From Bolinopsis microptera (taxonomy: Eukaryota > Ctenophora > Tentaculata > Lobata > Bolinopsidae): a DNA stretch of 64,000 nt. A program made the position numbers and the translations under genes. The notes under the pieces were generated by a model, which did not search any database, was not told the DNA's origin, and saw only the letters and a program-made list of their open reading frames with translations. The stretch covers positions 11,080,303-11,144,302 of the forward strand of contig NC_087075.1 in NCBI RefSeq assembly GCF_026151205.1, given 5' to 3'. Shown here one piece after another: positions 1 to 64,000 of the stretch; the first letter of the stretch is position 1; each line of letters opens with the position of its first letter.

Positions 1-405
1 CCAGAATTACGAATATATAAGGCCATGATTACGAGGACATTTAAGGCCAGGATTACGAAGATATAAGACCCAGATTACGAAGATATAAGGCCAGGATTAC
101 GAGGACATAAGGCCAGAATTACGAAGATATAAGGCCAGGATTACGAAGATATAAGGCCAGGATTACGAAGATATAAGGCCCAGATTACGAGGACATAAGG
201 CCAGGATTACGAAGATATAAGGCCAGGATTACGAAAATATAAGGCCAGGATTACGAAGATATAAGGCCAGGATTACGAAGATAGAAGGCCAGGATTACGA
301 AGATATAAGGCCAGGATTACGAAGATATAAGGCCAGGATTACGAAGATAGAAGGCCAGGATTACGAAGATATAAGGCCAGGATTACGAAGATATAAGGCC
401 CAGAT
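1..405. repeat. 22-bp tandem array (minisatellite)
   Basis: About 18 copies of a 22-bp unit beginning AAGGCCAGGATTACGAAGAT, with occasional substitutions (GAGGACAT for GAAGATAT, one-base indels). The array runs off the left edge of the window, so its true length is unknown. It lies in an intron or upstream region of the vigilin gene and has no coding potential. Confidence 0.95.
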
Positions 406-1646
406 AAAGAGTAAAGACTTGTTTTCTCTGTACTCCTGGGATGACGATTGCTCGATAAAATGTTGCATTAGAAGACCAGGCCACGTATGCAATTGAAGCT
501 CTACATATTCAATATATCAACTACTAAGTACATTATAAGATACTACTGGTACATAAAGATAGCTCTCTGTTGACACGTGTATCAAGTGCATTGTTGCTTA
601 GTGTCTAGTCTACTAGCGTTATTTTAATAAAGTAACCACTACCCGCCCCCACCCCACCCCCCCCCCCCCCCATTTATATAGTTGTGTTTACTTACTTCTT
701 ATTTAAACCCACCCAATCTTCCCCCTCCTCACCAGTCACCATGTATAGTTAATAATGTAAACTAAATCTAGTGTAATGGAGACTGGAGAGTCTTGAGACT
801 TATTATGGTAATTGTGATAAATCGTTGTGTAAATCTTTCTACAGAATATCTATTTGAACCGTAGTATCTCTGAAAAAGTCTCCCGCTTACTTTGTAGTGC
901 CACCACTTTGGCATGTCATACTATATGTGATATTACACCGGCGTCAAGAAGAAGCCATGAACCTTAAATGAATAGAAAAAGTGGTTTATATATAACGATT
1001 TCATCAAAACTTTAATTAGTTTCCTTGAAGTGCCGTTAGCACAATCCGGCACTGGTATAAACTACATAATAATAAATCATGATGAATGTACTCTTAATCG
1101 TATTCTGGTGGCCGGTCAAGCTCTAGGAATAGAATCAACCTTACACATCATAGACCCTTATTATATAGCTTCTACATTCCCTTTAACATTTATTCTGTAA
1201 TTTCATTTCAAAGTGCATATTATGTGATATTATGAGTAAAGCCAAGTTAATCATATTAAGCTCAGTGATCCAAGGTCTAGGATCATCGTTATTAGATTCC
1301 TCCCAATGTGTTGATTCTGTGTACACCAAAACAGTACATTCCATTCTAATACTGGACTAGTTAGAAGAAGTTCATGTTACATACTTTACTTTACTTTATG
1401 TTACATAATGATTATATATTGGTTGTAAAATGTGAGGGTACCTGGATTCTACATGCGCTAACTGCTCAAATACCTTTTGCAGCACTTAGCTTAAGTTACT
1501 AAAAATAGTCGATGATTAATTTTGCTGTATTCAACTCTAGTTGTCTCATTGTTATTAGAAAGAAAAAACCTATGTGATAATAAATATGTCAAATTATTTA
1601 AAAGTTAATTAAGTTAATTGCACACCAGTTCATCTCCCATTTTCAG
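406..1646. other. Non-coding; intron ahead of first visible vigilin exon
   Basis: No exon recognised. It contains a long C tract around 645-671 and AT-rich sequence, and ends in a pyrimidine-rich acceptor (TTTCAG at 1641-1646). The missing N-terminal vigilin exons must lie left of the window. Confidence 0.6.
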
Positions 1647-4600
1647 GCGACTGCCACGATCAGTATACCTAAAGAGCACCACAAGAACATCATTGGCAAG
1701 AACAGGTCCAAGATAGAGCAGATCCAGAAGGAAACCGGAACTCAAATCACTATTCCACCTCAGGTATTGAAACTAGCTGTTTTAAATTTACACTTAATTG
1801 AAAAGTTCGGTACGACCCATAAAAAGCATAGATGGAGGGGCCGCAGACTCAGGGGGCACGGTCTGCGCAATCTTCTAGGAGAACTGTAAAGCTGGACTTT
1901 CCGAGGGGTTTCTGTACATTCAAGGCTTTTTAGGGTAAATGAGGCGTGGTACCTAGCCTATCACAAGCAATGCGATAGATTACACTAAAACTTTACTGCC
2001 CGGAAAGACCTAATATAGGTGTAGGTCGTTACATATCGGCCATCGGGTCATGTTATCTAGATGTTGATGTTGGCTGAAAAGAAACATAGCTAAACAATAG
2101 CTAAACATAGCTAATCAGATAACTGAGTATCTTATATTTGCAGTTTCCACAAGATTTTCATTCAGTTAAATTTTAACTGAATTTCATAATCTGATATTTA
2201 TGATAATGAGTAGATAATGAAATGGGATCGTCTTTATTAATTAGATTTGAACAGTTGTTGAAATCTGATATCGAATTACATTTTCTCAGAATAAACTAGA
2301 TTACAACTTGTGTAACAAAGTTAATCAATTTCTTGGCTGTTATTTTAAATGCCTAAGACACGTATCCTTGATAAAATTCCAAACAAGATAAGATGTGTAT
2401 TCATTATTACAAACTGCTGATGGATATCTCATGTCAAGATAACGAAATAAATTGCGACAATATCTGTCACTCTCATAATAGAACCGATGTTGGAATTGTT
2501 TGAAAAATTCATGCTCTAAACTATATGACCAGACCCTGGTCACAGGTAATAATACTTATTGATGTAACAAATCACGTGACGAAATCAAATAATCCAGGGT
2601 AAGAATGACGACAACATCAAGGTGGAGGGAAGCAAGGAGGGTATTGAGAAAGCCATGTTCGATCTCAGGAGAATCAGTGATGATCAGGTAATTTAGATTA
2701 ATCAGTTGTCTTACTATTTCGTTATTTTATGTATTACTATTAGATAAAAGAATTTTATCGCGCTAAAAGGGATACGTGGTTGACAATGTCGTCTGGTGGA
2801 GAGGTAACCGGACATTTGGGAGAACTGCAAAGAGGGGGCGTTTTTGCGATTTTAGATGGTCCACGAAGTTACGTGAGTTCGCTGGAAGCCTTTAAATATG
2901 ACGAAACAAAAGTCCCAACCAGGGGTAATATCATGAACTGCTAAACTAATAACAACATCTTGCGCGGCTCTTAACATTTAATTAGGGCCAGCAGCACCTG
3001 CGTTCTCTGTGACCGCACCCTCGTTATTAGCTATTCATTGCTCAATAACTAAGCAGACGTTGTGTGTGGACCAGTACGTGGGATTAAAGCACGACACTTG
3101 GAATTGGTGACGTTCGTAAGTTCACCGTATATCTGATTAGGACCTGCTAGAACTGGATTCTGTGTAATCCTGTTATCTTAACATCACACACATTCCTAAC
3201 ATAATATAACATGTTTGTGACAGACATACTGGGAAATGTAACGTGTTTGTTATTTTTACCACCTTTTACATTCTTATCTTTGCGCATAATGCACAATTCA
3301 CAATGCTCGGACTAAAATAGGAGGCTGCACATGATGTGCTCTCGAGAAAAGTAAGGGTTAGAGTTCCAGTTTCAAGTACACACTAAAAGTCATGTGTGTA
3401 GGTCCAATGTGAAAATGTCTTCTCAATTTTCCTTTCCTTACCAAAATGTTACCGTGCATTTCATCACCTTCTGGTTTTTCTTAATAAACGTGGGTAAAAG
3501 TGGCGAGGTGGTGCACGTACGTTTTGCCTCGTTACCAATTAACTGATCAATTTGCAGTATTGATCAATCAAATCCCATTATTGATGTCAAAACAGACGTT
3601 ACCACCTACCCATTACTAGCCACGTTTATTTGTAACAGTTGCAGTTGGAAGTGCAACATTTTGTACATGTAATATGTGCATATTATGCACCCGTAAATGA
3701 TAGATGTTATTGTGTGGTATTCTCAACCATCACACTATACTTCCTGCTGGTTTAACACCGGGAAAATAGCATTGTAGCTACTCACTGTGATAGTTGCGTG
3801 AGGTGTGACGTCACGTGAGGGAGTGTGTGACGTCACATGAGGGAGAGTGTAAATGTAAGATGAAAGATCCACGCTAGACGGTGCGTGATGGTCGTTACTC
3901 TGGTATAAATGTCTACAAAGTTGCTGTCTGGCGTGATGAGTCCCTTCTACACTGTGTGGTTTTGATCCAGTGTCTGTTTCTAATGTTTACTTTACATTGG
4001 GCATACCACAGGTGGGCCCTTAGACACATCAGTATTTCTTACCTACAAAACCAAACTTTTATTTAAGTTCGGTGTACTCTATTTCCTGTAATACAGTATG
4101 TTTATTGTGTATGGTAAAGTGTATCTTGAGCACATCATCAGTAGATAATGGTATTTTGGTATTGAAGTGATTGTACTGAGTACATATAAAAAACTTTGAA
4201 ATCTAAACGGAGCTAAATGGAGATTTTAAGCAAATAAAAAACTTTCCATTTCAAGTTTCTCATTACTTCTACTTAAAATTCTCAAAACCGACATTGTTTC
4301 TAACCTTTTAATTTGCATCATTGAAGTTTGAGTAGTAAGGCAGCGTTCTCGGTAGGGAGGGGCGTCGACTTATACATTTCACAACTTCATAAGCGGAAGT
4401 TGGGAAATATTGTGCAAGATGTTTTGTGACGTGCTTTTATTGAATTGCGACCTATTTATACGTGATCTATTTATATTAGCAGCAATCTCTATCATATGTT
4501 CTAAGTGAGAGCTTTAAGTGACAAAAGATTTGGATCTATTGTTCTCTTGGAGAGAGAGAGAGAGAGAGAGAGCACAACAGATTTGAAACGTCATACTTTG

Positions 4601-7600
4601 AAACAGCTTCTATTAAACCTGGCCTATTCTTAAAAATACAGTATTCAATGCATCATTAGAGTTAATGCTTTAATTTCTTTCGCTCACATATCAATGGTTT
4701 AGCCATACAATAGAGCGGTATACCTACTCAGTTAAAGATGAAAACTCTGTAAACGACGAAAACTGAGTATATGACGAAAATAATTCTACTTAACTTTCTT
4801 AATTCCTTCCAGAAACCACTCAAAACGAGATACACTTAATATTATCACGCACAATGATCGATCGTCATGCAAGTATTAAAAAGAATCTGACGTTTTGTTT
4901 TGATCCCACGTCAGCAATATTTGCTGCAGAGCCACGTGATGTGTTACGTGACGTAACGAACTGACTGCACGATAAAGTGAACTTTGCGGCACGCGCGGCG
5001 ACATTTCTCCACTGAAAACCCAACTCCTTTCACTCTCTTTTATTAACGTCGGCAATGCCACGCGCGTATAAATCCCGCGTTTGTAGAATTTACGACTCAA
5101 ATAGTTAGTTTCGCAAGTTAAAACTTAAAATTTTCCAGTTCGCGAGACATAGAGAGTCTGTGGTCCTTGCCAGGAAGTTTTACCCCTGGATTAAGGGAGG
5201 CAGAAAGAACAACAAACTTGAAGAACTCCAGAAAGAAACAGGCTGCCGAATCAACGTACCACCTTACCAAGTAAGTCTGGATCAGTAGCTTAAATAACCA
5301 TCGCTCAATGCTATATTTGATTACGAGAACTCATGTGGACTAGTGGTAATCTATCCTACTAACCAATACCCACCAGGCAGAGAACGAGGAGATCATAGTT
5401 ACTGGAGAGAAAGAAAAGGTTATCGCATGTATTGACATGTTACAGAGAAGATGCAGGGATATGGAGGAAAACTTCTCTCACATCCAAGTTGAGATCAGAC
5501 AAACCCAGCACATGTACATCAAACGTGGCAACGGTTAGTTTCTAATGTTATTTTTTGTTGTTATGAATTCGCAACGAAGTGGACGATTTTTGTTAATTTT
5601 TTTCAAGCTTTCATCGCCAAAATTACGTGTCATTTAAAATTTTGGAACGAAACCTTCAATGCAGTTGCTACCTCATTTTATCTTTCTGAGAAATGTTTTT
5701 TACCAACAGTAATCTGCCTTCAGGTATTCAAGATATATTCGACAAGACAAATGTGTGGGTAGAGATTCCAAATGACGGCTCCCAGACAATCAAACTGTAC
5801 GGTCTAGAAGATTCTCTTTCCCCAGCCCTGTCTTTGTTGTTTGAAAAAGCTAACTCCATCAAAACATGTGACGTGGAATGTCCGGCCTGGTTGCTCAAAT
5901 ACGTTATCGGGAAGAATGTAAGTGCTGGAATGTTTCCAAGTTATGTGGGCGCCTGGCTATACCGTCGAGGGGAGATTTTTAGCCTAGTTGTTTGATAATA
6001 TCCAATACAATTTTTTTATAAAATCGAGTTGGTCATTTTCTGCGATCTGTGTAATTCTTATTAACGATTTTTTTACTAAATCAGGGTGAAAATATTCGAT
6101 CGCTCTCTGAGAAATTCCCCAAAACAACAATCAACTGCCAAAGCGAGAAGAACATCATAACTATAGACGCACCCGGAGAAGAGTACGACGCAGCTCGAGA
6201 AGAGATCACAAAACTTGTGGATGAGCTGATCCTGACCCGTTCCAGAGCTGTCATTAAGATCGACCATAAGATACACAAACATCTGATCGGTAAAGCTGGA
6301 TCTAATATCAACAAGATTAAATCTGATACCGGAGTCAACATCAAGATACCTCAAGAGGAAGGCCAGGAGATTGAGGTATGTTAATATTTTATCAGTTCCC
6401 CTTTATCTAAGCTTGTATAATGTATATCGGTTATATATTTACTTCCTTACTCAGGGACCCTCCACATATTACGTAAGCTAAATTTTTGACATTCTATACC
6501 CCTCCTCCTTCTACATATAACTATTGTGTAGAAATTACAGCAAGCTTTTTCAAACCTCCTCTCCTAGACTGGGCTAATATGTAAACGATCCCTTATGGCA
6601 ATCCCCGATAGAATTGAATTGTTATTACATAATGCTAAATTTAGTATAACGCACGTATTGATGTACAGAATATTATACTTACACGTTACCCCTCCCCAGA
6701 TCGTGGGGCCACCTGAAGGAGTTGCTAAGGCACGTGAAATGCTGCTGGAACAAGCGAAGAGAATTGCAAACGAAGCAAGTGTTGAGCTGGTTATCGAACA
6801 GAAATGGCACAGACTACTGATCGGAACTAAGGGAGAAAGTATTCAGAAGATCCGAGTCAAGTTCCCTGAAGTTCAGGTAAAGAATTTGGAATCTGTTTCC
6901 ACTATTCGTAGCTGAGATAATAGAATAGTGTAATCTTCTAGCTCTGGTAATATTCTACAAAGGACTAAACCAGTGGCACAATATGGTTACAATACTGGTA
7001 ATGCTATGTAAGATGTAATCAGTGTTGATAAGAATCTCCGTATACCCTTCACCAGGTTCAAATACCAGGTTAACATAATATTTACCAGGTTAACATAATA
7101 TTTACCAGGTTAACATAATATTTACCAGGTTAACATAATATTTACCAGGTTAACATAATATTTACCAGGTTAACATAACATTTACCAGGTTAACATAATA
7201 TTTACCAGGTTAACATAATATTTACCAGGTTAACATAATATTTACCAGGTTTCCTTCCCCACCGCCTCCTCCAAATCTCCGGAATGTGATAAGGTGTCCC
7301 TACGCGGGCCCAAGAAAGACGTGGAAGCAGTTTCCAGTATGTTGAAGGGTCAGCTGAGTGTGATTGTGGATGAGAACTTTACTATGAAGGTGCCGATCTT
7401 GAAGAACCATCACCGGTACATTATTGGCAAAGGAGGAGTGAACATCAGGAAGTAAGTTGTTGTTTTATGTGGTTGTTAGTGGTTGTTAGTGGTTGTTAGT
7501 GGTTGTTAGTGGTAGTTAGTGGTAGTTAGTTAACTGTTTGGGGACTGTGTACCTACCAACGCCACGTGTAGTGATAATAATATAAGGCTAGTCAAAGAAT

Positions 7601-10600
7601 GTTGTATTGTTTACATAAGCTTGTAGTAAAAATAACACTGGGATCTTAAAGATCCATCACCAAGAGTGGTACACGTAACAATTGAGTCATGTACGTGACT
7701 CAATACAACATCCTTTAACTAGCTCTATATTACCCTGTATGTGCTTTTCCGTCGTCTTACGAACACATACACGAAAACACTACATATAACATAATTATAA
7801 ATGTATGTCCTTTTAATCTCTGTATCTAACATAAGTTTATCTCCCCAGGGTAAAGGAAGAAACGAACACTCGTATAGACCTCCCCTCAGAAGCAGCTGAT
7901 AGTGATCTCATCGTTATCACCGGCAAGAAGGCTGATGTGGATCTAGCCAGGAAGAAGCTCCTTGCTATCCAAGCAGAACTTGAAGGTACGTCGCCACATT
8001 TTTTGCCTTCTCATATTATTTTCCTATCCAGAGCAAGGTTTACCTCTAACAAATAACCAGTGGTCTAAGACAACATGCTACTCGCTAGTCTCTACTTACT
8101 ACATATTACACCCTCACTTACCCTCTCCTCCCACAGATATCTACGAAGAAGAGATCAGCATCGACCCTAAGTTACACAACACCCTTATCGGTGCCAAGGG
8201 TCGAATCATCCGCAGTATCATAGACGAGTCAGGGTCTGTCCAAGTCAGGTTCCCCAGCGCCGATAATCCTAGCGAGAAAGTCAGCATCAGAGGTTGGTTG
8301 TCATGGTTACTAATAAATAATTGATAAATAAGTCAGCAAACGAAGGTGAAATGGAACTTTGAGTGTTAGCTAGCTACCATTTACGATAAATTGATCCTTT
8401 AGCTAACCACATAAATTACTCAGGAGAGAAAGCAGATGTACTGAAAGCAAAGGAGAAACTTTTGTCGATGGCACATGAAAAGGAACTCGAGAGTTTCTGT
8501 ATCGAAATACCTGCCAAGGCTGACTATCATCGCTTCTTGATCGGCAAGAAGGGATCCAACGTTCAAAAGGTACAGATTCCTTAAATTTCCCACAATATAA
8601 AACACCAAGGCCAGTTTGAACCTACAATAGAATGAACCTCCATCATATAAGTTCTAACCCTTTTCCCCGCAGCTGAAGAAAGAGTTCGGTGTGAACTACG
8701 CGTTCCCTAGGTCTGATGAAAAGGATCAGGACACAATCACTATCATGGGACGTCAGGAACAGGTACCTAGACCTTGTACACAATACTTGCACATCTTATA
8801 AAACTGATAAAACGACAGATCACTCGCTTTAATTGTTTCGAATGAAGTGCTAATGCATTAGATGATTAATTAATTAATTAAATCAGGTCGAGAAAGCAGC
8901 AGAGAACCTTCGAGAAAGTATCAAGGAACTCGATAACACCGCTGAGGACGAGATTAAAATTGATTCCGAGTTCTTCAAGAAAGTTACAAGCCGATCCGTG
9001 AGTTGTTTTGTACATTTTACTGTAATTAGACAAACTTTGTTCTAATTAATGAACGATGATCCAATGAGGGGGTTGCAATAATATGATTATTGTTAGCTAC
9101 TCGTTATGTTATATTTTGATGACCCCAATATTACGAAGTATCCTAATAACCATCCTACTGACAATAAAAGTTAAAACATATTTAATCAATCAATTAATTA
9201 GTTTCCTAATTTCAGACAATAGATCAGATGACAAACGAACTGGGAGGAATAAAGATCGTCCCTCGCCCATCATCCAACACTGTCAAAATATCCGGCCCCA
9301 AATCCTGTGTAGAGGAGTTCAAGAGCAAGATGGAAGCCATGATAGATGATCTGAAGGCTCAGGTTGAGATACAAGTTGAGATATCCCGACAACACCACCG
9401 AGATATTATCGGACCTCAAGGACACAACGTGCGGAAATTAACTGCTACATACGGTGTTCAGATCTCCTTCCCTCCCCAACAAGATAGGAAGAAGAACCAG
9501 GGTAAGAACCAGGGAAAGAACCAGGAGAAGAAGCCGGAAGAGACCCCTGAAGTGACCCCTGAAGTGACCCCTGAGACCGCGGATAACGGTCACCTCCAAA
9601 ACGGTACGAAGCTAAAAATAGACACAAAGTTAAAATCAAGCTGAAAATTGAAATAAATTTGAAACTAAACGACGCGATTATTGTACTGAAGGTTTTTAAA
9701 GACAACGAACTCATCTATAATCTCAAACCACTTATACCTTTAACTTGGGTTTTAGTGACGTCCACTGCCCACACATTAGTATATTCCTCATATTTGAGTT
9801 TTGAAATGTGTGAACTTCAGGAACTGCACCAGAGGTGGAAGGAGAAGTAATAGAAGAAGTTGCACCTGTAGTAGAGCCTGTGATAGAGACCGCCCCTGAT
9901 CCCCAAGATATTATCAAGGTAATTGGGCTTTCATTGAGTTTCCTTATTTTGTTTATCGTTACATATCCTTTCAGAAGTTTAGCTGTTTTTCAAGTAATAC
10001 AACTATCAGTGGTAACTTCATCCTCATCTTTGCACTGGAGAACCTCCCCCCTCCCAAAATTAACATCTCATAACCCAGGTTGTAGGACGGCCTGAGAACT
10101 GCGAACAAGCCAGACTAGCTCTGCTAGATCTCATTCCTATTAGTTTGGAGGTAGAGATTCCATTCGAATTCCACAGGCAAGTGTTTCTGAGTCTCAAAAA
10201 GCTCCTCTTTTTCTGTTTTAATGGCGGGAAAGTAAACAATTACACATACTTGCTTTGTCATATAGTTTTGCCGTGATCATTCATTCTATATTCTATTTAA
10301 TTGGTTAATTAGCGTATTAATTATTTTATTTCAGAATGCTGATTGGAAAATCTGGTGAGAACATCAAGTCTATAATGGACGAATTCGATGTGAACGTGCA
10401 AGTACCAGGTAAGATATTCTTAAAATTAGGCAATTTTATCGAAATTTACCGATTTAAAATAATCATCCAATACATTAATTAACTAATTACTCTGATAATT
10501 AACCGATTAATTAATTACAGGAACCACCCTGAAGAGCAACATAGTGATAGTGAGAGGACACAAGGACAAGGTCGAGGAGTGTAAGAGCAAACTTGAGCTG

Positions 10601-12256
10601 GATTGCAAGGTATGTAAAATATTCCTAATATTTCACCTGGTATGGAACTATTTTATGTAACGTGTTTGCATGCCGCCGATTCCCCCAACTCTGCACATGC
10701 AGTGGCGTCACGGCTGCTAAATCTGCAAAATAGACCTGAGGAGGCGTCTATGCTCTTATAATATAAGCTAAATGTTAATTCGTTATATTATTAATAAGCC
10801 CCTCTTTTTCAGAAATGGGACGATGATAAAGAAGATCGTGCTAAGAGGAGCTACTCTCTGAACCTCACTGTAGATCACAGACATCACTCTAAGATCATTG
10901 GAAGACGAGGAGCTGTAATCAACAAGATCAAGGATGAACATAAGGTGTGTGTTTTGTAATGTTGTCACGTGATATCATTTACTATTTCCAGCCAAACCAA
11001 AATATAACGATAAGTGAAAAGTCCTGAATTTAACCCTCCAACTTTCAGTGCCAGATCAGAATGCCGGACAGGAACTCATCTGGTTCAGACCAGGATGTTA
11101 TCACGATAGTCGGGTACGAAGCTGACGCAATAGCAGCAAGAGATAGTATCATGAAGATAGTATCCGAGCTTGAGGAGAGGGTTACTGGTACTGTCGAGAT
11201 TGACAGCAGGATTCATGCTAGGTAAGCATCTAGACTTCTGGAATCTAGTAATGTTTAGTACTATTAGGTGTACGGTCAATCGTGTTTAGAAATTAATAAG
11301 TTCAAATTACAACAGCCATTTTAACCCCTCATTCTCGTTCAGGTTGATCGGACAACGTGGAAAGAATATCCGCAAGATCATGGAGAAGTTTGGTGTTGAT
11401 ATCAAGTTCTCCGGAGGAGAAACAGGAAATACAGTGTCGGTTGAGGGTAACGAGGCCAACGTTGAGGAGTGTAAGGAGCATCTCCTGGAGCTCGCTGAGG
11501 AAATGGTTTGTTTTGCCAAATTCACAGTTTTCGTGGAGTTCCAATCCTCCTTTTTCATCTTGTTTTAAGATGTCAGATTATAATATTTTATATAGATAAG
11601 TAAACGATTAGCTGATTAATTAATAATTAGTAAATTAATTAACCAGTCTCCCTGTCCAGATGGATGCAGTGTTAGAGAAGATCCAGGATGAAGCCCATCA
11701 AGCCCAGTACTCCAGACCCAGACAACAACCACAACCTGGCTTCTTCGTACGTGACGCTCCTTGGCAACATGGACAGCAGCAGCAACAACCACCTCCACAG
11801 GTATTTACTAATTACTTATTTACTAATTAATTACTTATCAACTAATTAATTACTTATTTACTAATTGCTTATCAACTAATTAATTACTTATTTACTAATT
11901 GCTTATCAACTAATTAATTACTTATCAACTAATTAATTACTTATTTACTAATTGCTTAAATTCGTCATTTGATTAATTTTTGTTAAATTATCCTTTTCCG
12001 TCGCAATGATCGATTGTGATACCGAGATCGTGATAGCAAAATTGTTCATGTTTAAACGTCATCAAAAGACAAGATTCTATTAGCAACATCTTGTGACCTT
12101 ATTGAATATTAAGTATTCATAATTAATTAATCAACTCTTATCTATGATCAGGTAGCGCCGGATACCTCTGACTTGACAGCGTTCCCTGGACTTGGCCCCG
12201 CCTCAGCACCTCGTGCTAGCGCCGGTACTTGGGGAGGAAACAAGCAGTGGAGATAA
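1647..12256 (+). CDS. HDLBP: Vigilin (HDLBP), multi-KH RNA-binding protein, 5' partial
   Basis: Vigilin is a cytoplasmic and ER-associated RNA-binding protein with many KH domains, linked to mRNA stability, translation and tRNA handling (family knowledge). 23 exons join in one frame: 3462 nt, 1153 codons plus TAA at 12254-12256. Fourteen KH units are visible. Ten keep GxxG loops: GKNG, GKAG, GTKG, GKGG, GAKG, GKKG, GPQG, GKSG, GRRG and GQRG. Four are degenerate: unit 1 has GKNR, units 2 and 3 lack a clean loop, and unit 10 has none. Between units 11 and 12 is a charged linker with K/N/Q/G and TPEV repeats. The C-terminus carries the vigilin signature GFFVRDAPW followed by a Q/P-rich tail. Exon 1 opens just before KH unit 1 (ISIPKEHHKNIIGKN), so about 150 N-terminal residues are upstream. 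Order and spacing follow animal vigilins throughout, so the assignment is firm; the exact 5' end is not visible. Confidence 0.96.
3804..3846 (+). promoter_or_regulatory. Tandem CRE/E-box cassette in vigilin intron 2
   Basis: Two 22-bp-spaced copies of TGTGACGTCACRTGAGGGAG. Each contains a perfect CRE (TGACGTCA at 3806-3813 and 3828-3835), and the first overlaps a CACGTG E-box. Such sites bind bZIP and bHLH-ZIP factors in animals. It could be an intronic enhancer or alternative promoter, or just a small duplication. No TATA box or supported downstream first exon was identified. Confidence 0.35.
4548..4573. repeat. (GA)n microsatellite
   Basis: Uninterrupted GA dinucleotide run in vigilin intron 2. 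Confidence 0.95.
7063..7248 (+). repeat. 20-bp minisatellite of splice-acceptor copies before vigilin exon 8
   Basis: Nine full copies of TACCAGGTTAACATAATATT followed by a final TTACCAG, which is the real 3' splice site of exon 8 (exon starts at 7249 with GTTTCC). Every unit ends in the same TACCAG|GTT junction, so the array consists of repeated candidate acceptors. Use of an upstream copy would read V-N-I-I-F-T-R-L-T then a stop. Confidence 0.92.
7471..7530. repeat. 10-bp tandem repeat after vigilin exon 8 donor
   Basis: Six 10-bp units: four GGTTGTTAGT then two GGTAGTTAGT, starting 19 bp after the exon 8 donor. With the acceptor array upstream, exon 8 is flanked by arrays on both sides. 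Confidence 0.9.
10177..10334 (+). other. GC-AG intron (vigilin intron 16)
   Basis: The reading frame across KH unit 12 (EIPFEFHR|MLIGKSGEN) requires splicing CACAG|GCAAGTG to TTTCAG|AATG. The donor is GCAAGT, the classic non-canonical GC donor with an otherwise strong consensus. No GT nearby keeps the frame. Confidence 0.85.
11805..11957. repeat. AT-rich tandem repeat in vigilin intron 22
   Basis: Irregular repeats of ACTAATTAATTACTTATCA and ACTAATTGCTTATCA just after the exon 22 donor. No coding potential. Confidence 0.85.
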
Positions 12257-13373
12257 GCTATACGCACGTGCGCTCAGGGTCACGCGGCACCCGACCCAGA
12301 CTACGTGACGTCACTGCACGTGACCTCTGAACGTGTGGCGTCACTGCCCGTGACCCGGTTCACGCGTGATTCGTTTAGAGTCACCAGCGTGGCACGTGCC
12401 TTGATCGGAAACGGCTTTGGACTAACGGACCCTGATTCTCAGCTCCCGTAGTAGTAACATATAATATATGGTATTTAATCTAATTAATAGGCGATGGATC
12501 GTTTTTCTGATAAAATTCAGTTTCGAGTTACGTTTTAAATCGTCACATTAATGATGAATTGTTTTGATATGAGTTAAGTTTTAAACATTTTTAAGAGTTT
12601 TATATGAAGTCGTTTGAACTTGGTAGCTTAATTGTCCATTTGAAGCCTAATGAATCTCCAAAAGTAGCTACTGGTGACATAATTACTTTAATAGTTATAT
12701 TGGAAGTATTCAAATTGAACGTGAGATATAACTGAAAGTGAAACTTTACATCCTCTAAAAAGTAATTATATGAAAGTAAAAGTGAAAGTTGTTATATATG
12801 ATAAAATTTTTGTTTGAGTATTTTGTAGATTTGTAGATTACTCGATTTTTTCAAATGTTGGGGGTACACTTCAGATTATAATACTGACCAGCGTCCGATT
12901 TGAACTTAAATTAATTGATTAATTAGTTAATTTATTCACGAGTTCCCTGAAGACCAGGCCAGTGTAATACATGTTATGAATATCTTAATGTTTAAATCCT
13001 TTAAATCATTTTTCTTTTTTTGATTCCCTCGGTTTGGGCTGATCACTTTATTTTCCTGGGTTTCGCATTAGTAATTTTGCATGTAAATTAGTATAGGGTA
13101 TTTATACATATTATATAGATGTACAAACAGCAGCCCAACAAACATTACCGACAATTCACAGTATGATATACAGTTGATAACCAATTAGTTAACTTGATAT
13201 ACAGTTGATAACCAATTAGTTAGCTGACTGATTATTTGATTGGTATTATACGACAAAAGATCCTTCTCCAAGTAATTTTGCCCTTTTTAACGATCAGTTG
13301 AAGTGTTTTGTGTATAACATATATACTCATTTTAATTCCATATCCGACGACCAAGGCTGGTTCCGAAAATAAA
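12257..13373 (+). other. HDLBP: Vigilin 3'UTR (inferred) with AATAAA signal
   Basis: After TAA at 12256 comes a GC-rich segment, then AT-rich DNA. A canonical AATAAA lies at 13368-13373, followed by a T/GT-rich stretch (TTTGTCTTTCCTTTGTT), a plausible cleavage site near 13390. The UTR extent is inferred; no transcript evidence is available. Confidence 0.45.
12262..12402 (+). promoter_or_regulatory. ACGTG/CRE-dense cluster at vigilin stop codon
   Basis: A compact block with many ACGTG cores: GCACGTGCG, ACGTGACGTCACTGCACGTG, AACGTGTGGCGTCACTGCC, GTGGCACGTGCC. Two imperfect copies of a unit of about 30 bp (CGTGACGTCACTGCACGTGA and GTGTGGCGTCACTGCCCGTGA-like) make up its core. It is GC-rich in an AT-rich setting. 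It could be an RNA structure in the 3'UTR or a DNA regulatory element. Confidence 0.35.
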
Positions 13374-13410
13374 TTTGTCTTTCCTTTGTTCACCTCCAAT
13401 TATGGGGGTC

Positions 13411-13490
13411 TGAGGCCTAGGCATTGCTCTATCCAGTAGCGCGCCCACCGTCCCGAAGGGGCGCGAAAGAACATGGTTAGGTGGAGCCTA
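13411..13490 (-). repeat. Dispersed CpG-rich repeat, module A
   Basis: On the minus strand it reads CTAACCATGTTCTTTCGCGC...GGGCGCGCTACTGGATAGAGCA. Related copies lie at 41838-41885 (-) and 42222-42300 (+). The shared core is CTAACCATGTRCTTTCGYGC followed by GGCGCGCTTGTTTCACAAG. Confidence 0.75.
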
Positions 13491-13961
13491 GGCACTAGCA
13501 TAGGCAGGATAGTTGATAGTATGTGGCTCATTATTTGTTATTGTACTCCCAAAATTATCAAATTACTTTGGTTTTACGGTTTTGTAGTGACCGAATTTAA
13601 GTTCTTACCCGAGCGTTCTTATATCATATGTCATTCCACTATACTATTATATTATATTTATCCGCTATTATATACAGGGTGGGCTAAAAGTCATTGGGCA
13701 TACGTTGGCGCGCGAAAAGTGGCATGCAACGTATGTCAAGCCTTAATTAAATTAAGCTCAGTCACTGAGTGCCCAATTGGAATAATTCTTTTTGGTATAG
13801 TATGAGTATGACTTACTACCACCACTGGTTTGCGAAATTTGACTTGACTTTTTTCAAATGAATGATCAATGATGAAGGCTCATTTTTGCACTAATTGTTT
13901 ATTTGATACACGTAAAATATTTGTTTCAAATATTGACTCAAGACCGTCAACGAGTCCAATT
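13491..13961. other. Intergenic, no gene recognised
   Basis: A 110-codon open frame starts at 13473, but it has no recognisable domain and overlaps the module A repeat. I see no gene here. Confidence 0.5.
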
Positions 13962-14023
13962 ACTCAGGGCACGTCTTAGCTTCGATTCAGTCTTGGTAGG
14001 TTATAAACAATAAATCTTGAACG
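13962..14023 (+). repeat. 62-bp direct repeat, copy 1
   Basis: Exactly matches 14875-14936 (begins ACTCAGGGCACGTCTTAGC, ends AAATCTTGAACG). The two copies bracket about 850 bp. A shorter related piece (TCTTGGTAGGTTAT) recurs near 63634. Confidence 0.95.
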
Positions 14024-14136
14024 AATTAGTATCAACATTGCCAAGTTTAAATTTGCAAAGCTAGTCTTAACTGTCGTTGTTAGTTAAATTTTAAAATATT
14101 TGGTTAGTTAAATTTTGATGTTATACTTACTCCTTA

Positions 14137-14234
14137 CTGTCACCAAGATGCAGTTAGACCTAACCAGAAAGGCCCAACGCAGAGTCGAGTTAGGCCTAAA
14201 GTAGGCGTTAGGCTTAACTGCATTTTGGTGACAG
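14137..14234 (+). repeat. 98-nt hairpin with 28-bp stem
   Basis: Arms CTGTCACCAAGATGCAGTTA... and ...TAACTGCATTTTGGTGACAG pair over 28 bp with two mismatches around a 42-nt loop. The size fits a short foldback element or a miRNA-like precursor. It lies between the 62-bp direct repeats. Confidence 0.8.
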
Positions 14235-14874
14235 TTACATTTGTTATCTGTCATCTGTAAAGTTGTAATACTAATATTGTACTATCTTGATGTTTCCTCC
14301 TAATTGTGGCTTACATACAGAATGGCATACGTTTCTGACCACGAATCACACTTGACAATACTTCTTTAGTGCCAATAATTGTAAGTGTTTGAAGTCTTGA
14401 TTTCATTTCATTAGGACCTCTAGTGTTGATCGGATGACTGAATTTTATGTTTTATTTCTCCTTGATACTATATTTCAAAATCATGTAAGGTACATAAACT
14501 GGGACATTAACATATCCCACAGAAATGAGGACCGCCAAGGAATGAAAAACTAAATCTAATATAGACTATATCATAGAATTATAATAATGCTACATGCGAC
14601 ACGCTCTCAAATTGCTAATGAGCGGACTAATCATTATTATATTTGGGCACGCGCTTAGTAAGTAGTAACCATAGAAACGCGCTCGATCCAATTCCAGTAT
14701 ATTGCGACGAGTGTTTACATCACTGAATTAGCTGTAACTTTGTGTGATTATCTGCGATCTTGCTAATTTTAAGGCGCTGTGGCTAAAATCATCCACCGAA
14801 CCAACAGGCAAAATTTCAGAAAGATCGCACCCAGCGCCCATTTCGACCTCACGAGTAATCAGCTCGCGGTGGGA

Positions 14875-14936
14875 ACTCAGGGCACGTCTTAGCTTCGATT
14901 CAGTCTTGGTAGGTTATAAACAATAAATCTTGAACG
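14875..14936 (+). repeat. 62-bp direct repeat, copy 2
   Basis: Exact copy of 13962-14023. It may be the flanking repeat of a degraded element or a simple segmental duplication. Confidence 0.95.
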
Positions 14937-14962
14937 TACAACATGGGCCATGCAGTCCCAAT

Positions 14963-15385
14963 TTACTGGGCGGCGAGCTCACCCTGTCATTCCGCCGAAT
15001 CTTTATTATGAACATAATAGCCTGGGGTCCCCAGGTAAGTCCCAATGCGCGGCGCTTTTTTCACTAGTATAGGTAATTGGTAAGCGCGTTTTATATTTGT
15101 ATCACGCTGCGACCCCCACGGTCGTTTCACTATGGTAACAGGGGGAGCCGCGCACTTCGTGCGCGGCGGGTCATACAACGTATGACAATTTTATATTACA
15201 TATTAATAGTTCATAAATCTACAAACCAGTATTTAAAATTAGGCAAAATTTAATTAATGAAATTTAGTTCACATAGCCATGTGTATACGCGTACTGCGGT
15301 CGCGCGTTGATTCACGATGTCAATCCTTCGCAGCTCGGTGAGGCAGTGGTGCATCTCGCCGATCTACCGAAGGATTGATGCATAA
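14963..15385. repeat. Dispersed CpG-rich repeat, modules B and C
   Basis: Module B (14963-15035: CTGTCATTCCGCC, then ATGAACATAATAGCCTGGGG, then CCCCAGGT) also occurs at 41150-41263 and, weakly, at 62030-62115. Module C (15308-15385, minus) reads GATCGGCGAGATGC, then CCTCACCGAGCTGCGAAGGA, then TTGACATCGTGAATCAA. It recurs at 40982-41048, 41947-42025 and 63780-63850. B and C tend to travel together, suggesting one composite mobile repeat. Confidence 0.7.
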
Positions 15386-15817
15386 CAACAAGACACGCGC
15401 TAAAGACGCGCATTTTCTGAGTGATGTTAACGATAGCTTTAAATTCACTGATGTCATTATTATTCAGCGTGACCGGTAATAGTTTAAAAATCAGAAGGAG
15501 AAAACACATGTATAAATTACTAAAAAAGGAGTATTACTTTACAGGATTGAATTTAAATATAGTCATAATAGATAAGAGAGGAATTTGTTTCCCTTTGAAT
15601 CAATCGAACTAGATGAATTGTTGTAAATACTGAGATCAAACTATCAATCTACAGGCTATCGTCAAACATGTTGAAAGGCGTCATCTTCAGTGACATAATA
15701 GATAAGAGTTTATTAACTATCATGCCAACTTTAGAGACGGTAACCACATTAAACTAAAGTTTTCCCAATCAAAATAAAGGGTTTATGCAAAATAAAAGGT
15801 TTATGCACTAGACTGAG
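15386..15817. other. Intergenic, no gene recognised
   Basis: AT-rich. Contains two copies of CATAATAGATAAGAG (near 15564 and 15694) and a short duplicated TTTATGCA motif just before the palindrome boundary. No supported gene. Confidence 0.6.
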
Positions 15818-15857
15818 TATAATGGCGCAGGAGGGTCAACCTGAAAAGAACATTGCT

Positions 15858-16074
15858 TGACCCTCCTGCCCCACCGCATGGATCAGGAGGTTCATTTCAG
15901 AAACAGTGCTTGACCCTCCTGCCCCACCACATGGATCAGGAGGTTCATTTCAGAAAAAACAGTGCTTGACCCTCCTGCCCCACCACATGGATTACGGGGG
16001 TCACCCACAAAAACAGTGCTTGACCCTCCTGCCCCACCACATGGATTACGGGGGTCACCCACAAGACCATGTGC
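15858..16074. repeat. Subterminal tandem repeats, left end of palindrome
   Basis: Four units starting TGACCCTCCTGCCCCACC at 15858, 15911, 15967 and 16021 (spacing 53-56 bp). The two inner units carry TTACGGGGGTCACCCACA where the outer two carry ATCAGGAGGTTCATTTCAGA. A 12-bp inverted repeat (GCAGGAGGGTCA 15827-15838 with TGACCCTCCTGC 15858-15869) forms a hairpin at the very tip. Mirrored at 32100-32316. Confidence 0.93.
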
Positions 16075-16262
16075 GCTGCACTTATTTCTACATCGCGCGC
16101 GATACGTGTGTGCGTGATTACATGAAATATTACCGCGCCCTACGCCAAGTAGACGAAAAGCGTGGTCGAAGAGCGAGAGTCGGTACAATAAATAAAACGA
16201 GAGTTGGTACATTTAACTGGCATTTTTTAACCGTGGTACAATCAGAATTGAATACAGCCGAC

Positions 16263-16570
16263 ACAGGATGAGGGGGGGGGGGGGGGGCAATGACTACTGA
16301 TGGAGACTTTTGAGCACCAATGGGGACGAAAATCATAGGGACTGAAGGTCAAATCGCTGGTGAAATTTTCCATTTGTCCCCATAAGTACCCAAAGTTTTG
16401 GCGAGTTTTATGTAGTTTTGATATTATCTTTTATTAAATGACTTCTAAAGGAGACTTTTGGGTACCAATGGGGGCTAAAAATCTTGGAGACTTGAGGTTA
16501 AATTGCTGGCGAAATTCTGCACTTGTCCCCAAAGTACCCAAAGTCATTGGCTCCCCCCCCCCCTCCCCCG
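16263..16570. repeat. Diverged tandem duplication bounded by G/C tracts
   Basis: Two related segments (about 16288-16410 and 16437-16545) share GGAGACTTTTGRGYACCAAT, GCTGGYGAAATT and GTCCCCA...GTACCCAAAG. They sit between a G tract (16271-16287) and a C tract (16553-16562). Mirrored at 31604-31911. Non-coding. Confidence 0.8.
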
Positions 16571-17109
16571 GGTGAGGTGACGGAGAAAAATAAACTGAGC
16601 TCAAGGCTACATTTCCAGATATCCCGCCACGGCACCGTCGCTCATGCTGCAAAGTGTGTTGAGAGATGCCCACGTCATCACACGTAAACTGTGTCACGAA
16701 TACCTGAAATGCAGACGTGCAGAACAAACATAACTCTGATCTATATTTTTCATAAAACTTTCAGGATTTGCCAATGAGGGAAAAGACAGCACTGTCCGAG
16801 AAGCTAGAAATGCATGAATCATAGGTGACATGGATAGGGGTAAGAAGTTTTTTAAAAACATGAAAATTGTGAAAGGAAAAGAAGTAGAAATGAGAAAGGG
16901 TAGATTTAAAATGTTTGAGAATCGATTTTGTGCTGAAGAACTCCGTCCGCAGGACGGGCTTCCGGCTACTTATGATAATTCGAATAAATTTGAGATTCAA
17001 ACAAGCTACGAATACGAATGCTTATAGCAGTGGCAAGCTCTTGTTTGCTGCGCATTGGCTGCAATGTATAACCGCAGTATGAACTGTCAAAATATTTGAA
17101 TTTGCTTAC

Positions 17110-17346
17110 CTAGTGGCTTTGTTTGATAAAGCATACATACTTTATATACCGATAAATCAATAACTCCTTTTGATTCTTCGGTTTGAGAATTGTGCGGTCA
17201 CACATCTCTGCAATGTCTGAAAAGGTGGCAGGGAAGTATTGAAACTTACTTAACACTATATTTACAGTTAAACCTTGAACTACTATAACTAGGGCAGTAG
17301 GAAACGCCAAAAAGTAGATCATCTGACTAAAACAACTTAACTTCAT
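17110..17346 (-). other. Unidentified 78-codon ORF with hydrophobic N-terminus (left arm)
   Basis: Starts MKLSCFSQMIYFLAFP with a hydrophobic stretch to about residue 25 that resembles a signal peptide; the rest has no recognised domain. An identical copy is at 30828-31064 (+). Conservation between arms reflects the palindrome, not selection. Coding status is uncertain. Confidence 0.15.
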
Positions 17347-18060
17347 CCAAGAGTCTAGTTAGCAGCATTGTAGCGATAAGATACCACCATAGTTTGAGCT
17401 GTCGACACTGAAATAAAACAAACAATTTACTTTTCACTACTGCAGGGGAATGCATGTAACATATAAAGAATAAAGATATAATATATTGTATGTTTTTCAT
17501 CGTGGCCTCAGGGGAGAAGGGCAGCTCGAAAAACCGAAAAAAGTCTAAAAAACCGTGTTGGAGCTGGTGAGTTAAAGCTACCGATCTCGATCGTGAGAGT
17601 CAGATGATCAGATCGCATGTAACGTGAGTTTCGCCCGCCTGAATAAGGCAACATGAAATCATATTGCTGGTGACAGGTCTCGACCAAGATGTAAAATAAA
17701 GATACCCCAAATTTGTTATTTTTAAGCCGATTCACATCGACCCAAGTCTCTGCTTTGACCCTAAATGCTCAAACTTCGTTAATAGATTGGAAAATCGTGT
17801 TATGCTTGTTACTAATAACTGTTGTTTGTGAGAGGACATCTCGATTTCCCGGATCAGAGGATCACACCAATGAGGGGTTGATTGTGCATGTGTGAACTTG
17901 ACTAAATTTTCAAATTGCCCGATTTTTTTTCAGTAGGTCACATTACTCGTGACGTGCAAATGTATCTTTTGTCTTTTAATAGGTCAAGCTCAGAGCTTTA
18001 AAGCTTTAAAGACTTCTCCGTGACAAAGACGGCCGACATATATCTTTACTCCAGGAAAAG

Positions 18061-18471
18061 TCAGAACTCTTTCCACACCACATTCTTAAATGTACACGAC
18101 AGCAGAACGACGATGTAGCCCCACGCCGCAGTAAACTTTAAATTTCTGACCCGGAACGAGCCCAGCAACTGTAGACAGCTGCGTGAGCTATGTACGGTTA
18201 GCAGATTTAAGAGCTTATGCAATAAGCAGTCACCGTTCACTCTCATTTTTGACTTTTCTTCTTTTGAACAACAAATGTCCATTGAATGATGCCAAGCTAA
18301 GCGATTATGATTAGAAAAGTACCGTGATTTACACTGATGGCTCATACAAGGACTTGTTGGACTTCGTGAATTTGGAGGACCTGCAGCTGTAATCAGTACT
18401 TCACTACCAGATGTGCGAGGCCGAGGTTCCCGTTTGACAACATTACAAGTGGACCACCCAGGCCGGGATGA
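18061..18471 (-). other. Unidentified open frame of about 136 codons (left arm)
   Basis: Mirror of 29703-30113. The frame is open from just after a stop to TGA. It has an R/P/S-rich N-terminal part (KREPRPRTSGSE, SRSPTSPCMSH) and a Cys/His-containing middle (CKSRYFSNHNRLAWHH, DICCSKEEK). No family recognised. Confidence 0.25.
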
Positions 18472-19133
18472 TCACGCGCTAGTTGACATGAGATCTGATT
18501 CTCCCGGGAAAATTGGGCGAGATGACCGGTGTCCTGTCAGAGGTCACGGATACAAGGATACAAAAATATAAATATTTTATTGTACAATTACAATAGTCGT
18601 ATAAACTTGACAAATTCGCCTACCATCACGTGACCCTCGTCAACGAGCAAGTGAAAAATGTGTTCACAGCATTTATATTATACGGTAACTACACCATAGA
18701 TTGACAAGCTAAGCGTACAGAAAAACGTCCAACTCCTGACTATAATAAAACTCCGGTATAATAGCGTTTTTGACGGAGCAATTTAATGGCCTGGAGTAGG
18801 AAACTTTGTTGACCGGAATAAATTGATCCGAAAGGCGAAAGATACATATGAGAGGCCATCATAAGATGGTACCAAAATATCTCTGTGAAAAGTCCTTTTT
18901 ACTTTTTTAAGCGTCAAAAGTCGGTGCACTTACTTTATCCATCGAAAAAAGGCATCCCCTGGTGGCTCGTAAAGTATCGATTTTAGCTGTCTAGTAGCCA
19001 TCTTCTGTGCTCTCTGGCAGTCTAAGAAGAAACATTATTATATACGACTCTATACAAATAATCTTATTATAAAACAGGATCATACATAGTTAATAGAACT
19101 CCATTAAGAAAACATCTTAACTACGTAATCTGT

Positions 19134-19369
19134 GCCTAGTACAACAGTTTCCAACACTTCCTACAGCTAGCAATATCCCTTATTTCATTTAAATCACTCA
19201 AATTTCTAAGTTCTAAGTTTCTATATTTAAGGTCATCAACAAGCATATTTGATATAAGTTTGTATTAGGTCTACCAACACGCCCTTTAAATTTACCACTA
19301 CTATTTAACACAAATTTCTCTTTGTGATGAAAAAGTTTAAAGAAGCTTTACAACTTAACTCAAACTAAT
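19134..19369 (-). pseudogene. Non-LTR retrotransposon C-terminal relic (left arm)
   Basis: Across one frameshift the minus strand reads GKFKGRVGRPNTN...VDDLKYRNLELRNLSDLNEI...CRKCWKLLY. This resembles the extreme C-terminus of LINE polymerases (GRP...T motif, then a basic tail). Mirror copy at 28805-29040 (+). Confidence 0.45.
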
Positions 19370-20170
19370 GCTTCTGTCTGTCTGCTGCATTTGAGTTTAT
19401 TTCTAAATGATTCGCAGCTTTCGGTAGCTCCATGTTCAGCCCACCATGCCTGAAAAAATTTGGTTCACAATAACTTTGGTTCCCATAAATATTATGGTTA
19501 CCATAATATAAGTCACAAATTTTGTTAATTTCAAGTCAACAACAATATTAGTCGTATTTTTAAGACCATTTTTCCATATCATTTAATTTTTTTAAATTTA
19601 TTCAGCTAGCTTTTTTGACTAAAATATTTTCGATCTGGGAAATTATTTAAAGACGAGTCAACATTACATACATCAATTACATAGCATCACATACATTTAC
19701 CTATAACACGCAGTAGCGACTTGTATAAATTTAACGATACTTAAATTCGTTAAATCATATATCATGTATATGCTCTGCTGAAATCTTAGTCTCCTTTAAA
19801 ATAAGTCCTCCCATGAAATTTAGTTTACAACAATTTTAGGCAATTGTTTGACTTAATTTATGGTATAATAGATTTTTCGTTCCTGAGGAAAGGGAATTTC
19901 GGCGGATATAGTAACACCAGAAAATATTGGTTTATGTAAATTGAGTTTACGTTGTTTATCAATGATTCGAGGGCACTGCAACGAGAATTAGAACAATTAA
20001 TCAAAAATTACTGCCTAAACATTTAATGACCAAAACCTAACGAGCTTAACCTCTGTCACTCTTTTTCGGAGATTCAATATCATTTGACACAACTCTATGG
20101 ATTAACTATATGATTTTTTAAAATAGGAAAACTAATCTGGTTGTATCCTAGCAGAACTGATTATTATATA

Positions 20171-20759
20171 ATGCCTGTGCAAAAGCAGTAACTGGAAAAT
20201 ATAAATTTGATCACCTAGGCGACGATCTTGATAAATTGCACTGGCTTAATATACCTAAAAGAGTGATTTTTAAAATATGTCTCCTATCTTTTAAGGCTAT
20301 TAATGGAATAGCGCCACTGTACCTTCAAGATATGTTTAAGTATGCTCACCATGGACACACTGTTAGGCTCATAGTCCCTTATCGTTCAACCAAGGGTTTT
20401 GGTGATCGTAGTTTTAGTGTGGTTGGTCCACGAGTTTTTAATGCACTACCAGACTCAGTTAAACAATGTTATTCTGTTGAGGCGTTTAAGTCCGCACTGA
20501 AGACTTATTTGTTTACTTTATCTGACACTGAGGTAGCAAAAATGTTTTATTAATAATTTTAACCCTCTCTTTGACTTATCTAAATTATATTAGCTTTTTG
20601 GAAGTTTTATGAACGAATTTATACATAGAACTTTATTTTGCTTTTGATATATAGTTTTAAAAGTATTTTTGTAAACTAGTTGTAGTGACACTGCTGAGTA
20701 AAAGTGTACGCTTAATAGTGGTGTTTTTAAATTTCAATTTTAATTAATTAATTAATATA
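20171..20759 (+). mobile_element. 5'-truncated LINE insertion present only in the left arm
   Basis: 589 bp that interrupt the left arm exactly where the right arm is continuous (near 28004). The coding fragment 20173-20553 carries the RT C-terminal signature LHWLNIPKRVIFKICLLSFK, NGIAPLYLQD and GDRSFSVVGPRVFNALPDSV, then TAA. The 3' end is a TTAA-type tail rather than poly(A), as in CR1/L2-type LINEs. ATATA repeats at both edges and may be a 5-bp target duplication. Its absence from the other arm dates it after the duplication, or means it segregates between haplotypes. Confidence 0.85.
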
Positions 20760-20896
20760 CGTTAAGAACAGTGTCAGCTGGAATATTCAAGTAAGGTCAT
20801 TTGTGTGCTTTCTTTTACAACAGAAACAAGGAATTGAAATATCATTGTAAACTAAAACTGACAAGGGTAATCATAACATAACATTGTGCTCACAGT

Positions 20897-21238
20897 GTCA
20901 CTCCATTCCTGAAAAAAGCCCATTTTCTTCCAATAAGACAACAAATAGAGTATAAGATTGCTCTAACCGTGTTCAAATGTGTCAACAACGTAGCTCCAAA
21001 TTATATCACCAAATGCATCAACATTAAGAGTCAACCTGTACGTGTACTACGGACTGAACAAGACTATTTCCTCCTAAATGTTCCTACTGTTTCAAATTAT
21101 AGTAAAACTGAGAGAAGCTTTAGTTACTGTGGACCCTTTGTTTGGAATCAGCTTCCTTAGCAATTGAGAACATTAACCGATATCGTCTTGTTTAAAAAGA
21201 GAATAAATACGCATCTCTTTGAAAAAGCATTCATATAA
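20897..21238 (+). pseudogene. LINE RT C-terminal relic, left arm
   Basis: Frame VTPFLKKAHFLPIRQQIEYK, FKCVNNVAPNYI, SFSYCGPFVWNQLP, then TAG at 21158-21160, then in the same frame LRTLTDIVLFKKRINTHLFE and TAA. The W-N-x-L-P followed by L-x-x-LFKKRLKTHLF arrangement is the hallmark of CR1/Jockey-like RT C-termini. The internal stop is present in both arms, so decay preceded the duplication. Confidence 0.8.
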
Positions 21239-22394
21239 GTAGCATATAATAACTTTATCATAAAACCCAAACTTCATAAAAATAAGTTCTAATGTACATA
21301 TTCAATATTCATGAGTCGCTTTAGATGGCTTGAACTGAATCTTTACTTAGCTGTCATTAGTTTAGTGCTCAGTGTCAACAAGAATTGTCATTATATTTTC
21401 CCTGTGATAATATTCAATTTCAAGTCAATATATCATAGTTATTGAATGCCTATATATATCCTGAAGTTAGGACTATGATTTGACCTGCCCATCCCCTAAT
21501 TTTGGAAGTTTATATGCTCCTATCGTGAAAATGAGGTTAATTGAATGAAGGCTTTCATGTTATTCTGTATTATCACGTCATCTTACATCACATTATCAGG
21601 TCCAGTATATCCATAATTAAGACACCAATTGAATAATGAATGTGAATTTGTTTAGAGAATAAAATTTAGGTCGAAAATTTTGATCCTTCCCCCCCCCCCC
21701 CCCCGCCCCCCTCTGGCCTTATTTCATTAAATCCATAACACCTGATCTTGAAGTTACTCACAAGGCGAGGAACATCCTAGCCTGTCCAGCATCTGGGAGG
21801 TCTACACAGGAAACAGTAGCTCATTTAGCTCTAGGTCACCAGGCTGTGACAGTAGTCTTGATGTCCATTGTCCAACCAGTTCTGCGATTTACAGGTAACA
21901 TCTAGGTAAATGAAATGAAATAATGAAATGAAATAAGAATAAGATTAAGTTGAATGTGCTTATGATGGGACCCCGGAGGGCAAGATCAGGTTATAATACT
22001 TGAATGACAATTCTAATGACAACCCAAAAATAGGAAGAGATCAAGAGGCAGGTCTATAGGAAGAGCTTAAATGTAGTAGAAATGTTACCTACCCTCCGAA
22101 GATGTATAAGTAAAGTAATAAAACAGCTCCCGCAGACTAATCTTTTTGGATGGAGATCTCGCTAGAGTAACATGTTACTTGGTTCAATCCAATAACATAT
22201 AAAATTAAAGAGTTTAAGAGTCCAAAATAGGAATTTAACACAAATATATATTAAATTCATTCACTGCAACAATCACTCCATAAAATCATGTAGGAGTATT
22301 GATAAGATTGAGTTCCAGATCACCTATATTGCTGTGGATGCTAAAATCCTGACACCTCTATAACCCCTAAAAGAAACTATACATGTCATGGGTA

Positions 22395-23486
22395 ATGGAT
22401 ATCATTAGTAGGTAGTTATTGCAAACAGAGTGCTACCAAGTGCCACGTCTTATGATTTTCTAGAAATCAGAAACAAAAAGTAAAACTCTAATCAAAATGC
22501 TGAGCAGGATGAAGCAAAGACTTGAAGAAAAACTAAGAGACAACCAGAATGGCTTCAGACCTGGTTGCTCTACAACTTCGCACATTCTTGTTCTGTGAAG
22601 AATTATATAGGGTCTAAAGAGTGTGAAGGCCACTATGATGTTTATAGATTTTAATAAAGCCTTTGACAGTGTACATAAAGGTTTGCTTATTAAGATACTT
22701 AAAGCAAATGGTATACCAGAATACATAGTGCGATTGATCTACACAAACACAGTGGCTTAAGTAATCACAACTGCAGATGGTATTACAGGGGTCTTCGAGG
22801 TCCTGGTAGGATCAGGATTCGGGAGTACTGCAAAGAGACACCTCATACTTGTTCATCATCGTGATTGACTATATCATGACAGTGGCTATAGATGATGACT
22901 CAGACTCTGGGTTCACTCTTAAGCCTGCACAGGGTGTAGATGGATTTGTGCTGAAAATATCGCATATGTCAAATTCTCAGATGATGGTGCCCTTATCACT
23001 GATATAATTGAATGGGGCAAAACTACTCCTGGACAGGCTATAGGAAGCAGCAAAAAGTGTGGGGTTAGTCTTGAACAACTCTAAAACAAATCTCATGACT
23101 CTAAACACTACAGAGGAAAGTAGACTTTAAAGCTGTTCTGGAAACCAGCTGGAAAACGTACCTTGGGGGCATAGATATCAACAACTGAGAGAGACTTTAG
23201 AGAGACTTTTCAAGAGCAACTATGAAGATCCAAGAGCGTAGGATGCAACTAGCTTTGCCATATACACTGCCACCTTGAACTAGTTGCTAAGTGTGGGGTA
23301 CTTAATGAACCTAACCATGGTGTGCTGAGCAGGGGAAGAACAGTCATAACTTATGTTGATAGCCTAAGGGCTGATACAGGTTTGAGTAACACTGGAGAAA
23401 TCACGGGACTTATGGAGGATAGAAATCTATCGAGACAGTGCATCAATACTCGGACGCTGAAGCCTAAATTAAGAGAAGTTTAAAAG
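22395..23486 (+). pseudogene. Decayed LINE reverse transcriptase, left arm
   Basis: Blocks visible in order: LIKMLSRMKQRLEEKLRDNQ then NGFRPGCSTTSHILVL, a stop, FIDFNKAFDSVHKGLLIKIL, NGIPEYIV, FIIVIDYIMTVAIDDD, VGLVLNNSKTNLMTL, YLGGI, and finally TYVDSLRADTGLSNTGEI. The catalytic YxDD box is not preserved in frame. Many stops and frameshifts make it a relic. The mirror in the right arm is split by insertions (24480-25129, 25593-26107). Confidence 0.85.
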
Positions 23487-23959
23487 TTCACAATCATAAT
23501 TATTATTTAAAATTGCCTCTAATAGCTACTGATAATCAGCTTGATAGTCGTCTTCCAGCCAGTTTATCAGAAATAAATAAAATGCAGAACCTAACAAAAG
23601 GACTAAAATAACTCCAAGATATTTTTCATGAAAATTACTAAATTTGCATTGGCGCTCGATTCCAAAGGATTTTTGTTAATGATGCGTTGACAAAATGCGC
23701 GGCGCGGAAAAATTATCATTTGAAATTGTTTGTTGTTCAAACATATTTCATAAAATAATCTATAATATATAGTTCTAATAGTGTATAAAAAAGAATAATC
23801 TCAAAATATAACACTAAACAGAGCAAAAACGAGGATCGCGCAAAAATCATATCTATTTTAACAATTTCCGGGATTTTGAACAGGAACCATGTTTATACAT
23901 ATAGTATAATTAACAAATTACGCAAACCCTAAATTTATTGATCCATAAATTTTTAAATT

Positions 23960-24014
23960 CTTTATATTTTCGTATATAAAATTATTTTTGCAAACTATTG
24001 ACCGGGGACTCTAC
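23960..24014. other. Asymmetric spacer at the centre of the palindrome
   Basis: The arms stop matching after GATCCATAAATTTTT (left 23940-23954; right complement 24019-24033). The central 55-60 bp are unique, and the 100 bp on either side are more diverged than the rest of the arms. Such asymmetric centres are typical of long palindromes that have been stabilised. Confidence 0.8.
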
Positions 24015-24479
24015 AATTAAAAATTTATGGATCAAGATTTTAATGGTTTGCGTATTTTGTTTTCATATATTTAAATGGTTCCTATTTAAAATCGCGGAAA
24101 TTGTCAAAATAGATATAATTTTTGCGCGATCCTCGTTTTTGCTCTGTTTAGTGTTATATTTTGAGATTATTCTTTTTTATACACTATTAGAACTATATAT
24201 TACAGATTATTTTATGAAATATGTTTGAACAACAAACAATTTCAAATGATAATTTTTGCGCGCCGCGCATTTTGTCAACGCATCATTAACAAAAATTCTT
24301 TGGAATCGAGCGCCAATGCAAATTTAGTAATTTTCATGAAATATATCTTGGAGTTATTTTAGTCCTTTTGTTAGGTTCTGCATTTTATTTATTTCTGATA
24401 AACTGGCTGGAAGACGACTATCAAGCTGATTATCAGTAGCTATTAGAAGCAATTTTAAATAATAATTATGATTGTGAAC

Positions 24480-25129
24480 TTTTAAACTTCTCTTAATTTA
24501 GGCTTCAGCGTCCGAGTATTGATGCACTGTCTCGATAGATTTCTATCCTCCATAAGTCCCGTGATTTCTCCAGTGTTACTCAAACCTGTATCAGCCCTTA
24601 GGCTATCAACATAAGTTATGACTGTTCTTCCCCTGCTCAGCACACCATGGTTAGGTTCATTAAGTACCCCACACTTAGCAACTAGTTCAAGGTGGCAGTG
24701 TATATGGCAAAGCTAGTTGCATCCTACGCTCTTGGATCTTCATAGTTGCTCTTGAAAAGTCTCTCTAAAGTCTCTCTCAGTTGTTGATATCTATGCCCCC
24801 AAGGTACGTTTTCCAGCTGGTTTCCAGAACAGCTTTAAAGTCTACTTTCCTCTGTAGTGTTTAGAGTCATGAGATTTGTTTTAGAGTTGTTCAAGACTAA
24901 CCCCACACTTTTTGCTGCTTCCTATAGCCTGTCCAGGAGTAGTTTTGCCCCATTCAATTATATCAGTGATAAGGGCACCATCATCTGAGAATTTGACATA
25001 TGCGATATTTTCAGCACAAATCCATCTACACCCTGTGCAGGCTTAAGAGTGAACCCAGAGTCTGAGTCATCATCTATAGCCACTGTCATGATATAGTCAA
25101 TCACGATGATGAACAAGTATGAGGTGTCT
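24480..25129 (-). pseudogene. Decayed LINE RT, right arm, inner part
   Basis: Reverse-complement counterpart of about 22836-23486, with the same FIIVIDYIMTVAIDDD and TYVDSLRADTG blocks. Interrupted outward by the insertion at 25130. Confidence 0.8.
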
Positions 25130-25592
25130 ATTTATTAGAAAGCAAACAGTATAAAATAATACGTGCGTGCGCGGCTTGAGCCGCGCCGCATAACAATTTA
25201 TGCGTTTAGGGGCTGGAGTACGCGTGTTTACAGATTAATGAATTGTTGCATTGTAAATATTTAAAGTTGACGATATATTGTGATTTAATAGTAAATTTTT
25301 CAAAGCTGGCTTTGGACTTAGGTAAAATTATAATTTATTTATTTAAAAGAAAAAACCACGGATAGTTTTAAATTTACATAGTCGTATAACTATAATCAAG
25401 TTAATCCTGTTTTCAAGAATGCGCGGCTTTGGCGGCCAGTTATTGACTTGTACATAAAATTGAATTTTAAATAGAAATGTGAATGTATTAAAATTTAAAA
25501 CTTTCAAAACGGAGGCTTATAAATATTATTATATTATGATTGTAAAATAAAGGATAAAATTTTAAATTTGTTTCACTAAAATTTGTTTCACT
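25130..25592. mobile_element. 463-bp insertion unique to the right arm
   Basis: Splits the LINE relic between GAGGTGTCT and CTTTGCAG, which are adjacent in the left arm. AT-rich with two CG-rich patches; no ORF. The only flanking repeat is a trivial CT. Element type unknown. Confidence 0.7.
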
Positions 25593-26107
25593 CTTTGCAG
25601 TACTCCCGAATCCTGATCCTACCAGGACTTCGAAGACCCCTGTAATACCATCTATTCTGGTATACCATTTGCTTTAAGTATCTTAATAACTCTGACTTAC
25701 TTCAGCGTCCGAGTATTGATGCGCTGTCTCCATAAAACTCTATCCGCCATAAGTCCGCCCATTTCTCCAGTGTCGTTGAGACCCGTGTCAGCTCGTAGGC
25801 TATCAACATAAGTCATGGCTGGTCTTAATAAGCAAACCTTTATGTACACTGTCAAAGGCTTTATTAAAATCTATAAACACCATAGTGGCCTTCACACTCA
25901 TGGCCTTTAGACCCTATATAATTCTTCACAGAACAAGAATGTGCGAAGTTGTAGAGCAACCAGGTCTGAAGCCATTCTGGTTGTCTCTTAGTTCTTCTTC
26001 AAGTCTTTGCTTCATCCTGCTCAGCATTTTGATTAGAGTTTTACTTTTTGTTTCTGATTTCTAGAAAATCATAAGACGTGGCACTTGGTAGCACTCTGTT
26101 TGCAATA
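25593..26107 (-). pseudogene. Decayed LINE RT, right arm, outer part
   Basis: Counterpart of 22410-22837 with FIDFNKAFDSVHKGLL and FRPGCSTTSHILVL. It carries a deletion of about 51 bp relative to the left arm and the 133-bp LINE insertion. Confidence 0.8.
25681..25831 (-). mobile_element. 133-bp LINE 3' end with 9-bp target-site duplication
   Basis: 25690-25822 is flanked by TCTTAATAA on both sides (25681-25689, 25823-25831), and the left arm has a single TTATTAAGA at the equivalent site. The insert, read on the minus strand, encodes MTYVDSLRADTGLNDTGEMG then DRVLWRQRINTRTLK and a stop. This is the intact 3' end of the same family whose older copy lies at 24480-24640. It is an extreme 5' truncation typical of target-primed reverse transcription. 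Confidence 0.88.
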
Positions 26108-26516
26108 ACTACCTACTAATGATATCCATTACCCATGACATGTATAGTTTCTTTTAGGGGTTATAGAGGTGTCAGGATTTTAGCATCCACAGCAATATAT
26201 AGGTGATCTGGAACTCAATCTTATCAATACTCCTACATGATTTTATGAAGTGATTGTTGCAGTGAATGAATTTAATATATATTTGTGTTAAATTCCTATT
26301 TTGGACTCTTAAACTCTTTAATTTTATATGTTATTGGATTGAACCAAGTAACATGTTACTCTAGCGAGATCTCCATCCAAAAAGATTAGTCTGCGGGAGC
26401 TGTTTTATTACTTTACTTATACATCTTCGGAGGGTAGGTAACATTTCTACTACATTTAAGCTCTTCCTATAGACCTGCCTCTTGATCTCTTCCTATTTTT
26501 GGGTTGTCATTCAAGT

Positions 26517-26790
26517 AGACAGTTGGGTAACCGATCTTCAGGCATTCTACTGACAAGTCCAAAGCAATGCAGCTATTTTGTTGTAAGTATGTCAGTAAGG
26601 GAAGTTATTAATGCCCTTCTTAAAACATCCCTTGGACCAAGAGGAAGATTAAGTGAGTGTGTAATGTCACCAGACAGTAACCACCAACTCTATTCAAAGA
26701 TTCAAGATCCACTTGTCACAGAAAAATATTCGAAGAGATTCTTTCAGATATTATAGTATATAGTACATTAAAAATTCAAGGTGTTATATT
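26517..26790 (+). other. 274-bp insertion unique to the right arm with chaperonin-like fragment
   Basis: The left arm joins TTCAAGT to ATTATAACC directly. The insert is open on the plus strand (to TAG at 26754-26756) and reads SVREVINALLKTSLGPRGRL at 26589-26650. L-G-P-x-G is the N-terminal signature of group II chaperonins and their relatives such as MKKS/BBS6. No other chaperonin motif is in the insert. This could be a captured exon fragment or coincidence. Confidence 0.3.
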
Positions 26791-27524
26791 ATTATAACCT
26801 GATCTTGCCCTCCGGGGTCCCATCATAAGCACATTCAACTTAATCTTATTCTTTACCTAGATGTTACCTGTAAATCGCAGAACTGGTTGGACAATGGACA
26901 TCAAGACTACTGTCACAGCCTGGTGACCTAGAGCTAAATGAGCTACTGTTTCCTGTGTAGACCTCCCAGATGCTGGACAGGCTAGGATGTTCCTCGCCTT
27001 GTGAGTAACTTCAAGATCAGGTGTTATGGATTTAATGAAATAAGGCCAGAGGGGGGCGGGGGGGGGGGGGGGGGAAGGATCAAAATTTTCGACCTAAATT
27101 TTATTCTCTAAACAAATTCACATTCATTATTCAATTGGTGTCTTAATTATGGATATACTGGACCTGATAATGTGATGTAAGATGACGTGATAATACAGAA
27201 TAACATGAAAGCCTTCATTCAATTAACCTCATTTTCACGATAGGAGCATATAAACTTCCAAAATTAGGGGATGGGCAGGTCAAATCATAGTCCTAACTTC
27301 AGGATATATATAGGCATTCAATAACTATGATATATTGACTTGAAATTGAATATTATCACAGGGAAAATATAATGACAATTCTTGTTGACACTGAGCACTA
27401 AACTAATGACAGCTAAGTAAAGATTCAGTTCAAGCCATCTAAAGCGACTCATGAATATTGAATATGTACATTAGAACTTATTTTTATGAAGTTTGGGTTT
27501 TATGATAAAGTTATTATATGCTAC

Positions 27525-27866
27525 TTATATGAATGCTTTTTCAAAGAGATGCGTATTTATTCTCTTTTTAAACAAGACGATATCGGTTAATGTTCTCAAT
27601 TGCTAAGGAAGCTGATTCCAAACAAAGGGTCCACAGTAACTAAAGCTTCTCTCAGTTTTACTATAATTTGAAACAGTAGGAACATTTAGGAGGAAATAGT
27701 CTTGTTCAGTCCGTAGTACACGTACAGGTTGACTCTTAATGTTGATGCATTTGGTGATATAATTTGGAGCTACGTTGTTGACACATTTGAACACGGTTAG
27801 AGCAATCTTATACTCTATTTGTTGTCTTATTGGAAGAAAATGGGCTTTTTTCAGGAATGGAGTGAC
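27525..27866 (-). pseudogene. LINE RT C-terminal relic, right arm
   Basis: Mirror of 20897-21238 with the same internal stop and identical residues over the 63-codon block ending in W-N-Q-L-P. Confidence 0.8.
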
Positions 27867-28804
27867 ACTGTGAGCACAATGTTATGTTATGATTACCCTT
27901 GTCAGTTTTAGTTTACAATGATATTTCAATTCCTTGTTTCTGTTGTAAAAGAAAGCACACAAATGACCTTACTTGAATATTCCAGCTGACACTGTTCTTA
28001 ACGTATATAATAATCAGTTCTGCTAGGATACAACCAGATTAGTTTTCCTATTTTAAAAAATCATATAGTTAATCCATAGAGTTGTGTCAAATGATATTGA
28101 ATCTCCGAAAAAGAGTGACAGAGGTTAAGCTCGTTAGGTTTTGGTCATTAAATGTTTAGGCAGTAATTTTTGATTAATTGTTCTAATTCTCGTTGCAGTG
28201 CCCTCGAATCATTGATAAACAACGTAAACTCAATTTACATAAACCAATATTTTCTGGTGTTACTATATCCGCCGAAATTCCCTTTCCTCAGGAACGAAAA
28301 ATCTATTATACCATAAATTAAGTCAAACAATTGCCTAAAATTGTTGTAAACTAAATTTCATGGGAGGACTTATTTTAAAGGAGACTAAGATTTCAGCAGA
28401 GCATATACATGATATATGATTTAACGAATTTAAGTATCGTTAAATTTATACAAGTCGCTACTGCGTGTTATAGGTAAATGTATGTGATGCTATGTAATTG
28501 ATGTATGTAATGTTGACTCGTCTTTAAATAATTTCCCAGATCGAAAATATTTTAGTCAAAAAAGCTAGCTGAATAAATTTAAAAAAATTAAATGATATGG
28601 AAAAATGGTCTTAAAAATACGACTAATATTGTTGTTGACTTGAAATTAACAAAATTTGTGACTTATATTATGGTAACCATAATATTTATGGGAACCAAAG
28701 TTATTGTGAACCAAATTTTTTCAGGCATGGTGGGCTGAACATGGAGCTACCGAAAGCTGCGAATCATTTAGAAATAAACTCAAATGCAGCAGACAGACAG
28801 AAGC

Positions 28805-29040
28805 ATTAGTTTGAGTTAAGTTGTAAAGCTTCTTTAAACTTTTTCATCACAAAGAGAAATTTGTGTTAAATAGTAGTGGTAAATTTAAAGGGCGTGTTGG
28901 TAGACCTAATACAAACTTATATCAAATATGCTTGTTGATGACCTTAAATATAGAAACTTAGAACTTAGAAATTTGAGTGATTTAAATGAAATAAGGGATA
29001 TTGCTAGCTGTAGGAAGTGTTGGAAACTGTTGTACTAGGC
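28805..29040 (+). pseudogene. Non-LTR retrotransposon C-terminal relic (right arm)
   Basis: Mirror of 19134-19369; GRPNTN and LNEIRDIASCRKCWKLLY are readable across a frameshift. Confidence 0.45.
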
Positions 29041-29172
29041 ACAGATTACGTAGTTAAGATGTTTTCTTAATGGAGTTCTATTAACTATGTATGATCCTGT
29101 TTTATAATAAGATTATTTGTATAGAGTCGTATATAATAATGTTTCTTCTTAGACTGCCAGAGAGCACAGAAG

Positions 29173-29240
29173 ATGGCTACTAGACAGCTAAAATCGATAC
29201 TTTACGAGCCACCAGGGGATGCCTTTTTTCGATGGATAAA
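29173..29240 (+). other. Possible first coding exon, right arm (mirror 18934-19001 -)
   Basis: ATG GCT ACT AGA ... opens MATRQLKSILYEPPGD then AFFRWIK, and stops at a textbook donor AAA|GTAAGT. No matching second exon could be joined in frame, so it may be a fragment of an unknown gene carried in the palindrome. Confidence 0.25.
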
Positions 29241-29702
29241 GTAAGTGCACCGACTTTTGACGCTTAAAAAAGTAAAAAGGACTTTTCACAGAGATATTTT
29301 GGTACCATCTTATGATGGCCTCTCATATGTATCTTTCGCCTTTCGGATCAATTTATTCCGGTCAACAAAGTTTCCTACTCCAGGCCATTAAATTGCTCCG
29401 TCAAAAACGCTATTATACCGGAGTTTTATTATAGTCAGGAGTTGGACGTTTTTCTGTACGCTTAGCTTGTCAATCTATGGTGTAGTTACCGTATAATATA
29501 AATGCTGTGAACACATTTTTCACTTGCTCGTTGACGAGGGTCACGTGATGGTAGGCGAATTTGTCAAGTTTATACGACTATTGTAATTGTACAATAAAAT
29601 ATTTATATTTTTGTATCCTTGTATCCGTGACCTCTGACAGGACACCGGTCATCTCGCCCAATTTTCCCGGGAGAATCAGATCTCATGTCAACTAGCGCGT
29701 GA

Positions 29703-30113
29703 TCATCCCGGCCTGGGTGGTCCACTTGTAATGTTGTCAAACGGGAACCTCGGCCTCGCACATCTGGTAGTGAAGTACTGATTACAGCTGCAGGTCCTCC
29801 AAATTCACGAAGTCCAACAAGTCCTTGTATGAGCCATCAGTGTAAATCACGGTACTTTTCTAATCATAATCGCTTAGCTTGGCATCATTCAATGGACATT
29901 TGTTGTTCAAAAGAAGAAAAGTCAAAAATGAGAGTGAACGGTGACTGCTTATTGCATAAGCTCTTAAATCTGCTAACCGTACATAGCTCACGCAGCTGTC
30001 TACAGTTGCTGGGCTCGTTCCGGGTCAGAAATTTAAAGTTTACTGCGGCGTGGGGCTACATCGTCGTTCTGCTGTCGTGTACATTTAAGAATGTGGTGTG
30101 GAAAGAGTTCTGA
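29703..30113 (+). other. Unidentified open frame of about 136 codons (right arm)
   Basis: Identical to the mirrored left-arm frame. It begins right after a stop at 29700-29702; the first ATG is at 29829. An upstream exon would be needed for the R/P/S-rich N-terminal part to be coding. Possible exon of the gene suggested at 29173. Family unknown. Confidence 0.25.
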
Positions 30114-30827
30114 CTTTTCCTGGAGTAAAGATATATGTCGGCCGTCTTTGTCACGGAGAAGTCTTTAAAGCTTTAAAGCTCTGAGCTTGACCTATTAAAA
30201 GACAAAAGATACATTTGCACGTCACGAGTAATGTGACCTACTGAAAAAAAATCGGGCAATTTGAAAATTTAGTCAAGTTCACACATGCACAATCAACCCC
30301 TCATTGGTGTGATCCTCTGATCCGGGAAATCGAGATGTCCTCTCACAAACAACAGTTATTAGTAACAAGCATAACACGATTTTCCAATCTATTAACGAAG
30401 TTTGAGCATTTAGGGTCAAAGCAGAGACTTGGGTCGATGTGAATCGGCTTAAAAATAACAAATTTGGGGTATCTTTATTTTACATCTTGGTCGAGACCTG
30501 TCACCAGCAATATGATTTCATGTTGCCTTATTCAGGCGGGCGAAACTCACGTTACATGCGATCTGATCATCTGACTCTCACGATCGAGATCGGTAGCTTT
30601 AACTCACCAGCTCCAACACGGTTTTTTAGACTTTTTTCGGTTTTTCGAGCTGCCCTTCTCCCCTGAGGCCACGATGAAAAACATACAATATATTATATCT
30701 TTATTCTTTATATGTTACATGCATTCCCCTGCAGTAGTGAAAAGTAAATTGTTTGTTTTATTTCAGTGTCGACAGCTCAAACTATGGTGGTATCTTATCG
30801 CTACAATGCTGCTAACTAGACTCTTGG

Positions 30828-31064
30828 ATGAAGTTAAGTTGTTTTAGTCAGATGATCTACTTTTTGGCGTTTCCTACTGCCCTAGTTATAGTAGTTCAAG
30901 GTTTAACTGTAAATATAGTGTTAAGTAAGTTTCAATACTTCCCTGCCACCTTTTCAGACATTGCAGAGATGTGTGACCGCACAATTCTCAAACCGAAGAA
31001 TCAAAAGGAGTTATTGATTTATCGGTATATAAAGTATGTATGCTTTATCAAACAAAGCCACTAG
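30828..31064 (+). other. Unidentified 78-codon ORF with hydrophobic N-terminus (right arm)
   Basis: Mirror of 17110-17346. Preceded by a TTTTATTTCAG acceptor-like site near 30765. Not assignable. Confidence 0.15.
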
Positions 31065-32099
31065 GTAAGCAAATTCAAATATTTTGACAGTTCATACTGC
31101 GGTTATACATTGCAGCCAATGCGCAGCAAACAAGAGCTTGCCACTGCTATAAGCATTCGTATTCGTAGCTTGTTTGAATCTCAAATTTATTCGAATTATC
31201 ATAAGTAGCCGGAAGCCCGTCCTGCGGACGGAGTTCTTCAGCACAAAATCGATTCTCAAACATTTTAAATCTACCCTTTCTCATTTCTACTTCTTTTCCT
31301 TTCACAATTTTCATGTTTTTAAAAAACTTCTTACCCCTATCCATGTCACCTATGATTCATGCATTTCTAGCTTCTCGGACAGTGCTGTCTTTTCCCTCAT
31401 TGGCAAATCCTGAAAGTTTTATGAAAAATATAGATCAGAGTTATGTTTGTTCTGCACGTCTGCATTTCAGGTATTCGTGACACAGTTTACGTGTGATGAC
31501 GTGGGCATCTCTCAACACACTTTGCAGCATGAGCGACGGTGCCGTGGCGGGATATCTGGAAATGTAGCCTTGAGCTCAGTTTATTTTTCTCCGTCACCTC
31601 ACCCGGGGGAGGGGGGGGGGGAGCCAATGACTTTGGGTACTTTGGGGACAAGTGCAGAATTTCGCCAGCAATTTAACCTCAAGTCTCCAAGATTTTTAGC
31701 CCCCATTGGTACCCAAAAGTCTCCTTTAGAAGTCATTTAATAAAAGATAATATCAAAACTACATAAAACTCGCCAAAACTTTGGGTACTTATGGGGACAA
31801 ATGGAAAATTTCACCAGCGATTTGACCTTCAGTCCCTATGATTTTCGTCCCCATTGGTGCTCAAAAGTCTCCATCAGTAGTCATTGCCCCCCCCCCCCCC
31901 CCTCATCCTGTGTCGGCTGTATTCAATTCTGATTGTACCACGGTTAAAAAATGCCAGTTAAATGTACCAACTCTCGTTTTATTTATTGTACCGACTCTCG
32001 CTCTTCGACCACGCTTTTCGTCTACTTGGCGTAGGGCGCGGTAATATTTCATGTAATCACGCACACACGTATCGCGCGCGATGTAGAAATAAGTGCAGC

Positions 32100-32316
32100 G
32101 CACATGGTCTTGTGGGTGACCCCCGTAATCCATGTGGTGGGGCAGGAGGGTCAAGCACTGTTTTTGTGGGTGACCCCCGTAATCCATGTGGTGGGGCAGG
32201 AGGGTCAAGCACTGTTTTTTCTGAAATGAACCTCCTGATCCATGTGGTGGGGCAGGAGGGTCAAGCACTGTTTCTGAAATGAACCTCCTGATCCATGCGG
32301 TGGGGCAGGAGGGTCA
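32100..32316. repeat. Subterminal tandem repeats, right end of palindrome
   Basis: Reverse complement of the left-end array: four copies of GGTGGGGCAGGAGGGTCA. The arm ends at 32356 with GCGCCATTATA. Confidence 0.93.
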
Positions 32317-32356
32317 AGCAATGTTCTTTTCAGGTTGACCCTCCTGCGCCATTATA

Positions 32357-33149
32357 GTTACGTTTCTTCTCAATTTTGATAGAACATGTTGTGTTTTGTA
32401 GTAATTAAGCAATCTTGGGCTGAAACCATTTAATTCATTAATTCCGTATGATCTATTACTCAGCAAATTGAAGGTCAGGAATCTTTTCATTTACATTGGG
32501 AACGGTACGATTACCAGCTTATTAAGCAAATTATACAGAAACTCGACTGACTTGTTTGAGTTTGTGTAAGTTAGTTCAGTTACTAGAAACTAATGTCCTC
32601 TTTTACAGTAACTTCAAAACTGTCAACGCCGGTTTAAATGCTTTTATACAGAAACTGATTTAATATATGTACATATTTATATATATATTGTATGAGGCCC
32701 TTATAATGAGGGTAAGTCAAGATCACTGTCCAATTTTGATATTTCAATTTTCAATCATTGATTTATGAAGTAGCATGGTTGTTGAATGTTGAAATTGGTT
32801 TAATAGGCTTGTTCGACTGAGCAGCATAGGCCGATCATAACATATTTCCCCAAAATATCGTATTTCAATATCATTAATATATGTCAAGAGATACATTACT
32901 ATGTTACCAGGCCGGCTGTTCGGATTAGTATCCATTATTGCTGAGATTAATTATACATGGTGAGTATATTGACCAATACCAATCGTTTAATCGGTATTTA
33001 CCTATTATCGGTGTCGTATTTTCAGCTAAATATTAAACAATCGAAACTTAAAAGGACCGTGGCCGTAATTTTGTACCCTCCTAGTCTTAGGTTATCACAC
33101 CCCTATTTACCTCTTAATCGCAGCCTAAATGTAGGAGTCATACAATAAC
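32357..33149. other. No gene recognised; probable 3' part of a LINE relic
   Basis: AT-rich, many stops on both strands. The minus-strand block TYINDI near 32860 faintly recalls an RT (YxNDI) but nothing around it aligns. Confidence 0.4.
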
Positions 33150-34095
33150 ATGATTATCGCTTGGGCAAGTTACATTATATTAGCCTCCTCAGGTGAGCAG
33201 TCATGTAGATATATATTAGCTGTATTCGATTTAGGTAAGAAGTCACAGAAACTTGGAAGCTGATTTATTTGTATCTCTCCTAGTTCTGTGTAGGCTGCAT
33301 TAAATTTAAGGTTAGATGCTAGGAATACAAAATACTTATATTGAATTCATTAGCTATAACTCTACGATCAGTTATCTTTTCATTGTCTATGGTAAATATA
33401 GGTCTGATATCACGTTTCTGTTTGCCACGAATTTTATTTATCAGTTCCCAGGTTTTCTTAGAGTTTCCCTGAGTTTCAAGAAACTTTTCAGAATAATAAT
33501 CAGATACAGCCTTTTTACGAACCTTTTTTAGAGCCTTTCTATATTTCTATATGTAGTCATCATAACGGTATCTTTTATTACAGCAGATAGAACACAGGCA
33601 TGTGCCCCCTTTTGTGTCAGTTTCGCCTTGTTTACACTGGACTTTCCTGACTTTCGCCCAGTCATCATACAGTCCATGGCAGTGGTTTACTGAGGCTATA
33701 ATCCCGCCAGTAATCCAGGGGTTGTTCTGGATAGTGCGCTTAGTGGTTTTGGGTACAGCTAGTTTGCAGGTTTCGTCAATGCTTTTTTCAAAGATATCAT
33801 GAAAGTTAGTAAAATCTATAATTGGTTCATTGTCTAGTTTGTATTGCATCACTTGATTTAATTGAATGTATATATAATACTGTTTGACACACTTCCTCTT
33901 GTCTAGTTTGTTACCCAAGACTTCAGCAAATTTATCAGTGTTTGATTTTTAATAGTCATAATATTGAGTGTGCTTGCGAATATTTTTGGCCTTGCTAATT
34001 TCCCAGTCAAATATTGTAAATATAGGGAGTGGTGAGATAATATGTGATCAGTTATGACATTAGGGCTGGAGTAGATAAGAAGTTGTTTTATCATT
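33150..34095 (-). pseudogene. CR1/Jockey-like LINE relic (endonuclease end and RT lead-in)
   Basis: Read on the minus strand across frameshifts: a VITDH block (cf. the S-D-H box that ends AP-type endonucleases), NFHDIFEKSIDETCKL then AVPKTTKRTIQNNPWIT, then KVRKKAVSDYYSEKFLETQG, NSKKTWELINKIRGKQKRD and ITDRRVIANEFN. This order (PxxKT...NPWIT...KKTWxxIN) is characteristic of the region between endonuclease and RT in CR1/Jockey-clade LINEs. Several stops and shifts; non-functional. Confidence 0.8.
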
Positions 34096-34739
34096 TAATA
34101 ACCTGAATTTGTGTAGTTGATAAGATTTTGTTTCCTTTTGTACTTTCATGCTTATTAACACTGCAGCATGAGATTAGTATCCGCTCTGAAACCATAGTGT
34201 ATAGCGTGTGTATTCTACGATGTTGACCACATAAAACAAACATACGGGAGCCCTTTCAAATCGTAGGTTGTGTTTTAGTACGGCTGAGGCATTGTGAAAT
34301 GATGATCAACACGACAGAATCAGAGAAATACTCTGAAACAATTTCCTAGGTTGACATGACTTATAACTACCAAATTTGCAGGAAGTATGGTTTCTGATCA
34401 ACTGCCTGGGCGAATCTTGACTCTTGCTGAATTGGATTTCAATTATTTCTCTCTTCTAATGATGTCGCAACCAGGCTAGACTGCAATTGTTCGGTAAGGT
34501 TTTAAGTGATTTTCAGATTAAACTAATATATTTTAGCTTAGGTGAAAAAGGTAGAAACTCTTATTGCACTATATAATCATAATACTATATAATTAATAGG
34601 TTCATCAAATTTTCTATCATGATTATAATCGCAATGAATTATCAATTTAGTTTAATACAAGTCTCTTCAGGTATCAAACGGATACGCCTTGAAGAATAGT
34701 GATAACACTAAATGTATAGAAGCCTTATATAACAAGCCT
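34096..34739. other. No feature recognised
   Basis: AT-rich intergenic DNA without open frames or repeats that I can identify. Confidence 0.5.
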
Positions 34740-35760
34740 AGAATAACAAGCAGAATAGCAGCTCAAAATGGTCGTATACGACGGAGCTGACTGCTAGGGA
34801 GCGAGATCTCTACTTCCAGGAGCTGTTTGTAGTAACTTAAGACCGAGGAGGACTCAGATGTAAACATGCTAGTCACCCTGGTGAACAAGGTAGTACAGGG
34901 CAGGTTCTTGACATGGGAGACACAACGCAATTAGACTTTATTGGAACAACCTCATCTACAACTACAAGATGAGCCCAGCTCCTTAAATTCCATCTAAACT
35001 CGACAAAAGGATGTGGCTAATACCCCTGCTAATATGAAGCTGTGAAGCTATTCGAGGACAGGAAACTTTTGGAAGACGTGCAACATCAACCACATCCTGG
35101 CTGTCTACTGTCTGTAGTGTAGCAAGAAACTCCAAGAGATACAACTGGAGGCATGACAACGTTCTGCGTGTCATAGCTGGAGCCTTGCTAGACCAACTCA
35201 AGACGTACAATTCCGCATTTTCCACGCCCTCCGACAAATAATCGTTACGGTTCAAGTTGAAGAATGGGAGCTATGATGAGCTGAAGTTGAGGAAGGAGAT
35301 GCCGTTTGAGAGGGCGAATGACTGGATGCTGATCTGGGACGAGGACACGATACAACACATCTACAACACATCCGAGAGACCTGAAATTGTAGAGAGAAGT
35401 GGTTCTGATAGAACTGACTTGTGGTGACCAAGTCGTGCGTAAATATGTAAGGTACAACAGCTAGAGCTGGCATCGACGGGTGAGTTTGGAAAGCTCAGCT
35501 CTTTACGGTAGAGATTGGGTTACCAGCTCTACTCAACTGCTTTGGACTGACGAAGAGGACGAAGAAGAAAGCACTGAATGAGGCTGCTTTGGTCGCTCTT
35601 CAATGTTCCTATGCCATTTAGTTAGCCCGTGACAGCAAGAAATGGTCTACCTTCTACGAAATCGCAAGGTAGAAGCCATTAACTGCGAAAGCTGGACCCA
35701 TAAAACATGCGAAAGCTGCAACGAGGATCGCAAGTACTGGTGGAATACACGTAGAGTAAT
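34740..35760 (+). pseudogene. Decayed retroelement-like sequence
   Basis: GC-richer than its flanks, with scattered plus-strand blocks RHDNVLRVIAGALLDQLKT (about 35150-35206), MPFERANDWMLIWDEDTIQH (about 35300-35360) and ALNEAALVALQCSYAI (about 35570-35620), separated by stops and frame changes. The W/RHDxVL block recalls a conserved C-terminal region of some invertebrate retroelement polyproteins, but the family could not be fixed. Confidence 0.35.
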
Positions 35761-36004
35761 GGCTTGCTGACTAGATGTATAGATGGAGTTGCTATCGAAC
35801 GATACAGAACTCAGGTAAACATCTAAACCTGTTATAGTTGATTTTTCTCATACACTTTATAGCTCTTAAATTAGAAGCAAATCAAAGCCTTCATGTTGTG
35901 TAACAGTTTGGTAGGTAGGGCGTGGATCTGTGAACTAATTATACTTGGTAATGCTGTAATTTAACATATTCACAGTACATAATTCTATGCAATCATGATA
36001 GCAT

Positions 36005-36115
36005 CGGGGGGGGGGGGATCATATACTTAGTACCGTGGTCATATTTTCTTCCAAAACACAGTTAGTACATGGTACATTTCCCAGAAAAACAGGTACATGG
36101 TACTAAGGGGGGTGT
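36005..36115. repeat. TTAGTAC-containing repeat, copy 1
   Basis: A G tract, then ATCATAYACTTAGTACCGT, CATATTTTCTTCCAAAACAC and a GGTACATGGTACTAAG end. A second copy lies at 37455-37581. Inverted and direct TTAGTAC motifs recur at 37709, 37822 and 39590. Confidence 0.9.
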
Positions 36116-36158
36116 CCAATATTATGTCAAATGTATTTGCGACTGCTATAAGACATAA

Positions 36159-36661
36159 CTACATCGAAATCCCGTCGACCTTCTTCAATCTAAAAATATC
36201 GTAAAATATTTCCATGATGTCCAATTTAGTTGACTCACTCAACCCCGACACCAAGGCATCCAAATCTTGTGGAAAGCAGATTTTGTGGCACTCCTGTACA
36301 ATCAATTTGATAATACCCTCTGTCAAGTCATTATCGAGAAACGGCATTGATCCAAAGCTGATTTGATCCAGTAGGTCTTTCAACGCTTTTTCAAAATTGT
36401 CTCTTTTGACAGTCTGAGAAAATGATCATAGTCGTAAAAATAATTCACAAATAATCTCGTCTACATATAGGGACACCAGGTTCTAGCACATTCATAAATC
36501 TTTTGTCGCTTGACAATTGGGTTTAACTGGATGGAACTAAAACAATCAGTCTTTCTTCCGTTTTAGAAAAGATATGCCTTAAACTTACCTGCGAAAGGAT
36601 GAGCGACGTCTAAGTATTTTTTACGTTTCCATGGATACGGGCAATTCGGGGGTCTCCCGAT
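36159..36661 (-). pseudogene. Two possible exons of an unidentified minus-strand gene
   Basis: On the minus strand, about 36661-36589 reads IIGRPPNCPYPWKRKKYLDV then AHPFA up to a strong donor (CGCAG|GTAAGT). After about 175 bp, TTTTCTCAG precedes 36412-36159, encoding TVKRDNFEKALKDLLDQISF...DIFRLKKVDGISM and a stop. The simple splice between them changes frame (phase 1 into phase 0), so the join is unproven or broken. It lies between two TTAGTAC repeats and may be cargo of that element. No family recognised. Confidence 0.3.
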
Positions 36662-37454
36662 AATCTGTAGATGGCTGAACTCATTCACTCTGCCGACTGC
36701 CTATATTGTCGATAATAATAATCTACATTACAATGTTTTATAGGGACATATTCACTGTATGCTACATTTCGAATCTTTTATTTGGTATTCTAGGAACCAT
36801 GGAACGTTCTTTGAAAATCTCTCTAAACAGTTAAAATTGAATAGTTTATAGTGTGTCACTCAAATCAGTTATCTACACTCAGCTCGGAGCTGACTCAGCT
36901 CTGTACACACATTCCTCTCTTCCGGTTTTTATCACCGGCGTACTGAGGGGCCGGGGTGTTGACATATGTTACTTAATCAGCCGATGGGGCGGGGGAAGGG
37001 GGGGGGGGGGGGGAATTAACTGTATCGTTATTTAGCTTAATTATTCAATGTGTGATTTTTTCAGGAAGCTTCCGTTAAATCTTTTGTCTCAGGATTTAAG
37101 ACAGCTTGACCTTTCAGTCGTATAATATATTTCGATAATAATTAGTAATACTGACTCTGTGTTGATTACGTATTATGTGAACGGTCCATAAATCACTATA
37201 ACACAACACCGGAACTTCGATATATTCATAAGTTCGTCCCGTGAATTTTCAAGTACAGACGGTAAAGTGAACTGTTTTTCGGTGGTTATTTCGCCGAAAA
37301 TTTAATAAACACGAATGAAGGATGTTTACCGTTTAGAACACTTCGAATATAGTATTAATAGTTTTAAGAGATCATATTATGTACAAATGACACGTGACAT
37401 GGATCAATCAATATAGCCACACACTTGTATTGGTACAATCGCTAGATTGTAATC

Positions 37455-37581
37455 GGGGGGGGGGGGGGGGGGGGGATCATACACTTAGTACCGTAGGTGA
37501 CGTTGGGGTGGGTCATATTTTCTTCCAAAACACAGTTAGTACATGGCACATTTCCCAGAAAAACAGGTACATGGTACTAAG
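37455..37581. repeat. TTAGTAC-containing repeat, copy 2
   Basis: Near-identical to 36005-36115 with a 15-bp insertion after ACTTAGTACCGTA and a longer leading G tract. Confidence 0.9.
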
Positions 37582-38095
37582 CCCAAAAAACCCATTCCTG
37601 TTTTTGTAACTTTTTATTTCATCTAATTCGACTACATTGAAAACAAAACCCCTAGTGGGTATAATTTTCCCACTGTTTAATGAGCTGTTTAAAGCTGTTT
37701 ATATACTAAGACACAGTTAGTACCGTGATTTCTCAACATTTAATACCACAGAAGGGTCGGTGGGTGGGTTTTTGACTAAATTCCAAAATTACACTTAGTC
37801 TATGTCACGTACAGAACTTAGTACCTGATCTAATCGATGTTTACATCTCTTAAATATAGATTATATTTTTAGGAGGGGATCTACAATTTGCAAAGACGAT
37901 TTATTTTCATCCAGAAATTTACGGAGTTCATTCGTCTTCAGTCTTGGTGCAGTTGTTTCTCTCACTATCAGGTATTACTATTCACTATTCAACCATGCTG
38001 CCTGGCTTGAACCCTGTTTGTTAAAACCTTCATGTATATTGCATGTTCATTATTATTGAAAAATAAATCAGATTTGTGAACATTTCTTTTCCTCA

Positions 38096-39283
38096 GTGAC
38101 GGTTCGAGGAGACACTGCATCGCAATGCTCGGTGAAGATACGGGGATATGAGGCTGTTATCTCTCTCTCAAAGTCCACTGCACGTCGTCACAGAGCCTCA
38201 ATCCGATCAGAGCAAGCAGCAAAGATCAAAAGAGACTTAACGTCCAATGTCAGACAGAAAAATTTCAACGGAAAACTCCTGGCAGACCTCGGAGGATTTA
38301 GGAAAGTAAACAGACTGGCTGTGGTCCTAGTACAAGATGAGGAGAACAAGATACTCGCAATCTGTAAGACGAGTGACTCTACAAGGACTATGACGAAGCA
38401 GACAAAGTGAAGAAGACTCTCGACGACCGGAGCCTAGCAGATAAAATGATAGCCGTTGGATTTGATACGACATCATCCAATACTGGTGGAGTTCACAAAA
38501 GGGCATGTACTATTCTTCAGCAGCTCCTCAATCGACAATCGACAGATACTCAGGATGGCCTACCCGCCTGGAGACATCACGTCCTGGAGGCAGAGCTTGT
38601 AAGAGGATCTGCCTCCAAGCAACTGTTCGGTGACACAACATCACTCGAAATAACCCTTTTCAAGATCAAGAAGACCTCCTGGGGAGATCTCGATCTGCAG
38701 AACATCGTCCTTCCCGATATCCTTACTTGCTACAGGAACGACGTAAGATTAGGAGACCTTCTATCCTTCATTAATCACATCCGCCAACTCAACAACCAGC
38801 CCAGGAGATTACAATGAATTCCTAGAGCTTGCTAAACTAATCGAGTGAGAAAGCATAGAGATGAAGAAAGGATTCATCCAGATACAATGACCTGGAGCTG
38901 ACCACCATCCACCATGCCATATACATTATGAAGACGGCTCTTCTTCATTAGCTACCATTTCACTGGACGAAGAAGAGAAACGTGTTCACTTTGTTGTCTT
39001 CGTTTACTTGAGAGCTTGGTTCAGCGCTTCTTTCCTTGAATCTGCAGCCTCCGACGACATCCGTTTGTTACATAGTCTTCAGAAGTACAAGAGTGTAGAC
39101 AGAGTATCAGCCATCACCACGACAGTCCTCAACAGGCACACATGGTACCTAACTGAAGAGCAAATCCCACTATCCTTCTTTGATAAAGACCTACCTCTAG
39201 AGCTAAGAAGTCTACTTGCAGCAAGAATAGGCCAACAAACTCTTGGAGCAATTCAAGTTGAAAATTTGTTTGATTGTTATTGA
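38096..39283 (+). pseudogene. Transposase-like multi-copy protein, frameshifted
   Basis: Resembles a family of multi-copy uncharacterised proteins in cnidarians and arthropods, which I believe to be transposase-derived (from memory). Blocks in order: LSKSTARRHRASIRSEQAAK, GKLLADLGG, VNRLAVVLVQDEEN, frameshift near 38370, KMIAVGFDTTSSNTGG, WRHHVLEAELVRGSASKQLF, TLFKIKK, frameshift near 38806 (one extra A restores EFLELAKLIE), a damaged PGA...HAIYIMKTALL stretch, then VHFVVFVYLRAWFSAS, HTWYLTEEQIPLSFFDKDLP and stop at 39281-39283. The D-T-T-S-S-N-T-G and R-H-H-x-L-E boxes are intact, but at least three frame breaks make this copy dead. Confidence 0.75.
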
Positions 39284-40662
39284 GCGTTATGAACGTCAAT
39301 TAAGTCTAATTGATCAAAAATTATTTAGATATGTTTTGGTTTTATGAACCTCTTTATAATGACCAGGTAGTAAGACCAAATAGGGATGTTGGTATAATTT
39401 CTCGTACGGATTAGGGTTTTCAACATATGCTCTGCGCTCTAGTTTGGGTTTGGATTTTAAATAGTCAATAAGGACTACTTGAAGTACGTGTTAACTGTTA
39501 AAGTATATTATGCGTTAGTCGAGTGTTGAGTGATTAATCATCTTCGCATGTTCAGTATATAATAGACCTTGTTGTAGAAACTTACTCTTAGTACGGTGCT
39601 CCGCAGTTAATGTCATTCTGTATTATACGAAAAATGCATAGCTAGCAGTAGCATGAGGTATGATAACCTCTCGTATCGAAATCTTTGAAATGTCTAATCG
39701 ATTAAGTCTTATTACCTGGGGACCCTGTTTTTTAGGTTTTCATACACGTATCAATCAAGAATATTATTAAAATTAACTTAAGTCTCATATTAATATAACG
39801 ACTGTTTGAGAACACAAAGCCCGGGGTTCCCGGGTAAATTCAAAGCTAGGAATCATGATTAGTGATTTGTGTATTTGGTACTGGCCATAGCACTCTCGTA
39901 AATCTATTTGTCAATAGTTTACGAATGTCTCCATCATTGATCATGTTCAGTTGTTCTCTTTAAAGTATGTAATCAAATTATTCCCAATTATTAGAATATC
40001 TAAGTTAACATAGATTTTGTGATATGTCTACAACCTTTTTCCACTTGATTATATTTACCGGTTGACCTCGAGCTTTTGTAATCATTAACACGATCGATAG
40101 ATATGGTGGAATTACATTGAATTGAATTGGTCACGTTTTTGCTGGGGAGTGCTCGGCTAAAGTTTTACCTAATTCATCATGTTGTAATGGTAAAACCATG
40201 CAAGGACAGTCTGTTCTGTCAGGGTGCGCTAGATCGGAGAGTGAACAATTAACATCGTGATTCTTTTGCTTTTATTCATTGCATTGCCGCATGAATACTG
40301 ATACTTGCCGCATAATAATAGTAAATACTCTGTTAAGACACATGACACAGTATAATTAAGTTGGCCTAAGCTACCACTTGTATAGAGGAAAACTTTTACA
40401 TGACAATGAACACCGATAACAAGTAAAGTTGCCATTCTGTCAAAATTAAAAACTGCCTTCATGAACGTTTAAAAAGTTAGCGAGATGAGATTAATAATTT
40501 GTTATTATTATAATGTATTGTACAAACTTGCGCAATGTTAATGGTCCTGTTGTCTTAAGTGTACACCCTTGATGAGGAAAAAGTATATCATGGGTCTGAA
40601 CGAATCTATTATATTACGTGTTTCTTTCGGTCGAATGTGATTACCGTCTTGAAAGTTTGCAC
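39284..40662. other. Intergenic, no gene recognised
   Basis: AT-rich; contains one TTAGTACGGTGC near 39588 that may mark the far end of the transposase-like element. No supported ORF. Confidence 0.5.
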
Positions 40663-40935
40663 GAAGTCAATCCTGTAAATGTATACTCCTTGTCTAGTAA
40701 TTAAGTAATTTCTACAATCTCCATGTGTTTTTTCTTTTCAGACTATTATATATATATCACAGATTACGCCAAATTATAATGACATCGGTGTGCTCAAAGA
40801 AATCATTGACATCACTGCACGAAGTCAATCCTGTAAAAGTATACTTCTTGCTTAGTAATTTCTACTATTACACGTGTGTCACGCCAAATTATAATGATAT
40901 CAGTGTGTAAAGTAATCGTTGACATCATTCCGCAA
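40663..40935. repeat. Diverged tandem duplication
   Basis: GCACGAAGTCAATCCTGTAA...GTATAC and ACGCCAAATTATAATGAYAT occur twice each (40663/40816 and about 40766/40883), with a spacing of about 120-155 bp. Confidence 0.8.
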
Positions 40936-40981
40936 CTGCGCGTCTTTTGGCGCGTATCTTGCTGGAATTCCTCAATTCCTG

Positions 40982-41330
40982 GCTAGATCGGCGAGATGCG
41001 CTACTGTGCCGCGCCGAGCTGCCATGAATTGACATCGTCAATTAAGTTATGGGTTAGAGCAAAAATTTAGCAAACCACAATGCAAAATTTCTTCGATTGT
41101 TCAATATTATTTTGCAGTGACATGTTTCATTTAACCTTGTAGCGCGTTATTGGGCCGGCGGGCCGCGCTCAACCTGTCATTCCGCCTAGTCTATATTCGG
41201 TTTATTATTATATGTTTATTATTATATGTTTATGAACATGATAGCCTGAGGTCCCCAGGTTGCTCTATCCAGAGCCCTTGCGCTTGCAGTAGCGCGCGCC
41301 CGCCTCACGGCGGTAAAAGGGCTCTAGCCA
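40982..41330 (+). repeat. Composite CpG-rich repeat (modules C and B)
   Basis: Module C (40982-41048), a GCGCGTTATTGGGCC link, module B (41150-41263) and TTGCTCTATCCAG leading toward module A-like sequence. The best-ordered copy in the window; see 14963-15385. Confidence 0.7.
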
Positions 41331-41345
41331 TGAACCCACCCAACG

Positions 41346-41377
41346 ATTTTGGCACCACTCTACAGTGGTGCCAAAAT
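41346..41377. repeat. Perfect 14-bp stem hairpin
   Basis: ATTTTGGCACCACT - CTAC - AGTGGTGCCAAAAT, no mismatch. Not preceded or followed by a gene; a T-run terminator role is not expected in an animal genome. Confidence 0.85.
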
Positions 41378-41516
41378 TACCCGCGCTTTTGTCCTCATAT
41401 GCGACGTGTGTAGCCTTTCAGACATTGATTGCGTAAATGAGGTGTCGTACGTCACCTCAAGATCGGGTGACAGGGGGCTGACCATGCCCGAACCTAATTG
41501 ATCATTGATTGGGTCT

Positions 41517-41563
41517 GAGGTCACGTGATCATGAGCCTATGAGGTCACGTGACTATGACGTCA
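41517..41563. promoter_or_regulatory. Repeated GAGGTCACGTGA plus CRE
   Basis: Two copies of GAGGTCACGTGA (41517, 41541), then TGACGTCA at 41556-41563. It lies 2.1 kb upstream of the first rootletin exon. Possible distal promoter/enhancer; no TATA or transcript support. Confidence 0.3.
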
Positions 41564-41837
41564 CCAGACCTTGTCCTCAGTTTCCCGCTCATTGGACCAG
41601 GTGAGCTTGCATGCTTGTGAATGTAGGTGTAAGTACAGCTGTACTGTAGTTTATACCTAATTAACCCCTATACACTGTCACTATGCACTATAGAAACCTG
41701 AAAAGTGGTTACTGCATACTGGAGGGAGAAGTGCCAAGACTACCTGCGCTACATAGACGCTGTTGTCAGCACTGCGCACGCGCGCACGAACCTTCCCATC
41801 GGGGTTCGTGGATAGGTGCTTTTCTTGACTTGTGAAA

Positions 41838-42300
41838 CAAGCGCGCCCGAAGTGGCGCGAAAGCACATGGTTAGGAGAAGTCCCCAGGTAATGTAGCGCG
41901 ATATGATGCGTTACTGGCCGACCGTGCCGCGCATCCAATATAATGCTTTTCGCAACCACACTTCGTTAGATTGGCAAAATGCGCTATTGGGCCTTGCTGA
42001 GCTGCGAGGAATTGACATCAAGAATTTAACGGCATGAATACTTAATGAAACAAAACTTAATCTTACAAACCCTTGTATTGGTTTTCATGTAGTGAGGTTA
42101 AACTATATCGGAGTTTCTTCTTGTATAATTCTTTTTTGTTCGTTCATCATCCTACTGGAAATGGATTTAATAAGGGCGTTTAACGAATTGTATTTTAACT
42201 GTTTTCATTCACCTAAGTCCTAACCATGTACTTTCGTGCCACTGCTGGCGCGCTTGTTTCACAAGCAAGTTCGAGGGTTCTGGATAGAGCAACGGTGTTC
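41838..42300. repeat. CpG-rich repeat copies (module A -, module C, module A +)
   Basis: Module A minus at 41838-41885, module C at 41947-42025 and module A plus at 42222-42300, so module A is inverted around module C here. This is compatible with nested insertions of one family. Confidence 0.65.
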
Positions 42301-43373
42301 ATATGCCTATATCGAAAGGTTGATTAATGATTTTATTGTGATGACTTGATGAAGTAAAATAGTTGTGTTTGTTACTTACTTATTGTGGATGCTATCGCTA
42401 AGTTTATAATCTCTTATGAGACTGGAGTGGAACAACTAAAAGAATTCTTGACATGACTCATGAGGAATCTACAGAAACTTCTAATTCTGATTGTTAGAAA
42501 GTATATGTATTAGTTGGTCACATTATTTATTATCGTCAAGAAATAGTACAATCTATAGAAACGGAGGAAAAGCAACTAAGAGGGGAACTTTAATGAATCT
42601 GTCATTAATATGGTAAACACTAAACAGTCGTAGGCAAAATCATGATGCAGTGGACAACAGTAGTGAGGGCCACGGTCAAGGCCCCTTGCCAATGGTCACT
42701 ACCTTTAAAACCTGAAATTCCCTATTCCAGACACCAGAGCTAACAGTTGCAAATTCTATAGTCGAAGTGAACATAATCCTTTTCTACAGTGAAGAAGCGT
42801 ATTGTTGGGATAATTGTGGAAGCCCAAATGAAGCGGCACAATTGATTGGCTCTTATTTTGACCAACTTGTTGTTTGGTAAGGATACCTGAGTATTGGGAA
42901 CTTGCTTGTACTGAGCACCACTAAGAAGTATAAACTGCTACAGAGCAGGAGGTATCTTTAAGGGTCCAGGATTTAGCAAGTAATGAGATACAAGCGCCAA
43001 AGCCAAATTTTGGATATTGCCCTGGTAGTATCCATCTGCATGACATGAATGAACTTATCGTACTTCTTAAGTTTACATTGGGAACTTACTTATTATAACC
43101 ATTGATACAAAGGCCATAATCTTTCGCCAGCTCTCCAATAGATAATATCCACCTTGAAGTTGCATTTTATATCTTCCAACTACACAATATAAACTTAAGC
43201 ATATTATAGTGGAGACTTTCTGTCACAACAAGACTGCAACCCATAGTAACAAATATAAACAGAACCCCTAATGTCTGCTAACAATTTTCTTCTGGTCCTA
43301 ATATGAGCCTTGTCTCTAAAACTCAACTAGAGTAGTAAAAATTAAATTTCTCGTTTCATCGAAATTTAAAATA

Positions 43374-43690
43374 GTTAAGTTGAGAGCACTTGCAGTTACT
43401 TAGAAGTCATTTTTATTTTACATGTACATGCAAATTAGTATTATATTTCCTCAATGTAGTATAAGTAAAGAAAGTATTTTACATATAATCATTTTATTGT
43501 TTATGTTCTTGCAGCATGTAAGTTTACATTTAAAAGAGTTAAGTTGAGAGCACTTGCAGTTACTTAGAAGGTATTTTGATTATTTTATATGTACATGCAA
43601 ATTAGTATTATATTTCCTCAATGCAGTATAAGTAAAGAAAGTATTTTAAATATGATCATGTTAATGTTTATGTTCCTGCAGCATGTAAAT
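43374..43690 (+). repeat. 164-bp tandem duplication just before the first rootletin exon
   Basis: GTTAAGTTGAGAGCACTTGC begins at 43374 and again at 43538. Both copies end in TTATGTTCYTGCAGCATGTAA, a good splice-acceptor-like site, so the acceptor region itself is duplicated. Confidence 0.9.
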
Positions 43691-43720
43691 ATCTGAGCGT
43701 TTCCAGAAAATCACCTTGTC

Positions 43721-46700
43721 ATGTCCATGACATCAATGTCAATTCACTCAAACTCAGAGCACAAGTCTGCCATGAACAACTTAACTGCAGAGTTAGAGAG
43801 GTGAGCTTTAAGGCCAGAGGGGGGGGGGGGGGGGTGGGGGGGGGGGTAAAATTCGTTTTTCCAGTTTTCACATATTTGATCAGAGCTGCTGGAGACAAAC
43901 AAGAAGAAAAAAACCGGACCGAAATCTGACCTTGCGTTTTTGAGATATCGCGCGCCAAGTATTGAGGTTTACCTGTAATTACATGTAAACCTTAAACTTA
44001 AACTGTAAAAAGTTTAAAAACCTTAACTTGAGAAGACTGTCCACACCCAGAAGCTGAAACTTGGCACAGGTGTTCTTTGGGGTGTTAGGCAAAAACGTTA
44101 TGTTTTAGAATTTTGATTTTTGCCTTTGTTCTTGAAATATGAAGTTAACTTTAACCCAAATTCGATTTTATTTCGAATTTGGGGTAAAGTTAACCTCATA
44201 TTTCAAGAACAAAGGCAAAAATCAAAATTCTAAAACATAACGTTTTTGCCTAACACCCCAAAGAACACCTGTGCCAAGTTTCAGCTTCTGGGTGTGGCCA
44301 GTCTTCTCAAGTTAAGGATTTTGGTATGAAAAAAACCGTTTCGAGTAAAACGAGTTTTGGTGTTTTCATTTCACTGCCAAAATCTCAAATTGTGCATTAT
44401 TTTCCGTATTTAGTAGCGTCTCCATACAATTTTTGCTTTAAGGTGTAAAGATCTTCATTGAGATACTTTATATTGGGAAAATCAACATCATAAACCAAAA
44501 TTTGTCTAAAAATGAGGTTAACTATCATGATATCTTGTAATAGTAGTAAAAATATGATTGTTAACCTCGCTATAGACCATATTACACTGGGATTGGTTTA
44601 TCAATACATTGCTATACATGTAATAAAACATTTGCCCAGTGTAACGATAAAGTTTTTGAGGTTAACATGTGATTGACTGGCCCGATATTCAACAAATGAG
44701 AGGTTAACCTCATTTTTGAGCCATTTACGGGTGAACTCTTCTACTTAAACATGGTCATTCCAAATCACCTTTGTCACGTGATAATATTTGAGGCATTGTA
44801 ATCAGTGGCGTAACGTTGCCTGTTGGCGCCCCCCTGCCGAAAAAAGCACCCCCCCTGTTGGCGCCCCCTCCCCTTTTGGTACCCCTCCCTAAAATTGAAC
44901 AAATTAGTTGATTTTAGAGAATACGCCGGTAAAATCTCTAAAAAAGTGTGTATCTAGAGCATAACGCGCAGTTTTGCTAGTACTTTAGTTAAGTTTTCGA
45001 AATTGTCCCACATTCAAACGACGATTTGGCGCCCCCCTAAGACGGCGCCCCCCTGCACAGCGGGGTCAGCAGGGCCTTTCGTTACGCCACTGATTGTAAT
45101 ACAAATAGATACCTCACTGTGATATTGTGGTACATAACAAAAGTAAGAATCGTATGTAAATAATTCTTAAAGTACCAAGTGTGATGGTTAACCTCATTTT
45201 CAACACTTTCTCGAGATAAAATTAAGTGAATCAGCACTACATCTATTTAGAAATTTGTATGTCGTAATCTTACGATAAAAATAACAACTCTATCGTCTAA
45301 TCTATTTTCGCTATACCTAAATTAAGAGGTTAACCTCATTTATAAACGTTTAGATAGCGTTTTTACTGACAATTATGAACCTAGAATTCAGAGTTAACAT
45401 TTGCTGACCGAAATAACAAAAAATCTTGGAGTAAAATAACATCTTAACTTCAATTTTAGTAACCTCAACGTTGTAACCCTAATTTTGTAAGAATCGGTTA
45501 ACCTCATTTATCAAAAAAAGTTAAGCAGTTACAAATATGTGAATGGCAGCAAAACTTTTGTCATCAAAAAATGAATTTATTTAAAGAATAATATTTTTGT
45601 AAAATTTTTTGAGCGTTTACCCCCCCCCCCCTCTGGCCTTAAATAGTCTTTAATTGCTATATTCACTTTTTATAGATCCTTCCAATGTCAATTTACCATC
45701 ACTTTTCATTGCCTAAGTACCTGAGTTAGTAATGAAGTACGGCTGGTTACAATGCCTCTAGATAAGTTTTATTTTTACTTAGACTATGGAGCCGTAGTTT
45801 TAGACTGATGTTATCTAATCCATCAAACTTGTATCTTCAGAGCTGAGGGTTATATTAAAAACTTACAAGCTGATAAGAGGAGACTAGAACAGGAAGTAAC
45901 AAAACAGAAACTTCTTTCTTCCAGGTGAGGCTGACTATAATATTGTGGGGGTTTTCAAGTTATCGGTTGTTTTATTTCTATTTTTATTATTCAGCACCGA
46001 TTAAAAGTCCATTTTGGTTCATTAATGTCACTATGCTGCCACAAAGTCAAATCATTCAGCTACAATAACAAATAATATGCCTCGTTCAGATCGGAACAGA
46101 AGTTATCACTAGTTGAGAATGACCTGATTGCTAAAGATGACAAACTCGCCATGTACAAAGAACAACTACATATGTGTGAAACTAATCTCTACGAAACACA
46201 ACTACGAACTAAAGATGAAATCACGAAACTCAGGTTTTTACGAATATCAACAAAAAACTTTCAGCTCTCACGGTAGTAGAAGAATTTTACTGATTATTTC
46301 ACTGATAAATTTACGGTTAATAATTACTGCTCATCTTGGTAAAGTGCACAGATAACCACATTCCACAAATAGCTAAAAGAGTTGATGCCACCCCAGGGAT
46401 AAGAGTGATCTGTCGAAGACACTAGAGGGTGTGATAATAAAACTAAACGAAAAGTGTGAAGAGGTGGAGGGGAGATATAATAAATTGTCGGAGGAGAACA
46501 GTTACATGAACACCAACAACAAGTACATTATAATTACATTATTAGTTACTTAGTCAATAAGTTAATTAGTCAATAAGTTAATAAGTTAATTAGTTAATTA
46601 GTTAATTAGTTAATTAGTTAATTAGTTAATTAGTTAATTATTTAATTAGTTAATTAGTTAATTAGTTAAAAATAACATCGCTGGTATAACATATTTGGAT

Positions 46701-49700
46701 TTTCGTATGGTCGTTGTAACTGTTGTTTGGGCAATTTTCTTTGCACCTTCACTGTATAGTATAAGACAGTTATAATATCTTAATAATATCTTAATAATAT
46801 AATGACTTAATTTCTTATTGTTACGACGTTGTCTAACACTTCTTAATATTAGTTACAAATATTTAGTCAGTAATTTATTTAACATCTTTAAACGATTCAG
46901 CCCATATTTTTTTGGAGCTAACATTGTGCTCCGTTCAAACAATCGCTAGATATTTCCATGTCAGGAGATGAGACAGTTTCAGGGCTCAATCCTGTGTAAC
47001 TGTGCACAATACATTACACACTGCCAAACCCACTGTGAGTGGGCCACGGACCCCTTAATTTCATCTGTGGTAATTAATCGCCTAATTAGTCTGTTAATCA
47101 CCTAATCAGGGCCAGTAACAAGCCTGGCAGAGCTGCTCTTAAATTAAGTTCCGTACCAACTACAAACCAGTACCTATTGTGTAAGAAGTCAGAGGAAATC
47201 ACTAATTAGTGCTTATGGGATATAAGGTAGTCCCCAATATGGGTCATGCTGCAAGGTAAGCCGGATGCCACAGTATATTGTGTATCTTTATTGAGTAAAG
47301 GAATGTAATGCAGGGTGTAGGAAAACAGCACAAGATTTGGTAATCAAGGAACCCAAGATTTTAAACTTTTCCAAATAAAAGAGAGAAAAGTATTGTATGT
47401 ACTATAAAAAGACTGATCTTGATTAGCAGCAAAGCATGCATTAATATCATTAAAGGCTTTTGATGTTGGACTTCTTCATCGGTTACTGTAAGCCTGCAGG
47501 GTGCAGACTACCACTATCAGTTAACTAAGTTTTATCATTTAAGTTTTTTTCAATAATAAGATCAAAACAAATTGACATGTTTGATATACAGCTGATATCA
47601 TATTACAAATTAATTGTTAAGACATGATGGAGAGGTTCCAATACATTGATTAAATACAGTAATCAGTACCAGTGGTTACCATGGAGATCACATATTATGT
47701 GACCTAGGTGGCTTTAGGACTAGCGTTGTCATGGTAACTCTGCACTCTGCTGGCCTCAAATCACTGTGACACTTTGCAGTTGCACTATTTCTTTAATCGT
47801 ATGCTGCTGAGGTTACCTGTATGCTCCGTTTGTTAGGACCCAGGTTTTCCAGTATACTCAGTATTACGGGTCACAGGTTATGATATTCATACGTTCCTTC
47901 GCTCGTCTTATCAATTCTAGGATCTAGTTATTTGTTCGTTGTCATTTGTTGCACTTTTGGAAGAGACTTTTTCGTTGCAAAACAACCCAATTTCATGAGA
48001 GATGCGCCATTTTACTTCCATCGTTAATAGTTATAGAATATTCATTATTCATCACTAGTGCCAAGCTAAAATATTTGATGTAATTTATACTTATAAAGAA
48101 CTTTTTGGATCCGTTCTCTTATTATTAGAAAGATTTGGAGATTCGAATTTAGCGCTCACGTGAATCATAATAGATTAAATTTGTGTTTTTTATCTAGTAC
48201 TTTCTATCGAAACAACCTCCACTTAAAGCAATATTAAAATTATTTGTCATCCTAAGGGTGCTGCAAGAGGAAAATGACAAATTGCACGCACGGGTGACTG
48301 AACAAAGCGACGCGATGTACTCGCGCGATCTTGCACGTGAGGAGAGCAGACGTAAGATAGGGGAACTCAGCAAAGAGATACAGCAAATCAGGTACTTGTT
48401 TAATTGTTACATTCTTGCTCTCAGCAGTAACCAATTAAATTCGTAAATAACTGTCACATATTTAATTTAATTGGACATTATTTGAAAATTTGAAGACAAT
48501 GTGATCCTGTGTTTTAAGTGATAATATGTAATATTAAATGTTACAGGTTTGAGTTGGATGACGCTCAGTCAGAGAATGCCACACTGAAAGCTAAGCAGCG
48601 TGACTACGAGGAGGCACTCATTAAATCAGATGGTAAATATTACTTTTTATTGGTCTGGTATCACGTGATTTTAGTGCTACAAGTTTGTCGTTAGCAATAG
48701 TGATAACAACAAATGAATATCAAATATGTGTAAATGTTTAATCAACAGCAGCATCAAGCTTACGAATTTATTTTATTCTAAAAGTCAGCGAAACATAAAA
48801 TTTATGTCACGTAGTGTAAACACTGTGTTCTGATTAGTTGATCTGTCTAGGTTCACTGAACTACACTCGAGAATGTGCAGAAGAAGAGTCTGAGAAAGCT
48901 AACAGGAAGATCACAGAGCTTAACAACCTTGTTAGAGATATGGAAACTGAGCGGAGAGAGCTGGAGGTGAGCCAAGTTTGTTTTACATCAATAAGTTACC
49001 TTATCAGTTATCTCATCTCTATCTTCATCTTTTTTCATCACTTCAATTCAACATTTCAACATCACATAAACCGGAATTCTCCTCCTCAGATAAGTCTAAC
49101 AGCAGCTGAAGATTCCTACGAATTAGCAGATAAGGAGTTACTAAAAAGAGAGCGGATGAGACGAAACTTACAGGGGAAACTGTCTCATCTCATCTCAATG
49201 TTGCATGCAACCTTGCCTGGTTAGTATACTGAAATTATTTGGAGTGTAAAGTTTAGCGAATTACTGTTGTAAAAATAACTCTTCATCGATACATCAAGAT
49301 GGCTTTTTGAATAGACATGTCCATGGTCCAAGCTTCAAGATAAAGGGAAAATGAGCTTGATCACTCACTCCAGGTATACAAGTGTCAGTGCCACGTGTTA
49401 AACTGACCCTGAATGATGAGGGGGAGAGTACTGACGTGGAGTACACGGAGAGCACGACGCGCAGCGCCTCCCCACACGCGCAGTTACCAGCTGATGAGCA
49501 GGCGGTGGATGTGGAGAGTGTGAGGCAGGCCATACTCGCTCTTAAGAAACAGGTTCAGTGAGATAAGAGAAACCCACAGCACTTGTATATAGGTCTAGGT
49601 GGCTAGGATACACTTGAGGGCAGTTTATATAACACTTTTGAGCACGTGCGCTAGTTCACAGCACTTGTGCATCTACTACACGTGGAGTAGTTTCCTCCCA

Positions 49701-52700
49701 CTGTAATTACGCACGTGCACAAATAAGCACCACTGTGTCTATTCTGATCTAACTGTGTGTTCAGGCTACAATTCACGAGAACGAATGTAGGGATCTGAAG
49801 GATGACCTGAAGAAGGCTCAAGATGAGCTCCAGGACGCTGAATGTCTGGGGAACAAGGTCTCACGTGATAACAAGGTGAGTTGTGATTGGCTGAGACAAT
49901 CTCTAAAACTCTTCCAATTGGCTGAGACACGCTCTTAACCTCCAGTCGTTGACCATTGAAATTATAATTCTGAAGATTGGTTGAGAGATGTAATTCTCGT
50001 ACAGGGAAAGTTCTCAATTAGTACAAACACAATTCTACAACTGTCTGTGTTTCAGTTTGCCTGCAGCTTTCCTCTGAATTATATTCACATAACTTAGTAT
50101 ATTATCTCTCCAGTTTGATTTCTTAGCTGTGATTTAATGTTTCGTTATGCTCAAATGGTTGCAGTACTTTATACTCACCATGATTAAACCTTCATTTAGA
50201 TAAAATAAAGCTATCTGATTGATTTGTTAACTATAACCCTGATATTCCCCTAGTCCCTGACTGACATATTACAATCTCTTGACTATAACCCTGATATTCC
50301 CCTAGTCCCTGACTTAAAGTTTACAACCTCTTGACTATAACCCTGATATTCCCCTAGTCCCTGACTGAAAGATTACAATCCCTTAACTATAACCCTGATA
50401 TTCCCCTAGTCCCTGACTGAAATATTACAATCTCTTGACTATAACCCTGATATTCCCCTAGTCCCTGACTGAAAGATTACAATCCCTTAACTATAACCCT
50501 GATATTCCCCTAGTCCCTGACTGAAATATTACAACCTTTTAACTATAACCCTGATATTCCCCTAGTCCCTGACTGAAAGATTACAATCTCTTAACTATAA
50601 CCCTGATATTCCCCTAGTCCCTGACTGAAAGATTACAACCTCTTAACTATAACCCTGATATTTCCCTAGTCCCTGACTGACATATTGCAATCTCTTGACT
50701 ATAACCCTGATATTCCCCTAGTCCCTGACTGACATATTACAATCCCTTGACTATAACCCTGATATTCCCCTAATCACTGACTGAAAGTTTACAATCTCTT
50801 AACTATAATCCTGATATTCCCCTAGTCCCTGACTGAAATATTACAACCTCTTAACTATAACCCTGATATTCTCCTAGTCCCTGACTGAAATATTACAACC
50901 TCTTGACTATAACCCTGATATTTCCCTAGTCCCTGACTGAAATATTACAACCTCTTGACTATAACCCTGATATTTCCCTAGTCCCTGACTGACATATTAC
51001 AATCTCTTAACTATAACCCTGATATTCCCCTAGTCCCTGACTGAAAGTTTACAACCTCTTAACTATAACCCTGATATTCCCCTAGTCCCTGACTGAAATA
51101 TTACAACCTCTTAAATATAACCCTGACATTCCCCTAGTCGCTGACTGAAATATTACAACCTCTTGACTATAACCCTGATATTCCCCTAGTCCCTGACTGA
51201 AAGTTTACAATCTCTTAACTATAACCCTGATATTCCCCTAGTCCCTGACTGAAAGTTTACAATCTCTTAACTATAACCCTGATATTCCCCTAGTCCCTGA
51301 CTGAAATATTACAACCTCTTAACTATAACCCTGATATTCCCCTAGTCCCTGACTGAAAGATAACAACCTCTTAAATATAACCCTGACATTCCCCTAGTCG
51401 CTGACTGAAATATTACAACCTCTTGACTATAACCCTGATATTCCCCTAGTCCCTGACTGAAAGTTTACAATCTCTTAACTATAACCCTGATATTCCCCTA
51501 GTCCCTGACTGAAATATTACAACCTCTTAACTATAACCCTGATATTCTCCTAGTCCCTGACTGAAAGTTTACAACCTCTTAACTATAACCCTGATATTCC
51601 CCTAGTCCCTGACTGAAATATTACAATCTCTTAACTATAACCCTGATATTCCCCTAGTCCCTGACTGAAAGATTACAATCTCTTGACTATAACCCTGATA
51701 TTCCCCTAGTCCCTGACTGAAAGATTACAATCTCTTAACTATAACCCTGATATTCCCCTAGTCCCTGACTGAAAGTTTACAATCTCTTAACTATAACCCT
51801 GATATTCCCCTAATCACTGACTGAAAGATTACAACCTCTTAACTATAACCCTGATATTCTCCTAGTCCCTGACTGAAAGTTTACAACCTCTTAACTATAA
51901 CCCTGATATTCCCCTAGTCCCTGACTGAAATATTACAATCTCTTAACTATAACCCTGATATTCCCCTAGTCCCTGACTGAAAGATTACAATCTCTTGACT
52001 ATAACCCTGATATTCCCCTAGTCCCTGACTGAAAGTTTACAATCTCTTAACTATAACCCTGATATTCCCCTAGTCCCTGACTGAAAGATTACAATCTCTT
52101 GACTATAATCCTGATATTCCCCTAGTCCCTGACTGACATATTACAATCTCTTGACTATAACCCTGATATTCCCCTAGTCCCTGACTGAAAGATTACAATC
52201 TCTTAAATATAGCCCTGATATTCCCCTAGTCCCTGACTGAAAGTTTACAACCTCTTAACTATAACCCTGATATTCCCCTAGTCCCTGACTGAAAGTTTAC
52301 AACCTCTTAACTATAACCCTGATATTCTCCTAGTCCCTGACTGAAAGATTACAATCTCTTAACTATAACCCTGATATTCCCCTAGTCCCTGACTGACATA
52401 TTACAATCTCTTAACTATAACCCTGATATTCTCCTAGTCCCTGACTGAAAGATTACAATCTCTTAACTATAACCCTGATATTCCCCTAGTCCCTGACTGA
52501 AAGTTTACAACCTCTTAACTATAACCCTGATATTCCCCTAATCCCTGACTGAAAGATTACAATCTCTTAACTATAACCCTGATATTCCCCTAGTCCCTGA
52601 CTGAACGATTACAATCTCTTAACTATAACCCTGATATTCCCCTAGTCCCTGACTGAAATATTACAATCTCTTGACTATAACCCTGATATTCCCCTAGTCC

Positions 52701-55700
52701 CTGACTGAACGATTACAATCTCTTAACTATAACCCTGATATTCCCCTAGTCCCTGACTGAACGATTACAATCTCTTAACTATAACCCTGATATTCCCCTA
52801 GTCCCTGACTGAAAGTTTACAATCTCTTAACTATAACCCTGATATTCCCCTAGTCCCTGACTGAACGATTACAATCTCTGGAGAAGGAAAAGTCAGGATA
52901 CCGGGACCAGCTGGACTGTGCTCGGGGCAGCATGCAGTGAGTATTACCTTAATTACATAGTTACCCCTACCAATCACCCAATTACCTGACTCAGGAGCCA
53001 TGTATCTTCTTAGTCTGAGCCCTGAGCCCTATTGTCAGGACCACTTCCGGGAGGGACTGGTTGTTTCGCTGAGCACTGTGTACTACCAATTGGGATATAA
53101 CCTTGTTTCAAGTATCAAGGTGCATGACGTATTTAAGGGTATTGGTATTTAAAGGTAATATTTATGTCTACTCGATGGTAATGATTGGTGACATTGGGTC
53201 TGTTAGGCAGCAACCAGGACTCAATACCGGGGTCTGATACCGGGACCAGGACCGGGACCAGGTATTATCATCACAAAATAGTCAGTCTCCGGGAAGCCAT
53301 CTGGAACTTCTACCATCAGGTCCAATAATAAGAGAGGGGGGGGAGAGGGGGGGGGGGGGAGAGGGGGAGAGAGGGGGGAGGGAGGAGGGGGAGAGGGGGG
53401 AGTGTAATATATCATGTAATTGTGTAGAATATCAATGTGAACCGTAAAGCGTTCTTCAGTTCAAAGTTTACTGTTAAATTAGTGAATTTTAGTTAAAGAT
53501 GGCTTCATATCAGTTTCCAGTACAATGCTTGTTTTACAGTACATTAGAAGAATCACGCAGAGAACTACAAGCACAGTTAGATGACCTTGAACAACGTAAA
53601 AATGAAGCTCTCCACCAAAACCAGCTGTTGGAGAGGGAAATTAACGGACTCAAGGTAAAACAGTGCCTTTTTTAATATCATTCTATTCATTCGGCTAACA
53701 AAGAGGTACCCAATTATTAAATTAGTTTAATTAGCTTATTCTTTGAAAATGTAAGTAAAAATAATAATGTAATCAGGGAAAGTTAATTGAAGACGAGGAT
53801 GAACTAAACGAAATGAGAAAGATGAAAGACTCCGCTAACGGAGAAATAGATAGTCTCCTTACCAAGTGAGATTATTATCTTTAACTGAGTCAAGTAGACA
53901 ACATATTTAATGAATAATTTGTTTAATTAGTAATTATTGATATGATAATCAATATCACAATGATGTCGACTTAATCAAGTGTAGTCGTTTTTCGTCAAGT
54001 ATACCCCTTTCTCATGTCAGCAGTCGTGATAATTGGGGGAAAAGAAAATGTCAGTTGCTTTGTGATTTAATCCACCCGTTACTATGATTTAAGGTACGAT
54101 ATGCTAAAGAAACACAAGGAACAAGTGGAGTCAGAAAAACACAGTCTAGAAAGACAGGTGAGACTTTTGAGGGTTTCTACTTATTTTATTTTACTATTAT
54201 GTTATATCGTACACTGATTATATCGTACACTGATTATATTGTACTGTAATTTTATTGGAACTAATTTATTGGGACTCTAATTTCATGAGGTTTTGTATTT
54301 TGATTTCGTCTACCAAACTATAACATAACATAATAAACTAGTCTCATTAACTAGTTTATCTGTAAACATACTCTAATTCCTTCAGCTGAAAGATATAGCA
54401 GAAGAAAAAGCAGTGTTACAGTCCAGACAAGAAAGTATTCACCAAACTTTAGAGCAAAGCGAGAAAGAAAAGAATGATCTTCAGGCGAATGTGTCCAAGC
54501 TTCAGAAGACATGTCAAAGCACCCAGGTTAGATTCTCTAAAATTATAAAACTTTAAGATACTCTTAAAACAGCACGACACTCGAATTTGTCTTCAACATC
54601 ACTTTAGTGTTCAGTGTGTATTTGAAGTTTATCATCTTGCAAGACTGTTCATGAAAAACAATTTGTACTACCCAAATTTCCCAACGTCAACAATCGTAGC
54701 TCACTCCACGGATTGATAATGTGGACTAGGTTTGAACTAATACATTTAAATACATAACTTAACATGTTCCAGGACAAGATAGAATCGTTGGAGAACACAC
54801 TCAGTAGTTTGGAGAAGAAAGTAAAGTCATACAAAGAGGAGAACAGCGAGATGAAAACTAAAATATCATCTTCAAACACGGAGGCTAGCAACTTGTGAGT
54901 TTGTAAACTGTATAACAATATGTGAATTATTAGGTGTGTTTCTAGCTGTATTGTGAATATAGTTGCGCTGTTTTTGTGGCGCAACACTCATAAAACATTT
55001 TTATTCCTTACTGAGTGTCCTTTTCTGGTCTGCATTGGATCGTGTTAGTCACACAAACTTTCAGGTCAATACAAGATGGTCTTTACTTTCATAAGAAACT
55101 GTAAGTTCAGGTATCACATACTGTAATGCTGTAATACTTCCAGTATTACTTACTTTTAACTAACTCCAAAAACATTCCAGACGCCGGGACAAAGATTTGC
55201 TGGAAGAAAAAATCAACAACATGATAGGCGATACACAGGCAGTGTCTCACAAATTGATAGATCAACAAGATAAGATAACAAAGCTACAGACTGCGGCTAC
55301 TGACAACGAAATGTCTAGAATCAAAGCTGAAGGTATTTCACATTTGTTCATTATTTAACTTTTTAAATTTAAGTCTTGTCCAATGTGACTCGTGTTTGAT
55401 TTCTCGTTGAATTCACTTAAAGAAAATGCTCAACTGCTCCAACTTTCAGGTCAAATAAGGTCAGCTAATCTAGCTCTACAACAAAAGTCAAGCGAGCTCC
55501 GGACCCAGAGTAACAAAGTAGAACTGTTGACAACAGAGAGTAAACACCTTCAAGGAACATTGTCCAACCTGACTGGCAAGGTACACAGTTTATGTTTACC
55601 TTACTATTCTATTAAGTTTACCTTAGTCCTTACTCTTCTTTTAGATTACGTATATATTACATAACGTATATTACATAACCTACAACTTCTCTCATATAAC

Positions 55701-58700
55701 TACTTCTCTCATATTGACGATATGAATTAACAAATTGTAGGCAACAGAAGAAGGAATCTCTAACTCACTAATTCAGGTGAATCAACTGGAACGAGAAAAA
55801 CGGGAGCTTAACGAACATGTGCTCTCCTTACAAACGGAGAAGAAGTTGAATCAACAGAGCCGAGCTAGTCTTGAGAAACAAATATCCTCCATGCAGGTAT
55901 TTTCTATTTTCTATTTTCAGCTCACCCTTTTTGATTTAGGCTTTAGAACCGTTCTGAAATGGTTAGTACCTGACACTTGTGTTAGTTGCTAACCATATGG
56001 GCGGTATACAGCCACATTATTTCATTTCAGGTATACAATAAACCCGTGAGCTCGAGTAGTAGGAGCTGTTGAGTAACGTCCTTGCGCCGATCGTGAAACA
56101 TAGTAATTGCTTACTAATTAACTAATGATGTAATCATTACAGGAAGCATTGAAGGAGAGAGAAGAGTCAGTGAGGAACTATGAAGAAAAGATGAACAGTA
56201 CTGAGATGCAGTCTGAGAAGAACAAACGAGAGTTAAAGAAACTGGAGTATTTACTGGGAGAAACAGAGGTCGGCTCAAAAGACAGGTAAAGGGAGGAACT
56301 TACTATTATCATAGTCATTTATTATAGTTTTAATTTCGATAAATTTAAATTGAAGTTGATGCAGCTTTGTTAAATTTGGAAAAAACCTTGTCATTAAATG
56401 TGTGTTGTGTATGTTTGACTGCAATTTGTTTGACAATCAGTGGAACAATTAGTGGAACTTAGCAGGCTTGAAAAGACTATGTTTGTAACATATTTCAGCT
56501 ATCAGCCGTTACTCACTGCACTGTTTGCTGCACTGTGTGCTGCACTGTTTGTTGCACTGTTTGCCATCATCGCTGACTTCTTTTTCCCCTAACAGATCCC
56601 CTATAAGCGGACTGATAGGGGCAAATATTATAACATCAAATGAACATGATATCACTCCAACTAGGACGTATCCTTCACAAAACTAATTTTCTAAGAGTGT
56701 TTGAGAGCGTGTTTTTCTAAAACTTTTAAAATCACAAGCAAGCTGATTAGTCATTCACGACTTTCGAACTGTACATAACATTCTATGTTGTGATGTATTT
56801 CAGGGATTTTCTTAATGTACACAGCTATAAGTAGTGGTGCCTATTTGGCATCTTCTGATATACAAGGCATATTTCCAACAGTACCTACATCTTGACATAA
56901 ACAGGATCCGGGCTAGATTTATTCTGGTTTATATTCGGCAAATTGCATTATTCTTCCGACATTACAATTTTAGCGGACCGTTTAGGCCATTAGATGGAGC
57001 AAGCCTGCACTAAGGATCCAACTTCTATTTCCCCAATAGTTGATCCTTTTGCGCATCACATGCCATGCACATGGACCAATCAAATCCTTGTTTTCAATGA
57101 CCTTCCAGGATGTTGCTCTTAAGTGATTAAAGTATAGTAACCCCCGTAAAGTTACCATGACAACTGTCCCCCCAAATCCAGGCTACATAGAGTTGAAGAA
57201 AAATACAAGTCAGAATTGGAACGAGGACATAAACTCATCCTAGATAAAGATAAGATTATAGCACTCGAACAAGAGCGAAGTGAGGGACTCAGGAAAAAAA
57301 TAAACGAGCTTCAAGATCAGGTTCGTCATGGCTGCTTTGTCCTAGATCCTTTTGTTTTAACTGATTATGGTACAGACCAATTATAGAATTATGAGGCTTT
57401 CGAGTAGGTAAAGGGGAGCACCAGGAAATGCTTGTAATTCAACACGCGCGCAAACGCGCACACTGAATCATAAAACTACGATAAAAGAAGGTTATCGTAA
57501 GCGTCATCATAAGACGCGCGCTTTAAATTAGTTCAAATATTCTCAATTACACGCTCGCGATGCAATAATGACAGTCAACTGTCAATGAAATTGAATACAG
57601 GCGAAATTGAAAAGTTTTTACTAATTGCTTATAAACCTTAATGTTTTTGAATGGAGTAATAGTTTTAGGGTTAATAAATATATAAAAATTCCTCCATTCA
57701 ATAACATCTCCAATTTAATCCCACAGATTGCTACATTGAGTGTCACGATACATCGCCAAGAAGCCACTAAAAAGTCATATCAAGACAGAATAGAGAATAA
57801 AACCGCGGAGAACAAGGATTTACGGAGCCTCTTAAATGAAACTTACAATCTACAGGTCTCAAGCCCCAAGTCAAAGTGCTATCAGCTCTTAAGAAGTCAT
57901 TTTTTTACAAAGTGTCATCGTGTATATTAGGACCGAAACATCAGTATATATTTTCTATATCTATTTTATTCCTAATCCATGTTTAATATAACTTATTTTT
58001 AATTGATTTACCAATTACATGCTGAAGTTTGGTTCCATAACACTGAAAATACGTTTCAGGAGGATCCAACAAGATTATCTTATAATGAAACTCCAGAACG
58101 GCTTGCTACTAGATCTCCTGAATTAAAAGCTAGGTAAGAGATGTTATTCGATGTATGGGGTTTATTTCATGAAGAGTTAAAGGTGCATACCAAGGATAAG
58201 TAGGGGTATAGTAAAACTTGGGCATGCTTTTGTTCCCTCAATTATAATAAATAACAACAGATACTTCGTATCTAATCGTCTACCAATGTTACGAATGGCG
58301 CACGTGGTCGGGACTACTATATACTATATACCACCAATAAATAGTAAAGTAACATGTCTCCAGATCACCGGACCGTAGTGCATTAAGTCCGGAACGGACC
58401 AGCAGCTACCGGACATCTCCTATCAGACGAAGGAGATCCATTTCACCGGTCCGGAGATCTAACTACGACTCCTCTACTCCTGTCAGGAGACGGACTTCCC
58501 CTGTTAGGTCCGCAAGTAATTGTTGTTATTTATTTTCTTTTTGTTCTATTTGTTCTGTTTATCGGTTTTGTATTGTTTAACATCGAAACTTGGTTGGTGA
58601 GTTAGCAATTAATGTTATACTAGAGTACTAGTGGTAATGGATCAGGTAAAATTAAGGAACTGATAAAATATTCACAGTTTTTAGGTCAAATACACAAACT

Positions 58701-59421
58701 AACCAATCAGAGCACACTATTCACGCCACGCGACACAAACTAACCAATCAGAACACAGTATTTTCACCATGTGACACAAACCAACCAATCATAGCACAGT
58801 ATTAACACCACATGACTGTTTCAGATACCGATCACCCACTAGACACACATCTCCGTCACCGAGTAGAACCTGGAGATTTAAGGACTCCCCGTATAAGTAA
58901 GTTATCTTGTAGTTAACTGCAAGATATATAGTTTTATAGTATCTGGGTTTGATTAATCACAGTATCACACATATTATTCCGTGTATTTAAGTTTGCTCAG
59001 TTTTAGAATATAATAATCTAATCCTAAGTTGATTGAATTGATGTAACTATATGTTAAATAATAATCATTTTTTTAGGAAAATTAATAAAACCATTTTTGA
59101 TATTCCAAATTTATTGAGCCCAAAGTGTTGGCGCACAAGTTTTCGGAACTAAGGTATATAATTAACACTTCAAACACCCACAGACCGAGTACTCTGAGCG
59201 AGGATGTAAAGAAAGATCTGTCAAACATAACGGAGCGAACTGAGGACAGGTCCTCGTCCAGCCACCACAGCGACCACGGCAAACCAGCCAATCAGGAACG
59301 AGAACACGGGTCACGACACATGCACTCCACCAGTCAGGAAGTAGGAAGTGGCCTGGATGTGGACAATAAAGAGCTGAAGTGTTTACGGTGCAGGTCGCCC
59401 ATAGGGCTGACTTTAGCGTAG
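43721..59421 (+). CDS. CROCC: Rootletin-like ciliary rootlet coiled-coil protein
   Basis: Rootletin forms the fibres of the ciliary rootlet and links centrioles (family knowledge). 26 exons join in one frame to 3183 nt (1060 residues). Nearly all is heptad-type coiled coil rich in E/K/Q/L (e.g. KRRLEQEVTKQKLL, LEREKRELNEHVLSLQTEKK). A non-helical break midway, GKLSHLISMLHATLPG and then an S/T/P-rich stretch ending VDVESVRQAILALKKQ, matches the rootletin layout of a short hydrophobic block, a linker and a V-R-x-A-x-x-x-L re-entry into coiled coil. The C-terminus is an R/S/P-rich tail (YRTSPIRRRRSISP) and ends LKCLRCRSPIGLTLA. Animal rootletins are about 2000 residues, so this is roughly the C-terminal half, or a short form. 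The start ATG 43721 follows an in-frame TGA at 43694-43696, unless an acceptor at 43706 joins an upstream exon. CROCC2-like is possible. Confidence 0.78.
44021..44317. repeat. 297-bp near-perfect palindrome
   Basis: Arms of about 145 bp (starting CCTTAACTTGAGAAGACTG, ending CAGTCTTCTCAAGTTAAGG) pair with three mismatches around a loop of about 5 nt centred at 44169. It is transcribed in rootletin intron 1, so it would form a long double-stranded RNA hairpin. Confidence 0.95.
44803..45092. mobile_element. 290-bp non-autonomous hAT element with perfect 8-bp TSD
   Basis: Ends CAGTGGCGTAACG and CGTTACGCCACTG are exact inverted repeats. Flanking 8-mers ATTGTAAT (44795-44802 and 45093-45100) are identical: the 8-bp duplication of the hAT superfamily. 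The interior has GGCGCCCCC-rich patches and no ORF. It is nested inside the TTAA-ended element, so it inserted later. Confidence 0.93.
46545..46672. repeat. (TTAATTAG)n array after rootletin exon 4
   Basis: About 15 copies of the 8-bp unit GTTAATTA with few interruptions, starting about 25 bp after the exon 4 donor. Confidence 0.93.
46673..48256. other. Rest of rootletin intron 4
   Basis: AT-rich; no exon that fits the phase-2 junctions on both sides, no recognisable element. Confidence 0.5.
50227..52880 (+). repeat. 52-bp minisatellite of 3' splice sites, 51 units, rootletin intron 10/exon 11
   Basis: Unit: intronic TTAACTATAACCCTGATATT then CCCCTAG, followed by exon-like TCCCTGACTGAAAGATTACA then ATCTC. 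The first TAG|TCC junction is at 50253/50254 and the last, real one at 52853/52854: exactly 2600 bp, 50 steps of 52. The last unit is the functional acceptor plus the first 27 nt of exon 11 (SLTERLQSL). Every other unit repeats branch-point-like TTAAC/TATAAC, pyrimidine tract, AG and exon start. Variation is only by substitution (GAAATATTA, GACATATTA, GAAAGTTTA). Confidence 0.97.
53336..53401. repeat. Polypurine G/GA tract in rootletin intron 11
   Basis: About 65 nt of GAGAGGGGGG-type sequence, strand-asymmetric, capable of triplex or G-quadruplex structure. The antisense proline-rich frame here is an artefact of the tract. Confidence 0.9.
58692..58814 (+). repeat. 41-bp x3 tandem repeat abutting rootletin exon 25 acceptor
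   Basis: Units start at 58692, 58733 and 58774 with ACACAAACTAACCAATCAG. Each has a branch-point-like CTAAC/CCAAC and a CCAAT box. The last unit ends directly before GACTGTTTCAG, the exon 25 acceptor. Confidence 0.9.
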
Positions 59422-61680
59422 GATCCGACAGATGTTACTATCGGTGCGGAGGTGATGCACCTTGATTTTGACTTGCCATAGTTCTAAGGTTGATCTCCCA
59501 GTTTCAGTTGAGAGTTGTTGTTTTAACGTGGTGGTTATTGATCAGACGACTGGTGAGACCGGGGAATAACCAATTGTGATTCCAACTTTCAACAAAACTG
59601 GAGAGAAATGTAACAGACAACTAGTAAATATGACAACTAGTAAATATGACTTCAATTTGAGTTTTTAATTCCCCTCCCCCACTTCACTCTACTGCTGTTC
59701 AACTGCAATTTTCTCGGGGGACAGAATTCTTACGGGGAGAGAGAGAGGGCCAGCGTTGTCTAGTAACGACAGTTTGACTGGTCACATGTCAAAACAAGAC
59801 TGCTCTGGTTTCACAACCATAGTAACATCATAACTACCTTTCTTATTATAACCTTATTTACAGAGATTTGATAATGCAGTACGTGACATTTTGCAGTGTT
59901 TTGTTGGTTAATTAGCTGATTAGTTCTTTGGCCTGGGTTTGTGAAACATGCAAGGATTTAGGCTGATATTTATAGGGAGATATTGCACACATAAATCGTT
60001 TTATAAATCAGGATTTTACATCGACCACGTTCTGCAAGGGCGTACCACCCGAAATTTATGACACTTTATCAGTGTTGGTCATTACATCATACATATGCAT
60101 TCATAAATGCATTAATTGTTAATATTTTCGATCATTCCTTTAATCAAATAATTTAATACCTTATCTTTTAGTTTGACAAGTATCTACATTTTTATCAATA
60201 TCTAATCATTATCATGATTAAATGGTGATAGAATTTATATAGTGGATCACGTGAGCTGTTCAAGTTCATACTGCACATTTTGGAAATGTTTGGGTTAGTT
60301 AGTAATACTTATCGTTACCATTTGTGAATGTATAACAGTGTATTTTATATGCCAAAGTAACATTTATCTAGTATAAATTTAAACTATTGTGATAATTTCT
60401 TTATCAACTTATATGATGGTACTCTTATTATAATCAATTGTATAATTTATTTAAGAAAATCGATAGTCTCATGTTTGTAATACACTTACTCGCTGAAAGT
60501 GTGTGAGTCAGTCCCTATCATCCGTACAAACTATAAATATGGATTCTTGTGGCGAGGTGAGGCATATTTTTTGACACGACGTGAGATAGCAATTAACCAA
60601 TCAACTTTATCCTAATTTTTATGTGAAGCTTGTTTTGATCGAGATAGCATTTGACCTGTAACCAAACCTTTGAGGGTGTTCTGGATGTCAGGCGACCACC
60701 GGTGCCCTCAGTGCAGCCATGATGCTCATATTTGGTCCATTTTTGGGCTTGGCCAAATTATATTTATGCCAAATCACCTTTCGCAACATGGCATAAACCC
60801 AAATTTTGACTTATTGGTTACACTTACAGGTTATGAGCCAATATGTGGCGTGTGCGGTGCTTTTTCAAGCTTCCTGCACAGGGCTTGGGAGTCGACGTAT
60901 TCAAAATTAATAAAATCACCAAAAAGTTGAGACACGATGGGACCACTAGAAGCGCAATTGCGTAGCCAGTTTCAGCGCGCGAATTCCCGATTTTACGGGA
61001 AAAAAGTTTGTACCGTCCTTTTTGTAACCACTTTAAATTGTATTTGGTCTTACGAATTGTCTTCACAAATGTTGACATTGCGTAGACAATAGTTTATAGA
61101 ACACGTCAGTATAAATTTTACCGGTAGATTTTGATAATTAACGGATTTTGATATCGCTCAATTATGCGATTTTCAACAGACTATTGCGAGAAAAGTGCTC
61201 GGTGGAAAGCATTGGTAATTGTACAGATTTGTCAGAAATCTTTTGAACTAGTAGCATACAAAATTTGAGAAGTGTCCCACGAGCAGATTAGGAGATATAG
61301 ACGGATAAACACCGTAGTCTTGTGTTCATAATAGAAAAGGCACGCAACTGGAGTCACTCGCGTGCCAATTCTAACAGTTACTGCATTGAAAATATCAGTA
61401 ATTTGAAAGAATCAGTGTATTCTAACACAATATAATAAGACATAGTATCAAAATGATCAGTTACCACATGAGATTTTTTTGCGATTAAAATGTTTTTCTA
61501 AAAATCGTTCAATAAATCTTTCAAACAATGCAAAATTTATTTTGTATTTAAAAAAATACTTTTCGCAAGTAAACTAAAATATTTGTGGGTGGCACCATGA
61601 GTTGGCACAGAATTTTTTCCCGATCCATGACTCAAAGTGCCGAAGGCACAAAAGAGTCAAGGACAAGGGTTAGCGATCGA
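59422..61680. other. Rootletin 3' flank, no further gene recognised
   Basis: No AATAAA close to the stop. An ATTAAA at 60217-60222 and an AATAAA near 61511 are candidate poly(A) signals. An 86-codon frame at 60670-60930 has several Cys/His but no zinc-finger spacing and no homology I recognise. Confidence 0.45.
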
Positions 61681-61699
61681 GGTTTTTTTTGTATATGGT

Positions 61700-61745
61700 A
61701 GCTTTGCGTCCGTGCGAGCGTGCGTGCGAGCGTGCGTGCGTACGA
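61700..61745. repeat. CG-rich (GTGCGAGC)n-like repeat
   Basis: Short repeats of GCGTGCGAGCGTGCGTGCGA in otherwise AT-rich DNA. Confidence 0.8.
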
Positions 61746-62029
61746 GCCTGCCCACGTTTCTACCTGCGCGAAGTTACTTATTTTGCGTGATAATCTGAAT
61801 TATATAATTGTTGGCGCGCGGCGCTGAACCAACCAAGTACATTATTAATTTCATCATGTACGTATCTGGTATCCCACTAGGCACTAATTGATAGCATATA
61901 ATTATTATTTTGAGTTAGAAGTACTATCTTGCACAGATCCGTGTCAGGTTGCATAACCAATAAACATATGCAATATGGTTACATAGAAATATACAAGATT
62001 TTCAAATTCAATATAGAATTATATTAACT

Positions 62030-62115
62030 GGGCGGCGCTCGGCAGTCGGCATGTCACTTCGACATATTCGCATGTTTATGCATATACACTAAAGACTGGG
62101 CCGTCCCCAGGTTGT
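62030..62115. repeat. CpG-rich repeat, diverged module B
   Basis: ACTGGGCGGCG, then CATGTCA, then GTCCCCAGGT resemble module B at 14963 and 41150; the middle is diverged. Confidence 0.4.
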
Positions 62116-62285
62116 ATGGAATATGATTAATACGCGCCATCACGGATCGGGAAATTGAGCGGCCATCCACAAAATTAAAGCGGCCGCATTTTTTGTTCTT
62201 GTTTAACGGCCGGTGAGCTCATTACTCGTAAAATATTTGTTCCAAATATAAATATTAGACGGCGCACGTCTTTGGTCTGGCTTTT

Positions 62286-62780
62286 ACTAATTCGCTCGCC
62301 CAAAAATTTCGCGAGACTTTGGTTTTTATGGTTTGGCAGCCGTACAAAACGGTTTTACATAAACCCTAATCCCAACCATAACCCCGAAGCTAACCACAAC
62401 GGCTCTTTCTAAATCGCTCGCCCAAAAATTTCACGTGACTTTGGTTTTTTTGGTTTTGCAGCCGCGTACAAAACGGTTTTACATAAACCCTAATCCCAAC
62501 CCTAACCCTAACCATAACCCTGAAGCTATCCATAATCTTAACCACAACCCTAACCCTAACCCGAGCCCTAAATAATCGAATTCACGTTTTACTAGCCTGT
62601 CACGTGACCAAAACGGTTTTTTGCCCATAACTCTCCAGGGAAGCATTTTAACCCTACGTCATGGGGGTGATTCGGAATCAGCGTTCAAAAATACACCGAT
62701 CTAGATCACTTTCATGCCTAAACTTAAAAGGCCTTTTCACAAGAATTTTCTTAAAATTTGGGCGAGCGATTCAGTAAGAG
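62286..62780. mobile_element. Inverted-repeat element with CGCTCGCCCAAA ends
   Basis: Left end TTACTAATTCGCTCGCCCAA (62286) and right end TTGGGCGAGCGATTCAGTAA (62760-62779) are inverted. An extra internal start TCGCTCGCCCAAAAATTTC at 62414 shows a partial tandem duplication. No ORF. A related 3' part recurs at 63385-63616. Confidence 0.65.
62362..62577. repeat. Degenerate telomere-like CCCTAA repeats
   Basis: AACCCTAACCCTAACC-type hexamers interrupted by CCATAA and TCTTAA variants. It is part of the inverted-repeat element, and AACCCTAACCCGAGCCCTAA recurs with it near 63389. Confidence 0.75.
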
Positions 62781-63384
62781 TAGGGGGTGCACCATAAAAA
62801 TAAACTTGCTCGGATTTTAAAAATTTTTGTACCATTGTTTTCTAGAGACTGTGAGAATTTTCACAATACTGAATACCAAATTTGTCATACCTTTTTGGAA
62901 AGATCAGTGAGTTTCGCCTAGGTGCCATATTTGATGGTGCGCGGCTTTTGGAGCAAAATTAGCTGTAAAGTCGCGTAATTTGACCAAATTCGTTGATTTT
63001 TGTCGTATTATTTGGATATATCTTCAGTTTCTTAAATGAGATCATTCTGAAAATTGGCGACGGCCTTCCAATAGGGCTTTCACAACTGTCCGAAAAATTT
63101 GGTGGATATCGGAGTTGACATAGTGATCAAAATGGGGCAAAATACGCTGCTTTTAGCTGTAACATAATGTCTGATAGTCGGATATTCTTTAAACTTTTCG
63201 GACACCTTCCTTGTAAGTCTATGAGTAAGCTTACCAATTTTTGTTGCAATCGGAGGTCGGGAAGGATACTTAATATCTATTTGTTTGAAGAAAATTGTGC
63301 TGGCCGAAATTAGCGCTAAAAAACCATCCTACAGTCGGCACGCGCGGCTCACTGTCGATGGCGCACTACCTAGTAGGAGCGAAC

Positions 63385-63616
63385 CACAACCCTAACCCGA
63401 GCCCTAAACAATCGAATTCATGTTTTACTAGCCTGTCACGTGACCGCAAAATGGTTTTTTGCCCATAACTCTCCCTGGAAGCATTTTTACCCTACTATAC
63501 GTCATGTGGGGTGATTCGGAATCAGCGTCCAAAAATACACCAATTCAGATCAATTTCACACCCAAAGGGCCTTTTCACAAGAATTTTCTTAAAATTTGTT
63601 CGAGCGATTTATAAGT
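63385..63616. repeat. Second copy of the CCCTAA/CACGTGAC element segment
   Basis: About 85-90% similar to 62547-62775 (TTTTACTAGCCTGTCACGTG, TGATTCGGAATCAGCG, CACAAGAATTTTCTTAAAAT). Direct orientation. Confidence 0.9.
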
Positions 63617-63779
63617 ATACTAGGAGCGCTTTGGTCTTGGTAGGTTATTATAGGTTATATATATAAATGACAAACCTACATTTATATTTACAAATAATTT
63701 TTGTCTCTGCCGATTTTGTCATTTGTAGCGCGATGCACTTCTTCCTTAACTGGGCTGCACATCAAATAATGTTTCTCGC

Positions 63780-63850
63780 TAGATCTAATCGGCGAGATAC
63801 ACCACTGGGCCTCGCCGAGCTGTGGAGGATTGTCATCGTGAATCAACACT
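63780..63850 (+). repeat. CpG-rich repeat, module C
   Basis: AGATCTAATCGGCGAGATAC, then CTGGGCCTCGCCGAGCTG, then ATTGTCATCGTGAATCAAC; a copy of 15308-15385 in opposite orientation. An open frame across it is not supported as a gene. Confidence 0.75.
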
Positions 63851-64000
63851 TGCCTCGGGCTAACAATAAGAAAGCGGCGCGCGCGCTACTTTTTCAATAT
63901 CATGCACGCGTGTCCAGTGTCAGTGCGCAGTGCGCGTGACGTAATCATGTTCACTGATCGCACGCGTGAATTACAAGCTGAATTTAGCCATTATACATGG

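Follow-up and report, generated by a model that had tools for sequence, protein, structure and literature searches.

A 51-copy minisatellite across an intron/exon boundary and further splice-boundary arrays in the genome of the ctenophore Bolinopsis microptera

Tandem arrays lying across intron/exon boundaries have been described in amphioxus as 'mirages'; the accessible text of the two papers places them in Adh3, in the globin genes BflGb6 and BflGb9, in TnC and in PGBD5 (PMC3902484 adds PGBD5 and cites TnC), and regular splicing is reportedly undisturbed by them (PMC3087553, PMC3902484). They have been proposed, in the accessible part of the first paper, as raw material for new introns (PMC3087553). 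Human segmental duplications carry tandem repeats within genes, on average 30 bp long and in 4 copies, and those located at an exon-intron boundary may yield new introns and alternative transcripts, as stated in the accessible text of PMC2812944. In the polyubiquitin gene UBC, the available part of the source describes a stochastic choice among tandem dual-specific splice sites (PMC10809524).

The window analysed here is the whole stretch of 64,000 nucleotides from Bolinopsis microptera (assembly GCF_026151205.1, contig NC_087075.1, positions 11,080,303 to 11,144,302 of the forward strand), which includes a 52-bp array of 51 copies at an intron/exon boundary. The kind of array is already known from the amphioxus mirages, and this one is an unusually long example; what is new are further splice-boundary arrays in the same genome, at acceptors and donors of unrelated genes.

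The 52-bp array and its gene

The features of the array locus are the following.

49765-49875, forward strand: upstream exon of the coiled-coil gene, with a donor at 49876, ending in phase 0
50227-52879, forward strand: 52-bp minisatellite of 51 copies, each joining the last 25 nt of the intron to a repeat of the start (27 nt) of the next exon
50254-52802, forward strand: decoy junctions of the 50 upstream units, 47 with TAG and 3 with TAA; use of any of them would end in a premature stop
52854-52936, forward strand: 83-nt exon at the array end, beginning SLTERLQSLEKEKSGYRDQLDCARGSM..., with the last array copy as predicted acceptor and GTGAGT as donor, in frame with both neighbours
53540-53654, forward strand: downstream exon of the coiled-coil gene, joined in frame with 52854-52936

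The TRF values of the array (period 52, 51.0 copies, 93% matches, 0% indels, score 4564) are far above chance expectation. The acceptor register runs through 51 consecutive units in exact 52-bp steps, from the junction at 50254 to that at 52854 (50 x 52 = 2600), and the register position upstream of the first unit is unrelated (39/52 bases differ). The sequence-only reading, according to which a 3' splice site had turned into a 51-copy minisatellite in exact register and free of net indels, is borne out: the intron end and the exon start are copied together in each unit. Its description of the unit stands for the CCCCTAG at the intron end, for the exon start and for a branch-point-like motif, here read as TTAAC or TTGAC straddling the unit border and called from likeness only, whose A at -24 is present in 51/51 units and is followed by C in 48/51; it does not stand for a complete 27-nt copy, base 27 of the exonic part being G in exon 52854-52936 and T in the 50 other units. 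The first 26 nt of the exon are exactly matched in three upstream units (52750, 52698, 52594), and most other upstream units differ from the exon at base 13 or more. The junction is TAG in 48/51 units and TAA in 3/51 (junctions 52542, 51814 and 50774), so that the array holds 48 AG acceptors and three dead ones, not the 51 near-identical acceptors previously counted.

The 51 units include 30 distinct sequences, with a mean pairwise identity of 0.937 (lowest 0.846) and scattered variants; differences from the consensus amount to 2 in the first unit, 4 in the second, 2 in the last and 0-5 in the remaining ones. Exact internal repeats reach 208 bp at most, and the order of the variants is non-periodic. 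A regular higher-order repeat was rejected: the longest run of units occurring twice comprises three units and, among the 40 lags tested, mean identity was raised at lag 5 only (0/1000 shuffles reach it), where just 2/46 unit pairs are identical. Both flanks are single-copy, and the last unit plus the exon DNA gave 50 matches in the 264.65-Mb assembly, all on C4 inside the array, indicating that the locus occurs once in the assembly. We also considered whether the decoy acceptors are under selection: among the 50 upstream units, diversity was 0.045 in the intronic 25 nt versus 0.077 in the exonic 27 nt, a difference that is not significant (p 0.17, by shuffling positions), and a purely descriptive post hoc contrast was 0.030 at -24 to -1 versus 0.089 elsewhere. 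The lower diversity of the intronic part could hint at selection on the decoys; the first contrast, not being significant, led us to reject it.

Eight exons, 48258 to 53654, can be joined into a single open reading frame of coiled-coil character (for the first exon, the left border was placed one base off), and exons 49765-49875, 52854-52936 and 53540-53654 are bordered by AG and GT. Judged from this reading frame only, the acceptor at 52854 would be the working copy. Use of any of the 50 upstream copies would produce a premature stop, always at least 72 nt before the exon end, in agreement with the previous claim that only the last unit keeps the frame. The predicted outcome of about 20 codons followed by TGA applies to 44 of the 47 upstream TAG copies, the others stopping after 3 (TAA), 5 (TAA) and 26 codons (TGA). 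Skipping of exon 52854-52936 shifts the frame, since it is 83 nt long, and a stop follows once 14 codons have been read. The identification of this exon as 'rootletin exon 11' was not confirmed. The assembled part of the protein matched general coiled-coil-type Pfam models only, all below their cut-offs, and a PDB search gave weak matches, the best being a myosin-9 chain (E 0.026). The Pfam Rootletin model (PF15035) had no match at the array gene; its sole match in the genome, in a search run exon by exon in which weak matches may be missed, was C4:8698797-8698928, 2.4 Mb from the window, with 31.6 bits against a cut-off of 36.

Other splice-boundary arrays and their frequency

The window includes another array at an acceptor.

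7063-7251, forward strand: second acceptor array, 20 bp x 9.4, with ten CCAG/GTT junctions (the slash marks the junction) from 7069 to 7249
7249-7451, forward strand: KH-domain (vigilin-like) exon starting at the last copy of the 7063-7251 array, the name vigilin being given by eye

Joined at 7249, the KH exon pair matches KH_1 with E 6.5e-18, the matched stretch spanning the junction, and in the partial exon pair read 9/9 upstream acceptors lead to a stop.

Exons were sampled from the genome at 30 loci of the myosin head model and 30 of the kinesin model, and gave one array of 7 acceptors and donor arrays of 2, 4, about 5, 22 and 50 copies. The donor array of the myosin locus consists of four copies of GAGGG/GTAAGTGA, 31 bp apart, and reading past the first donor leads to a stop in the frame of VEKAAQFLSVNTEQLIESLTHNKREMR; the exon piece found there had no Pfam or PDB match and was assigned to a myosin exon by eye. 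The acceptor array of a kinesin gene (49-bp x 7) has six upstream copies, all reading into a stop (6/6), and its unit carries the codons of VFTPDTR. VFTPDTR opens an exon of the conserved motor domain, with a Pfam Kinesin match (E 1.3e-23) starting at its residue 2 and alignments to solved kinesins starting at residue 5, so that this unit derives from the gene boundary. The sampled kinesin loci also have donor arrays of 53 bp x 2, of a degenerate 21 bp x about 5, and of 22 GTGAGG mostly 13 bp apart. In the kinesin gene on C12, an exon ending INTSLSELG is followed, at about 14428371-14430116, by 50 CTTG/GTAAGT donors at intervals of 32-36 bp, apart from two gaps of 69. With the first donor joined to the next exon, 80/80 residues aligned to a solved kinesin across the junction (E 9.5e-29), and the remaining 49/49 donors lead to a stop inside the extension. 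This is the strongest case, as protein conservation singles out the authentic copy, which is impossible for the coiled-coil gene. Wherever the arrays are readable, the expected protein is predicted from the exon-proximal copy only. A 72-bp x 3 array at another locus (L006) was rejected as an acceptor array and not counted, its other strand being an open 24-residue coding-type repeat (by eye).

Duplications of the junction were counted with a strict definition, which required at least 20/24 bases spanning the junction to be found again on the intron side, no more than 250 nt away. Of 192 junctions, 89 donors and 103 acceptors placed near match ends by a simple score and not by RNA, three were duplicated; one of the three, at L024, is doubtful, as there are stops within its match. 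The count used 115 of the 182 matches (73 + 109), with 8 skipped for a short flank and 59 left out. The same test at other positions gave 5/192 at 60 nt into the intron, 4/192 at 100 nt, and 0/192 at 40 nt into the exon. A preferential birth of arrays at splice junctions is rejected by these numbers: there was no enrichment (3/192 versus 5/192 and 4/192 in the intron interior), and a junction rate close to the intron rate counts against junctions attracting arrays. A first scan, covering 42/42 and 61/62 matches, had listed arrays close to match ends in 8 and 17 rows; sorted by eye, these were mostly plain intronic repeats close to the splice site. Inspection by eye also gave the arrays of L040, L053 and L015 and that of the exon upstream of L047, none of which is among the three strict hits. 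Minisatellites are abundant in the TRF rows of the sampled loci, and the simplest history is a high birth rate of minisatellites in non-coding DNA from which splice junctions are not spared. The persistence of arrays of about 50 copies suggests that their cost must be small.

Choice of the exon-proximal copy and alternative explanations

The 52-bp array is probably a mirage arising from a minisatellite-prone genome, in which splicing picks the exon-side copy and the array is near neutral, without a dedicated function. A tandem duplication of the intron/exon boundary would have seeded the minisatellite, and ordinary repeat turnover would have expanded it into the intron, in a genome where such events are frequent. 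The spliceosome would mostly take the exon-proximal copy through exon definition, in which the two sites flanking an exon are paired, and enhancers within the unique exon body would assist it; transcripts using a decoy would be cleared by nonsense-mediated decay as a back-up; the array itself would have no dedicated function and be close to neutral. As the same genome carries several more splice-boundary arrays, the array seems to reflect a general habit that this genome tolerates, and not a special switch of the coiled-coil gene. The analysis bears out neither a feature peculiar to this gene nor the regulatory role suggested earlier, given that mirages are a described class and that more arrays exist in unrelated genes of this genome; no sign of regulation emerged.

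Because the exon body stays unique, only the exon-proximal copy (the last acceptor or the first donor) yields protein, and in donor and acceptor arrays alike the working copy is the one giving the shortest exon and the longest intron. One choice rule would have to fit both donors and acceptors. If sites were paired across the intron, both types of array would be spliced at a wrong copy, and if the first-transcribed site were chosen, acceptor arrays would be; exon definition is preferred since pairing across the exon gives the needed copy in both. The same geometry can be held against our explanation: the upstream junctions are nearer to the upstream donor and appear earlier in the transcript, and intron definition or first-come kinetics would therefore predict the wrong copy. 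The use of copies 1-3 upstream would give exons of 135, 187 and 239 nt, and the exons of the coiled-coil gene measure 83-179 nt (11 exons placed); exon length alone gives copy 0 no strong advantage over copies 1-3, and some low-level use of decoys is therefore likely.

A regulatory poison device, in which the share of transcripts spliced to the 47 upstream acceptors and then destroyed sets the protein level and copy number tunes it, would agree with the stops reached from 50/50 upstream copies at least 72 nt before the exon end, and with the AG kept in 47/50 of them. We nevertheless consider it improbable: AG was lost in three copies, short frames in non-coding sequence usually stop early, and the decoys of other arrays stop too (9/9 in the KH gene; 49/49 and 6/6 in two kinesins), so that these stops are no sign of design. 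It is also unlikely that the array is a slightly harmful load, wasting transcripts at random and kept by drift or by rapid minisatellite turnover. The 30 distinct sequences among 51 units, with no repeated run beyond three units, fit ongoing local duplication and drift, and intron interiors are duplicated about as often as junctions, but a small cost is suggested by the occurrence, in two genes, of arrays with 51 and 50 copies. That the copy number was inflated or collapsed by the assembly, tandem arrays being error-prone and the assembly representing a single haplotype, seems highly improbable in view of the 30 variant combinations in non-periodic order, the longest exact internal repeat of 208 bp, the single-copy flanks and the similar arrays in unrelated genes. 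The existence of the 52-bp array is very likely, its exact length less so.

These arrays bear on a general difficulty in the study of splicing, where the strength and the position of a splice site are usually confounded. The arrays described here hold the sequence nearly constant over dozens of sites, so that the choice among them must come from position and exon context, and the contrast between acceptor arrays, which need the last copy, and donor arrays, which need the first, could separate, in RNA reads, exon definition from intron definition or first-come choice. We propose, tentatively, that splice-boundary minisatellites, a few of them about 50 copies long, are a general feature of this lineage at both types of splice site, and that the spliceosome reliably picks the exon-proximal copy; if this were true, the genome would be a natural saturation test in which strength is constant and position alone varies.

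Comparison with described systems

Splicing-linked minisatellites of C. elegans are, in the accessible text, intronic motifs and not copied boundaries (PMC4039745). The repeats of human segmental duplications share with the arrays described here a unit of minisatellite size within genes, but they vary between recent paralogues and are primarily exonic, and a copied boundary with dozens of equal sites is not described in the accessible part of that source (PMC2812944). UBC resembles the 52-bp array in having a splice signal in each tandem unit; according to the available text, however, its units are coding monomers in which AG/GT serves as donor and acceptor, whereas the junction here is TAG/TCC, with no GT (PMC10809524). 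Dual-specific sites of the UBC type were rejected for the 52-bp array on this ground, the GT contexts of the array (CTAGTCCCT, CTAGTCGCT, AAAGTTTAC) being none of them donor-like by eye. The 7063-7251 array, unlike the 52-bp array, has CCAG/GTT junctions. A literature search with limited full-text reach found no arrays of dozens of copied splice boundaries. A minisatellite of the human gene 6-16, which we take to be IFI6, was reportedly described in Nucleic Acids Res. 1995, 23, 1854; it lies on the donor side, and the 52-bp array on the acceptor side.

The closest likeness is to the amphioxus mirages. These are, in the accessible text, minisatellite-like duplications of a boundary, at the acceptor (BflGb6) or at the exon 3' end (BflGb9), in which AG or GT is kept in many, not all, copies and the authentic copy lies at the exon; the units of the Adh3 mirage measure 10-72 bp, a range that overlaps the unit sizes found here (PMC3087553, PMC3902484). 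The 52-bp array has the same organization: 25 nt of intron end and 27 nt of exon start in each of 51 units, a splice signal in many, not all, copies (48/51 TAG, 3/51 TAA) and, by reading frame, a putative authentic copy on the exon side with the 50 others intronic and leading to early stops. The difference is in copy number, 51 acceptors and 50 kinesin donors here versus 6 and 3 units in two BflGb6 haplotypes in the accessible text, and by its sequence organization the 52-bp array can be assigned to the mirages, with more copies than the globin cases.

An acceptor array at a KH-domain exon

The window holds a second acceptor minisatellite, at 7063-7251, in which a 20-bp unit carries ten CCAG|GTT junctions, and the final junction is the start of a vigilin-like KH-domain exon (7249-7451). 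The AGGT core of this 20-bp array could in principle also serve as a donor.

Other repeats in the window

A 41-bp array of 2.9 copies (58692-58811) ends 13 nt upstream of an apparent acceptor, TTTCAG (exon start at 58825), which lies outside the array. Telomere-like AACCCT repeats (14 copies, 67% matches) were found at 62486-62571, internal to a chromosome-size contig. A 22-bp array (CCAGGATTACGAAGATATAAGG) spans the window start, with coordinates 1-400 in the window and 3292-3503 in the locus L062. Matching open frames are located on opposite strands at approximately 15843-16271 and 31903-32331; the opposite-strand frames shared near 15.8-18.5 kb and 29.7-32.3 kb constitute an extensive inverted repeat that may be a transposon.

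Arrays at kinesin and myosin loci

Further arrays were observed at loci (L numbers) of the same genome that were sampled with the myosin-head and kinesin models. The minus strand of L044 (1735-2078) carries an acceptor array in a kinesin gene, formed by seven copies of a 49-bp unit containing the VFTPDTR codons. On the minus strand of L055 (approximately 2400-2960), two copies of a kinesin exon piece (ASYLEIYQEEIR) were recognised by eye, as was the continuation of the upstream copy into a 21-bp repeat. A donor array of four 31-bp copies lies at 925-1052 of L015, 3' of a probable myosin exon. In L047/L061 (G000:C12, a contig outside the window, approximately 14428371-14430116, minus strand), 50 GTAAGT donors follow a kinesin exon, most of them spaced 32-36 bp apart; kinesin is obtained only with the first of the 50.
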